Of a DNA stretch of 43,022 nucleotides, positions 1-43,022 are shown one piece after another. The stretch's first letter is position 1. Each line of letters opens with the position of its first letter. The notes beneath the pieces are model-generated. The model saw nothing but the letters and a program-made list of their open reading frames with translations, had not been told where the DNA came from and ran no database searches. A program made the position numbers and the translations under genes. The stretch comes from an uncultured Alphaproteobacteria bacterium (lineage in GTDB: Bacteria; Pseudomonadota; Alphaproteobacteria; HIMB59; GCA-002718135), in assembly GCA_902627245.1 (NCBI GenBank), contig CACOIH010000012.1, positions 1-43,022 of the forward strand, written 5' to 3'.

Positions 1-1214
1 TAGAAATAATTTTTTGGGTTATAAATTAATTCATTTAAATCTATTTTAAGAAATATTAATTGAGAATTATGAGAAGATAAAATATTTGGTAAATTAGTAT
101 CCTTAGTATGAAAAACATCAAGATCTTTTGGTTCTCTAAGACCCAATGCTGACATTACTGCGCTACCTGAAAAAACAAAATTATTTGGATTTATTTTAAT
201 TTTTTTTAATTTTTCAATTGAATATTCTAAATTATATGCAAAATTATTTTTTCTTTTTGATGATAGTATTCTCGTATTAGAATGAAAAAAAATTTTTGCA
301 TAATTTATTGTTTCAATATGATTATCAGATGAATGTATGCTATGGAAATGAATTTTATAAATATTTCTTATCTCAATTTTTATTTTCTTTAAAAATTCTG
401 CAGTTCCATAGCTTGCAGATTTTGGTTTGAATAAAATTACATCTATTATACCGCTAGTATTTTTAAAACATGCATTAGCTTTCCATACTGCACCTTTAAA
501 TCTATTTTCAACATTTCCTATCCATTCTGCACCATCATAAAAAACTCTACACATATTAATTGCATTTAATATATTATTAGTTTTTAAAGACTTGATTAAA
601 ATTATATCTCCGTAATTCTTTAATATATTAAAACATTTACTATCTAAATTTTTATCTCTGAGTGGAAATAGTGTAAATATTCGTAAATCATGATCATATT
701 TTATTAAATTAAAGATCAAATAATCAATTAATTCTGGATTTGCTTTAAAATTAAAATCATTCAGAAAACGTTGTAATGTGATTGATGGACTAACAACATC
801 AAATTTCGCGACTTTAATTTTTTTATCTAAAACTATACTTGATGCTAATCGATGACTTCCATCAATAATTTTATTTTCTTTATCAATTGGTATTATGCTA
901 TTATTTATATTAAAACCATTTTTATCTATTGAATTAATAATTTTTTTGAATTCATTCTCATAATCCAAGAAGCTTCTTTTATCATTATCATTAGCTTTAA
1001 AATTATTCCATTTTTTAAGATGAAGATAATAAAATAGTCTATTAAATTTTGTTGGAGTTATTTTTAAAAAATATTCACAGTAGATAATTTTTGCAACAAC
1101 ATCTATTCTGTTTTGTGAAATATATTCTCTGGCGTTTTTTTGATCATATGTATCTATAAAATTTACGAAATATTTTTTAAAATAATTATTTAATTTTTTG
1201 GATAAATTTTCCAT
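1..1214 (-). CDS. ParB-like / nucleotidyltransferase-like protein, 3' end cut by window
   Basis: An open frame runs from an ATG at 1214 to the window edge with no stop, giving about 404 residues. Two motifs stand out. Around residues 114-123, KIIDGSHRLA is the D-G-x-H-R signature of ParB/sulfiredoxin-like domains. Around residues 347-368, GSAVMSALGLREPKDLDVF has the GS...DxD layout of a nucleotidyltransferase active site. The middle part (residues about 230-320) is Lys/Ile/Asn-rich and I do not recognise it. It is read divergently from tatA, with about 210 bases between them. A nucleotide-transfer or surface-polysaccharide role would be guesswork. The reading frame is certain; the domain calls are by eye. 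Confidence 0.75.
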   Translation of the reverse strand, partial: MENLSKKLNNYFKKYFVNFIDTYDQKNAREYISQNRIDVVAKIIYCEYFLKITPTKFNRLFYYLHLKKWNNFKANDNDKRSFLDYENEFKKIINSIDKNGFNINNSIIPIDKENKIIDGSHRLASSIVLDKKIKVAKFDVVSPSITLQRFLNDFNFKANPELIDYLIFNLIKYDHDLRIFTLFPLRDKNLDSKCFNILKNYGDIILIKSLKTNNILNAINMCRVFYDGAEWIGNVENRFKGAVWKANACFKNTSGIIDVILFKPKSASYGTAEFLKKIKIEIRNIYKIHFHSIHSSDNHIETINYAKIFFHSNTRILSSKRKNNFAYNLEYSIEKLKKIKINPNNFVFSGSAVMSALGLREPKDLDVFHTKDTNLPNILSSHNSQLIFLKIDLNELIYNPKNYF

Positions 1215-1322
1215 ATATTTTTACATACATTATTTATTTAGATATATTATTAAAGTCTTAAAAAAATAACGTCTTTTAAGATTAAAAAAAATATAAAAAA
1301 TGGCAAAGATCCTTAATTTTTT

Positions 1323-1385
1323 TACATTTTCTCCCATGTTACAAAGTAAAATGTACTTGGATCCATATTAGGATCTATTTTTTTT
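1323..1385 (+). terminator. Two hairpins plus U-run upstream of tatA
   Basis: TACATTTT (1323-1330) pairs with AAAATGTA (1348-1355). It is followed by GATCC (1360-1364), loop ATATTA, GGATC (1371-1375) and then a run of eight T (1378-1385). The second hairpin plus U-run reads as a weak plus-strand intrinsic terminator. It lies upstream of the proposed tatA promoter, and the neighbouring gene on the left is on the other strand. It may therefore end a short independent transcript or act as an insulator. A further AT-rich hairpin (1256-1263 with 1274-1281) lies just before it. Confidence 0.35.
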
Positions 1386-1390
1386 ATTTC

Positions 1391-1418
1391 TTGTTTTTTC
1401 TTATAGTTTACGTATAAG
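1391..1418 (+). promoter_or_regulatory. Putative tatA promoter
   Basis: TTGTTT (1391-1396) and TATAAG (1413-1418) are 16 bases apart. Transcription starting about 7 bases downstream would begin at or very near the tatA ATG (1425). No Shine-Dalgarno sequence is visible, so the mRNA could be leaderless. A similar TTGTTT box precedes the glycine riboswitch and the small RNA. Confidence 0.4.
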
Positions 1419-1424
1419 CGCGTT

Positions 1425-1610
1425 ATGACACCTAGTATTTGGCAACTCTTAATAGTTCTCGTTATAGTCCTACTTTTATTTGGTAGAGGCAAAATTCCTC
1501 AATTAATGGGTGATATGGCAAAAGGTATTAAATCTTTTAAAAGGGGAATGTCTGACGAAGAAAAAAAAGAAGATAAAAACTTAGAGAATAAGAACGACGA
1601 AGAAAAGTAA
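1425..1610 (+). CDS. tatA: Sec-independent translocase protein TatA
   Basis: TatA forms the pore-like oligomers of the twin-arginine system that exports folded proteins across the inner membrane. The 61-residue product is short even for TatA. It has the expected N-terminal transmembrane helix (residues about 5-20), the FGRGKIP hinge, an amphipathic helix ([14 protein letters not shown]) and a charged Lys/Glu-rich tail. It is the first gene of a tatA-tatB-tatC cluster and is separated from tatB by 5 bases. Its position first in the cluster, its length and the KSFKRGM segment separate it from TatB. Confidence 0.93.
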
Positions 1611-1615
1611 ATTCA

Positions 1616-1939
1616 ATGTTTACTTTTGGTTGGGGCGAAATTTTTCTTGTTGTTATCATTGTAGTTGTTGTAATAGGTCCTAAAGATCTTCCTAAGTTTA
1701 TCAAGCAAATTGGTTTATTAACAAAAAATATAAAAAAAATATCATCAGATTTTAAATCATCAATTAATGAAATAGCTGAAGAAACTGAAATCAAAGAGAT
1801 TGCAAAATCTGTAAAAGAAGTAAAAAAAATCAAAGATGGTATAAATATAAAAAAAAATTTTCAAAATGAAATTAATTTAGTTAAAGATACAGTTAAAACT
1901 GCTGAAAAAGAAATTTCAGATATAGAAAAACAAGATTAA
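1616..1939 (+). CDS. tatB: Sec-independent translocase protein TatB
   Basis: TatB works with TatC as the receptor for twin-arginine signal peptides. The N-terminus GWGEIFLVVIIVVVVIGPKD is typical of TatB: a polar Glu inside the start of the transmembrane helix and the GPKDLP hinge. A long amphipathic, mostly helical charged region follows (residues about 25-107). The 107-residue length fits a short alphaproteobacterial TatB. It lies between tatA and tatC with gaps of 5 bases on each side. Confidence 0.93.
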   Translation: MFTFGWGEIFLVVIIVVVVIGPKDLPKFIKQIGLLTKNIKKISSDFKSSINEIAEETEIKEIAKSVKEVKKIKDGINIKKNFQNEINLVKDTVKTAEKEISDIEKQD

Positions 1940-1944
1940 AATAA

Positions 1945-2703
1945 ATGTCAGAAGATAAATTTGAAGAAATGTCATTAATTGAACATCTAACTGAGTTAAG
2001 AAAAAGACTTTTGTGGAGTTTTCTATATATATTAATAATTTTTATACTCTGCTTTTATTATGCAAATGAATTATTTTCATTTCTTGCTTATCCACTAGTT
2101 AGTTTATTAGATACTGAAAATGGTCAGGGTTTTATTTACACTGCTCTTCAAGAAGCTTTTTTTACTGAGTTAAAAATTGCTTTCTTCTTTGCTTTATTTT
2201 TTGCTTTTCCATTAATTTCCATTCAAATTTGGAGATTTATTGCGCCAGGTTTATATAAAAATGAAAAGAAAGCTTTTCTGCCATACTTAGTAGCAACGCC
2301 AATATTATTTTTTGCGGGTGGTTCAATGGTTTATTATATAATTTCACCAATAGCCTGGTCTTTTTTTCTTTCATATCAAAATATGGGATCATCTGGTGTT
2401 CCAATAAGACTTGAAGCCAAAATGGGAGAATATCTGTCTTTAATGATGAGATTCATATTCGCCTTTGGTCTAGCTTTTCAATTACCAGTTGTATTATCTT
2501 TAATGGCGCGAGTTGGAATGGTAACACATGAGTCTTTAAAAAAATTTAGAAAATACGCAATTGTAATTGCGTTCTTGGCAGCAGCTTTTCTAACACCACC
2601 TGACCCATTTAGTCAAATAAGTTTAGCCTTACCAATTATTATTTTATATGAAATATCTATATATATTGCTAAATTGATACAAAAAAAGAGAGATGATAAA
2701 TAA
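1945..2703 (+). CDS. tatC: Sec-independent translocase protein TatC
   Basis: TatC is the multi-spanning core of the twin-arginine receptor. The protein has 252 residues, the usual family length, and six hydrophobic segments. It starts with the conserved cytoplasmic motif SLIEHLTELRKRLLWS and contains the FxxP-type segment FALFFAFPLISIQIWRFIAPG. The late loop FLTPPDPFSQ is also characteristic. Its stop codon overlaps the serS start by one base (2703), so translation of the two is probably coupled. Confidence 0.96.
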   Translation: MSEDKFEEMSLIEHLTELRKRLLWSFLYILIIFILCFYYANELFSFLAYPLVSLLDTENGQGFIYTALQEAFFTELKIAFFFALFFAFPLISIQIWRFIAPGLYKNEKKAFLPYLVATPILFFAGGSMVYYIISPIAWSFFLSYQNMGSSGVPIRLEAKMGEYLSLMMRFIFAFGLAFQLPVVLSLMARVGMVTHESLKKFRKYAIVIAFLAAAFLTPPDPFSQISLALPIIILYEISIYIAKLIQKKRDDK

Positions 2704-3962
2704 TGCACAACATTGATTATATCAGAGATAATCCTATTGAATTTGATAATGCAATGAAATTAAGAGGTGTAGAATCAATATCATCTAAAATTTTAGAAAT
2801 TGATAAAATAAAAAGGGAAACTCAAACTGTTCTACAAACTATTTTGTCAGAGCGTAATAAACTTTCTAAAGAAATCGGTTATTTAAAAAATAAAAATAAA
2901 GATACTAAGAATCAATTAGATAAAGTTGAAGAATTAAAAAATAGAATTAATTCATTAAAAGAACTAGAAAATATAAAAGAAAATGAACTGCATTCAATTT
3001 TAACAAGATTGCCAAATATTCCAGACAATTCTGTACCCAATGGAAAAGATGAAAGTGATAATAAGTTTTATAGAGAATGGGGATCAAAACCTAAATTTAA
3101 TTTCAAACCAAAACTTCACTTTGAAATAGGTGAAAATCTTGGGCTTATTAATTTTGAAAACGCTACAAAATTGTCAGGTTCAAGATTTGTGATACTTAAA
3201 AATCAAATATCAAAATTAGAAAGATCAATTTCAAATTTTATGTTAGACAAACATACTGAAGAAAATGGTTATATAGAGTACAGCGTTCCATTTCTGGTAA
3301 AAAAAGACCCATTATTTGGTACTGGACAACTTCCAAAGTTTGGAGAAGATTTGTTTACAGCTGGTGATGATCATTGGCTAATACCCACAGCTGAAGTTCC
3401 ACTTACAAACTTAGTAAGAAATGAAATTTTGAATATTAATCAACTTCCTATTAGATCAACTTCTCATACACCATGTTTTAGATCTGAGGCTGGTGCAGCT
3501 GGAAAAGATACAAGAGGCATGTTAAGACAACATCAATTTACTAAAGTAGAGTTAGTGTCTGTTGTTGAGCCACATCAATCTGAAGATGAATTAGAGCGAA
3601 TGCTTACTTGTGCAGAAAGCATACTTAAAGATTTAAATATTCATTACAGAGTGATGACACTGTGTACTGGTGATATGGGTTTTTCAGCTAAAAAAACGCA
3701 TGATATAGAAGTTTGGTTGCCAGGTGAGAGTAAATATAGAGAAATATCAAGTTGTTCTAATTGTGGTGATTTTCAAGCAAGAAGAATGAATACTAGGTAT
3801 AAAAATGAAGATAAAAATACTTTTGTTCATACCTTAAATGGTTCAGGGTTGGCAGTTGGTAGAACATTAATTGCAATTTTAGAAAATTATCAAATGGAGG
3901 ATGGTAATGTTCAAATTCCTGATGTTTTACAAAAATACTTTAATAATAAAAAACTTTTATAG
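2703..3962 (+). CDS. serS: Serine--tRNA ligase
   Basis: A class II aminoacyl-tRNA synthetase that charges tRNA-Ser (and initiates selenocysteine charging where used). The 419 residues show the N-terminal coiled-coil arm that grips the tRNA long variable arm (residues about 30-105). The catalytic domain carries motif 2 FRSEAGAAGKDTRGMLR and motif 3 GSGLAVGRTLIAILENYQ. The start overlaps the tatC stop and the stop overlaps the pcm GTG. Coupling serS to tatC and pcm is common in Alphaproteobacteria. The surE gene that often sits between serS and pcm is absent here. Confidence 0.97.
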   Translation: MHNIDYIRDNPIEFDNAMKLRGVESISSKILEIDKIKRETQTVLQTILSERNKLSKEIGYLKNKNKDTKNQLDKVEELKNRINSLKELENIKENELHSILTRLPNIPDNSVPNGKDESDNKFYREWGSKPKFNFKPKLHFEIGENLGLINFENATKLSGSRFVILKNQISKLERSISNFMLDKHTEENGYIEYSVPFLVKKDPLFGTGQLPKFGEDLFTAGDDHWLIPTAEVPLTNLVRNEILNINQLPIRSTSHTPCFRSEAGAAGKDTRGMLRQHQFTKVELVSVVEPHQSEDELERMLTCAESILKDLNIHYRVMTLCTGDMGFSAKKTHDIEVWLPGESKYREISSCSNCGDFQARRMNTRYKNEDKNTFVHTLNGSGLAVGRTLIAILENYQMEDGNVQIPDVLQKYFNNKKLL

Positions 3963-4588
3963 TGCTAGATGTACGAAAAATAAGATTAATATTAGAATTG
4001 AGAGAATACGGTATTGTTAATGCTAATGTTTTATCAGCATTAGAAAGTATACCTAGAGAAAAATTTATTCCTGAAAATTATAGAAATCAAGCTTATGAAA
4101 ATATCGCCTTACCTATTGGCGATAATCAAACAATAAGCCAACCTTATATAGTTGCAAAAATGACTGAGTTGTTAGAAGTTAAAACTAATCATAAAGTTTT
4201 AGAAATAGGAACTGGTAGTGGTTACCAATGTGCAATATTATCTAAACTTGCTAGAAGAATTTATACAATTGAAAGAATTAAAAACCTCCATGAAAAATCA
4301 TCTAGAATATTTGAGGAGCTTCAACTTACTAATATTGTAGCTAAATATGAAGATGGAAATAAAGGATGGATGGAGCAAATTCCTTTTGATAGAATTATAT
4401 TTACTGCGGCTACAGAAAATATAACTAAGAAAATATTTTCTCATATCAAAGAAGATGGAATTATTGTTTGTCCAATAATTAGAGACAATAGACAAGTTAT
4501 TATTAAATATAAAAGGAAAAATAATAAATTAATTTCTAAAGAGTTTGATGATGTTTTATTTGTGCCAAATCTGCAAGGTACAAATTAA
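3962..4588 (+). CDS. pcm: Protein-L-isoaspartate O-methyltransferase
   Basis: SAM-dependent enzyme that methylates isoaspartyl residues so that damaged proteins can be repaired. The 208 residues include ISQPYIVAKMTELL, the SAM-binding glycine loop VLEIGTGSGYQCAILSKL and the acidic end of strand 2 (IER), all typical of Pcm. The start is a GTG whose G is the last base of the serS TAG stop, so the genes are translationally coupled. The 3' end overlaps the convergent MATE gene by 4 bases. Confidence 0.92.
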   Translation: MLDVRKIRLILELREYGIVNANVLSALESIPREKFIPENYRNQAYENIALPIGDNQTISQPYIVAKMTELLEVKTNHKVLEIGTGSGYQCAILSKLARRIYTIERIKNLHEKSSRIFEELQLTNIVAKYEDGNKGWMEQIPFDRIIFTAATENITKKIFSHIKEDGIIVCPIIRDNRQVIIKYKRKNNKLISKEFDDVLFVPNLQGTN

Positions 4589-5946
4589 TTTTTAATCAAA
4601 TTTTTTATTTTATTTAATGAATATCTATAATACAAAATACCTATTATCCAATGTATTGTTGTTAAACCTATAAACATATAAATATAATCTTCTCTAATAA
4701 AATTATTTATTAAAGTTACTACAATTATTGGCGTTAAAACAAATCGAAGAATAGCCATATACATTACTATAATGGCTTTTTTTAATCCTTGAAAAGTTGC
4801 ATTTGGTATAAAGAAAAGTGGAAAAGCTGGAAAACCAAATGCCCATATTTTTAAATACATAGAACCATAGAATATAACATCTTCATCATCCGTAAATAAT
4901 CTCATTGATAATTCGGCTGAAAAAAATAGAAAAACTGCAACGATACTTAAAATTATTACTCCTGTTCTTATTGCTTTTGTGTAAGTTTCTACTATCCTTT
5001 CTGGTTTATTTGCACCTAAATTTTGACCAACAATTGAAGTAACAGCTGTACTTAATCCCAATAAAGGTAAAAATAATAACTGCTCATATCTACCTGCAGA
5101 AGCAAATCCAGCAATAGCATCGTTGCCATAATAACTTACAAAATATAGTAATATATATGAACCTAGAGCAATCATCATAAGACCTATTGATGCTGGAATT
5201 CCTTGGATAGATATTTCAGTAATTGATCTAAATTTTGGGACAAGATATTTATTTTTAAAAGAGTTATATATTTCAGTTTTAGATATTTTATATAACAAAT
5301 ATAACAGACCTATGAACTGAGATAATATTGTAGCAATTGCGATTCCTGTTATTCCTAAAGGTTTAAAAATTTCATATCCAAAAAATGTTCCAGATATTAA
5401 AATTGGATTTAAAATTATATTTAAAAAAAAACTAAATATTAAAACATTTCTATAGCTTTTTGTATCACCTAATGCCGCTAAACATGAGTTTGAGACCATT
5501 AATAATAAAATTACTACTGAACCTAAATAAATTATATTCATATAATCACTTGATAGTTTTAAAGTATCTTGATCATTGTTAATTGATGCCAAAATTGTAG
5601 GACCAAAATAAATTCCAAAAAGTGAAATTATTATTCCAACAAATATAGCTAACCCCAAAGATTGACAAAAAATTTGACTTGCTTTGCTAATTTTTTTCTC
5701 ACCAATTGAGTTAGCTACAATACTTGTTGTTGCAATACTTAAACCTATTCCTAGAGCTATTATAATAAAATAAATTGGAAATGTTTGTCCAATAGCTGCT
5801 AAAGCAATTTCAGAAATCATTCTTCCTGCAAAAATTGCATCAACTAATGAATATAGATTTTGAAAAACTGTTCCTATTGATGAAGGAAGAGCTATTCTCC
5901 AAAAAAGATTATAAATGTCATCATCAATTAAATTTATATTTTTCAT
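4585..5946 (-). CDS. MATE family efflux transporter
   Basis: A 453-residue inner membrane protein with about 12 hydrophobic helices in two similar halves. Near the N-terminus is IALPSSIGTVFQNLYSLVDAIFAGR, the start of a MatE repeat; the second repeat begins near SIQGIPASIGLMMIALGSYI. This family exports drugs, metabolites or lipid-like compounds using sodium or proton gradients; the substrate cannot be read from sequence. It is followed upstream by rlmJ, 5 bases away on the same strand, so the pair may be co-transcribed. It converges on pcm with overlapping stops. Confidence 0.88.
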   Translation of the reverse strand: MKNINLIDDDIYNLFWRIALPSSIGTVFQNLYSLVDAIFAGRMISEIALAAIGQTFPIYFIIIALGIGLSIATTSIVANSIGEKKISKASQIFCQSLGLAIFVGIIISLFGIYFGPTILASINNDQDTLKLSSDYMNIIYLGSVVILLLMVSNSCLAALGDTKSYRNVLIFSFFLNIILNPILISGTFFGYEIFKPLGITGIAIATILSQFIGLLYLLYKISKTEIYNSFKNKYLVPKFRSITEISIQGIPASIGLMMIALGSYILLYFVSYYGNDAIAGFASAGRYEQLLFLPLLGLSTAVTSIVGQNLGANKPERIVETYTKAIRTGVIILSIVAVFLFFSAELSMRLFTDDEDVIFYGSMYLKIWAFGFPAFPLFFIPNATFQGLKKAIIVMYMAILRFVLTPIIVVTLINNFIREDYIYMFIGLTTIHWIIGILYYRYSLNKIKNLIKN

Positions 5947-5951
5947 TATTT

Positions 5952-6776
5952 TTATAAATATCTTACTTTAGGATTATATACATCATCATTTTGCTTTAAA
6001 TAAAAATGCAACTCTTTTGATAGAGCTTTTAAATCTCGAAATATTTTATTTTCTTTAAAGTTGATGATTAAAAGACCGCTACCTTTCATAACCCTTTCTT
6101 CAATATTTGATATAATAGGCATTTCTAAATTAATGATTCTACCAATTCCTTTTTTTCTTAAATTTTCAATAAATTTATCATTATCATCATAATTTAAAAT
6201 TGGGTACCATATTAGAATTTTTGATTTTTTATATTTTTCTATATTATCAAGAATATTATTAATTTTAATAAAATCATCTTTAATCTCATATGACGGATCA
6301 ATTAAAATAAAATATGATTTATCACTATCTAATTTTTTTTCTATATACTCAAATCCATCAGCATTTATATTTTTAATATTAGTAAATTGTTTTAAATTTT
6401 TCTTAAGATTACTAAACTCATTGTTATGCAACTCGCAAAAATATAATTTATCGCTATTATGTGATATATTTGAGATAATTAAAGGTGATCCAGGATAAAA
6501 ATTATTTTTTGAAACTATTTTTATTATATTTAGATATTTTTTTATTAATTTGTTCTCACCAACGTATTTTTCTATTTTTTTAATACCATGTATGTATTCT
6601 TTATTTTTCTCCATATATTGAGATATGTATTTGTATAAGCCATTACCTGAGTGAGTATCTATGTAACTAATTGATTTATTATGTTTTTTTGCCAAATTAT
6701 ATAGATATATAAGTACAGTGTGTTTCAATACATCTGCATGGTTTCCAGCATGAAATCCGTGTTTATAGCTTAGCAT
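5952..6776 (-). CDS. rlmJ: 23S rRNA (adenine-N6)-methyltransferase RlmJ
   Basis: RlmJ methylates A2030 of 23S rRNA (E. coli numbering). The N-terminus MLSYKHGFHAGNHADVLKH is almost diagnostic for the family. SYIDTHSGNGLY supplies the SAM-binding region and LIDPSYEIKDD the catalytic (D/N)PPY-type motif, here with Ser in place of the second Pro. The length of 274 residues is normal. It is divergent from cspA and upstream of the MATE gene on the same strand. Confidence 0.93.
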   Translation of the reverse strand: MLSYKHGFHAGNHADVLKHTVLIYLYNLAKKHNKSISYIDTHSGNGLYKYISQYMEKNKEYIHGIKKIEKYVGENKLIKKYLNIIKIVSKNNFYPGSPLIISNISHNSDKLYFCELHNNEFSNLKKNLKQFTNIKNINADGFEYIEKKLDSDKSYFILIDPSYEIKDDFIKINNILDNIEKYKKSKILIWYPILNYDDNDKFIENLRKKGIGRIINLEMPIISNIEERVMKGSGLLIINFKENKIFRDLKALSKELHFYLKQNDDVYNPKVRYL

Positions 6777-6910
6777 AAATTTATAAAATATAGCTTGAAA
6801 TTAATTACTTATTAGTTATTTAATGAAATTAATTAATCAATATTTATATTATATATACGATAAAATAATAATTAAACCTCATAAAAATCATTAATAAAGG
6901 AGAATAAAAT

Positions 6911-7114
6911 ATGCCAAGTGGTAAAATAAAATGGTTTAATCCAACCAAAGGTTATGGATTTATAGAAAATGATGATGGAGGAAAAGATGTTTTTCTTCAT
7001 GTATCAGCTTTAGAAGCTGCTGGAATTGACACTTTAGAAGAAGGTATGCCAGTTGAGTTTGAAATTGGTGAAAATCGCGGAAAAGAGAACGCAATAAATA
7101 TTAAGAAAAAATAA
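6911..7114 (+). CDS. cspA: Cold-shock-domain protein
   Basis: A 67-residue single cold-shock domain that binds single-stranded RNA and DNA and acts as an RNA chaperone. It carries RNP1 (KGYGFIE) and RNP2 (DVFLHVS). A strong Shine-Dalgarno sequence, AAAGGAG, lies 7 bases before the ATG. The 130 bases upstream are very AT-rich and could form a regulatory leader, but no definite thermosensor fold was recognised. It begins a run of closely packed plus-strand genes. Confidence 0.95.
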
Positions 7115-7119
7115 TATTT

Positions 7120-7347
7120 TTGAATTTCAATAAATTGTTAGAATGGGTAGGTGTTTTAACCGCCATACTATATTCACTTTTTGTAGCCTTTAATATCGGA
7201 CTTGAATTTTTGGGTTTTTCATTATTATTATTATCTGCGATACTCATTGGAATATGGGCATATAGATTAAAACATAATGGCATATTATTATTACAAGTTT
7301 TCTATGCACTTGCAGGAATAATAGGTATGTATAGATGGTTTGGATGA
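7120..7347 (+). CDS. Small membrane protein, unknown function
   Basis: About 75 residues with three hydrophobic stretches (residues about 8-28, 30-47, 53-72) and a basic loop (YRLKHNG). The TTG start at 7120 is the best fit; a second TTG at 7135 is possible. No Shine-Dalgarno sequence is clear. The pattern is loosely like short alphaproteobacterial membrane proteins related to half a PnuC-type unit, but I do not recognise it with confidence. It is 5 bases after cspA and overlaps the next gene by ATGA, so it is probably part of the same operon. Confidence 0.6.
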   Translation: MNFNKLLEWVGVLTAILYSLFVAFNIGLEFLGFSLLLLSAILIGIWAYRLKHNGILLLQVFYALAGIIGMYRWFG

Positions 7348-7586
7348 TTAAATTAATTTTTTTATCTTTATTACTTATTTCGAATAATACTATTTCAAAT
7401 GAATTAAATGATGAAGAACAAATGTATTTCAACTTCGTAGACTTTAATAATGATAATAAAATTTCACTTTCTGAAATCGAACAGTCAATCAGTATAGTTT
7501 TTCAAATTGTTGACCTTAATCAAGATGGTTTTATCTCAAAATTAGAAATTAGTGAGTTAAAGAATATTATTAATTCTTTAAAATGA
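7344..7586 (+). CDS. Small secreted EF-hand protein
   Basis: About 80 residues. I prefer the ATG at 7344, which forms an ATGA overlap with the upstream stop, over the in-frame ATG at 7335. A hydrophobic signal-like N-terminus (MIKLIFLSLLLIS) is followed by two EF-hand loops, DFNNDNKISLSE and DLNQDGFISKLE. Both have acidic or amide residues at the calcium-binding positions and a final Glu. This suggests a periplasmic calcium-binding protein; its partner is unknown. It overlaps the DjlA-like gene by 4 bases. Confidence 0.75.
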   Translation: MIKLIFLSLLLISNNTISNELNDEEQMYFNFVDFNNDNKISLSEIEQSISIVFQIVDLNQDGFISKLEISELKNIINSLK

Positions 7587-8326
7587 GTATCTGGGGAAGA
7601 GTAATTGGTGGAGCAGCTGGTTTTGCATTAGGAGGTCCTATAGGCGCAATATTAGGAGTAATGGCTGGCGGCGCATTTGATAGAAGATCTAAATCTCGCT
7701 CAAGTTTTAATTTTAATCGAATAGATAATAATCAAAAACAACAAATATTTACATTAAGTTTTATAATACTCTCTGCAAAATTAGCTAAATCAGATGGTCA
7801 AGTCACTGATGATGAGATACGAGCATTTAAAGATAAGTTTAAAGTGCCAAAATCAGAAATGTCTAAAGTGGCTAAAATTTTTAATGAAGCGAAAAAAGAT
7901 ACTTATGATTATAAACAAATTGCTAATCAAGTAGGAAATTTATTCTCAAATAATAAAATATTGCTCGAAGAACTTCTAAATAATTTATTTTATATTGCAG
8001 CCTCTGATGGAAATATATCAATTAGTGAAATCGATCTACTCAGATCAGTTTCTAAATCTTTTAAATTTACAGAAAAAGATTTTCAAAGAATTTTTCAAGC
8101 TAATTTAAAAAATAGTGAATCAGATCCTTATAAAGTCTTAGGTGTAAATAGAAGTAGTACTGATTTGGAAATAAGAAAAAAATGGATAAAACTAAATAAA
8201 GAGCATCACCCTGATAATTTAATTGCAAAAGGTATGCCTAAAGAATTTATTAAACAGTCAAATAAAGAATTAGCAGCTATAAATATAGCTTATGATAAAA
8301 TAAAAGAGATTAGAGGTATTTCTTGA
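7583..8326 (+). CDS. djlA: DjlA-like co-chaperone (TerB domain + J domain)
   Basis: 247 residues in three parts. A glycine-rich membrane-active N-terminus (GAAGFALGGPIGAILGVMAGG) resembles the dimerising anchor of DjlA. A TerB-like helical domain (residues about 50-165) contains two acidic repeats, KSDGQVTDDE and ASDGNISISE. The C-terminal J domain (residues about 180-247) has the HPD tripeptide (EHHPDNL) that stimulates DnaK ATPase. It starts within the ATGA of the EF-hand gene and overlaps the next gene, so translation is probably coupled. Confidence 0.88.
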   Translation: MSIWGRVIGGAAGFALGGPIGAILGVMAGGAFDRRSKSRSSFNFNRIDNNQKQQIFTLSFIILSAKLAKSDGQVTDDEIRAFKDKFKVPKSEMSKVAKIFNEAKKDTYDYKQIANQVGNLFSNNKILLEELLNNLFYIAASDGNISISEIDLLRSVSKSFKFTEKDFQRIFQANLKNSESDPYKVLGVNRSSTDLEIRKKWIKLNKEHHPDNLIAKGMPKEFIKQSNKELAAINIAYDKIKEIRGIS

Positions 8327-9294
8327 TACCATCTGCTTTATCTCCTGATAATATCAGGACCACTCTTAATAGAATTAAACCATATATTAATAAAACTCCT
8401 TTTATTAAAGCATCAACAAGGTTAGATGATTTTTTTTCAACAAATATATATTTTAAATGTGAATTTTTGCAAAAATCAGGCTCATTTAAAGCAAGAGGAG
8501 CAGTTAACAATATTATATCACAAGATAAAAGTAAATTTCAAAAAGGTATTACTGCAGTTAGTGCTGGTAATCATGCAATAGCCGCATCCTTCGTAGCTAA
8601 TTTATTTCAACTAAATAATAAAATTTTTCTATATGAGTCTGCAAATCCTTATAGAATCAATAAATGTAAGAGTTACAATGCAAACATAAAATTTACTAAT
8701 CCAAAGCAGGCATTTATTGATGCATCAAATGCAAAAAACAATGGTTATTATTTTATACATCCTTTTGATGGGCCACATACACTACAAGGAAGCGCAACAA
8801 TTGGATTAGAGATAATTGAGTATTTTAAGACCTTAGATACAAAATTAGATTACTTAATCATCTCAGTAGGAGGAGGAGGCTTAATAAGTGGTGTTTCATC
8901 TTACATAAAACAACTATCCCCTAATACCAAAGTAATTGGTGTGGAGCCAGAGGGCGCAAAAGGGATGAGTGATAGTATTAAATTAGGCAAGCCATTAGAA
9001 AATGTATTAGTTAACAGTATAGCCGATAGTTTATCTGCTCCTCTACATTTAGAATATTCTTATAATGTAGCTAAATCAGTAATAGATGAAATGGTTACAG
9101 TTACTGATGATGAAATGAAAGAATATATGATTTACGCTTTTGATAATTTAAAACTAATGTTGGAGCCAGCATGTGTTGCTGGATTAGCTGCAATTAAATA
9201 TAAAATTAATGATAAACTAAAAAATAAAAATACTTTAGTGATTTTATGTGGATCGAATATTGATAAAATGACTTGGACTAGATTAACAAATTAG
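8323..9294 (+). CDS. Threonine/serine dehydratase-like PLP enzyme
   Basis: A fold-type II PLP enzyme of 323 residues. The Schiff-base lysine lies in SGSFKARGA and the phosphate-binding loop is SVGGGGLISG. SAGNHAIA supplies the substrate-binding Asn loop. Such enzymes deaminate L-threonine or L-serine to 2-oxo acids, or act as racemases. The protein is short and has no regulatory ACT domain, so it is not a classical biosynthetic IlvA. The TTG start at 8323 overlaps the upstream stop; AGAGG lies about 9 bases before it. It converges with anmK, overlapping by 4 bases. Confidence 0.83.
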   Translation: MIPSALSPDNIRTTLNRIKPYINKTPFIKASTRLDDFFSTNIYFKCEFLQKSGSFKARGAVNNIISQDKSKFQKGITAVSAGNHAIAASFVANLFQLNNKIFLYESANPYRINKCKSYNANIKFTNPKQAFIDASNAKNNGYYFIHPFDGPHTLQGSATIGLEIIEYFKTLDTKLDYLIISVGGGGLISGVSSYIKQLSPNTKVIGVEPEGAKGMSDSIKLGKPLENVLVNSIADSLSAPLHLEYSYNVAKSVIDEMVTVTDDEMKEYMIYAFDNLKLMLEPACVAGLAAIKYKINDKLKNKNTLVILCGSNIDKMTWTRLTN

Positions 9295-10409
9295 TTAGGT
9301 AAATAAATTTTACCCCCACTTATATTTTTAGTAGTACCAGTTGTATATCTGCCACTAATAGTAAGTTTTTTAATAGATCTAATACCTATATATGCAAACA
9401 TTTGAGCCTCTACAAGATCTCCATTAATTTTTAAATTATCAATTAAAGTAATTTTTTTATTAATATTATCTCTTAAAATTTTTAGTAAGTAAGTATTTTT
9501 TCTTCCACCACCTGTTAAAATAATATTATTAAAATGAAATTTATTAATTTTTAGAAAATTTTGAAATCCTACTAAAGACATATATGTTGCTGTACATAGA
9601 GCATCATATTTATTGATTTTTTTTAATCTATTCTTGTATTTATCAAAATAATTACGATCTAATGATTTAGGGATTTTTTGTTTAAAAAAATTATCATTTT
9701 TAAATGAATTTAAAATTTTATTATTGATTTTACCTTTTGATGACAAAATACCATTCTTATCAAATTTTTTATTAAAAAAATAATTAGTTAAATCATCAAT
9801 TATACAATTTGCTACTCCAATATCGGATGAAATAACTATTCTTTTTTTTATTAAAGTAAAATTTGCAATACCACCAAGATTTATAATAACAGATTTATTA
9901 TCAAATTTATTTAAAATATATCTGTGATAGTATGAACCTATTGGTGCTCCTTGGCCTTTATTTCTAATATCATTTTCTCTAAAATCAGAAATGGTTTTAA
10001 TTTTAAAATTATTTGCAATAACTTTTCCTGAACCTAATTGAATTGATATTTGTCTTAATGGATTATGATAAACAGTTTGACCACTTAAACTAATAAAATC
10101 TATTGAATCTCTATTAATTTTAAATTCGTTTAAAAATTTCCTAATAAAAAGAATATATACTTCATTAATTAAATTTTCATTTTGCTTAAAATATTTTATT
10201 ATTTTATTTTTATTCTTTGGTTTATTTACAATAATTGTCTTAATTTTATTCTGCAGTTTTAGTGAGTAGTCATATGACTTTTCATTAATAAATTTTACAT
10301 AATTTGTCCCATTAGTTTGAATTAAACTTATATCAATACCATCCATAGATGTGCCTGACATTACTCCTAAAATTTTATAAACTTTCTTTTTCTTTAAATT
10401 TATTAACAT
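9291..10409 (-). CDS. anmK: Anhydro-N-acetylmuramic acid kinase
   Basis: AnmK opens and phosphorylates 1,6-anhydro-MurNAc released during cell-wall turnover, giving MurNAc-6-phosphate. The 372-residue protein has the ATP/sugar motif GVMSGTSMDGIDISL near the N-terminus, NDIRNKGQGAPIGSYYH in the middle, the second ATPase-fold motif INLGGIANFT and ILTGGGRKN near the C-terminus. The length is normal. It stands alone here; no other muropeptide recycling gene is in the window. Lysine and asparagine runs reflect the AT-rich genome. Confidence 0.93.
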   Translation of the reverse strand: MLINLKKKKVYKILGVMSGTSMDGIDISLIQTNGTNYVKFINEKSYDYSLKLQNKIKTIIVNKPKNKNKIIKYFKQNENLINEVYILFIRKFLNEFKINRDSIDFISLSGQTVYHNPLRQISIQLGSGKVIANNFKIKTISDFRENDIRNKGQGAPIGSYYHRYILNKFDNKSVIINLGGIANFTLIKKRIVISSDIGVANCIIDDLTNYFFNKKFDKNGILSSKGKINNKILNSFKNDNFFKQKIPKSLDRNYFDKYKNRLKKINKYDALCTATYMSLVGFQNFLKINKFHFNNIILTGGGRKNTYLLKILRDNINKKITLIDNLKINGDLVEAQMFAYIGIRSIKKLTISGRYTTGTTKNISGGKIYLPN

Positions 10410-10498
10410 AGATCACTAACTAGAATTTCCACAGTTTATTAACAGTCATATTAACAAAAAAAAATGTTTTTTAGTTTTTTATATTGATAATGATATTT

Positions 10499-10527
10499 TT
10501 GTTTAGTAATCTAATCATAATTATTAC
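10499..10527 (+). promoter_or_regulatory. Putative promoter of the small RNA
   Basis: TTGTTT (10499-10504) and TATTAC (10522-10527) are 17 bases apart, so transcription would begin near 10534. The -35-like box matches those proposed for tatA and the gcv operon. The region is AT-rich, so a chance match is possible. Confidence 0.35.
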
Positions 10528-10533
10528 ACGCAA

Positions 10534-10635
10534 AGGTAATAATCAAATTAATTTAAGGAAACTTTTTTTAATTTGTATCGGGAGGAAATGCACGATACAT
10601 GAAAGGAGCCTAGCTTGCTGGGTTCCTTTTTTTTT
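10534..10635 (+). ncRNA. Candidate small RNA with GGAGG-loop hairpin and terminator
   Basis: Three hairpins follow one another. Hairpin 1 (10545-10574) pairs AAATTAA with TTAATTT and closes with an AAG/CTT stem on a GAAA tetraloop. Hairpin 2 (10575-10598) has a perfect 6-bp stem, GTATCG/CGATAC, and a 12-base loop GGAGGAAATGCA. Hairpin 3 is a strong intrinsic terminator (10603-10635). No long ORF is present, although the loop could act as a ribosome-binding site for a four-codon ORF (ATG at 10588). The estimated transcript is about 100 nt. I do not recognise the RNA family. Its ending 45 bases before the deaminase start suggests an independent sRNA rather than only a leader. Confidence 0.65.
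10603..10635 (+). terminator. Strong Rho-independent terminator
   Basis: AAGGAGCCTAG (10603-10613) pairs with CTGGGTTCCTT (10618-10628) around the loop CTTG, an 11-bp stem with two wobble pairs. Nine T follow (10627-10635). It ends the candidate small RNA. Confidence 0.85.
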
Positions 10636-10680
10636 ACCTGATAGACAAATCTTATAAATAGTCTAACAATTCCCCATTAT

Positions 10681-11253
10681 ATGATTTCTAATTTCAGTAA
10701 ATTGCTAGATATCTTTATAGATGAGCTAATACCTCTTACAAATATTTCTATTAATAATGGAAACAAAATATTTGGAGCTTTTATTTTAAAAAAATCAGAT
10801 TTAAGCATAATTTGCCTAGGTACAAATGAAGAGACTAAAAACCCTTTATTTCATGGTGAAATATCTACTCTTTTTAATTTATATGAAAATAAAAATATTA
10901 ATACTAAGGATTATTATTTTATTAGCTCTCATCAACCTTGTTCTTTATGTCTTTCAGCCATTACTTGGGCTGGTTTTGATAATTTTTACTATTTTTTTCC
11001 ATATGAAGATACAAAGGATAATTTTAATATTCCTCATGATCTTAAAATTTTAGAAGAAGTATTTAAGATTAAAGATGGCAATTATCAAAAAAACAATAAG
11101 TATTGGCAAAGTTTTTCAATAACTTCTGAAATAAATAAATTAGGTCAAAATAAACAATTATCACCAAAAATTACTAAAATTAAAGATGAATATCAAAAAT
11201 TGTCAAAAATCTACCAAGATAGTAAAATAAACAATAATATTCCTCTAAATTAA
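10681..11253 (+). CDS. Cytidine/guanine deaminase-fold protein
   Basis: 190 residues with the zinc-deaminase signature: H58-G-E60 (FHGEIST), where His binds zinc and Glu shuttles protons, and P86-C-S-L-C90 (PCSLCLSAITWAGF), supplying the two zinc cysteines. The spacing fits the dCMP/cytosine/guanine deaminase superfamily. The C-terminal 60 residues are Lys/Asn-rich and probably helical. The substrate cannot be decided: guanine or another purine/pyrimidine base is possible, and tRNA editing (TadA) looks less likely because TadA-specific motifs are missing. It lies between the small RNA and the gcv riboswitch. Confidence 0.75.
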   Translation: MISNFSKLLDIFIDELIPLTNISINNGNKIFGAFILKKSDLSIICLGTNEETKNPLFHGEISTLFNLYENKNINTKDYYFISSHQPCSLCLSAITWAGFDNFYYFFPYEDTKDNFNIPHDLKILEEVFKIKDGNYQKNNKYWQSFSITSEINKLGQNKQLSPKITKIKDEYQKLSKIYQDSKINNNIPLN

Positions 11254-11281
11254 TTGTTTTATATTCAAAAAAAGGTATAAA
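11254..11281 (+). promoter_or_regulatory. Putative gcv operon promoter
   Basis: TTGTTT (11254-11259) and TATAAA (11276-11281) are 16 bases apart, so transcription would start at about 11288, exactly where the first glycine aptamer begins. It directly follows the deaminase stop codon. Confidence 0.5.
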
Positions 11282-11286
11282 AAAAA

Positions 11287-11430
11287 TTAACGGGAGATAC
11301 TGATAAGATCAGAGCCGAAGGAGCAACGACCCGGAAACTCTCAGGCAAATGGACCGTTAAAATAAAACTCTGGAAAAGAGCTTTGGCTCTACCGAAGGTG
11401 TAAAAACTCTCAGGTAAAAAGACAGAGGGG
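11287..11430 (+). promoter_or_regulatory. Tandem glycine riboswitch
   Basis: Two glycine aptamers lie in tandem. Aptamer 1 closes with TTAACGG (11287-11293) and CCGTTAA (11354-11360). Aptamer 2 closes with CTCTG (11368-11372) and CAGAG (11423-11427). Both contain the conserved core with GCCGAAGGAGCA or ACCGAAGGTGTA followed by AAACTCTCAGG. A short linker joins them. The family senses glycine and switches on glycine cleavage genes; gcvT starts 18 bases downstream. No terminator hairpin follows, so control is probably at translation initiation. Confidence 0.96.
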
Positions 11431-11447
11431 TAACTTGGAGATATAAA

Positions 11448-12572
11448 TTGAACGAGTTGCCTTTAGATATTCCTCTTAAAAACTTTCATGAGGCCAATGG
11501 CGCTAAATTAGTTCCGTTTGCTGGTTTTAATATGCCAATTAATTATAAGTCAGGCATAATTAATGAGCATAAAAACGTAAGAAACCATTCTGGTATTTTT
11601 GATGTAAGTCATATGGGGCAGGTTTTAATAGAAACTAACAATTTGCATATTAATAATTTAGAAAAATATATTCCATTAAAATTAAATAATTTAAGAAAAA
11701 ATAAATCAAATTACACTTTTTTACTTAATGAAAATGGCGGTGTAATAGATGACTTAATAGTTTCTTTAATAGATATAAAAAGTAAATCTTTTTTATATAT
11801 CGTTTATAATGCATCTAGAAAAAATGAAGATGAAAAAATTTTCTTCAAATGCGCTCCAAATGCAGAAATATTACATATCAAAAACTGTTTATTTGCTATT
11901 CAAGGTCCAGAGTCGGTTGAAGTTCTAAAAAATATAATTGAATTACCAAGCGATATGAATTTTTTAGATATTAGTATTTTAGAATATAAAAAAAATGACA
12001 TAATTGTAAGTCGATCTGGTTATACAGGTGAAGATGGATTTGAAATTTCTATATCTGCTGAACAAGCCGAAGTATTTGTAAAAGATTTATTAGAAAATAA
12101 AAATACTATGCTTTGTGGACTGGGATCAAGAGATTCATTAAGATTAGAAGCTGGATTGAGTTTATATGGTCACGAACTAAACGAAAACATAACGCCAATC
12201 GAAGCAGGACTATCATGGGCGCTAGATAAAGATCGTTTAAATGATACTGTACTAAATGGTAATAAAATATTATCAGATCAATTACATAATAAGCCTTCAA
12301 ATAAAAAAATTGGATTAATTTCAGTTAGTAGATCAATGTTAAGAGATGGAATGATTTTATTTGATAGTAATAAAAATAATATTGGTAAAATTACTAGTGG
12401 TTGTTTTAGTCCAAATCTAAATAAATCAATAGCTATTGGATATGTAAATTTACATTTTGATGAAGAAAAAGAAATTTTTTGTGAAATTAGAAATAAAATG
12501 GAATTAGTAAAAAAAACTAGTCTACCATTCGTTAAAAAAAATTATAAAAAAAATGGGAGTAACAATGAGTGA
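11448..12572 (+). CDS. gcvT: Glycine cleavage system T protein (aminomethyltransferase)
   Basis: GcvT takes the aminomethyl group from lipoyl-GcvH and makes 5,10-methylene-tetrahydrofolate and ammonia. The 374 residues include the N-terminal HEANGAKLVPFAGFNMPINY and GIFDVSHMGQ, the central SRSGYTGEDGFEIS and the LRLEAGLSLYGHEL folate-domain motif. The start is a TTG at 11448 with GGAG 8 bases upstream. It is 17 bases after the riboswitch. It differs from the DmdA-type paralogue at 30980. Its last codons overlap gcvH. Confidence 0.96.
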   Translation: MNELPLDIPLKNFHEANGAKLVPFAGFNMPINYKSGIINEHKNVRNHSGIFDVSHMGQVLIETNNLHINNLEKYIPLKLNNLRKNKSNYTFLLNENGGVIDDLIVSLIDIKSKSFLYIVYNASRKNEDEKIFFKCAPNAEILHIKNCLFAIQGPESVEVLKNIIELPSDMNFLDISILEYKKNDIIVSRSGYTGEDGFEISISAEQAEVFVKDLLENKNTMLCGLGSRDSLRLEAGLSLYGHELNENITPIEAGLSWALDKDRLNDTVLNGNKILSDQLHNKPSNKKIGLISVSRSMLRDGMILFDSNKNNIGKITSGCFSPNLNKSIAIGYVNLHFDEEKEIFCEIRNKMELVKKTSLPFVKKNYKKNGSNNE

Positions 12573-12936
12573 AAAAAAATACACAAAAGATCATGAATGG
12601 GTTTCAATTGATAATGGTATAGCAACTGTTGGTATATCTAATCATGCACAAGAAAGCTTAGGTGATATAGTTTTCATAGAATTGCCGTCAGTAGGTAAAT
12701 CTGTAAATGCAAAGGAAGAAATATGTGTGGTAGAGTCAGTTAAAGCCGCTTCAGATATTTACGCACCAATTGATGGTGAAATCATGGAAGTTAATAATAG
12801 TTTAGAGGGTGATGCTGCGATTATAAATCAAGACGCAGAAAATACAGGATGGATTTTTAAAATGAAAGTATCAAATCCTAGTCAATATGATGAGCTAATG
12901 ACTGAAGATGATTATAAAAAATTTTTGGAGCAGTAG
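12565..12936 (+). CDS. gcvH: Glycine cleavage system H protein
   Basis: GcvH carries the lipoyl arm that shuttles the aminomethyl intermediate between the P, T and L proteins. The lipoylated lysine is K60 in CVVESVKAASDIYAP. I chose the ATG at 12565 (MSEKKYTKDHEWV), which has GGGAG 5 bases upstream, rather than the in-frame ATG at 12553. The product is 123 residues, the normal length. It overlaps the gcvT end by 8 bases and touches gcvP. Confidence 0.96.
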   Translation: MSEKKYTKDHEWVSIDNGIATVGISNHAQESLGDIVFIELPSVGKSVNAKEEICVVESVKAASDIYAPIDGEIMEVNNSLEGDAAIINQDAENTGWIFKMKVSNPSQYDELMTEDDYKKFLEQ

Positions 12937-15789
12937 ATGATAGATATAGATAAATTTGCAAGTAGACATATTGGTCCTCGAAATGAAGATATTATTGAAA
13001 TGCTTAAAGTTGTCGGTAGTAAATCACTAGACGACTTAATAGAAAAAACTGTACCAGATCATATTATTTTTAAAGACAAGCTTAAATTACGTCCTGGTAT
13101 GTCTGAAGAATTCAATAAAACTAATACGCAACTTTTATCTTTGAAAAATAATTTTAAGAAAACTTATATTGGAATGGGTTATTATAATACAACTACTCCA
13201 AGTGTAATTCTTAGAAATATACTTGAAAATCCTGGATGGTATACAGCATATACACCTTATCAACCTGAAGTAAGTCAAGGTAGATTAGAAATGTTAATGA
13301 ATTTCCAACAAATGATAATTGACCTAACAGGAATGGATATTGCTAATGCCTCATTATTAGATGAAAGCACTGCAGCTGCTGAAGCAATGATGATGGCATT
13401 TAAAATTAAGAAGAGTTCAAAATTTACTTTTTGTGTTCAAAATACATGTCATCCTCAAACTTTATCGGTTTTAAAAACAAGAGCTAAGCCCTTAGGTATT
13501 AAAATTATTTTTGATAAACCAAATGAAGATACGTTTGGTTGTTTAATTCAAAATCCTGACACTTACGGCGAAATTGCAGATTTAGATACATTAATACAAC
13601 ATAATAAACAAAAAGATATTTTATCAATAATTGCTGCAGATATTATGAGTTTAGTCATAATGAAATCACCAAGAAAATTTGGCGCAGATATGGTTGTCGG
13701 TAGTTCGCAGCGATTTGGTGTCCCAATGGGTTTGGGTGGACCACATGCTGCATTTTTTGCTACTCTAGATGAGTATAAAAGAATGATGCCTGGAAGATTA
13801 ATAGGAGTATCTGTTGATCGAACAAATAAAAGATCTTACAGAATGGCATTACAAACTAGGGAACAACATATTAGAAGAGAGAAAGCAACTAGTAATATAT
13901 GTACTGCACAAGCACTTCTTGCAATAATATCTGCATCTTATGCAATATACCATGGTCCCGAAAGGCTAAAAAATATCGCTAATAATATTCACCATCATGC
14001 AAGATATTTAAAAAAGTCTCTAGAGATTCTTGGATTTGAAATAATTTCTAAAAATTACTTTGATACATTATTAATAAAAACACCAGAATCTAAATATTGG
14101 GTTAACAAATCAATTGAGCAAGGTATCAATTTTAGATTAGTAAATAATGAAACTTTTACATTGTCTTTAGATGAAACCACCACATTACAAGAAGTTGATA
14201 ATTTAGTTAATTTTTTTAATGAACAAAGTATTGATATTTTTGCAGAGGAAGTAGAAAATAGTATTGACAAATCATGTTTTAAAAATGGTTTAAGCAGAGA
14301 AGATAAAATTCTTACTCATCCTGTTTTCAATATTTACCATTCAGAAACTGAAATGATGAGATATTTAAAAAAACTCGAGAATAAAGATGTTGCCTTAAAT
14401 AGGTCAATGATTCCACTTGGATCATGTACTATGAAATTAAATGCTGCTTCTGAAATGTTACCTATAACTCTCCCAGGTTTTTCTAATGCTCATCCTTTCC
14501 TAGAACCACATCAAAGACATGGATATAATCAGATGATGAAAGAATTAATATCTATGTTAAAAGATATTACTGGGTTTGATGCTATTTCACTTCAACCAAA
14601 TGCTGGAGCTCAAGGTGAGTTTGCTGGCTTATTAGCTATACAAAAATTTCATGAAAAAAATTCGGATAATCAAAGAAATATTTGTATTATACCTAAAAGT
14701 GCCCACGGCACAAACCCAGCAAGTGCTCAAATGTGTGGTATGGAGATTTCAATTGTTAATTGTGATGAAAAAGGTAATGTCGATATTGAACATTTAGATA
14801 AAAAAATTGCAGATGCAGGAGATCGGTTATCTGCTCTAATGATAACATATCCTTCTACTCATGGTGTATTTGAAGAAAGTATCGTTGAAATTTGTGATAA
14901 AATTCATAATGCTGGAGGTCAAGTTTATTTAGATGGGGCAAATTATAATGCAATGGTAGGTGTAGCAAAGCCTGGCAAATTTGGTCCTGATGTATGTCAT
15001 ATGAATCTTCACAAAACTTTTACAATTCCACATGGTGGAGGAGGGCCTGGAGTAGGGGCTATTGGCTTAAAACAACACCTTGCAGAATTTGCACCAGGAC
15101 ATCCAGTCTTTAAAAATGAAATTGGTTTATCTGAACAAGAGGCTGTTTCTGCAGCTCCATGGGGCAGTGCATCAATTTTACCTATTTCATATTCATATAT
15201 ATCTATGATGGGTGACGATGGGTTAAAATTGGCAACACAAGTAGCGATTTTAAATGCAAATTATATTAAGCAAAGATTAAGTGGATATTATCCCATTTTA
15301 TACAAAGGAAAAAATGGAATGGTAGCTCATGAATTTATTATTGATATTAGGCCTTTTAAACAAGAAATAAATATTTCAGATGAAGATATAGCTAAGAGAC
15401 TTATAGATTATGGTTTTCATGCCCCAACTATGTCTTTTCCTGTTCCAGGAACGCTAATGATTGAGCCAACAGAAAGTGAATCAAAAGAAGAGCTTGATAG
15501 ATTTTGTGAAGCAATGATTTCTATACATGGAGAAATTGAAAAAATCAGAGATGGCTCGTTTGATAAAGTAGATAATCCAATAAAAAACGCACCTCATACA
15601 GTAGAGGAAATATCATCAGATGAGTGGGAACACTCTTATACAAGGCAAGAAGCTGCCTACCCTCATTCTTACCTTTTAAACAATAAATATTGGAGTCCTG
15701 TAAGTCGAATTGATAATGTATACGGAGATAGAAACTTATTCTGTGTTTGTCCTCCCATTGAAGAATATGAAGAAGCTAAAACTGGATAA
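12937..15789 (+). CDS. gcvP: Glycine dehydrogenase (decarboxylating), P protein
   Basis: The PLP-dependent P protein decarboxylates glycine and loads the aminomethyl group onto GcvH. At 950 residues it is the single-chain form rather than the split GcvPA/GcvPB form. The N-terminus has FASRHIGPRNEDI. The PLP lysine is K693 in HMNLHKTFTIPHGGGGPG. Other family motifs are YTPYQPEVSQGRLE and MLITYPSTHG-like segments. The ATG immediately follows the gcvH stop. The L protein (dihydrolipoyl dehydrogenase) is not in the window and is usually shared with other complexes. Confidence 0.97.
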   Translation: MIDIDKFASRHIGPRNEDIIEMLKVVGSKSLDDLIEKTVPDHIIFKDKLKLRPGMSEEFNKTNTQLLSLKNNFKKTYIGMGYYNTTTPSVILRNILENPGWYTAYTPYQPEVSQGRLEMLMNFQQMIIDLTGMDIANASLLDESTAAAEAMMMAFKIKKSSKFTFCVQNTCHPQTLSVLKTRAKPLGIKIIFDKPNEDTFGCLIQNPDTYGEIADLDTLIQHNKQKDILSIIAADIMSLVIMKSPRKFGADMVVGSSQRFGVPMGLGGPHAAFFATLDEYKRMMPGRLIGVSVDRTNKRSYRMALQTREQHIRREKATSNICTAQALLAIISASYAIYHGPERLKNIANNIHHHARYLKKSLEILGFEIISKNYFDTLLIKTPESKYWVNKSIEQGINFRLVNNETFTLSLDETTTLQEVDNLVNFFNEQSIDIFAEEVENSIDKSCFKNGLSREDKILTHPVFNIYHSETEMMRYLKKLENKDVALNRSMIPLGSCTMKLNAASEMLPITLPGFSNAHPFLEPHQRHGYNQMMKELISMLKDITGFDAISLQPNAGAQGEFAGLLAIQKFHEKNSDNQRNICIIPKSAHGTNPASAQMCGMEISIVNCDEKGNVDIEHLDKKIADAGDRLSALMITYPSTHGVFEESIVEICDKIHNAGGQVYLDGANYNAMVGVAKPGKFGPDVCHMNLHKTFTIPHGGGGPGVGAIGLKQHLAEFAPGHPVFKNEIGLSEQEAVSAAPWGSASILPISYSYISMMGDDGLKLATQVAILNANYIKQRLSGYYPILYKGKNGMVAHEFIIDIRPFKQEINISDEDIAKRLIDYGFHAPTMSFPVPGTLMIEPTESESKEELDRFCEAMISIHGEIEKIRDGSFDKVDNPIKNAPHTVEEISSDEWEHSYTRQEAAYPHSYLLNNKYWSPVSRIDNVYGDRNLFCVCPPIEEYEEAKTG

Positions 15790-15840
15790 ATGTTATATTT
15801 CAATAATTTAATATATATATTTAGAATTTATTATTAGAAA

Positions 15841-16869
15841 ATGATTTATTTTAACCTTCTAATAGTCTTTTTAGTTTTAGTCGCAATCCATGAGTATGGT
15901 CATTACATTGTCGCTAGATTTTTTAAGGCAGAAGTAAGTGATTTTTCGATTGGATTTGGGAAACCACTATTTAAATTTACTGATAAAAATGGAACAACCT
16001 GGAAAATAGCGCCAATTCCACTTGGTGGTTATGTAAAAATTAAAGGATTAGATAATATTTTTTCTAAAAATAGTTCTGATGACAAAGGTTCATTTCAATC
16101 ACTTACTTTATTTCAGAAAATTTCTGTTCTTTTAGCTGGTAGCGTATTTAATATTGTAAGCGCTTGGTTAGCTTTATTTTCAATTTTTTTCTTTTTTGGA
16201 ATTGTTAATTTTCTTCCAATTATTGGTTCTGTTATGGAAAATTCTGCTGCCTACAAAAATGATCTACGTGAAGGAGATAGAATATTAGAAATTAATAATA
16301 TAAACATTGAAGAATTCTCTGATATTCCAAGAGCTATAGGTAATAGTAACACTGTAAATATTTTAATCGAACGAGAAAATAAAATTATCAATAAAAGTTT
16401 TGATTTGATATTTAATGAAGAATTTAATAAATTTGTAATTGGAATTTCATCCCCCCAAGATCCTAGTATAGACAAATATAATTTTATTGGTTCAATAAAT
16501 AATTCACTCGCATTTATACCAACATATTATGTTGCTTCTTTTAGTTTTCTGAAACAATCTTACAAAGAAAATACTTTAGGTGATCAACTTGCTGGACCTA
16601 TAGGAATTGTTAAAAATGCAGATCAAATGATGCTTGATCAAGTTAGGGGTGTATTATTTTTATTCATTGTAATTTCCTTATTTGTAGGTCTATTTAACTT
16701 ATTGCCAATTCCACTGCTAGATGGAGGCCACATAATGTATTTTATTATTAGAAGAATATTTTCAAATTCTCTCCCGGAATTTGTTACAAGAGTTTATTTA
16801 GCTGTGGGGATAACAATTATATCTTTTCTCTTTATAGTTGTTACTTACAACGATATTTTTTATAAATAA
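15841..16869 (+). CDS. rseP: RseP-type intramembrane zinc metalloprotease (site-2 protease)
   Basis: A membrane protease that cuts transmembrane anchors, for example of anti-sigma factors and signal peptides. The first helix carries the zinc motif HEYGH and the last helices carry LLPIPLLDGGHIMYF, whose Asp is the third zinc ligand. A PDZ domain lies between (residues about 125-200, with RILEINNINIEEFSD). At 342 residues it is shorter than E. coli RseP and appears to have one PDZ domain. In many Alphaproteobacteria this gene lies between dxr and bamA; here it follows gcvP instead. Confidence 0.92.
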   Translation: MIYFNLLIVFLVLVAIHEYGHYIVARFFKAEVSDFSIGFGKPLFKFTDKNGTTWKIAPIPLGGYVKIKGLDNIFSKNSSDDKGSFQSLTLFQKISVLLAGSVFNIVSAWLALFSIFFFFGIVNFLPIIGSVMENSAAYKNDLREGDRILEINNINIEEFSDIPRAIGNSNTVNILIERENKIINKSFDLIFNEEFNKFVIGISSPQDPSIDKYNFIGSINNSLAFIPTYYVASFSFLKQSYKENTLGDQLAGPIGIVKNADQMMLDQVRGVLFLFIVISLFVGLFNLLPIPLLDGGHIMYFIIRRIFSNSLPEFVTRVYLAVGITIISFLFIVVTYNDIFYK

Positions 16870-16887
16870 TTATTTTAGGGAGATGAA

Positions 16888-17256
16888 ATGACTAATTTTG
16901 AAAAAGTAAAAGAATTTATGACAACTTTTGGTCAAGAAGTAAAAAATAATGCAGAATTTCCAAATGATAAAATTGTAGAATTAAGAAAAAAACTTATCGA
17001 TGAAGAGTTTAACGAATTGAAAGATGCCATAACAGACAAGGATATTGTTGAAGTAGCTGACGCACTAACTGATATATTAGTTGTTACTTATGGAGCTGGC
17101 GCTGCTTTTGGCATAAATTTAGATAAATGTTTTGAAGAAGTGCACCGTAGCAATATGAGTAAATTATCTGAGGAAGGCAAACCTATTTATAATGAATTTG
17201 GCAAGGTAATGAAGGGGCCTAATTATTCACCACCTGACTTAAAAAAAATAATTTAA
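16888..17256 (+). CDS. MazG-like nucleotide pyrophosphohydrolase
   Basis: 122 residues of the all-alpha NTP-pyrophosphohydrolase superfamily (MazG, HisE, dUTPase-2). The metal-binding pattern is DEEFNEL followed by EVADALTDIL, giving the ExxE...ExxD arrangement. The C-terminus HRSNMSKLSEEGKPIYNEFGKVMKGPNY is typical of phosphoribosyl-ATP-pyrophosphatase-like house-cleaning proteins. AGGGAG lies 7 bases before the start. The substrate is unknown. It converges with the cystathionine gene with a 4-base overlap. Confidence 0.8.
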   Translation: MTNFEKVKEFMTTFGQEVKNNAEFPNDKIVELRKKLIDEEFNELKDAITDKDIVEVADALTDILVVTYGAGAAFGINLDKCFEEVHRSNMSKLSEEGKPIYNEFGKVMKGPNYSPPDLKKII

Positions 17257-18413
17257 ATTAAACTTAAGGCTTTATCTAAGGCTTCTTTAAGATCGTTAAC
17301 ATCTTCTATCCCCACTGAAAGTCTTATCAGAGTATCAGAGATACCTAATTCCTCTCTTATTTTTTTATCAATAGAAGCATGAGTCATAATTGCTGGATGT
17401 TCAATTAGACTTTCAACTCCACCTAAACTTTCAGCTAAAGTAAAGATTTCAATATTTTCAAGAAATTTTCTTGCTGAATTAATATCTCCTTTTAAGTCTA
17501 TGGATACAATACCCCCAAATCCCTTCATTTGTTTTTTTGCCACTTCATGATTTGGATCTGAAATTAAACCAGGATAAAAAACATTATTTACTTTATTGTG
17601 TTTTGATAAGTAATTTGCAATTTCTAATGCGTTATTGTTATGCCTTTCCATTCTTACTGCGAGTGTTTTGATTGATCTAACTAACATGTAACAATCAAAT
17701 GGACTTGGAACAGATCCCACGGCATTTTGAATATATTTAATTTTTTCTGCTAATTCAGAATTATTATTAATAACAAGAGCTCCACCAATTATATCACTAT
17801 GACCGCCTAGATATTTAGTTGAAGAATGAATAATGACATCGGCTCCTTGATTCAGAGGTTGTTGATTATAAGGTGAGGCAAAAGTATTATCACATACAAT
17901 TATGATTTCTCGGTTATTTATATTATTTCTTATTTTTTCAATATCAATTAATTTTAATAGTGGGTTAGAAGGTGTCTCTAACCATATCATTTTTGTATTT
18001 TCTTTTATGTGTCCTTGCCAATTATTATCTTTACTTAAATCAGCATAAGTAACTTCAACATTCTGATTTACTGATTTAATTTTATCAAATATTCTTCTTG
18101 TTCCCCCGTATACATCGTCACTTGATAGAATAGAGTAATTATTACCGAGAGCATCTGATAGAGCTGAAATAGCAGCCATTCCTGAACTAAAAGCAAAACC
18201 AAACTTACCATCTTCTATTTCAGATAATAATTTTTCTAGAACATCTCTTGTTGGATTTCCAGTCCTTGCATATTCATACTTAAAGTCTCCAGGTGATTTT
18301 TGTTTAAAAGTAGAAGAAAGATGTATAGGTGGCATCACAGCACCTGTCGCTTCATCTGCTCCATGACCTGAATGTATAACTTTAGAATTAAATTTTTTAT
18401 CTTTTGTATTCAT
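17253..18413 (-). CDS. Cystathionine gamma-synthase / gamma-lyase
   Basis: A PLP-dependent trans-sulfuration enzyme of about 386 residues. The Schiff-base lysine lies in IHSSTKYLGGHSD, and other motifs are YARTGNPTRDVLE, FSSGMAAISAL and LAESLGGVESLIEHPA. Synthase (O-acylhomoserine plus cysteine to cystathionine) and lyase cannot be separated by eye. I prefer the ATG at 18413, which forms an ATGA overlap with the upstream cysK stop; an in-frame TTG lies at 18425. It is the last gene of a cysE-cysK operon, which points to sulfur amino-acid metabolism. Confidence 0.88.
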   Translation of the reverse strand: MNTKDKKFNSKVIHSGHGADEATGAVMPPIHLSSTFKQKSPGDFKYEYARTGNPTRDVLEKLLSEIEDGKFGFAFSSGMAAISALSDALGNNYSILSSDDVYGGTRRIFDKIKSVNQNVEVTYADLSKDNNWQGHIKENTKMIWLETPSNPLLKLIDIEKIRNNINNREIIIVCDNTFASPYNQQPLNQGADVIIHSSTKYLGGHSDIIGGALVINNNSELAEKIKYIQNAVGSVPSPFDCYMLVRSIKTLAVRMERHNNNALEIANYLSKHNKVNNVFYPGLISDPNHEVAKKQMKGFGGIVSIDLKGDINSARKFLENIEIFTLAESLGGVESLIEHPAIMTHASIDKKIREELGISDTLIRLSVGIEDVNDLKEALDKALSLI

Positions 18414-19414
18414 GCTTTTAACCAATCGGGAATTGGTAAATTTTTTGATCTTAAATACTCAATATTAAACATTTTATCATAATATTTATTAGCATCATCA
18501 CAAAGTATAGTTACAATTTTTTTACCAGGACCTATTTCTTTAGCTAATTTTATTGCACCACAAACATTTACTCCAGAGCTAAGACCTAAAAATAATCCGT
18601 CTGTTTTAATTAATTTATATAACATTTCCATACATTCTTTATCAGTAACATAAAATGACTTATCAACTATGCAATTTTCAAGGTTTTTTGTTACTCTTGC
18701 TTGCCCAATTCCTTCAGTTATAGACTCATCACCTTTTTTTTCAGGAGTGCCTTTTGTGAAATAGTTGTACATTGATGACCCCTGTGAGTCAGTACAACCT
18801 ATAATAATTTTTTTATTAAACGATTTTAATCCTACACTAACACCTGTTATTGTTCCCCCTGTACCTATTGCACAAGTAAATGCATCTACCTTCCCATTTG
18901 TTTGATCATAAATTTCCTTAGCTGTAGTTTTTTCATGAAATTGATAATTTGCTAAATTTTCAAATTGACCTGCCCAAAAAGTTTTTTTTCCAGTTTGTTT
19001 TTCTAATTCTATTGCTAATTTTTGTGATACTCGCTGATAATTGCCAGGATCTGAATATGGTTTGGCATCAACTAAATGAAGTTCAGCACCCATATTTTTA
19101 AGTATATCTCTTTTCGAAGGTACAGTCACATTTGGCATTACTACTTTTAATTTATAATTTCTAGCATTACATACTAATGCTAAACCTATACCAGTATTAC
19201 CAAAAGTACCTTCAACAACTGTTCCACCAGGTTCAATTAGTTTTTTTTCTTCAGCATCAAGTATTATACCCAAAGCTGTACGATCTTTGACTGATCCTGC
19301 TGGATTTAAAAATTCTGCCTTACCATAAATTTCACAGCCAGAAACTTCAGATGGATATTTTAGTTTTATTAAAGGTGTATTACCAATGAGATCGGTAATA
19401 TTATTGGTTGTCAT
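18410..19414 (-). CDS. cysK: Cysteine synthase (O-acetylserine sulfhydrylase)
   Basis: Joins O-acetylserine and sulfide to give cysteine. The 334-residue fold-type II PLP protein has its lysine in [11 protein letters not shown], the substrate loop [12 protein letters not shown] (Phe where many CysK have Ser) and the phosphate loop GTGGTITG. The long C-terminal segment [14 protein letters not shown]...LPIPDWL is shared with an alphaproteobacterial/fungal branch. The ATG at 19414 is preferred over a TTG at 19417. It overlaps cysE by 14 bases, the gene that makes its substrate. A cystathionine beta-synthase-type activity is an alternative. Confidence 0.87.
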
Positions 19415-19976
19415 CAATATCTCTTACACCATATGGTTTAAATGATGTATCTTTGTTAATACTAATATTTTTAACTGGGTTACCAACCATTGTAGCATGT
19501 GCTGGAACATCTTTTAACACAACGGCATTAGCACCAACTCTTGCACAATGTCCAATTTTAATCGGCCCAAGTATACTTGCTCCACAACCAATAATTACAT
19601 TATCTTCAACAGTAGGATGACGTTTTGTATTTCTTTGTTTTGAAGATTCTTCTGCTGGACTAATACCACCAAGTGTCACTCCATGGTATAAAGTAACATT
19701 ATCTCCAATTTCACTTGTTTCTCCAATTACTGTACCCATTCCATGATCAATAAATAGGTTTTTACCAATATTTGCAGCAGGATGAATTTCAATTCCTGTA
19801 AGAAATCTACTAAATTGAGAAACAATTCTAGCTAAAGTGTAAAGGTTTAAATTCCATAATTGATTTGCAATCCTATGAAAGAAAACTGATTTAACTCCAG
19901 GATATGTTAAAATGATGCTAAGTTTGCTTTTTGCAGCAGGATCCCTTTCAATTATAGATTCTAGATATTCAGTCAT
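19401..19976 (-). CDS. cysE: Serine O-acetyltransferase
   Basis: Makes O-acetylserine from serine and acetyl-CoA, the first step of cysteine synthesis. The 191-residue protein has an N-terminal helical region and a left-handed beta-helix built from hexapeptide repeats ([19 protein letters not shown] onward). Motifs include [25 protein letters not shown] and [18 protein letters not shown]. It is the short EpsC-like form. First gene of the cysE-cysK-cystathionine operon, with a 9-bp inverted repeat directly upstream. Confidence 0.94.
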
Positions 19977-19979
19977 AAT

Positions 19980-20007
19980 AAATAAGTAGTTATTAAAATA
20001 CTTATTT
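19980..20007. promoter_or_regulatory. Inverted repeat upstream of cysE
   Basis: AAATAAGTA (19980-19988) and TACTTATTT (19999-20007) form a perfect 9-bp inverted repeat with a 10-base spacer, 4 bases upstream of the cysE ATG. It could be an operator for the cys operon or an mRNA hairpin. The AT-rich context raises the chance of a random match. Confidence 0.35.
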
Positions 20008-20061
20008 CAATCAATATTAAACTAGGCAAAATGTATAAAAACCCTATAAAATATAGAAAAA

Positions 20062-20448
20062 ATGAATTTTCAAACAAAAGTTTATTACGAAGATACAGAT
20101 GCAACGGGTAGAGTATATCATTCAAATTACTTAAATTATTTAGAAAGAGCCAGAACTGAATACATTTATAATTTAGGATACAATCATAATGCATTATTTA
20201 AAAAGTATGATCTTTATTTTGTTGTAAAAAAAATTAATATTGATTTTAAATCTTCAGCTAAATTTGAAGATATTTTAAATATTAAATCAAAAGTTTTAGA
20301 ACTCACAAAATATAAAATTATTTTTAATCAACAAATACTTAGAAATGAAATGTTGTTAATTGAAGCAGAAGTCGTCATAGTATCTATTAACTCAATGGGT
20401 AAGTTAATAAAGATTCCCGACGAAATGATAAATAAATTAGAGATTTAA
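20062..20448 (+). CDS. ybgC: YbgC-type acyl-CoA thioesterase (hotdog fold)
   Basis: 128 residues of the 4-hydroxybenzoyl-CoA thioesterase-like hotdog family. The active-site segment is YYEDTDATGRVYHSNYLNYLE, with the conserved Asp and the G-x-V-Y/F-x-x-x-Y pattern. It hydrolyses short acyl-CoA or acyl-ACP thioesters. In many Gram-negatives ybgC heads the tol-pal cluster; here none of the tol genes is adjacent. It is divergent from cysE. Confidence 0.85.
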   Translation: MNFQTKVYYEDTDATGRVYHSNYLNYLERARTEYIYNLGYNHNALFKKYDLYFVVKKINIDFKSSAKFEDILNIKSKVLELTKYKIIFNQQILRNEMLLIEAEVVIVSINSMGKLIKIPDEMINKLEI

Positions 20449-20468
20449 TAGTAATTTTATAAATATAT

Positions 20469-20487
20469 TTAGATATTTCATATCTAA
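20469..20487 (+). other. Short hairpin before the BASS transporter gene
   Basis: TTAGATAT (20469-20476) and ATATCTAA (20480-20487) pair perfectly around a 3-base loop, 14 bases upstream of the ATG at 20502. No U-run follows, so it is not a usual terminator. It could affect mRNA stability or be a chance AT-rich palindrome. Confidence 0.3.
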
Positions 20488-20501
20488 TGATAAAATAAAT
20501 A

Positions 20502-21338
20502 ATGGGAATAATTACTGATGTTGTGCTTCCATTAGCACTAGCTTTTATAATGTTTTCACTTGGCTTAGGTTTAAGTATAAGTGATTTTACAAGAGTTTTT
20601 TTTAAACCTAAAGAATTTCTTGTTGGACTTTTTTCTCAAGTAATTATTCTTCCCATAGTCGCTTTAGTAATAGTTTCTATTTGGCCATTATCACCAGAAA
20701 TTGCTATTGGTGTAATGATAATTGCTGCTGCACCAGGCGGAGTAACATCAAATGTTTTAACATCTTTTGCTAAAGGTGATGTTGCACTCTCTATTTCATT
20801 GACAGCTGTAATTAGTATTTTATGTGCTGTTACTATTCCAGTTGTTTTATTCGTTTCTTTATCATTACTAGGTGATGTTAATGCTGGTGATGGAGGATCT
20901 ATATTAAATATCGCTTTTAGAATGTTTCTCATCGTTACAGTGCCAGTTATTATCGGTATGATATCTAGATCTTTTATTAGTTCTTTTGAAAAAATTGCAA
21001 AAAATATTTCAATAGTTCTTTTTGTTTTAGTTTTATTAGGTGCTATTTTAGCAGAAAGAGAAAATATAATATTTTATTTTGCAGAAGCTGGAGCAGTTAC
21101 ATTTATCTTAAATTTAGTAATGATGATCATTGCGTTCTATTTAAGTAAGTTTCTTATTTCTAATAAACCACAACAAAGGGCTATTACTATTGAGTGTGGA
21201 CTACAAAACGGCACTCTTGCAATCGTTGTTGCAAATATATTTTTTGGTGGAGGCATATATTTAATTCCTGCAGCTACTTATAGTTTGATTATGTATTTTA
21301 CCTCTTTAATTTTTATTTATATCTTAAGAAGAAATTAA
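20502..21338 (+). CDS. BASS family (bile acid:sodium symporter-like) transporter
   Basis: 278 residues, nearly all hydrophobic, with about nine or ten helices. The start PLALAFIMFSLGLGLSISDF and the segment AAAPGGVTSNVLTSFAKGDVALS (the crossover region with sodium-binding residues) are typical of BASS proteins, as is ECGLQNGTLAIVVANIFFGG in the second half. Bacterial members carry organic anions such as pantoate or 2-oxo acids; the substrate here is unknown. It converges on the PhyH gene with a 15-base overlap. Confidence 0.88.
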   Translation: MGIITDVVLPLALAFIMFSLGLGLSISDFTRVFFKPKEFLVGLFSQVIILPIVALVIVSIWPLSPEIAIGVMIIAAAPGGVTSNVLTSFAKGDVALSISLTAVISILCAVTIPVVLFVSLSLLGDVNAGDGGSILNIAFRMFLIVTVPVIIGMISRSFISSFEKIAKNISIVLFVLVLLGAILAERENIIFYFAEAGAVTFILNLVMMIIAFYLSKFLISNKPQQRAITIECGLQNGTLAIVVANIFFGGGIYLIPAATYSLIMYFTSLIFIYILRRN

Positions 21339-22121
21339 AACTGGAAAAGTATCACTATCTAAAACTTCATTATCTTTTAATTTTAAATTAGGAAAAGGAG
21401 GGGACATTTCACCTCTTCTTTTAATATATCTAGCATCATCTCCAGTAAATCTAATTGAAAAGGCTCTTCGTCTATTATTTGAATTATTTCCATAAGCAGC
21501 ATGTACTGTAGAATAATTAAAAGCTATTGCATCTCCAAGTTCACAACTCCAAGAAACTATATGATAATTTTCTCTCTCATTTTCTATGTCAGGAATTCTC
21601 TCAAATTCATTATCTTTATGCTCATATTCATGTCCTTTAAATTTTGTTGGAAGAAAAGTTTTATTCCATTTATGTGAACCTTTTACAAATTCCATTGATG
21701 AATTTATTTCTACTTTGTCTAATGGTATCCAGATGCTAACATTATCTCGACCATTAACACAATAATAACCCTGATCTTGGTGCCAAGGACTTCTTTTTTG
21801 AGATCCTTTTTCTTTAATTAGTACATGTTCATGAAATAAATTTACTTTTTTTGATTGCATTAATTTTTTTGCAACTTCTGCTATATTTGAATTAAAAATA
21901 AAATTTTTATATTCTTCTATTTTATTCCAATTACAATAATCATCATAAAATAATTCATTATTGTTTTTGTCTGTTTCATAAACACATTTATATTTACTTG
22001 GATTTTTAAAATTCTTTTCAACTCCTCTTCTTAAAGTTTCAATCCATTTATCGTCTATAACATTTTTTAAAATTACGACTCCATCCTCTTTATATTTGCT
22101 TATGATATCTTCACTAATCAT
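21324..22121 (-). CDS. Phytanoyl-CoA dioxygenase (PhyH) family protein
   Basis: A 265-residue Fe(II)/2-oxoglutarate oxygenase. The metal-binding HxD lies in SPWHQDQGYY, the distal His in NYSTVHAAYGN and the 2-oxoglutarate Arg in RRRAFSIRFTGDD. Members hydroxylate small molecules such as fatty acyl groups, ectoine or alkaloids; the substrate cannot be read here. It is the last gene of a nine-gene minus-strand run, one base after the ABC permease. A functional link with the ABC exporter is possible but unproven. Confidence 0.87.
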   Translation of the reverse strand: MISEDIISKYKEDGVVILKNVIDDKWIETLRRGVEKNFKNPSKYKCVYETDKNNNELFYDDYCNWNKIEEYKNFIFNSNIAEVAKKLMQSKKVNLFHEHVLIKEKGSQKRSPWHQDQGYYCVNGRDNVSIWIPLDKVEINSSMEFVKGSHKWNKTFLPTKFKGHEYEHKDNEFERIPDIENERENYHIVSWSCELGDAIAFNYSTVHAAYGNNSNNRRRAFSIRFTGDDARYIKRRGEMSPPFPNLKLKDNEVLDSDTFPVLISS

Positions 22122-22122
22122 T

Positions 22123-22884
22123 TTAATTTTTAAGTTTATAACCAGTCTTAAAAATATAAGTTATAAATAAGATGCATAAAGTTAAAAATGTTAAAATTGT
22201 TATTAAACTGGTTAATAAACTCACATCTGAAATTTCATAAAAACTCCATCTAAAACCTGAAATAAGATAAAGAATTGGATTTAATAAAGATACATTTCTC
22301 CAGATATCGGGCAGCATATCAATAGAATAGAAAACACCTCCAAGAAATGAAAGTGGTGTGAGCAAAAGAATAGGTATTAAACTTAATCTTTCAAAGTTAT
22401 CTGCAAAAATACCAATTATTAAACCAAATAATGAAAAAGTTATAGATATTAGAAGTAAAAAAAATAGCATTAGTAATGGGTGGCTTATTTCAAGATCAAT
22501 AAAAAACATTGAGGTTGAAATAATAATTAGACCTATTATCATTGATTTTGTTGCTGATGCTCCTACAAATGCTATTACTATTTCAAAACTGGAGAGAGGA
22601 GCGGCAAAAAGCTCTCCAATAGTTTGATTAAATTTTTTAAAAAAAATACTGAAACTTGCATTTGATAATGAGTTTGATAATATTGTAAGCATAACTAGGC
22701 CTGGTAATATAAATGAACCATAATCAATACCGTTAATGTTAGATATTCTTGAACCAATTGCACTACCAAATACTAAAAAATAAAGAGATGTCGTTAAAAT
22801 TGGACTAAGAATTGACTGAATTATTGTTCGAAAAAATCTTTTTAATTCAAAATAATAAAGACTATAAATTCCGCGATAATTCAT
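22123..22884 (-). CDS. ABC-2 type exporter permease
   Basis: 253 residues with about six transmembrane helices and the ABC-2 pattern: an N-terminal cytoplasmic segment LYYFELKRFFRT, the helix region PILTTSLYFLVFGSAIG and the late segment LLTPLSFLGGVFYSIDMLP. It resembles E. coli YadH. Its start lies inside the upstream ATPase gene (23-base overlap), so the two form an exporter of the YadG/YadH type. The substrate is unknown. Confidence 0.9.
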   Translation of the reverse strand: MNYRGIYSLYYFELKRFFRTIIQSILSPILTTSLYFLVFGSAIGSRISNINGIDYGSFILPGLVMLTILSNSLSNASFSIFFKKFNQTIGELFAAPLSSFEIVIAFVGASATKSMIIGLIIISTSMFFIDLEISHPLLMLFFLLLISITFSLFGLIIGIFADNFERLSLIPILLLTPLSFLGGVFYSIDMLPDIWRNVSLLNPILYLISGFRWSFYEISDVSLLTSLITILTFLTLCILFITYIFKTGYKLKN

Positions 22885-23797
22885 TTCTATTTTCCTCTAC
22901 TAGTTTTATAAATATTTCTTCTAGACTACTTTCTTCAGTAGATAAGTCTTTGACTGAATAGTTATTATTTTTTAAAAAATTTAATACGTCATCAATTTTA
23001 TTATGGCCGTTAGCACTATTGAATCTAAAAAATAGATTGCCATTTCCGTTAATTTCTACATTTAATTTTTTTAAACTATCTGGAAGATTATCTATTTTTT
23101 CATTTAATTTTATATGAATTTTCTTCTCTCCCATTTTTTTTAACAACTCTGAAGTTTCATCAACTAAAATAATTTTACCATTATTTATAATAGCTACTCT
23201 ATCTGCAAGTTCTTGAGCTTCATGAATATAATGAGTCGTTAGAATTATAGTAATTCCTCTTTGTTTTAATCTTTTAACGACTTCCCAAAAATCTTTACGT
23301 AGTTCAGGGTCAACTGAAGCTGTAGGTTCATCTAAAAATAATATTTTTGGTTGATGAGAAAGGGCTTTTGCTATTAATACTCTTCGTTTCATACCACCTG
23401 ATAATTCTCTTAGTTTATTTTCTTTTTTGTCAAACAAAGATAATTCTTTCATCAAATCTTCTATATATTGATTATCTGGAGCTTTACCGTGAATACCTCT
23501 TGAGAAATTAATATTATCAATAACTTTTTCAAATTGTTCAAGGTTTAACTCTTGTGGAACTAAACCAATAAGGGTTTTAGCTTTTCTCCAATTTTTAATT
23601 ACATCATACCCATCAACACTTATATTACCGCTATCAAAATTTACTACGCCACAAATACTATTTATTAATGTAGATTTACCAGCTCCATTAGGACCTAGAA
23701 GAGCAAAAATTTCTCCTGATTTTACACTAAGATTAACACCATCTAGTGCTTTATATGAATAATTATATGTTTTGGTAACATTCTTTATTTCAAGCAT
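22862..23797 (-). CDS. ABC transporter ATP-binding protein
   Basis: 311 residues. Walker A is GPNGAGKST, the signature is LSGGMKRRVLIAKAL, and Walker B is ILFLDEPTASVDP, followed by the H-loop (TTHYIHEA). A C-terminal extension of about 80 residues after residue 230 is typical of YadG/CcmA-like exporters. It pairs with the ABC-2 permease downstream. Confidence 0.94.
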   Translation of the reverse strand: MLEIKNVTKTYNYSYKALDGVNLSVKSGEIFALLGPNGAGKSTLINSICGVVNFDSGNISVDGYDVIKNWRKAKTLIGLVPQELNLEQFEKVIDNINFSRGIHGKAPDNQYIEDLMKELSLFDKKENKLRELSGGMKRRVLIAKALSHQPKILFLDEPTASVDPELRKDFWEVVKRLKQRGITIILTTHYIHEAQELADRVAIINNGKIILVDETSELLKKMGEKKIHIKLNEKIDNLPDSLKKLNVEINGNGNLFFRFNSANGHNKIDDVLNFLKNNNYSVKDLSTEESSLEEIFIKLVEENRNELSRNL

Positions 23798-23805
23798 ATT
23801 GTCTG

Positions 23806-24990
23806 TTAAAATATTTCTTTTAAAATTGTTGGTATATTCTGTTTAAATTTAAAATAACCTTTTTTTGAAAAAACCCAACTAGAAATATCATATTTTCTAT
23901 TAAATTTTATAAAGTTAATATTTGGGTATTTTTTTATTATTTTTTTATAAATCTTTTTCCAATTACCTTGAGTTACATATGGTAAATATATTTCCTTAAT
24001 ATTATTATCATTTATCCAAATATCTAAATCCTCGTAATAAGTTTTAAAGCTTTTTTTTATTTCAATATCTTCGTAAAAAATATCATCATTTATTGATGAA
24101 TTTGTCAAATTTCTTACATGATCAAGTACCTTATCGCTAAATAAGTGATCATTATAATCTTGTGTTGGATATCCTATAAATGCACAACAATTAGTAATAT
24201 TTAAATCTTTTAAAATGTTAATTTCATCTGTTGGTATAATCATATAATCTATATCAATTGGATTAGAAATTTCAAATGTCTTTAGTTCAGTGATCCTGTA
24301 ATCTTTATTCTCAAATAATGGTTCAGCTGTTTCATTTAATATTTCATTATCCTTAAGTTTTATTTTACTATATTTTTCTATGTTATCTTTTCTAGCTATA
24401 TAATTCTTGCCTTTTGTTTGAATACCAGCACACCAACGCCAACTGAGTAAATTTGATGCCGTATCACCATCAAGGAGATTCTGCATAAAAAAATCAGCAC
24501 CAAGTTGCCATGGTAGTTTTAATGTAAAAATCCAAATTGATGAAAACCACATTCTAATATGATTGTGAAGATAGCCGTTATTTTTTAAATCATTTACCCA
24601 ATTATTAAAAAAGGAAAAATTTGTATTTGCGTTAATAGCGTTTAAATAATATTTTTTGTTTTTAAATTCATTATAAAGATTATTTTTCTCATTTATATAA
24701 TCAGTATAAACTTCTGGTCTATGTTCTAACCAACCTTTCCAGTAAGTCCTCCAAAATATTTCTTGGATATATTTTTCAGCTTTGTGTGGACCATGTATTT
24801 CTAAAACTTGTTTTAAAACTTTTTCCTCTGAAATAGCTCTATACCTAATGTATGGAGATAGAAGGGATGTCGTATTTTTATTTGTTTCAAAATCAACAGA
24901 ATAATTTCTCTTTCTCTCATAATAGCTTCCTGTATTTGGTAAATAAGAAATAAGTTTGTTTTCAGCTTCGCTGATACTTGAAGTAAACAT
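23806..24990 (-). CDS. Cryptochrome/photolyase-like FAD-binding protein
   Basis: 394 residues. Residues about 1-215 match the helical FAD-binding domain of photolyases: LLSPYIRYRAISEE, IFWRTYWKGWLEHRP, LHNHIRMWFSSIW and DGDTASNLLSWRWCAGI. The N-terminal antenna-binding alpha/beta domain that normally precedes this is missing. The C-terminal half (residues about 235-394) has alternating predicted strands and helices and ends with WVFSKKGYFKFKQNIP, reminiscent of part of an antenna domain in swapped order. Light-driven DNA repair or blue-light sensing is possible. A homologous family exists in marine Alphaproteobacteria, as I recall. Confidence 0.78.
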   Translation of the reverse strand: MFTSSISEAENKLISYLPNTGSYYERKRNYSVDFETNKNTTSLLSPYIRYRAISEEKVLKQVLEIHGPHKAEKYIQEIFWRTYWKGWLEHRPEVYTDYINEKNNLYNEFKNKKYYLNAINANTNFSFFNNWVNDLKNNGYLHNHIRMWFSSIWIFTLKLPWQLGADFFMQNLLDGDTASNLLSWRWCAGIQTKGKNYIARKDNIEKYSKIKLKDNEILNETAEPLFENKDYRITELKTFEISNPIDIDYMIIPTDEINILKDLNITNCCAFIGYPTQDYNDHLFSDKVLDHVRNLTNSSINDDIFYEDIEIKKSFKTYYEDLDIWINDNNIKEIYLPYVTQGNWKKIYKKIIKKYPNINFIKFNRKYDISSWVFSKKGYFKFKQNIPTILKEIF

Positions 24991-25001
24991 TTTGTTAATA
25001 T

Positions 25002-25388
25002 TTAATCGTCTTGTTTGTTTATAGATTTTCTATTTAAGATTTCCATGTGTCGAACTCTAAGAACAACAATTGCTATAGCTAAAATTAAGATTGCTACTGA
25101 TTCATAAACATAAGCTGATGGCTCAACATCTTTTCTTCCCATAATTATTAATCTGGCTAAAGCAGTCATAGCTATGAATAATGGGTAACTCATCCTAATA
25201 ACTTTAGAAACCCAATACTCTTTAATCATGCCAATAATTTCGATATAGATAAAAAGTAAAAGTATGTCAGCAAGCGTAACTTTGAGATTAATTATCATTT
25301 CTTGTATTTCCATACCAATTGCAATAACAGTGCACACAATAAGAATTGATAGAACAATTTTTTCTAATATTTCAAAGTTACTATTCAT
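25002..25388 (-). CDS. psiE: PsiE family membrane protein
   Basis: 128 residues with four hydrophobic helices. The segment ADILLLFIYIEIIGMIKEYW followed by PLFIAMTALARLIIMGRK is characteristic of phosphate-starvation-inducible protein E. Its molecular function is not established. It lies in the long minus-strand run between the DCC protein (touching) and the photolyase-like gene (11 bases). Confidence 0.82.
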   Translation of the reverse strand: MNSNFEILEKIVLSILIVCTVIAIGMEIQEMIINLKVTLADILLLFIYIEIIGMIKEYWVSKVIRMSYPLFIAMTALARLIIMGRKDVEPSAYVYESVAILILAIAIVVLRVRHMEILNRKSINKQDD

Positions 25389-25751
25389 TTATAATCTTTC
25401 TAGTTTATTTAATTGATTCTTGTTCTTATAAAATAGAAATAGTGCAAAAATTTCATATAAAAACCATGCTAATTGATAAATTAGAGGCTTTCTTACTAAA
25501 ATAGCCAAAAAACGATATCTTGGTATCTCAGACCATAGCTCTATAAAAGCATCCACTCCCTGATAAATTTTATCTTTTTTCTTAACATGCAGTCTTCTGA
25601 GAAGGTTTTTGGCACTAATTTTTGTTTCTTTTTTTGCATTGCTATTGGTTGATATATCAACCCAATCTATATTTTTAGTAATTTTTTTATAATGGTCTAT
25701 TTCAAGCTTACAAACACTACATGCATTATTAAAATAAACCTTACAACTCAT
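25389..25751 (-). CDS. DCC-family thiol-disulfide oxidoreductase (DUF393)
   Basis: 120 residues. The N-terminus VYFNNACSVCKLEI has the CxxC of the DCC family (usual D-x-x-C-x-x-C, here N-A-C-S-V-C). The C-terminal half is basic and weakly hydrophobic (RFLAILVRKPLIYQLAWFLYEIFALFLFY), consistent with membrane association. Members are thioredoxin-fold proteins of unclear role. It sits immediately upstream of psiE in the operon order. Confidence 0.75.
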   Translation of the reverse strand: MSCKVYFNNACSVCKLEIDHYKKITKNIDWVDISTNSNAKKETKISAKNLLRRLHVKKKDKIYQGVDAFIELWSEIPRYRFLAILVRKPLIYQLAWFLYEIFALFLFYKNKNQLNKLERL

Positions 25752-25765
25752 AGGTAATACTTAAG

Positions 25766-26560
25766 TTAAATATATTCAAATTCAATTAATCCAAGTTTAC
25801 CAAAATCAGCTTTAATTCTAGTTCCAGTATTTAATCTATAAGCTTTTGTGCATGAACCTGATGAAATAAATTGATGTTTTAACATTGGTTCTCCTTTTTT
25901 ACATAAGGTGTTAATTAACCATAAAACTGCATTCAAAGGATTTTCAAGAACATTATTTGTATTACCTTTTTCCTGCAGCTTATTATCAATAAAAAAAGAA
26001 ACTTCAAAATCAGTTAAATCAATTTCATCAATATTATATATTTTATCATTATAAATCCAATAATCTGATGCACCATTAGTGGAAACAAGATTAATTGCCC
26101 CAATATCTGTTAGTGGTTTTTTGAATCTGAAGTCAACAATCTCAATTGAACATAATATTCCATCTAATAAGCTTTTTATATTATCTATAGAGTAGGGTGC
26201 CTTAGAAATATCTATATCGTCTTTTATTCTAAAACTTATTTCAGGTTCTGCAAATGGCTCAAAAAAATATTTTGAATTTAATTTTTCTACATTTTTTAAT
26301 GAATATTTACTAAATAAATTTCCATAAAAAGGTTCAGTTACATTCATCTGAGTCTGTGCTGCTTTAGAAGTACATCCAATTTTTTTACCAATACAAATAT
26401 TATTTTTCAAACTTAGATAATGAATTTTTAATTCATCTTGTATTTTATAAGCGTCATCTAAATTTTTCGGTTGTAGATGGTTAAGGTTATCTAATCCGGT
26501 TTTATTTAATTTATGATCAAATAAGATTCTAGATGCTTCTATTATTTGTTGTTTTTTCAT
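25766..26560 (-). CDS. MhpD-like 2-oxopent-4-enoate hydratase family protein
   Basis: 264 residues related to 2-hydroxypenta-2,4-dienoate hydratase and 4-oxalocrotonate decarboxylase. Visible motifs are IGKKIGCTSKAAQ, FFEPFAEPEISFRI (metal-binding Glu residues) and GAINLVSTNGASDYW. The C-terminal segment GSCTKAYRLNTGTRIKADFG is also typical. The substrate need not be aromatic; no ring-cleavage gene is nearby. It starts 2 bases downstream of the sulfotransferase-like gene and may act in the same pathway. Confidence 0.8.
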   Translation of the reverse strand: MKKQQIIEASRILFDHKLNKTGLDNLNHLQPKNLDDAYKIQDELKIHYLSLKNNICIGKKIGCTSKAAQTQMNVTEPFYGNLFSKYSLKNVEKLNSKYFFEPFAEPEISFRIKDDIDISKAPYSIDNIKSLLDGILCSIEIVDFRFKKPLTDIGAINLVSTNGASDYWIYNDKIYNIDEIDLTDFEVSFFIDNKLQEKGNTNNVLENPLNAVLWLINTLCKKGEPMLKHQFISSGSCTKAYRLNTGTRIKADFGKLGLIEFEYI

Positions 26561-26562
26561 TA

Positions 26563-27270
26563 TTAAATTGAAAGTTGATTCATATATTCATAAATACTAA
26601 GACTTTCTTTGTAAATTTTTTTATATTCATTTGGAACATTCATAATAATATTTGTAGTTTGGCTAAACTCAGTTGAATTTATTATATCATGATACCAATG
26701 AGAATGCCAAATCCCAAAATCTTTTGTTATACCTTTAGGCCATTTCAACATTTTTTTTGAAAAATCTATATTTAATTTTATACATAATCTTTTAATATAT
26801 GTTTCAGGATTTTCTAATAATGCGTCTGCATTAACTATAATTATATTTTTTGATATATTTTTCTTCACATAATTAAAAAGTCTAAACATTTGATCAAAGC
26901 CTATGTCAGTAATACCATTAAGTTTATTCTTTTTAATATATGAATTAATAACTTTTGATGGATGTCTAATTAGAAAGCAATTAGTACCTTTTTCCAACCA
27001 TTCAATATTTGTTTTATCTAAAATATGATGCGTCATATGTTTTTGATAATAGATACCTTTTTTATCTCTTAATATTGTTTCAATTACTTCATGTTCATTG
27101 TTAGGATAAAAATCTATTATTTTGTCTCGCATGGGGTGATTAAGACCAGTTTCTTTTAAATAATATGAATAAAAAGGTTCATCATATACGATTGTATCGT
27201 CTCTATTACTAAATGAGCGTAATAATGCTGTTGAAATATTACGAGGACCTGACCACATGAATATTTTCAT
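26563..27270 (-). CDS. Sulfotransferase-like P-loop protein
   Basis: 235 residues. The N-terminus MKIFMWSGPRNISTALLRSF holds the 5'-phosphosulfate-binding-type loop (residues 8-14), and CFLIRHPSKVINSYIKK holds the 3'-phosphate-binding RxP...S motif. Other segments, such as YDEPFYSYYLKETG and MLKWPKG, recall the N-terminal half of the plant fusion proteins annotated as branched-chain aminotransferase-like. Here the two halves are separate, adjacent genes: the aminotransferase-fold gene ends where this one starts. Sulfation is not proven. Confidence 0.75.
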   Translation of the reverse strand: MKIFMWSGPRNISTALLRSFSNRDDTIVYDEPFYSYYLKETGLNHPMRDKIIDFYPNNEHEVIETILRDKKGIYYQKHMTHHILDKTNIEWLEKGTNCFLIRHPSKVINSYIKKNKLNGITDIGFDQMFRLFNYVKKNISKNIIIVNADALLENPETYIKRLCIKLNIDFSKKMLKWPKGITKDFGIWHSHWYHDIINSTEFSQTTNIIMNVPNEYKKIYKESLSIYEYMNQLSI

Positions 27271-28164
27271 TTATTTTAATAGTTTTTCATACCAACTTCT
27301 TAATTGATAAGTTAGATTTTTATTATTTAATTTTAATTTTTTATTATTTATTGCATTAACTGGAACCACACCACCAAAACTGCCCGTGATAAAAGCTTCC
27401 TCAGCTTGCATAACGTCCTTAAGTTTAAAATCTTTTATAAAAACTTTAATTTTATTTTTTTTACAAATATCTATGATTTTTTGTCTTGTTATTCCTGTTA
27501 CTTGGTATTTTCCTTTTGATGTATAAACACATTTATTTTTTATATAAAAAAAATGTGTACTGTTGTTTGTTGCAATATTGCCGTTAATATCAAACATTAG
27601 TGACTCATCGCCACCTTTTTTATGACCTTCTATGCAGGCTAATATACAGTTTAATTTTGAAAGACTATTTATTTGTGGATTTTGTGCATTTAAACTACCT
27701 CTAATTGTATTTACTGTAACTAATTTTAATCCTTTATTATAAATACTGATATTAGGTTTTTTATATTCAGGTATAATTATTATTGAAGGATCGGAAATAA
27801 CAACTTTTTCAGATTGATATGGTGTACTTCTTAATCCACGAGATATAATAATTCTCATATGCACATCATTTTGCATTTTATTAATTTTAATAGTCTTATT
27901 TATTATTTGAGTTAGTTCTTTTCTGTTTAAGTGAAATTTTATACTTATAAGTTTTAAGTCTTTATACAATCGATCCAAATGATCTTTAAGAAAAATAAAT
28001 TTGCTGTTATAGATTCTACCACTTGTCCAAACTCCATCTCCTAATAATACTGATGAGTCAAAAACAGATATCTTAGCTTTATCTCTAGGATAATATTTAC
28101 CATTTACATAAATTTTAATTTTTTTATTTCTTTTATCTTCTTGAAAATCGTGACTAGAAACCAT
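27271..28164 (-). CDS. Class IV aminotransferase-fold protein lacking the PLP lysine
   Basis: 297 residues of the branched-chain/D-amino-acid aminotransferase fold: VFDSSVLLGDGVWTSGRIYN, HLDRLYKDLKLI, GITRQKIIDICKK and AEEAFITGSFGGVVPV. In an ungapped by-eye alignment with the plant fusion homologue, the Schiff-base lysine (SKIHHNNLLNN) corresponds to Q164 here (PQINSLSKLNC), and the catalytic-site Glu of SETNATNIF to T199 (ATNNSTHFF). K170 lies six residues later and cannot obviously replace the lysine. It may be a pseudoenzyme or use different chemistry. It is the first gene of the nine-gene operon. Confidence 0.78.
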   Translation of the reverse strand: MVSSHDFQEDKRNKKIKIYVNGKYYPRDKAKISVFDSSVLLGDGVWTSGRIYNSKFIFLKDHLDRLYKDLKLISIKFHLNRKELTQIINKTIKINKMQNDVHMRIIISRGLRSTPYQSEKVVISDPSIIIIPEYKKPNISIYNKGLKLVTVNTIRGSLNAQNPQINSLSKLNCILACIEGHKKGGDESLMFDINGNIATNNSTHFFYIKNKCVYTSKGKYQVTGITRQKIIDICKKNKIKVFIKDFKLKDVMQAEEAFITGSFGGVVPVNAINNKKLKLNNKNLTYQLRSWYEKLLK

Positions 28165-28242
28165 AACAAATATTAATTTAAATAAGATTATCGGTCTAGT
28201 GATAAATACTATATATAAAAAACTCCATACAATTATCTATAA

Positions 28243-29415
28243 ATGTTTAATAAAAATTTAATAATAATATTTTTAAGTTCTACAATTGCATCATTTGCAC
28301 CAGTTGTAACAGTTCTATTGAGCGGTATTATTGGAAGTCAATTAATTGATACTGGTTGGGCAAGTACTCTACCAATGTCTTTAATGATATGTGGTACTTT
28401 TATTTTTGCGCCTATTGCATCTAAAATTTTTAGCTTAATTGGTAGAAAAAAGGGCTTTATGACAGCCTCAGTGATGAGTAGTTTTGCTGCAATTATTTGT
28501 TCTTACTCGATCACAATTTCAAATTTTTATATTTTTTCTTTCGGATGTTTGTTTATTGGAGCAGCTCATTCTTTTGTTCATCAATACAGATTTGCAGTTC
28601 CTGAGTCGGTGAATCAAGAATTTGTACCTAGAGCTATGTCCTATATTTTATTACTAGGTATAGTATCTGCTTTATTGGCCTCTAATTCAGCAAACCTTTT
28701 TAAAGACTTAACTGATACACAGTTTACTGGTTCATTTCTTTTCTTATCAATAACTGCTTTAATTCCAATATTTTTTTTATTTTTTTATACTGATGAAAAA
28801 ATAAATATTGAAAAATCTAAATTTGATTTCAATAGAATCAATTCAATTTTAAAAAATCCAAAAATAATCTTATCTATTGTTTGCGGAGGTGTAGGCTATT
28901 ATGTGATGGCTAGTATAATGACCGCTTCAAGTTTATTTCTTCATATATTTAAAGAATTTACTATTTTTGAAACCTCGATAGTAATTCAGCTTCATATTAT
29001 TGGAATGTTTCTTCCAAGTTTATTTACTGGTGATTTAATTAAAAAATTTGGTCATAATACAATTATCGTTACAGGTATTTTTTTACTTTTCATAAGTATT
29101 TTCATAAATATTTTATTCCAAACATACTTAGGTTACGCAATTGGTCTAATTTTATTGGGAGTAGGTTGGAATTTTCTATTCTTATGCTCTAGTGCATTAC
29201 TAGTATTTTCTTATAAACCTGAAGATAAATATGTTGCTCAGGGTTCAGCTGATTTCATTATTTTTGCTACTCAAGCAACTGGAAGTTTAAGTGCAGGAAT
29301 CCTTCTTTATACAACGAGTTGGCAATTCTTAAATTTTATGTGTATTCCACTTTTACTTATTGTACTTTATGTAGTTTACTTAACTAACAGCAAAGAAAAA
29401 CAAATTGTAACTTAA
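28243..29415 (+). CDS. MFS family transporter
   Basis: 390 residues with about 12 transmembrane helices. The loop between helices 2 and 3 carries a degenerate MFS motif A (IFSLIGRKKGF), and another basic loop carries DLIKKFGHNTI in the second half. The substrate cannot be read. It begins the plus-strand run that leads to dmdA and is divergent from the aminotransferase-fold gene. Confidence 0.85.
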   Translation: MFNKNLIIIFLSSTIASFAPVVTVLLSGIIGSQLIDTGWASTLPMSLMICGTFIFAPIASKIFSLIGRKKGFMTASVMSSFAAIICSYSITISNFYIFSFGCLFIGAAHSFVHQYRFAVPESVNQEFVPRAMSYILLLGIVSALLASNSANLFKDLTDTQFTGSFLFLSITALIPIFFLFFYTDEKINIEKSKFDFNRINSILKNPKIILSIVCGGVGYYVMASIMTASSLFLHIFKEFTIFETSIVIQLHIIGMFLPSLFTGDLIKKFGHNTIIVTGIFLLFISIFINILFQTYLGYAIGLILLGVGWNFLFLCSSALLVFSYKPEDKYVAQGSADFIIFATQATGSLSAGILLYTTSWQFLNFMCIPLLLIVLYVVYLTNSKEKQIVT

Positions 29416-29445
29416 AAATTTTTACTTTTAATTTATAATAACAGA

Positions 29446-30312
29446 ATGAATAAAAACATACTTTTTATCGGAGCCAATGGCTACATGGGTCATGGAATGT
29501 CTTTAAATCTATTAAAGCAAAATAATCTTTATGTGATTGCAAACAGACAAAGAAATAATATTGAAAATCTAATAAAAGAAGGAGCAAAAGAAATAAATTC
29601 ATATCAAGAAATAAAGAATTTAGATTTAGATTGTGTAATGTTATGTGTTACAAATACACCAATAGCATTAGAAATTGCAAAAAATGTGAGCTCATTATTA
29701 AAAAGTTCTACTCTTGTAATAGATTTAACAACTCATAATAAAAATGGCACTAAAGAAATGAAAGATATATTTGATAGATATAAAATTTCATTTGTTGTAT
29801 CTCCTGTGATGGGTTCAAAGAATGAAAGTTTAAAAGGTATATTAGGATCAATATGGGGTGGTGATCAAAGTAAGTTTGAAGAATCTAAAGTATATTTAAA
29901 TACATTCTGTGAAAATATTTTTAATTTTGGCTCTGTTGAAAAAGCTTGTGCCGCAAAACTTTTATCAAATTTTTTATCATTATTAACAACTACTACTGTA
30001 ATAGAATATTTTAAATCAGCAAAAAAACTTGATGTTGACTGGCGAAAATTATTTGAAGTTGCTAAACTTGGTTCTGGTAATTCTGGAGCTTTAGGAAGAA
30101 TTGCAGAAAAAGCTATTTCTGGTGATTATAAAGGCTATACATTTTCTGTTTCAAATACTCTTAAAGATTTAACATATATTAATGATCTTTTAAAAGATTT
30201 ACCTAATGCAGAAAAATTTTCTTCTATAGCTAAAACTCTTTATGAAGAATCTGTTGAAAGAGGTAATGGTGATTTTTTAATTAGTGAATTAATTGATAAA
30301 GAAAAATATTAA
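29446..30312 (+). CDS. Beta-hydroxyacid dehydrogenase family protein (NAD-binding, 6PGDH-like)
   Basis: 288 residues. The N-terminal dinucleotide loop is GANGYMGHGM, a variant of GxGxMG. SPVMGSKNESLKG fits the substrate-binding SGG-type segment, and AAKLLSNFLS contains the family's catalytic Lys. Members reduce or oxidise 3-hydroxyisobutyrate, tartronate semialdehyde or related acids. The glycine-loop variant and divergent substrate loop leave the substrate open. The next small gene starts at its stop codon. Confidence 0.82.
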   Translation: MNKNILFIGANGYMGHGMSLNLLKQNNLYVIANRQRNNIENLIKEGAKEINSYQEIKNLDLDCVMLCVTNTPIALEIAKNVSSLLKSSTLVIDLTTHNKNGTKEMKDIFDRYKISFVVSPVMGSKNESLKGILGSIWGGDQSKFEESKVYLNTFCENIFNFGSVEKACAAKLLSNFLSLLTTTTVIEYFKSAKKLDVDWRKLFEVAKLGSGNSGALGRIAEKAISGDYKGYTFSVSNTLKDLTYINDLLKDLPNAEKFSSIAKTLYEESVERGNGDFLISELIDKEKY

Positions 30313-30488
30313 TGGATAAAATTGTACCCATTATTTATATGGTAGGTGTTTTTTTGTTAATTTTACCAGCTTTCATGAATTCTAATAATAGTCTTAAAAC
30401 TTTTTTTACAAATTTATCAATATGGATAGCAATCGTTTTAGTAATATTTTCTTTATATTATTTTTATAATCTATACTTAAATGAATAA
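30312..30488 (+). CDS. Small two-helix membrane protein, unknown function
   Basis: A 58-residue ORF that starts on the last base of the upstream TAA stop and overlaps the next gene's start by 8 bases. The sequence MDKIVPIIYMVGVFLLILPA forms one hydrophobic helix, and WIAIVLVIFSLYYFYNLYL forms a second, joined by a polar loop. The stop/start overlaps on both sides and the membrane-protein pattern support a real gene. No family is recognised. Confidence 0.65.
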   Translation: MDKIVPIIYMVGVFLLILPAFMNSNNSLKTFFTNLSIWIAIVLVIFSLYYFYNLYLNE

Positions 30489-30915
30489 TACTTTTCAAAG
30501 TGCTCTTTTTTTCATTATTGTCTTTACCCTAACTTATTTTATATTTGTATATCCATTTGAGATAATTAATGAATTTATATTTTTTGAAAAAGAAGAAAGA
30601 AGAGTTTCTTTTTTATATACTTTAGTAATTTCTGCTGTTTTAGTTCTATATTATCGATATCAAAATAAATTTAAATATCTAAGATTTATTGTTCATGAGG
30701 GTGTGGCAATAGGTTTTATTAGCTTTTTGTATGTAAATATATTTATAGTATTAAATTTATTTCTTCCATTAAATTCATTTTATGCTGGATTGATTATGTT
30801 GATTCTTATAATTTTTACATTTATTCTTTCATATTACTTTAAATTAATATTCGACATTAACCGATTTGTAGCTTTATTTAACGATATAATGAGGTCTAAT
30901 ATTAAGCCTAATTAA
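30481..30915 (+). CDS. Membrane protein, unknown function
   Basis: 144 residues with four hydrophobic helices (about 7-25, 45-58, 68-92 and 98-125). A charged stretch FFEKEERRVSF separates the first two. No family is recognised. It overlaps the 58-residue ORF by 8 bases and precedes the dmdA promoter, so it is probably co-expressed with the dehydrogenase gene upstream. Confidence 0.7.
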   Translation: MNNTFQSALFFIIVFTLTYFIFVYPFEIINEFIFFEKEERRVSFLYTLVISAVLVLYYRYQNKFKYLRFIVHEGVAIGFISFLYVNIFIVLNLFLPLNSFYAGLIMLILIIFTFILSYYFKLIFDINRFVALFNDIMRSNIKPN

Positions 30916-30940
30916 TTAATGAAAATTTTTATTTGAAAGT

Positions 30941-30969
30941 TTGACATAGTATATACTAATATTTATAGC
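30941..30969 (+). promoter_or_regulatory. Strong promoter of the dmdA-like gene
   Basis: A perfect -35 box TTGACA (30941-30946) is 17 bases from TATAGC (30964-30969). TAGCGCTA, an 8-bp palindrome, overlaps the -10 box (30966-30973), so a repressor could bind there. Transcription would begin around 30976, only about 4 bases before the ATG at 30980, so the mRNA is probably leaderless. Confidence 0.55.
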
Positions 30970-30979
30970 GCTAAATCAT

Positions 30980-32101
30980 ATGAGTTCTCCTACAGTTGCT
31001 AAATCAAGAAGATTAAGAAGCACAATATATTCATCTCGTATCGAGAAACAGGGTTTAAAATCCTATACTGTCTATAATCATATGCTTCTACCAGCTGGGT
31101 TTTCTGATTCACTAGAGGATTCTTATTATCATCTCAAAGAACATGTTCAGGTCTGGGATGTCGCCGCTGAGCGCCAGATTCAAATTACAGGTAAAGATGC
31201 CGGTAAATTAATTCAACTGATGACACCTAGAAATCTTACTAAATCAATTGAAGGTAAATGTTATTATTGTCCAATAGTTGACGATAATGGATGCTTAATC
31301 AACGACCCAGTTATATTAAAATTTAATGAGAATAAATGGTGGGTATCTATTGCCGACTCAGATTTGTTATTATTTGCAAAAGGCTTAGCAATTGGTAAGA
31401 ATTTTGATGTAAATATTTCTGAACCTAATGTTAACATTATGGCTGTTCAAGGTCCTAAATCTTTTGCATTAATGAGTAAGGTTTTTGGTAAGGAAATTCT
31501 TGATCTAAAATTTTATAATTTTAAATATTATGATTTTAATGGATCATCTTATTTAGTAGCAAGATCAGGCTGGTCAAAACAGGGTGGTTTTGAAATATAT
31601 GTTGAAGATGATGATGCTGGTTTAAAATTATATGATGAATTTTTTAAAATTGGAGATGAATTTCAAGTAAAACCTGGTTGCCCTCATCTTATTGAACGAA
31701 TTGAAAGTGGTTTATTATCTTATGGAAATGATATTGATCTAAATGATAATCCATTTGAATGTGGGTTCGATAAATTTGTAGATCTTGATAATGAATTTAA
31801 TTTTCTTGGTAAGGAAAAACTAAAAAAAATTAAAAAAAATGGAATTTCAAAAAAATTAATGGGAGCCATTATAGATATTAAAGAAATTCAAATGACTGGA
31901 TCACTTAGTTTATTTTTTGATAATAAGATTATTGGAGAATTAAGATCAGCTGTCTATTCACCAACATTTGATAAAGTAATTGGAATAGCTATGATAAACA
32001 GACCATATTTTAAGGTTGATCAAGAGTTCGAAATAAATTTAATAGATAAAAGTAACAAAAATATACACAAAGGAAAAATTTGCGAATTACCTTTTGTTTA
32101 A
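30980..32101 (+). CDS. dmdA: DMSP demethylase (DmdA) type GcvT-family protein
   Basis: 373 residues of the aminomethyltransferase fold. Features match remembered SAR11 DmdA rather than Gcv[13 protein letters not shown] near the start, [56 protein letters not shown] and [15 protein letters not shown]. DmdA transfers a methyl group from dimethylsulfoniopropionate to tetrahydrofolate, giving methylmercaptopropionate. The last third diverges more. A non-DMSP DmdA-like enzyme cannot be excluded. It has its own strong promoter and is followed by an EamA transporter. Confidence 0.83.
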
Positions 32102-32109
32102 AAAATTGA

Positions 32110-32997
32110 ATGAGTAAAAGTATTCAAGCAGTATTGCTGGCTTTAATTGCATCATTTTGCGCGGTCTTAATGTCAGTTTTTCTTAAATTAGGTCAACAAG
32201 ATGCAAATGTCTTCACTGTAGGTTTTATGAGATTCTTCTTTGGGTTTTTAATTATTTTACCATTCATAATAAAATCAAGATTTAAAATTTATAATACTGC
32301 TAATTTAAAACTTCATATTTTACGTAGCATAATAAATGTTCCTATGATGATTTTAGGATTTGCTGCTTTAATGTATATTCCATTAGAACAAATAAAAGCA
32401 ATTGGTTTTTTAAGTCCTATCTTAGTTGTAATTTTAAGTGTAATTTTTTTAAAAGAGAGAATTTATTTAATCCGTACTTTTTCTTTGATTTTAGGTTTTA
32501 TTGGAACATTAATTATTTTAAGACCAGGTATAATTGAAATTAATATTGGTGTTTATATGGTTTTGCTTTCTGGACTATTATGGTCGACAGTTATTATTAT
32601 TACAAAATTTATGTCAAAAACTGATTCTGCGATGACTATACTTACATATCAGTATACATTTGTATCATTATTTACTTTACCTTTAGCTATAATCTATTGG
32701 TCTAATCCAACTGGTGCATCAATTTTTTATAGTTTTTTAGCAGCAATTGTCGGTACTATTTTACATCTTTGTATTAATAATTCTTATAAATTAGCAGATT
32801 TATCAATTATTCAACCAGTTTGGTTTACTCAATTAATTTTTGCTTCTTTACTAGGCTTTGTAATATTTGGTTCACTACCAGACTTATTTACATGGATTGG
32901 TGCTATTTTAGTATTTACATCAGTACTTATTATTACATACAGGGAAAATTACTTAAAAAAAGATATAGCAAAAACATCTATACCTCTAAAAAGTTAA
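32110..32997 (+). CDS. EamA/DMT family transporter
   Basis: 295 residues with ten hydrophobic helices in two EamA repeats. Typical segments are FMRFFFGFLIILP, IPLEQIKAIGFLSPILVVILSVIFLKERI and LADLSIIQPVWFTQLIFASLLGFVIFG. It exports or imports small metabolites; the substrate is unknown. It starts 8 bases after dmdA, so co-transcription is likely and a link with DMSP or its products is possible. A second EamA gene lies at 40409. Confidence 0.87.
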   Translation: MSKSIQAVLLALIASFCAVLMSVFLKLGQQDANVFTVGFMRFFFGFLIILPFIIKSRFKIYNTANLKLHILRSIINVPMMILGFAALMYIPLEQIKAIGFLSPILVVILSVIFLKERIYLIRTFSLILGFIGTLIILRPGIIEINIGVYMVLLSGLLWSTVIIITKFMSKTDSAMTILTYQYTFVSLFTLPLAIIYWSNPTGASIFYSFLAAIVGTILHLCINNSYKLADLSIIQPVWFTQLIFASLLGFVIFGSLPDLFTWIGAILVFTSVLIITYRENYLKKDIAKTSIPLKS

Positions 32998-33093
32998 GTA
33001 ATTATTAGATTTTCATCTATACATAAATAATTTCTTTTAGTTTTAATGAATCGGATGAATCTATTATAAAAACTAAAGTTAATTTTAATTAAA

Positions 33094-33612
33094 ATGTTAA
33101 AAAAATTAGAAAATTTATTAGAAAACTTTATTTTCAATTCAAGATGGCTTTTAACCCCCATCTATGTTGTTCTTGTTTTAACCCTTATAATTATAGGTGT
33201 AAAAACTATTCAAGAATTTTTATATGAAATTACTCATATTTTTGAAATGAGTGTAAATGATCTTCTAATATTTGTTTTACATATTGTTGACCTTGCTCTT
33301 GTTGCTAATCTTGTATTGATTTTAATTATGAGTTCTTACAGTTCTTTTGTTTCAAAAATTGAAGTTGCTGAAGATTCAGTTGATACTCCTAAATTTTTAG
33401 GAAAGGTTGGCTTTAAAGATCTTAAACTTAAAGTTATTGCCTCAATAATTGCTATTAGTTCAATAGGTTTACTGGAAGCCTTTGTCGATACATCTAAAAA
33501 AACACCTGAAGAAATATATTTAATGATCTACATCCATGCTATTTTCATTGTTTCAGGTTTGTTACTCGCTCTAATGGATTTCTTCAGTAGCAGGTCAGAT
33601 TTGGATGAATAA
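33094..33612 (+). CDS. yqhA: YqhA family membrane protein (UPF0114)
   Basis: 172 residues with four hydrophobic helices. The sequence resembles the YqhA/UPF0114 family: NSRWLLTPIYVVLVLTLI near the start, LHIVDLALVANLVLILIMSSYSSFVSK in the middle, and LIYIHAIFIVSGLLLALMD-like C-terminus. Its function is not established. A leader with an AT-rich hairpin, TTTAGTTTT pairing with AAAACTAAA, lies between this gene and the EamA gene. Confidence 0.83.
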   Translation: MLKKLENLLENFIFNSRWLLTPIYVVLVLTLIIIGVKTIQEFLYEITHIFEMSVNDLLIFVLHIVDLALVANLVLILIMSSYSSFVSKIEVAEDSVDTPKFLGKVGFKDLKLKVIASIIAISSIGLLEAFVDTSKKTPEEIYLMIYIHAIFIVSGLLLALMDFFSSRSDLDE

Positions 33613-33711
33613 TTTAAAGTAATTTGAATTAAATTATTAAAATCAACATGTGTCAACTTGTGACGCAGAATCACCGATTAATTATATATAAGATAATTAT
33701 AGGAGGTTTTT

Positions 33712-34125
33712 ATGGTCGAAAATTTTGGTGGAAGTATTCTTTACTTAATACTTTTTATTATTCAGTTATTGGGTTTGTCTTTTTACTGTTATCTAACTAT
33801 TTTAAATCCAAAAAAAATTATTAGTGATTATCAAGTTGGAGAAGGAGCTATTGCTCCAATCAGACTCATCGGATCTTTTATACTACCATTAGTATTGGTT
33901 GGAATATACTTAATGTTTACTTCAATCGAAAATATGTGGGTATACTTTGTTTTAGGTCTTATGACTACAGTCTATCAACTACTTTATGATCTTGGAAACA
34001 GAATGGGTATAATAGACAAAAACTATACAGTTGTTAATAAAACAGAAGATACAATTATTTCTATTGTTTTTGTTGTAATTAATATTGTTCTCATAATAGG
34101 ATTACAAGATAGAATAGGTCTATAG
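33712..34125 (+). CDS. Four-helix membrane protein, unknown function
   Basis: 137 residues with four hydrophobic helices and short polar loops (YQVGEGAIAPIR, LGNRMGIIDKNYT). It has one of the clearest Shine-Dalgarno sequences of the window, TAGGAGG, 6 bases before the ATG. A possible promoter, TTGTGA (33658-33663) followed by an AT-rich -10 region near 33681-33692, lies upstream. No family is recognised. It is followed by a hairpin terminator. Confidence 0.68.
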   Translation: MVENFGGSILYLILFIIQLLGLSFYCYLTILNPKKIISDYQVGEGAIAPIRLIGSFILPLVLVGIYLMFTSIENMWVYFVLGLMTTVYQLLYDLGNRMGIIDKNYTVVNKTEDTIISIVFVVINIVLIIGLQDRIGL

Positions 34126-34147
34126 AAAAGACTTACAGATACAATTT

Positions 34148-34175
34148 GCTGGGATTTTAAATCCCAGCTATTTCT
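34148..34175. terminator. Bidirectional hairpin terminator between convergent genes
   Basis: GCTGGGAT (34148-34155) and ATCCCAGC (34161-34168) form a perfect 8-bp stem with loop TTTAA. Only a weak T-rich tail follows on either side. It lies between the convergent membrane-protein and peroxiredoxin-like genes, where it can serve both. Confidence 0.65.
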
Positions 34176-34713
34176 AACTTAATGAAAATTCTTTTATTTT
34201 ATCAAACGGAAAGTGATCAGCAATATCCTTTTTTGCATAATATACTTCTTCTACTTTACCTTCTTCGTTAATTAAAACATCTGTTACAGCAATATCAAAA
34301 TAACCTTTTATTCTAGTTGGAATATAACCTCTAATTAAAGCAGGAAAAACTTTATGGGCTTTGAAGAGTATTGTAGCTAACATCTTAGAAACAGATCTTT
34401 CAATTTCATATTTTTGAAAATATTTAAAATCAGTATCAGCTAAAACAGTGAAGGGGAGAGGTCCATGCTTTCCCATAAAATGTTTAAGATTATCTACTGG
34501 AGAATGAAATATACCCACATGAGTAAAATTCTTTCCAAATTCTCCAAAACGTTTATTGAATTCGTGTAATCTTAAATTACAAAAACTACAACCTGCTATT
34601 CTATAAAAAGTTAATAAAACTTTTTTGCCCTTAGTATCTGATAAATTAAATATAGAACCATCAGATCTGGGAAGGGTAATTTCTTCTAACACATCGCCTT
34701 TTTTTATTTTCAT
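34174..34713 (-). CDS. Peroxiredoxin-like (AhpC/TSA) protein
   Basis: 179 residues of the thioredoxin fold. The N-terminus LEEITLPRSDGSIFNLSDTKG leads to the active site FYRIAGCSFCNLRL, a CxxC whose first Cys would be peroxidatic or redox-active. VGIFHSPVDNLKHFM and LPFTVLADTDFKYFQKY are typical of AhpC/TSA-like proteins. No signal peptide is seen, so it is cytoplasmic. It may reduce peroxides or act as a bacterioferritin comigratory-like protein. It lies 47 bases downstream of the recombinase on the same strand. Confidence 0.83.
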   Translation of the reverse strand: MKIKKGDVLEEITLPRSDGSIFNLSDTKGKKVLLTFYRIAGCSFCNLRLHEFNKRFGEFGKNFTHVGIFHSPVDNLKHFMGKHGPLPFTVLADTDFKYFQKYEIERSVSKMLATILFKAHKVFPALIRGYIPTRIKGYFDIAVTDVLINEEGKVEEVYYAKKDIADHFPFDKIKEFSLS

Positions 34714-34760
34714 AAATATTATTTAATCAATATTTTTGATAAATAAAACAAAAATTAACA

Positions 34761-35819
34761 TCATAATTTTTTTGCAGCACTTGTTTCTTTAATATTAGTT
34801 AGTTTGGTATATCTATCAATCATTTGAGTAGTTTTATGTCCACTTTGAGCCATGATTTCGTGTGTTGGAACACCATTCATTCTAGCTTGTGTGATAGAAC
34901 CTATTCTTAAACTATGACCAGAAATTTTATTACAATCTTCAAGCCCTGCATCTTCCGCTCTTTTTTTTAAAATTAAAACAAAACTGGTATCTGTTAGGCT
35001 TACTTTTTGGTTTTTATTATTAAGAATATATTTTTCAATATTGTTAGCTTTGTTAATTTTATAGAAGAGGGGCCCACTATCTATTAACGCAACTTCTAAC
35101 CAATTTTTAAGAGCTGATACAGGGCAATAAGATGTATTTGTTTTAGGTAGCCAAATCATTCTGCCTTCACCTTTTTGATCTGTTTTTGAAAATGGTATTA
35201 ATACTTGAACACCATCTTCTTCAAAATTTAAATGCTCATACTTCATTCCTAACAATTCTGACCTCCTACAAAAGCTATAAAAACCAATTAAGATCAATGC
35301 TTTGTCTCTAATATTTCTAAAATCTTCATCGTCATTTGGAATTTTATCAATTATTTTTTCTATGTCAGATTTCAATAGCTCCTTTGCTTGGCCAGACTTA
35401 TTATTTTTTTCATCTCTAACTATTGCGCTTATAGTTTCTGAAATATTTGGATTTTTTCTATCAAACTGAAAACCATTAACTCTGTATTTATAAGTTATAG
35501 AGGCTAAAATTCTTTGTATAGTTGAAGCTTTGTATGCAGTTGAGGAGTAGGGGTTGTTATTTAACTTTTCTCTACCCGGAATATTACTTGACCCTTTAAG
35601 TATTTTAGCTTCAGGATCTTCATGTAGCCAGTCCATATAGTTTGCTGTTAAAGCATAGGCACTATCCAAATCATCAACATCTAATGGACTACAACTGTAC
35701 TTATTTTTGCAATAATCGATAAATTTAAGCCAATCTCCTTGATATTTATCCTGAGTATTTTGAGCTTTAGATTTTTCCTTAAGCTTACTAACATTATCAT
35801 TTAGAGTTATTTTAACCAT
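34761..35819 (-). CDS. Cre-like tyrosine recombinase / integrase
   Basis: 352 residues. The catalytic set is complete: R185 (CRRSEL), the beta-hairpin Lys in PFSKTDQKGEG, H302-S-L-R305 (GHSLRIGS), H328 (QSGHKTT) and Y337 (DRYTKLT). Residues about 1-150 form the N-terminal arm-type domain that grips DNA. The overall pattern, including SKTDQ, resembles the Cre-like branch more than the shorter XerC/XerD proteins. It cuts and rejoins DNA at inverted-repeat sites. A dif-like inverted repeat lies 8 bases upstream of its start. No phage or transposon genes are next to it. Confidence 0.9.
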   Translation of the reverse strand: MVKITLNDNVSKLKEKSKAQNTQDKYQGDWLKFIDYCKNKYSCSPLDVDDLDSAYALTANYMDWLHEDPEAKILKGSSNIPGREKLNNNPYSSTAYKASTIQRILASITYKYRVNGFQFDRKNPNISETISAIVRDEKNNKSGQAKELLKSDIEKIIDKIPNDDEDFRNIRDKALILIGFYSFCRRSELLGMKYEHLNFEEDGVQVLIPFSKTDQKGEGRMIWLPKTNTSYCPVSALKNWLEVALIDSGPLFYKINKANNIEKYILNNKNQKVSLTDTSFVLILKKRAEDAGLEDCNKISGHSLRIGSITQARMNGVPTHEIMAQSGHKTTQMIDRYTKLTNIKETSAAKKL

Positions 35820-35827
35820 ATTATATA

Positions 35828-35851
35828 TTACGATAATTACAGTTATCGTAA
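35828..35851. promoter_or_regulatory. dif-like 9-6-9 inverted repeat at recombinase start
   Basis: TTACGATAA (35828-35836) and TTATCGTAA (35843-35851) are a perfect 9-bp inverted repeat around the 6-bp centre TTACAG. Inner ATAA-N6-TTAT edges and a 6-bp centre match Xer/dif core sites. The extended right arm TTATCGTAAAT agrees at 9 of 11 bases with the common dif arm TTATGTTAAAT. It starts 8 bases upstream of the recombinase ATG, so it could be a recombination site, an operator for self-control, or both. No second copy was found in the window. Confidence 0.55.
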
Positions 35852-35868
35852 ATAATAGTCAAGCAGTA

Positions 35869-35931
35869 TATAATATTATTATAAATCAATAAATTATTTA
35901 TATTATCTAACGCTATTTATAATATTATAAA
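35869..35931. repeat. AT-rich palindromes between recombinase and cobB
   Basis: TTTATAATATTATAAA (35916-35931) is a perfect 16-bp palindrome. An 11-base copy of its core, TATAATATTAT, lies at 35869-35879. They are 49 bases apart, centred between the divergent recombinase and cobB genes. They could be operator sites, but low complexity makes chance plausible. Confidence 0.35.
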
Positions 35932-35980
35932 CTAGATATAGATTTTCACGTGTAATAAAATACTGTATATAGTGTATCAA

Positions 35981-36697
35981 ATGGAAAAATTACCCCAGGT
36001 TTCAGCTGATTCCCAGATCTTTGTGTTAACTGGTGCTGGTATAAGCAAAGAGTCTGGGATTGAAACATTCAGAGACTCTGATGGATTATGGAATAATCAT
36101 AGGATTGAGGATGTTGCTAGTCCTGAAGGATTCTATAGAAACCCTACTCTTGTCTATGATTTTTATAATAAACGTCGAAAAGAACTAAATTCAGGAATTA
36201 AGCCAAATAAGGCCCATATTCTTCTTCATGAATTAGAAAAAACATATAAAATTCATATAGTTACACAAAATATCGACAATTTGCATGAAATTGGAGGTTC
36301 ATCGTCAATAATTCACATGCACGGTGAGTTAAATAAAGTTCGATGTATCATGAATGAAAAACATGTATTTGAGTGGCTAGAAGACCTAAATGAGACCCAT
36401 AAATGCCCTAAATGCGGCTCTCAAATGAGACCTCACATTGTATGGTTTGGTGAAATGCCCATGCAAATGGATGAAATTCATAATTTAGCAGAACAATCTA
36501 GTCTGTTTGTTTCAATTGGTACTTCTGGAGAGGTCTACCCTGCTGCTGGCTTTGTAACAATGTTCAAAGATATGCAAAAACCAACTGTAGAATTAAATTT
36601 GGAACCATCACGTAATCAGGATCAATTTGACTTTGCTATTCACAAACCTGCTACAGTTGCAGTTGAAGAATTTAAAAACTTACTTTTAAGTAACTGA
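35981..36697 (+). CDS. cobB: NAD-dependent protein deacylase (sirtuin, CobB type)
   Basis: Removes acetyl and succinyl groups from lysines using NAD. Motifs are VLTGAGISKESGIETFR (NAD loop), QNIDNLHE, the catalytic His in IHMHGEL and FGEMPMQMDEI. Y62-N-K-R65 is the YxxR pair that class III sirtuins use to bind succinyl-lysine. The zinc region has one Cys early (VRC) and a later KCPKC, as in E. coli CobB. I prefer the ATG at 35981 (MEKLPQ) to the GTG at 35972. The similarity to E. coli CobB is high throughout. Confidence 0.94.
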   Translation: MEKLPQVSADSQIFVLTGAGISKESGIETFRDSDGLWNNHRIEDVASPEGFYRNPTLVYDFYNKRRKELNSGIKPNKAHILLHELEKTYKIHIVTQNIDNLHEIGGSSSIIHMHGELNKVRCIMNEKHVFEWLEDLNETHKCPKCGSQMRPHIVWFGEMPMQMDEIHNLAEQSSLFVSIGTSGEVYPAAGFVTMFKDMQKPTVELNLEPSRNQDQFDFAIHKPATVAVEEFKNLLLSN

Positions 36698-36726
36698 AGT
36701 AAGATATATAAAATTAATTCAAAAAA

Positions 36727-37746
36727 ATGATTTTTTATTTAGTAACCCCTTTAATATTAATTATCTCAAGTTCTTTAGGTTTATTTATTGATCCATCTTG
36801 GTCTATATCACCTTTTGTGTGGGTCTTTGTACTAGTTCCCATTATTGATCTAGTTTTACCTTATCTAAGTAAACAAGATGCTGATTTAAAAGAAAATCTA
36901 TTTCATAATTTTTCAATTTTAATTGTTCTTCCTTGTATTTTATTTCTGATTTTATTTGGTTTAATTGTTGTATCTGGTCCATCAATAACATTACTAACTG
37001 CTGCTGCTTTAGGCGCAGCTGTCGGTATGTCAGGTGGTTCAATTGGTATTACAACAGCTCATGAATTAATTCATAGACAAAATAAATATATGCGAGGCAT
37101 TGGTATATTATTATTAATTGTTTGTTGCTATGGTCATTTTCGTATTGAGCATATCTACGGTCATCACCGAAATGTTGCTACAAAAGAAGACCCTGCTACT
37201 GCAAGAAGAGGTGAGAATTTTTATTTTTATTTTATTCGCTGTGTCATCAATAGTGTTATTTCTTCCTGGAAAATTGAAAAAAATATACTCGATAAAAGAA
37301 ATATAAAAATTTTTAGCATTCGAAATAGAATGTTACAATATTTTGTATTGGAATTTTTGTTTTTGTTAGTAGCTTATATATTCGCAGGAATTAATGGTTT
37401 AGTTTTTGTTGTTTTTCACTCATTAGTTTCAATCATCTTACTTGAGTTAGTAAATTACATTCAACATTACGGTTTAGAGAGAAAAAAACAAAATGGGAGA
37501 TATGAAAGATTTACAGATCTACATTCTTGGAATAGTCGTCATATTTCAGCTAATTGGTCGACTTTTAATTTAGGTTTGCACGCAGAACATCACCAAACTG
37601 CATCAAAGCACTACCCTCTTCTCTCACAAGAAGAAAAAGCCATAGAGATGCCAGCAAACTATTCCATTATGTTAATAATGGCTTTAATTCCTCCAATATG
37701 GTTTTTTATAATGCACAAAAAAATTGATAATTTAAAAACAATTTAA
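36727..37746 (+). CDS. alkB: AlkB-type alkane 1-monooxygenase
   Basis: A diiron membrane hydroxylase that oxidises the terminal carbon of alkanes or related chains. The 339 residues hold about six membrane helices and the histidine boxes H112-E-L-I-H116, E141-H-x-x-G-H-H147 and L284-H-A-E-H-H289. The additional box NYIQHYGL (residues 243-250) has Gln246 where many AlkB have Glu. Rubredoxin and rubredoxin reductase, its usual electron donors, are not in the window. It starts 29 bases after cobB. Confidence 0.9.
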   Translation: MIFYLVTPLILIISSSLGLFIDPSWSISPFVWVFVLVPIIDLVLPYLSKQDADLKENLFHNFSILIVLPCILFLILFGLIVVSGPSITLLTAAALGAAVGMSGGSIGITTAHELIHRQNKYMRGIGILLLIVCCYGHFRIEHIYGHHRNVATKEDPATARRGENFYFYFIRCVINSVISSWKIEKNILDKRNIKIFSIRNRMLQYFVLEFLFLLVAYIFAGINGLVFVVFHSLVSIILLELVNYIQHYGLERKKQNGRYERFTDLHSWNSRHISANWSTFNLGLHAEHHQTASKHYPLLSQEEKAIEMPANYSIMLIMALIPPIWFFIMHKKIDNLKTI

Positions 37747-37790
37747 TCACTATTAATTTGCTCAATCTTATTTAATTGGTAAAATATTTC

Positions 37791-37828
37791 GGGGTATAAA
37801 GCCCTCTCCACTGAGGGAGTTTTGCCCC
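37791..37828 (+). promoter_or_regulatory. Structured leader hiding the ribosome-binding site
   Basis: Outer pairs GGGG (37791-37794) with CCCC (37825-37828) enclose CCCTC (37802-37806) with GAGGG (37813-37817). The GAGGGAG Shine-Dalgarno is locked in the inner stem, and the start codon ATG follows immediately at 37829. A competing hairpin, GGG (37792-37794) with CCC (37802-37804), would free it. This suggests a translational switch. The U-run after GAGGGAG is only four bases, so a terminator is less likely. I do not recognise a known riboswitch. Confidence 0.5.
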
Positions 37829-38689
37829 ATGATAAATATGAAAATACAAGAGGAAAATATTAGTTATTTTATTAATCTTGATAAATTTCCTATACACGAA
37901 CCTCAAAGTTCAAAATATCAAACAATTGTAAAAGAGGCTCGCGAAGCTTTAGATTATGATGGATGCTATGTATTAAAATCGATTGTTAATTCAAATGCAA
38001 TTAAAGATATGCAAGTTGAAGCCTCAAGTATTGAAAGTTTGGCTCATTATACATCTAATAAAGTAAATGTTTATTTTAGTAAGGATGATCAATCTTATCC
38101 TAAAGATCACCCACGTCGTTTTTTTATGGAAAGAAGTAATGGATTTGTTTCAGGTGATAAATTTCCAGAAAATTCAAAAATAAAAGATTTATATTATTCT
38201 GAAATTCTAAAAAACTTTATAGCCGATTGCTTAGAAGTAAAAATGTATCACTATGCTGATCCTTTAGCTTCATTAACAATAAATGTAAATAAACCAGGCG
38301 ATCGTTTTTCTTGGCATTACGATACAAATGAATTTACTGTCACCATGTTAGTGCAAGATTGTGATAAAGGAGGTATTTTTCAATACGTACCAAATATTAG
38401 AAATAAAGATGATGAATGTTATGATGAGGTTCAAAAACTTCTTCATGGAGATACCTCAAAGATAAAAGAAATAAAACTTAATGAGGGTGATCTTCAATTA
38501 TTTAAGGGTCGTTATGCACTTCATCGAGCAACTAGAGCAGAAGGAAATAAAACAAGAAACTTAGTTGTATTTACATACACTGAAAAAGAAAACGTTATTG
38601 GCTCTACTTATAGAACAGAAGAACTTTACGGTAAAACACTTGATGTTCATAAACAAACAAAAATTAGAAGTGATAATCTAACAGATTAA
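37829..38689 (+). CDS. BesD/HalD-like Fe(II)/2-oxoglutarate oxygenase
   Basis: 286 residues. The metal site is H163-Y-D165 (SWHYDTNEFTVTMLVQ) and H232 (GRYALHRAT), with R233 and R236 nearby. The layout WHYD...GGIFQYVPNIR...LFKGR-LHR recalls the BesD/HalD family that acts on free amino acids. BesD-type halogenases replace the Asp by Gly; here Asp is kept, so hydroxylation is more likely. First gene of a three-gene operon with the dehydrogenase 4 bases downstream. The substrate is unknown. Confidence 0.8.
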   Translation: MINMKIQEENISYFINLDKFPIHEPQSSKYQTIVKEAREALDYDGCYVLKSIVNSNAIKDMQVEASSIESLAHYTSNKVNVYFSKDDQSYPKDHPRRFFMERSNGFVSGDKFPENSKIKDLYYSEILKNFIADCLEVKMYHYADPLASLTINVNKPGDRFSWHYDTNEFTVTMLVQDCDKGGIFQYVPNIRNKDDECYDEVQKLLHGDTSKIKEIKLNEGDLQLFKGRYALHRATRAEGNKTRNLVVFTYTEKENVIGSTYRTEELYGKTLDVHKQTKIRSDNLTD

Positions 38690-38693
38690 AATT

Positions 38694-39626
38694 ATGAAAA
38701 AAATCGGAATGATAGGTCTAGGAAATATGGGTAGTGCAGTTGCACGGAATATTCAAAGAGCTAACTACCCTCTATATGTTTACGATATTAACAAAGAAGC
38801 TGGAAAAAATGTAATAGATAATGGTGGTATAGTTACAAACTCTCCAAAAGAACTTTTAAATGAAGTTGATATAGTTGTTTCTATGGTTTTTGGACCAAAA
38901 GAAATTGAGGATGTTTTAAAAGGTAAAAATGGTATGCTCCAAACATCTTGCAAAGATAAAGTTTGGATAGATTTAACAACTAGCTCCCCTACACTTATGC
39001 GGAATTTAGCTGATGAATTTAAAGATGCTGGTGGATATGCAGTAGACGCCCCTGTCACAGGATCATTAGACTCAGCAATACGTGGGGATATGATAATGTT
39101 TGTTGGGGGATCAGAAATTGCAATAGAAAAAGCAAAGGAAGTTTTGGATAGAATTGGCAAAACAAGACGAGTTGGAAAATATGGCAATGGATACGTAGCA
39201 AAGCTTGTTAATAATCAGTTATGGAAAATTCATGCTTCAGCAATTGGAGAAGCAATGGTCTTAGCTAAAAAAGCAGGATTAGAACCAGATGTTTGGTGGG
39301 AAGTAATGAAAGGTGGTGCTGCAGATAGTTTTGTTCTTCATCATGATGTTCCATCAATATTTGCTGGACATTATGATCCATCATTCCGAGTAGAATTAGC
39401 TTTAAAGGATTTGGATTTGATACAAGAATTAATTAAAGAAAATAATACTAGATCTGAATTAACTAACGCTGCACATGAAAGATTTAAAGAAGCCAAAAAA
39501 CGTTATGGCGTTGAAGCTGGAGAAATGACTGTTTGTAAATTAATTGAAGAAGATGGAAATGTAAATTTACAAGTCAATGGTGATTGGATTGCGCCATGGG
39601 AAGTAAAGCACCCTAATGATGAATAG
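38694..39626 (+). CDS. Beta-hydroxyacid dehydrogenase
   Basis: 310 residues related to 3-hydroxyisobutyrate and tartronate-semialdehyde dehydrogenases. The NAD(P) loop is GMIGLGNMGSAVA, DAPVTGSLDSAIRGD is the substrate loop and GYVAKLVNNQL contains the catalytic Lys. A C-terminal tail of about 30 residues (VCKLIEEDGNVNLQVNGDWIAPWEVK) is longer than usual. It follows the 2-oxoglutarate oxygenase by 4 bases, so it may oxidise that enzyme's hydroxylated product (inference). Confidence 0.88.
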   Translation: MKKIGMIGLGNMGSAVARNIQRANYPLYVYDINKEAGKNVIDNGGIVTNSPKELLNEVDIVVSMVFGPKEIEDVLKGKNGMLQTSCKDKVWIDLTTSSPTLMRNLADEFKDAGGYAVDAPVTGSLDSAIRGDMIMFVGGSEIAIEKAKEVLDRIGKTRRVGKYGNGYVAKLVNNQLWKIHASAIGEAMVLAKKAGLEPDVWWEVMKGGAADSFVLHHDVPSIFAGHYDPSFRVELALKDLDLIQELIKENNTRSELTNAAHERFKEAKKRYGVEAGEMTVCKLIEEDGNVNLQVNGDWIAPWEVKHPNDE

Positions 39627-39629
39627 CTC

Positions 39630-39956
39630 ATGTTATTAACTTATATATTTTTACTTTCAGCTGTTGCTCTAGGAACTGCATCTAATATTTTTGCAAAAGA
39701 GGCAGATGGATTTACAAAATTATTCCCGTCCTTTCTAAGTGCCTTAACAATAATTCTTTGTATGTATTGTTTATCACAAGTAATGAAAACAATTTCTGCG
39801 GGATATACTTATGCTACTTTTGCTGGACTATGTATTATAGCAACAACCGTATTAGGTATTTTGAGATTTAACCAATGGCCTAATTTATATGCCTTTATTG
39901 GTTTAATCTTTATTATAATTGGAGTAATTTTAGTAAATCTTTTAGGTAAAAATTAA
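39630..39956 (+). CDS. Small multidrug resistance (SMR) fold protein lacking Glu14
   Basis: 108 residues with four transmembrane helices in the SMR pattern (KEADGFTKLFPS, ISAGYTYATFAGLCIIATTVLGILRF, IIIGVILVNLLG). The membrane-embedded Glu of helix 1 that couples proton and substrate in EmrE is absent: the aligned position falls in SAVALGTAS, with no acidic residue. It may form a heterodimer, work as a lipid or metabolite flippase, or be inactive. It begins 3 bases after the dehydrogenase. Confidence 0.78.
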   Translation: MLLTYIFLLSAVALGTASNIFAKEADGFTKLFPSFLSALTIILCMYCLSQVMKTISAGYTYATFAGLCIIATTVLGILRFNQWPNLYAFIGLIFIIIGVILVNLLGKN

Positions 39957-39973
39957 ATTAAAATAATTCAATA

Positions 39974-40405
39974 TTAATCAAGTTCGTAAACATCCCAATT
40001 ACTTTTTTTTGCAATTCTATCATATAAAGATTTAGCACTGTGATTATCATTTCTTGTTATCCATCTAACTAATCCCCACCCTTTTGCTTTAGAAATTTCA
40101 TTTAGTTTATTAATTATCTCTTCACCAATTTTTCTACCTCTAAAATCAGGGTGAACATACAAATCATCAAGAAAACCTATATATTTTCCTCTAAGAGGAT
40201 TCGGCATTCGTCGATAATGAGCTATTGCCACAATATGATTGTCTATCTCGTAAACTAATCCATTAAGTTCGTGTTTAAGGTCATGCAACCAATTCCAAAT
40301 TGTATTTAATGTCTCTTCAGTAATTTCAACTTTATAAAAATCTGCATAACCGTAATAAAGATTTTTCCATTCTACTTTATCTTTAATTTCAATATCTCTA
40401 ATCAT
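39974..40405 (-). CDS. GNAT family N-acetyltransferase
   Basis: 143 residues. FLDDLYVHPDFRGRKIGEEII is the acetyl-CoA-binding core (R/Q-x-x-G-x-G/A type), and NDNHSAKSLYDRIAKKS is the C-terminal strand-helix of GNATs. The acetylated substrate is unknown. It follows 3 bases after the EamA gene on the minus strand and converges with the SMR gene. Confidence 0.87.
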   Translation of the reverse strand: MIRDIEIKDKVEWKNLYYGYADFYKVEITEETLNTIWNWLHDLKHELNGLVYEIDNHIVAIAHYRRMPNPLRGKYIGFLDDLYVHPDFRGRKIGEEIINKLNEISKAKGWGLVRWITRNDNHSAKSLYDRIAKKSNWDVYELD

Positions 40406-40408
40406 TTA

Positions 40409-41344
40409 TCATGTTCTAAGTGTTGTTTTAGCTACAACTAAAGTATCGCGTTTATTTTCTCTATAAACTATGTAAATACCGCTAGTAACAATTAGGAGGA
40501 TTCCAATGAACGAGTAAATATCTGGAATTTCTGAAAATATAAAGAATCCTATAACTACACTGAAAAGTAAATGGATATATTCAGTTGGAGCATTTACAAT
40601 TGCTGATCCTATTCTGTACGCAGCAATTAAACTTATAATACCAAAACTTCCTAAAATTGAAATTAGTATAATAATTGCAATTGTTTGAAAATCATCAAGT
40701 ATCCAAGGATTGTTAAGATTATCTAGTATAATAAAGTTTATATCTGAATAATAAATTAGAACACTAAATAGATTACCTCCAATAAATGCTCCTATATAAA
40801 TATGAAAAGTTTGTTGAAACAATGTGTCTTCTCCAGCAGTTTTACGCGCAAACAACATACTTATGCTGTACGTTAAAGCAGTAAATATGGGAAACAGCAT
40901 ATAAATATTTATTTCAGTAAAAGATGGTTTTATAATAAATATTGTTCCAATAAATCCTACACATACTGATAATATTCTATTGATACCAATTTTATTTTTC
41001 AAAATAAAATGAGATAATATTGTAATAAATAAAGGGCTAACAAAGAAAAGACTTGTAGCTTCGGCCAAACTAATTTTACCTATTGAAATAAAAAATAATA
41101 AAAAACCAATAAAGAAAAAGAAACCCCTAAATATTGCCACAAAAGGATAGGCAGATTTAAAAACAATATCTTCTTTTTTATAAAGTAAATAACAAACTAA
41201 TATAATAATTCCAACACTTGCTCTAAATACTAGTATTTGCAGAAGAGATAAATCATTAACAGTTAATTTGATTAATGTATCTTGAATAATAAAGAATGAC
41301 ATTCCCGTTATTATTAAGATAAGACCTTTAATATTATTACTCAT
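40409..41344 (-). CDS. EamA/DMT family transporter
   Basis: 311 residues and ten hydrophobic helices in two EamA repeats. Segments VFRASVGIIILVCYLLYKK, ISLAEATSLFFVSPLFITILSHFILKNKIG and IVNAPTEYIHLLFSVVIGFFIFSEIP are typical. The substrate is unknown. It is divergent from the channel gene, with 62 bases between, and upstream of the GNAT gene. Confidence 0.88.
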   Translation of the reverse strand: MSNNIKGLILIITGMSFFIIQDTLIKLTVNDLSLLQILVFRASVGIIILVCYLLYKKEDIVFKSAYPFVAIFRGFFFFIGFLLFFISIGKISLAEATSLFFVSPLFITILSHFILKNKIGINRILSVCVGFIGTIFIIKPSFTEINIYMLFPIFTALTYSISMLFARKTAGEDTLFQQTFHIYIGAFIGGNLFSVLIYYSDINFIILDNLNNPWILDDFQTIAIIILISILGSFGIISLIAAYRIGSAIVNAPTEYIHLLFSVVIGFFIFSEIPDIYSFIGILLIVTSGIYIVYRENKRDTLVVAKTTLRT

Positions 41345-41406
41345 TGTAATTAATTTTAATACTATTTATGTATTAGTTTAAATAAAAAAATAGTATTAAT
41401 TCATTC

Positions 41407-42099
41407 ATGATAGATTTTTTTTCAAAATTTAGAGACAATAAATTTTTTCAGTTTGTAGTCGTCATAATAATAATTTTAAATGCTATATTAATTGGCGCAA
41501 CTACATATGAGCTTGATCCACTTTTCTTAAATATTATTTATATTCTTGATTATGCCATTACAATATTCTTTGTTATTGAAATACTTATTCGCTTTATTGG
41601 AGAAAAAGATAAAAAAAATTTTTTAAAAGATGGCTGGAATGTCTTTGATACAATAATTGTTGCTATATCGCTTATTCCTATACCTAATAATTCTAGCTTT
41701 TTAGTATTAAGACTTCTTAGAATTTTTAGAGTTCTGCGATTAATATCTGTAATACCAGAACTAAAAAAGATCATTGAAGCTATATTAGCTTCAATTAAAA
41801 GAGTATTTTATGTAAGTCTTCTTCTTTTTATAATTTTGTATATTTATGCAACAATGGGCTCCATTCTATTTAGTCAAGATGATCCAGAAAGATGGGCTGA
41901 TTTAGGAATATCACTTATAACACTATTTCAAGTTTTAACTTTATCTAGTTGGGAAAATGTTATGTTGCCAATGCAATCTATTTATTGGTGGGCATGGATA
42001 TATTTTTTTAGTTTCATCGTGATTTGTTCAATTACCATACTAAATCTTGTCATTGCAATATTAGTTGATGTTGTAAATCATCAAAATGATAAAAAATAA
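41407..42099 (+). CDS. Small voltage-gated ion channel (bacterial Nav-like)
   Basis: 230 residues, one six-helix channel subunit. The S4 helix LRLLRIFRVLRLISVIPELKK has regularly spaced arginines for voltage sensing. The pore lies between S5 and S6, with filter residues T178-L-S-S-W182-E-N184, compared with TLESW in bacterial sodium channels: Ser replaces the filter Glu, and a Glu follows the Trp. S6 is FFSFIVICSITILNLVIAILVDVV. Ion selectivity is therefore unclear. Four subunits would be needed. Confidence 0.87.
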   Translation: MIDFFSKFRDNKFFQFVVVIIIILNAILIGATTYELDPLFLNIIYILDYAITIFFVIEILIRFIGEKDKKNFLKDGWNVFDTIIVAISLIPIPNNSSFLVLRLLRIFRVLRLISVIPELKKIIEAILASIKRVFYVSLLLFIILYIYATMGSILFSQDDPERWADLGISLITLFQVLTLSSWENVMLPMQSIYWWAWIYFFSFIVICSITILNLVIAILVDVVNHQNDKK

Positions 42100-42106
42100 A
42101 TTAGTA

Positions 42107-42229
42107 TTAATTTTGCTTAATATATTTTTTAAATAAATTTTTAATACTTTCTCTATTTTTTCCAAACCAATAGCCAATAGTAAAAGTACCAGCCATGAGG
42201 ATAATTATAGCAATCAAATGTTTAATCAT
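42107..42229 (-). CDS. Small single-helix membrane protein, unknown function
   Basis: A 40-residue ORF, MIKHLIAIIILMAGTFTIGY followed by WFGKNRESIKNLFKKYIKQN: one hydrophobic helix then a basic amphipathic tail. An in-frame ATG at 42238 would add three residues. No clear Shine-Dalgarno sequence is visible. It fills most of a 294-base space between the channel gene and the next plus-strand gene; I see nothing else there. The clear helix-plus-basic-tail pattern supports coding, but the length is short. Confidence 0.5.
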   Translation of the reverse strand: MIKHLIAIIILMAGTFTIGYWFGKNRESIKNLFKKYIKQN

Positions 42230-42393
42230 GAAAATCATAAGAATATAATTAAATAATTTTAAGAAAAAATAAACTAAATTTTATTTTGTTATTTTAATTA
42301 ATAATTTTGTAATATTTAAAGTCATTCTAAATTTAAAAATGAGTACTACCTGTCGCATTGTAAAAAAAACTAAAAATTGTAAATATTAAAAAT

Positions 42394-42618
42394 ATGAAAC
42401 AATATATCACAAGGCTTAATATCAGTATAATTTTAATTATAATATCTGTCATTTTTTCGATTCTATTTTTTTCTCACGAAAATATTAATGGAGGTGTGAT
42501 TTTATTTCTTGTTACTACAATACCTTTAATTGCGTTCCCTTTTTTATGGACTGTTTCAATTTACAAAAGGCAAGAAGCAGTAAGACAAAATGTAATGAGA
42601 GGAAAGAGGAAAAATTAA
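42394..42618 (+). CDS. Small two-helix membrane protein, unknown function
   Basis: 74 residues: helix 1 about 9-27, helix 2 about 33-53, and a basic tail (YKRQEAVRQNVMRGKRKN). The tail suggests a cytoplasmic end. No family is recognised. It is followed 15 bases later by the DUF2470-like gene. Confidence 0.65.
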   Translation: MKQYITRLNISIILIIISVIFSILFFSHENINGGVILFLVTTIPLIAFPFLWTVSIYKRQEAVRQNVMRGKRKN

Positions 42619-42633
42619 CCCATATCAAAATAA

Positions 42634-42915
42634 GTGAATTGTACAAAAATACCTAAATGGCTAACCAGTGTTTCTAATGGAATAATTGAACATATGAACA
42701 ATGATCATTCAAATTCAATAGTATCAACGCTTCATGCACAACATGGTATTAAAGATAAAAATGCTAAGATGTCAAAACTTGAAGTACATGGATATTATGT
42801 CAAATCTAAAAATAAACAATATTTTCTTAAATTTAAAAATAGCTGTAACTCTTTAGATCAATATAAAACTGAACTTATCAGAAATGCAAAAAAATACAGA
42901 AGCTACGAAATTTAA
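42634..42915 (+). CDS. DUF2470-like small protein
   Basis: 93 residues starting at a GTG that immediately follows an in-frame TAA. IIEHMNNDHSNSIVSTL matches the HMNxDH motif of DUF2470, found as a C-terminal domain of heme-utilisation (HugZ-like/HutZ-like) proteins and as a free-standing protein. MSKLEVHGYYVKS matches the second part. Heme or redox function is inferred from family association only. The pyridoxamine oxidase-like partner domain is absent. Confidence 0.65.
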   Translation: MNCTKIPKWLTSVSNGIIEHMNNDHSNSIVSTLHAQHGIKDKNAKMSKLEVHGYYVKSKNKQYFLKFKNSCNSLDQYKTELIRNAKKYRSYEI

Positions 42916-42928
42916 TAAAATAATCTTT

Positions 42929-43021
42929 TTATTTACACCATTCGCCTTGTTTAAATATAGGAACCAAATTTCCGTTTTGATCTTTACCATTAATATCAAT
43001 CTTGCCAGAACCGATCATCCA
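42929..43021 (-). CDS. C-terminal end of a truncated gene
   Basis: A minus-strand frame is open from the window edge to a TAA at 42929-42931 and encodes 30 residues, MIGSGKIDINGKDQNGNLVP then IFKQGEWCK. Gly/Asn-rich turns and a C-terminal Trp-Cys-Lys are visible. Too little remains to name a family. It converges with the DUF2470-like gene, 13 bases apart. Confidence 0.5.
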   Translation of the reverse strand, partial: WMIGSGKIDINGKDQNGNLVPIFKQGEWCK

Positions 43022-43022
43022 A

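Follow-up and report, generated by a model that had tools for sequence, protein, structure and literature searches.

Can a protein with the fold of a class IV aminotransferase work on a B6-bound ligand after losing its Schiff-base lysine, and why does its gene stand next to that of a sulfotransferase? These questions are raised by a locus in a stretch of 43,022 nucleotides (the window) from an uncultured Alphaproteobacteria bacterium. We compared the locus with its relatives by alignment, structure prediction, phylogeny and surveys of gene neighbourhoods.

Organization of the locus

Three minus-strand genes lie head-to-tail in the window. The first encodes an aminotransferase-like (AT-like) protein of 297 aa with the class IV aminotransferase fold and without the Schiff-base lysine (27271..28164, minus strand); it is followed by a sulfotransferase (ST) of 235 aa belonging to Sulfotransfer_5, PF19798 (26563..27270, minus strand), and then by a third gene for an MhpD/HpaH-like hydratase (25766..26560, minus strand). 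ST starts at the base immediately after the AT-like stop codon, leaving zero gap. The coordinates, strand, gene order and zero gap given in the preliminary description were all recovered on the open reading frames. The window genome comprises 1.19 Mb and is 62% complete, and among the matches listed the nearest named loci come from uncultured Alphaproteobacteria and a Pelagibacteraceae MAG. Within the genus, the AT-like gene is carried by 30 of the 37 genomes searched.

Fold and family of the AT-like protein

The view that the aminotransferase fold is retained was borne out by three lines of evidence. The protein matches Pfam Aminotran_4 with 126.2 bits (cut-off 28.5), which places it in the class IV domain family; its AF2 model has a pLDDT of 91.2; and a comparison of this model with the PDB returned 50 class IV structures among the matches listed, with Z from 31 to 41. 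The best match is 7Z79, an "aminotransferase-like protein" of Variovorax paradoxus (Z 41.1, rmsd 1.4, 296 residues aligned), followed by 9J32 and then by archaeal BCATs at Z 36-37. The best NCBIfam match, NF006185 "branched-chain amino acid aminotransferase", scores 213.9 bits and stays under its curated cut-off of 363. Relatives occur in at least 570 stretches of a one-genome-per-species collection. Sequence records annotate the gene as "aminotransferase class IV" or as a "D-amino acid" or "branched-chain amino acid aminotransferase". Because the lysine is missing, these labels are doubtful.

Absence of the Schiff-base lysine

The preliminary description placed the Schiff-base column at Q164 by an ungapped alignment by eye, which proved to be two residues off. 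In phmmer alignments, it is N166 (codon 27667..27669, minus strand) that falls on the Lys of K-S-L-N-Y in 5MQZ, an Archaeoglobus BCAT, and on the Asn of the Variovorax structure 7Z79. The structural alignment gives the same answer, with an offset of eight (166 + 8 = 174) making N166 the equivalent of N174 in 7Z79 and 9J32; according to its title, 9J32 is the N174K mutant of the 7Z79 protein. The AT-like protein therefore lacks the Schiff-base lysine that class IV aminotransferases need, as first claimed, and the residue in its place is Asn, not the proposed Gln.

Asn was found at this position in 183 of 183 homologous loci, a set in which some entries are one gene fetched twice and many come from one genus; sequencing error or an oddity of a single genome is thereby excluded as the cause. 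All 30 genus loci, the window locus included, have Asn as well. In a scan of a contig collection the count was 80 of 80, but one of the search patterns itself contains Asn and biases this figure. Because of that bias, the lysine-free claim is carried by two broad E-value searches (E <= 1e-38), which detected AT-like proteins in 46 of 386 and 50 of 397 genomes with a weakest match of 1.3e-57. The class-wide search of the 386 genomes requires no Asn, and all 46 of its matches have one; loci were read for 46 of 46 in this set and for all but 8 of the 50 in the 397-genome set, and every locus read from either search is lysine-free. Close homologues that keep the Lys, which would have spoken against the claim, were thus not encountered among the homologues read.

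As a control, class IV paralogues outside the family were taken from ten of the same genomes and aligned together with the family (one row, L003, aligns poorly). Lys occupies the column of N166 in 21 of these 21 paralogues. The control set represents 21 of 32 non-family matches; for ten others no locus was fetched, and the remaining one (L002) is a fragment. In a maximum likelihood tree with 60 rows, a single branch with support of 100/99 separates the 39 that lack the lysine from all the others; the others include three long branches, and 7Z79 is represented in the tree by relatives with the same motif and not by itself. Judged from these sequences, the lysine-free proteins form one clade. 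With Asn for Lys, Ser or Thr for the catalytic Glu, the NSxS[KR]LN motif and its place in this clade, the window protein belongs to the lysine-free family of 7Z79.

Other residues of the pocket

For the D-transaminase of Haliscomenobacter, the excerpt of PMC8401098 lists K143, E176 (at N1) and Y147 (at O3') as contacts of PLP, and R52, I202, T203 and T239 as contacts of its phosphate. In the window protein, T199 (codon 27568..27570, minus strand) stands in place of the Glu partner of PLP N1. This replacement, already suspected in the preliminary description, is supported by the alignment to the structures, and the Glu bonded to the pyridine N1 of class IV enzymes is accordingly absent. Glu is found in the same column in 20 of the 21 outside paralogues, as against Thr in 165 and Ser in 18 of the 183 family loci.

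Four residues past N166 lies K170 (codon 27655..27657, minus strand), which in an ungapped alignment is opposite the Tyr located four residues after the Lys in 5MQZ, that is, the BCAT Tyr near PLP O3'. It had been considered that another lysine, such as K170, might take the Schiff-base position; the residue aligns with the BCAT Tyr, and position 170 is Lys in 164 and Arg in 19 of the 183 loci, which rules out K170 as a family-wide Schiff-base lysine.

The phosphate cup is preserved in the form known from class IV enzymes. It consists of R50 (codon 28015..28017, minus strand), I/V225-T226 and T260-G261-T/S262, the window protein having I225 and S262, with R50 and T226 in 183 of 183 loci each, T260 in 181 of 183 and Ser or Thr at position 262 in 182 of 183. 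In addition, H102, R104, R109, Q117, E133 and N201 are each present in 183 of 183 loci; of these extra invariant residues, R104 alone was observed to have a counterpart in the BCAT-type paralogues, likewise an Arg. We infer that the further invariant residues line the pocket.

According to the alignments, the residues that hold or activate PLP are all replaced (Lys by Asn, the N1-Glu by Thr or Ser, the O3' Tyr by Lys or Arg), and the cup is kept. The kept cup and the invariant residues would argue against a dead pocket.

Coupling of the AT-like protein and the sulfotransferase

The preliminary description proposed that the two proteins belong together. A survey of adjacency agrees with this: ST directly adjoins AT in 30 of 30 genus loci and lies within 600 bp downstream of it in 71 of the 80 contig-collection loci. 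It is farther off in two more of the latter, and seven lack it, two of which stop at a contig edge. Besides Erythrobacter, Sphingopyxis, Rhodanobacter, Lysobacter and Kangiella, these 80 loci include two MAGs labelled Thalassarchaeum and one Anaerolineae MAG, and the pair is found in Alpha- and Gammaproteobacteria.

The genome-wide searches, each covering 386 genomes with the same handles among the genomes listed, found AT in 46 genomes, ST in 36 and both in 35, where 4.3 would be expected. The Fisher p value is 7e-39, a statistic that takes no account of relatedness; the genomes with both genes come from 17 genome families. In 29 of the 35 genomes the two are linked, with ST downstream of AT in 23 and upstream in six; in the other six, they are far apart or on separate contigs. 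ST was not detected in 11 of the 46 AT genomes, and AT was not detected in one ST genome (G109, 87% complete). This co-occurrence, linkage in both gene orders and joint presence without linkage bear out the proposed association, and selection for the joint presence of AT and ST is the simplest account, although the 11 AT genomes with no ST detected and the one ST genome with no AT detected count against it. The excerpt of PMC10040529 shows "Aminotransferase class IV" and "Sulfotransferase" as neighbours among 113 clusters with a salt-tolerance co-occurrence above 0.8; that work compares six strains, a tiny sample, and the two clusters may or may not be the AT/ST pair.

The hydratase, which the preliminary description counted as part of the system, is a different matter. 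It stands beside the pair in 28 of the 30 genus loci, and none was found in the 59 contig-collection loci outside the close relatives of the window, which speaks against it as a core partner. It matches NCBIfam TIGR02312 with 107.1 bits, far below the cut-off of 351.5 and thus as a distant relative of MhpD/HpaH, and has no Pfam match. The hydratase is probably an addition in the close relatives of the window, outside the core pair. When the neighbouring genes were clustered, no third gene turned out to accompany the pair outside these close relatives; in one run, gene calling had failed to pick up AT in 29 loci.

The sulfotransferase and the supply of PAPS

ST matches Pfam Sulfotransfer_5 (PF19798) with 174 bits (E 4.2e-51). 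Its AF2 model has a pLDDT of 93.9, and the 50 PDB matches listed for it are all sulfotransferases (top Z 14.8), with a tyrosylprotein sulfotransferase, an olefin synthase domain and CurM tied at the head of the list (Z 14.5-14.8); the CurM sulfotransferase was also found by profile search (E 5.8e-9). Two motifs are constant. WSGPRN (27238..27255, minus strand), present in 148 of 148 readable loci, is a putative loop binding the 5'-phosphosulfate, which we take to be its function by analogy with known sulfotransferase motifs. R102-x-P104...S110 (26941..26967, minus strand), which aligns with CurM, is presumably the motif for the 3'-phosphate; R102, P104 and S110 occur in 147 of 147 readable loci. 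By homology in fold and motifs, ST is a PAPS-type sulfotransferase.

The host appears able to supply PAPS, as the window genome encodes an APS kinase (E 2.9e-71), with a PF01507 match about 1.5 kb away. Strong PF01507 matches were present in 12 of 15 genomes of the window's order, and the two of these 12 that were checked are CysD; no second match exceeded the cut-off, and thus no CysH was seen in the 15 genomes. Across the genus, 13 of 20 genomes have an APS kinase at E < 1e-60, five more have weak matches only and two have none, these genomes being incomplete, so that a strong match is absent from seven of 20. Among the ST genomes of the class-wide survey, 33 of 36 have one at E <= 1e-59 and three do not. 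Additional sulfotransferases are present in other genus genomes, but a search for PF00685 and PF13469 found none in G044 (92% complete) or G028, both of which carry an APS kinase and the pair. The APS kinase, with no CysH seen and no PF00685 or PF13469 protein found, suggests that PAPS in these two genomes may serve sulfation by ST.

Importer genes in place of the sulfotransferase

A second association was found in 42 picked loci, mostly chosen for a non-adjacent ST and including genomes with ST elsewhere, same-genus pairs and one locus that does contain ST (L269). In 21 of the 42, AT is immediately preceded by a co-oriented ATPase gene belonging to an ABC importer for polar amino acids; in Yoonia, counted beyond these 21, one gene stands between this ATPase gene and AT; in L240, the remaining importer genes are downstream of AT. 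In the 80 mostly ST-linked loci, two of which have less than 1.3 kb of upstream sequence, no importer ATPase directly precedes AT. With Yoonia counted, the linkage holds for 15 of 16 loci of the R170 type and seven of 26 of the K170 type, the other 19 of which lack an importer at this place.

The ST-less members of the R170/S199 group, L171 and L177-L183, cluster in one subclade with support of 100/95, and ST was found nowhere in seven of its eight genomes, which are the seven searched. The change of partner is not strict, since the AT of G438 is importer-linked and its genome encodes an ST at another site as well. The window protein, with K170/T199 and ST directly after it, falls outside the importer-linked, ST-less Arg170/Ser199 subclade.

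AT copies also occur in 20 plasmid records, 16 of which were opened. A search of 72,556 plasmid records (E <= 1e-20) returned one ST relative, on a Dolichospermum plasmid (28.8% identity), and none of the 20 AT copies therefore has an ST on its plasmid at this threshold. One recurrent operon runs from a binding protein through two permeases and an ATPase to the AT-like protein and a CLC channel; ProC either precedes or follows it, and a GntR regulator is usually present. This arrangement was seen in Agrobacterium, Paracoccus (twice) and Thioclava. The AT operon of Yoonia has a gene of the ornithine-cyclodeaminase family. In Mameliella, a choline-sulfatase gene (TIGR03417, 591.6 bits, cut-off 433.45) overlaps the stop codon of AT, and Yoonia has a 37-residue relic of the same gene at the same place, so that a choline-sulfatase lies beside AT once intact and once as a relic. 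On the plasmids of Dinoroseobacter and Paracoccus seriniphilus, TRAP-type transporter genes replace the ABC importer; in Paroceanicella and Paracoccus yeei the importer is near AT but divergent; and in Ruegeria no transporter directly adjoins AT. Since the importer operons vary in this way, containing a CLC channel, ProC, a hydantoinase or MmgE/PrpD, one common substrate is not demonstrated.

Comparison with known systems

A lysine-free member of the family is already solved (7Z79), and Lys has already been engineered at the site (9J32). The window protein is 33% identical to 7Z79 and has in common with it Asn at the Schiff-base position, the NSxS[K/R]LN motif and Ser or Thr for Glu. However, 7Z79 has Arg at 170 (NSHSRLN) and Ser at 199, as in the subclade with ST-less, importer-linked members, whereas the window protein belongs to the ST-linked Lys170/Thr199 group. 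The nearest Lys-bearing structures are the archaeal BCATs 5E25 and 5MQZ (32-33% identity), which have the same cup residues but possess the catalytic Lys, the N1-Glu and, in 5MQZ, the Tyr in the places taken by N166, T199 and K170 in the window protein.

On the ST side, the sulfotransferase domains of CurM and olefin synthase (4GBM, 4GOX) and the tyrosylprotein sulfotransferases resemble ST in fold and motifs, but ST is a stand-alone protein of 235 residues with 11-16% identity to them in the top matches. A plant fusion of the At5g27410/At3g05190 type is said to carry both domains in one chain, ST ahead of AT, in contrast to the separate, adjacent genes of the window; these locus names gave no match in the open-access literature searched, and no fused frame was noticed among the bacterial loci. 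ColD is a precedent for a B6 enzyme with another residue in the Lys position, being a lysine-free PMP enzyme; it differs from the window protein in having fold type I, and its residue is His, not Asn.

Among the open-access literature matches listed, none was a paper on 7Z79, the AT/ST pair or a lysine-free class IV family. PF19798 is named in the excerpts of PMC12506393 and PMC11625862, and the AT/ST family is otherwise untreated in these and in the excerpt of PMC9309667. An identity of ST with a taurine/2-aminoacrylate C-sulfotransferase was considered and dropped, the term being absent from the literature matches listed.

Possible functions

We favour the reading, with a probability of about 0.55, that the two proteins form a module for sulfating a metabolite of amine or amino-acid type. 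Within it, the AT-like protein would bind a ligand that carries a phosphate, and would do so with no lysine joining the two covalently. The ligand would most simply be PLP or PMP, held non-covalently; a B6 ligand would be present as PMP or as the external aldimine of an amine substrate. The protein would be unable to run the normal lysine-based transamination cycle. Both proteins would share one small amine or amino-acid-derived metabolite, onto which ST would transfer a sulfo group from PAPS, and the AT-like protein would bind or convert the B6-bound or sulfated metabolite. Because the partner changes from ST to importer, the ST-less lineages may acquire this metabolite or a relative from outside by way of the amino-acid importer, and the same kind of AT-like protein would then process it.

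Alternatively, the AT-like protein may be a catalytically dead pseudo-aminotransferase that acts as a scaffold, stabilizer or allosteric activator of ST. The replacement of all three PLP-handling residues and the steady association with ST in the majority of carriers would fit such a role, and dead paralogues that activate enzymes have a precedent in deoxyhypusine synthase, as the excerpt of PMC3663545 relates. However, the cup and the further residues hardly vary, if at all, across 183 loci, which is unusual for a mere scaffold, and the supported subclade without ST, mostly located behind an amino-acid importer, has nothing to activate. We therefore regard this alternative as possible but unlikely.

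It is somewhat less probable that the AT-like protein makes no use of B6 at all, its cup holding the sulfate or phosphate of a substrate; it would then serve in binding or be an enzyme that works independently of B6. The cup is kept while the residues specific to the ring and the aldehyde have all changed, and the partner is a sulfotransferase or, once, a sulfatase, both of which are consistent with this idea. It overlaps with the branch of the favoured sulfation module in which the ligand is another one, and the probabilities of the readings do not sum to one.

A more specific, and quite tentative, proposal is that sulfation is coupled to a B6-dependent step carried out without a lysine, the sulfo group serving as a leaving group or tag and elimination yielding an enamine or imine. 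In CurM and olefin synthase, sulfation readies a leaving group for elimination, and serine-O-sulfate undergoes a suicide reaction with ordinary aminotransferases. The AT-like protein would hold the substrate amine or amino acid on PLP or PMP without an internal aldimine, and loss of the Lys would avoid the suicide reaction. In the importer lineages, it would meet a ready-made substrate; ProC and ornithine cyclodeaminase (imine reductases), the CLC anion channel and the sulfatase of some operons may then handle the imine and the released anion.

We consider it improbable that the protein is an ordinary PLP enzyme whose Schiff base has moved to K170, about one helical turn on. In fold type IV, according to the excerpt of PMC8401098, the Tyr four residues after the Lys touches PLP O3'; K170 is opposite this Tyr of the archaeal BCAT 5MQZ, its side chain could come near PLP C4', and Lys is present in 164 of 183 loci. 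On the other hand, the 19 loci with Arg include ST-bearing ones (nine R170/S199 and one R170/T199), 7Z79 has Arg too, and the mutant 9J32 puts Lys at N174, elsewhere.

That AT and ST are neighbours by chance or synteny only is hardly credible: the neighbour clustering, with no common third gene beyond the close relatives, can be cited for it, but both genes occur in 35 of the 36 ST genomes, unlinked in six and with the order inverted in six of those linked, and the pair spans Alpha- and Gammaproteobacteria, the two Thalassarchaeum-labelled MAGs and the Anaerolineae MAG.

Implications

The fold and a lysine-free structure are already known, and the AT-like family is not categorically new. No prior mention of the coupling to ST, of the family-wide loss of Lys seen against a control or of the importer linkage was found in the open-access literature searched. 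The pairing with ST and the linkage to importers turn the orphan structure 7Z79 into a testable question, namely which sulfated amine is made or used. The family also raises the question whether a B6 fold can function without its lysine. A widespread lysine-free AT-like protein together with ST points to a candidate sulfur-linked amine pathway.

Gene neighborhood of the pair

Downstream of the MhpD/HpaH-like hydratase gene, the window encodes a DCC1-like thiol-disulfide protein (25389-25751, minus strand) and a PsiE-like membrane protein (25002-25388, minus strand), and related genes were found repeatedly in the window's close relatives. A photolyase-related protein of 394 aa is also encoded in the window (23806-24990, minus strand). 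Its Pfam match, FAD_binding_7, is confined to residues 75-200; the N-terminal photolyase domain was not found in this protein by Pfam, and its C-terminal half lacks a significant Pfam match.

In two relatives of the window, an additional sulfotransferase of the Sulfotransfer_1 type adjoins the pair formed by the lysine-free aminotransferase-like protein (AT) and the Sulfotransfer_5 sulfotransferase (ST). At locus L088 (11605-12507, plus strand; the same gene near AT in genome G029), it is placed between the ST and hydratase genes with 4-base overlaps; in genome G024 it lies beside the pair (contig C1, 60679-61539).

Distribution of the pair and of AT-like genes

A strong APS kinase match was absent from seven of the 20 genus genomes tested (G002, G008, G011, G016, G023, G027 and G036), all seven of which carry the AT-like gene; these gaps may reflect genome incompleteness.

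On a Yoonia plasmid (L242), the AT-like gene is immediately followed by a choline-sulfatase relic of 37 residues (6905-7015); a complete sulfatase is encoded roughly 4 kb beyond the relic. On several plasmids and in one genome (L238, L245, L248, L230 and L272), an AT-like gene without ST is followed by a CLC chloride-channel gene.

The AT-ST pair is present in two MAGs labelled Thalassarchaeum and one Anaerolineae MAG (L114, L136 and L147), which suggests either inter-phylum transfer or binning error.
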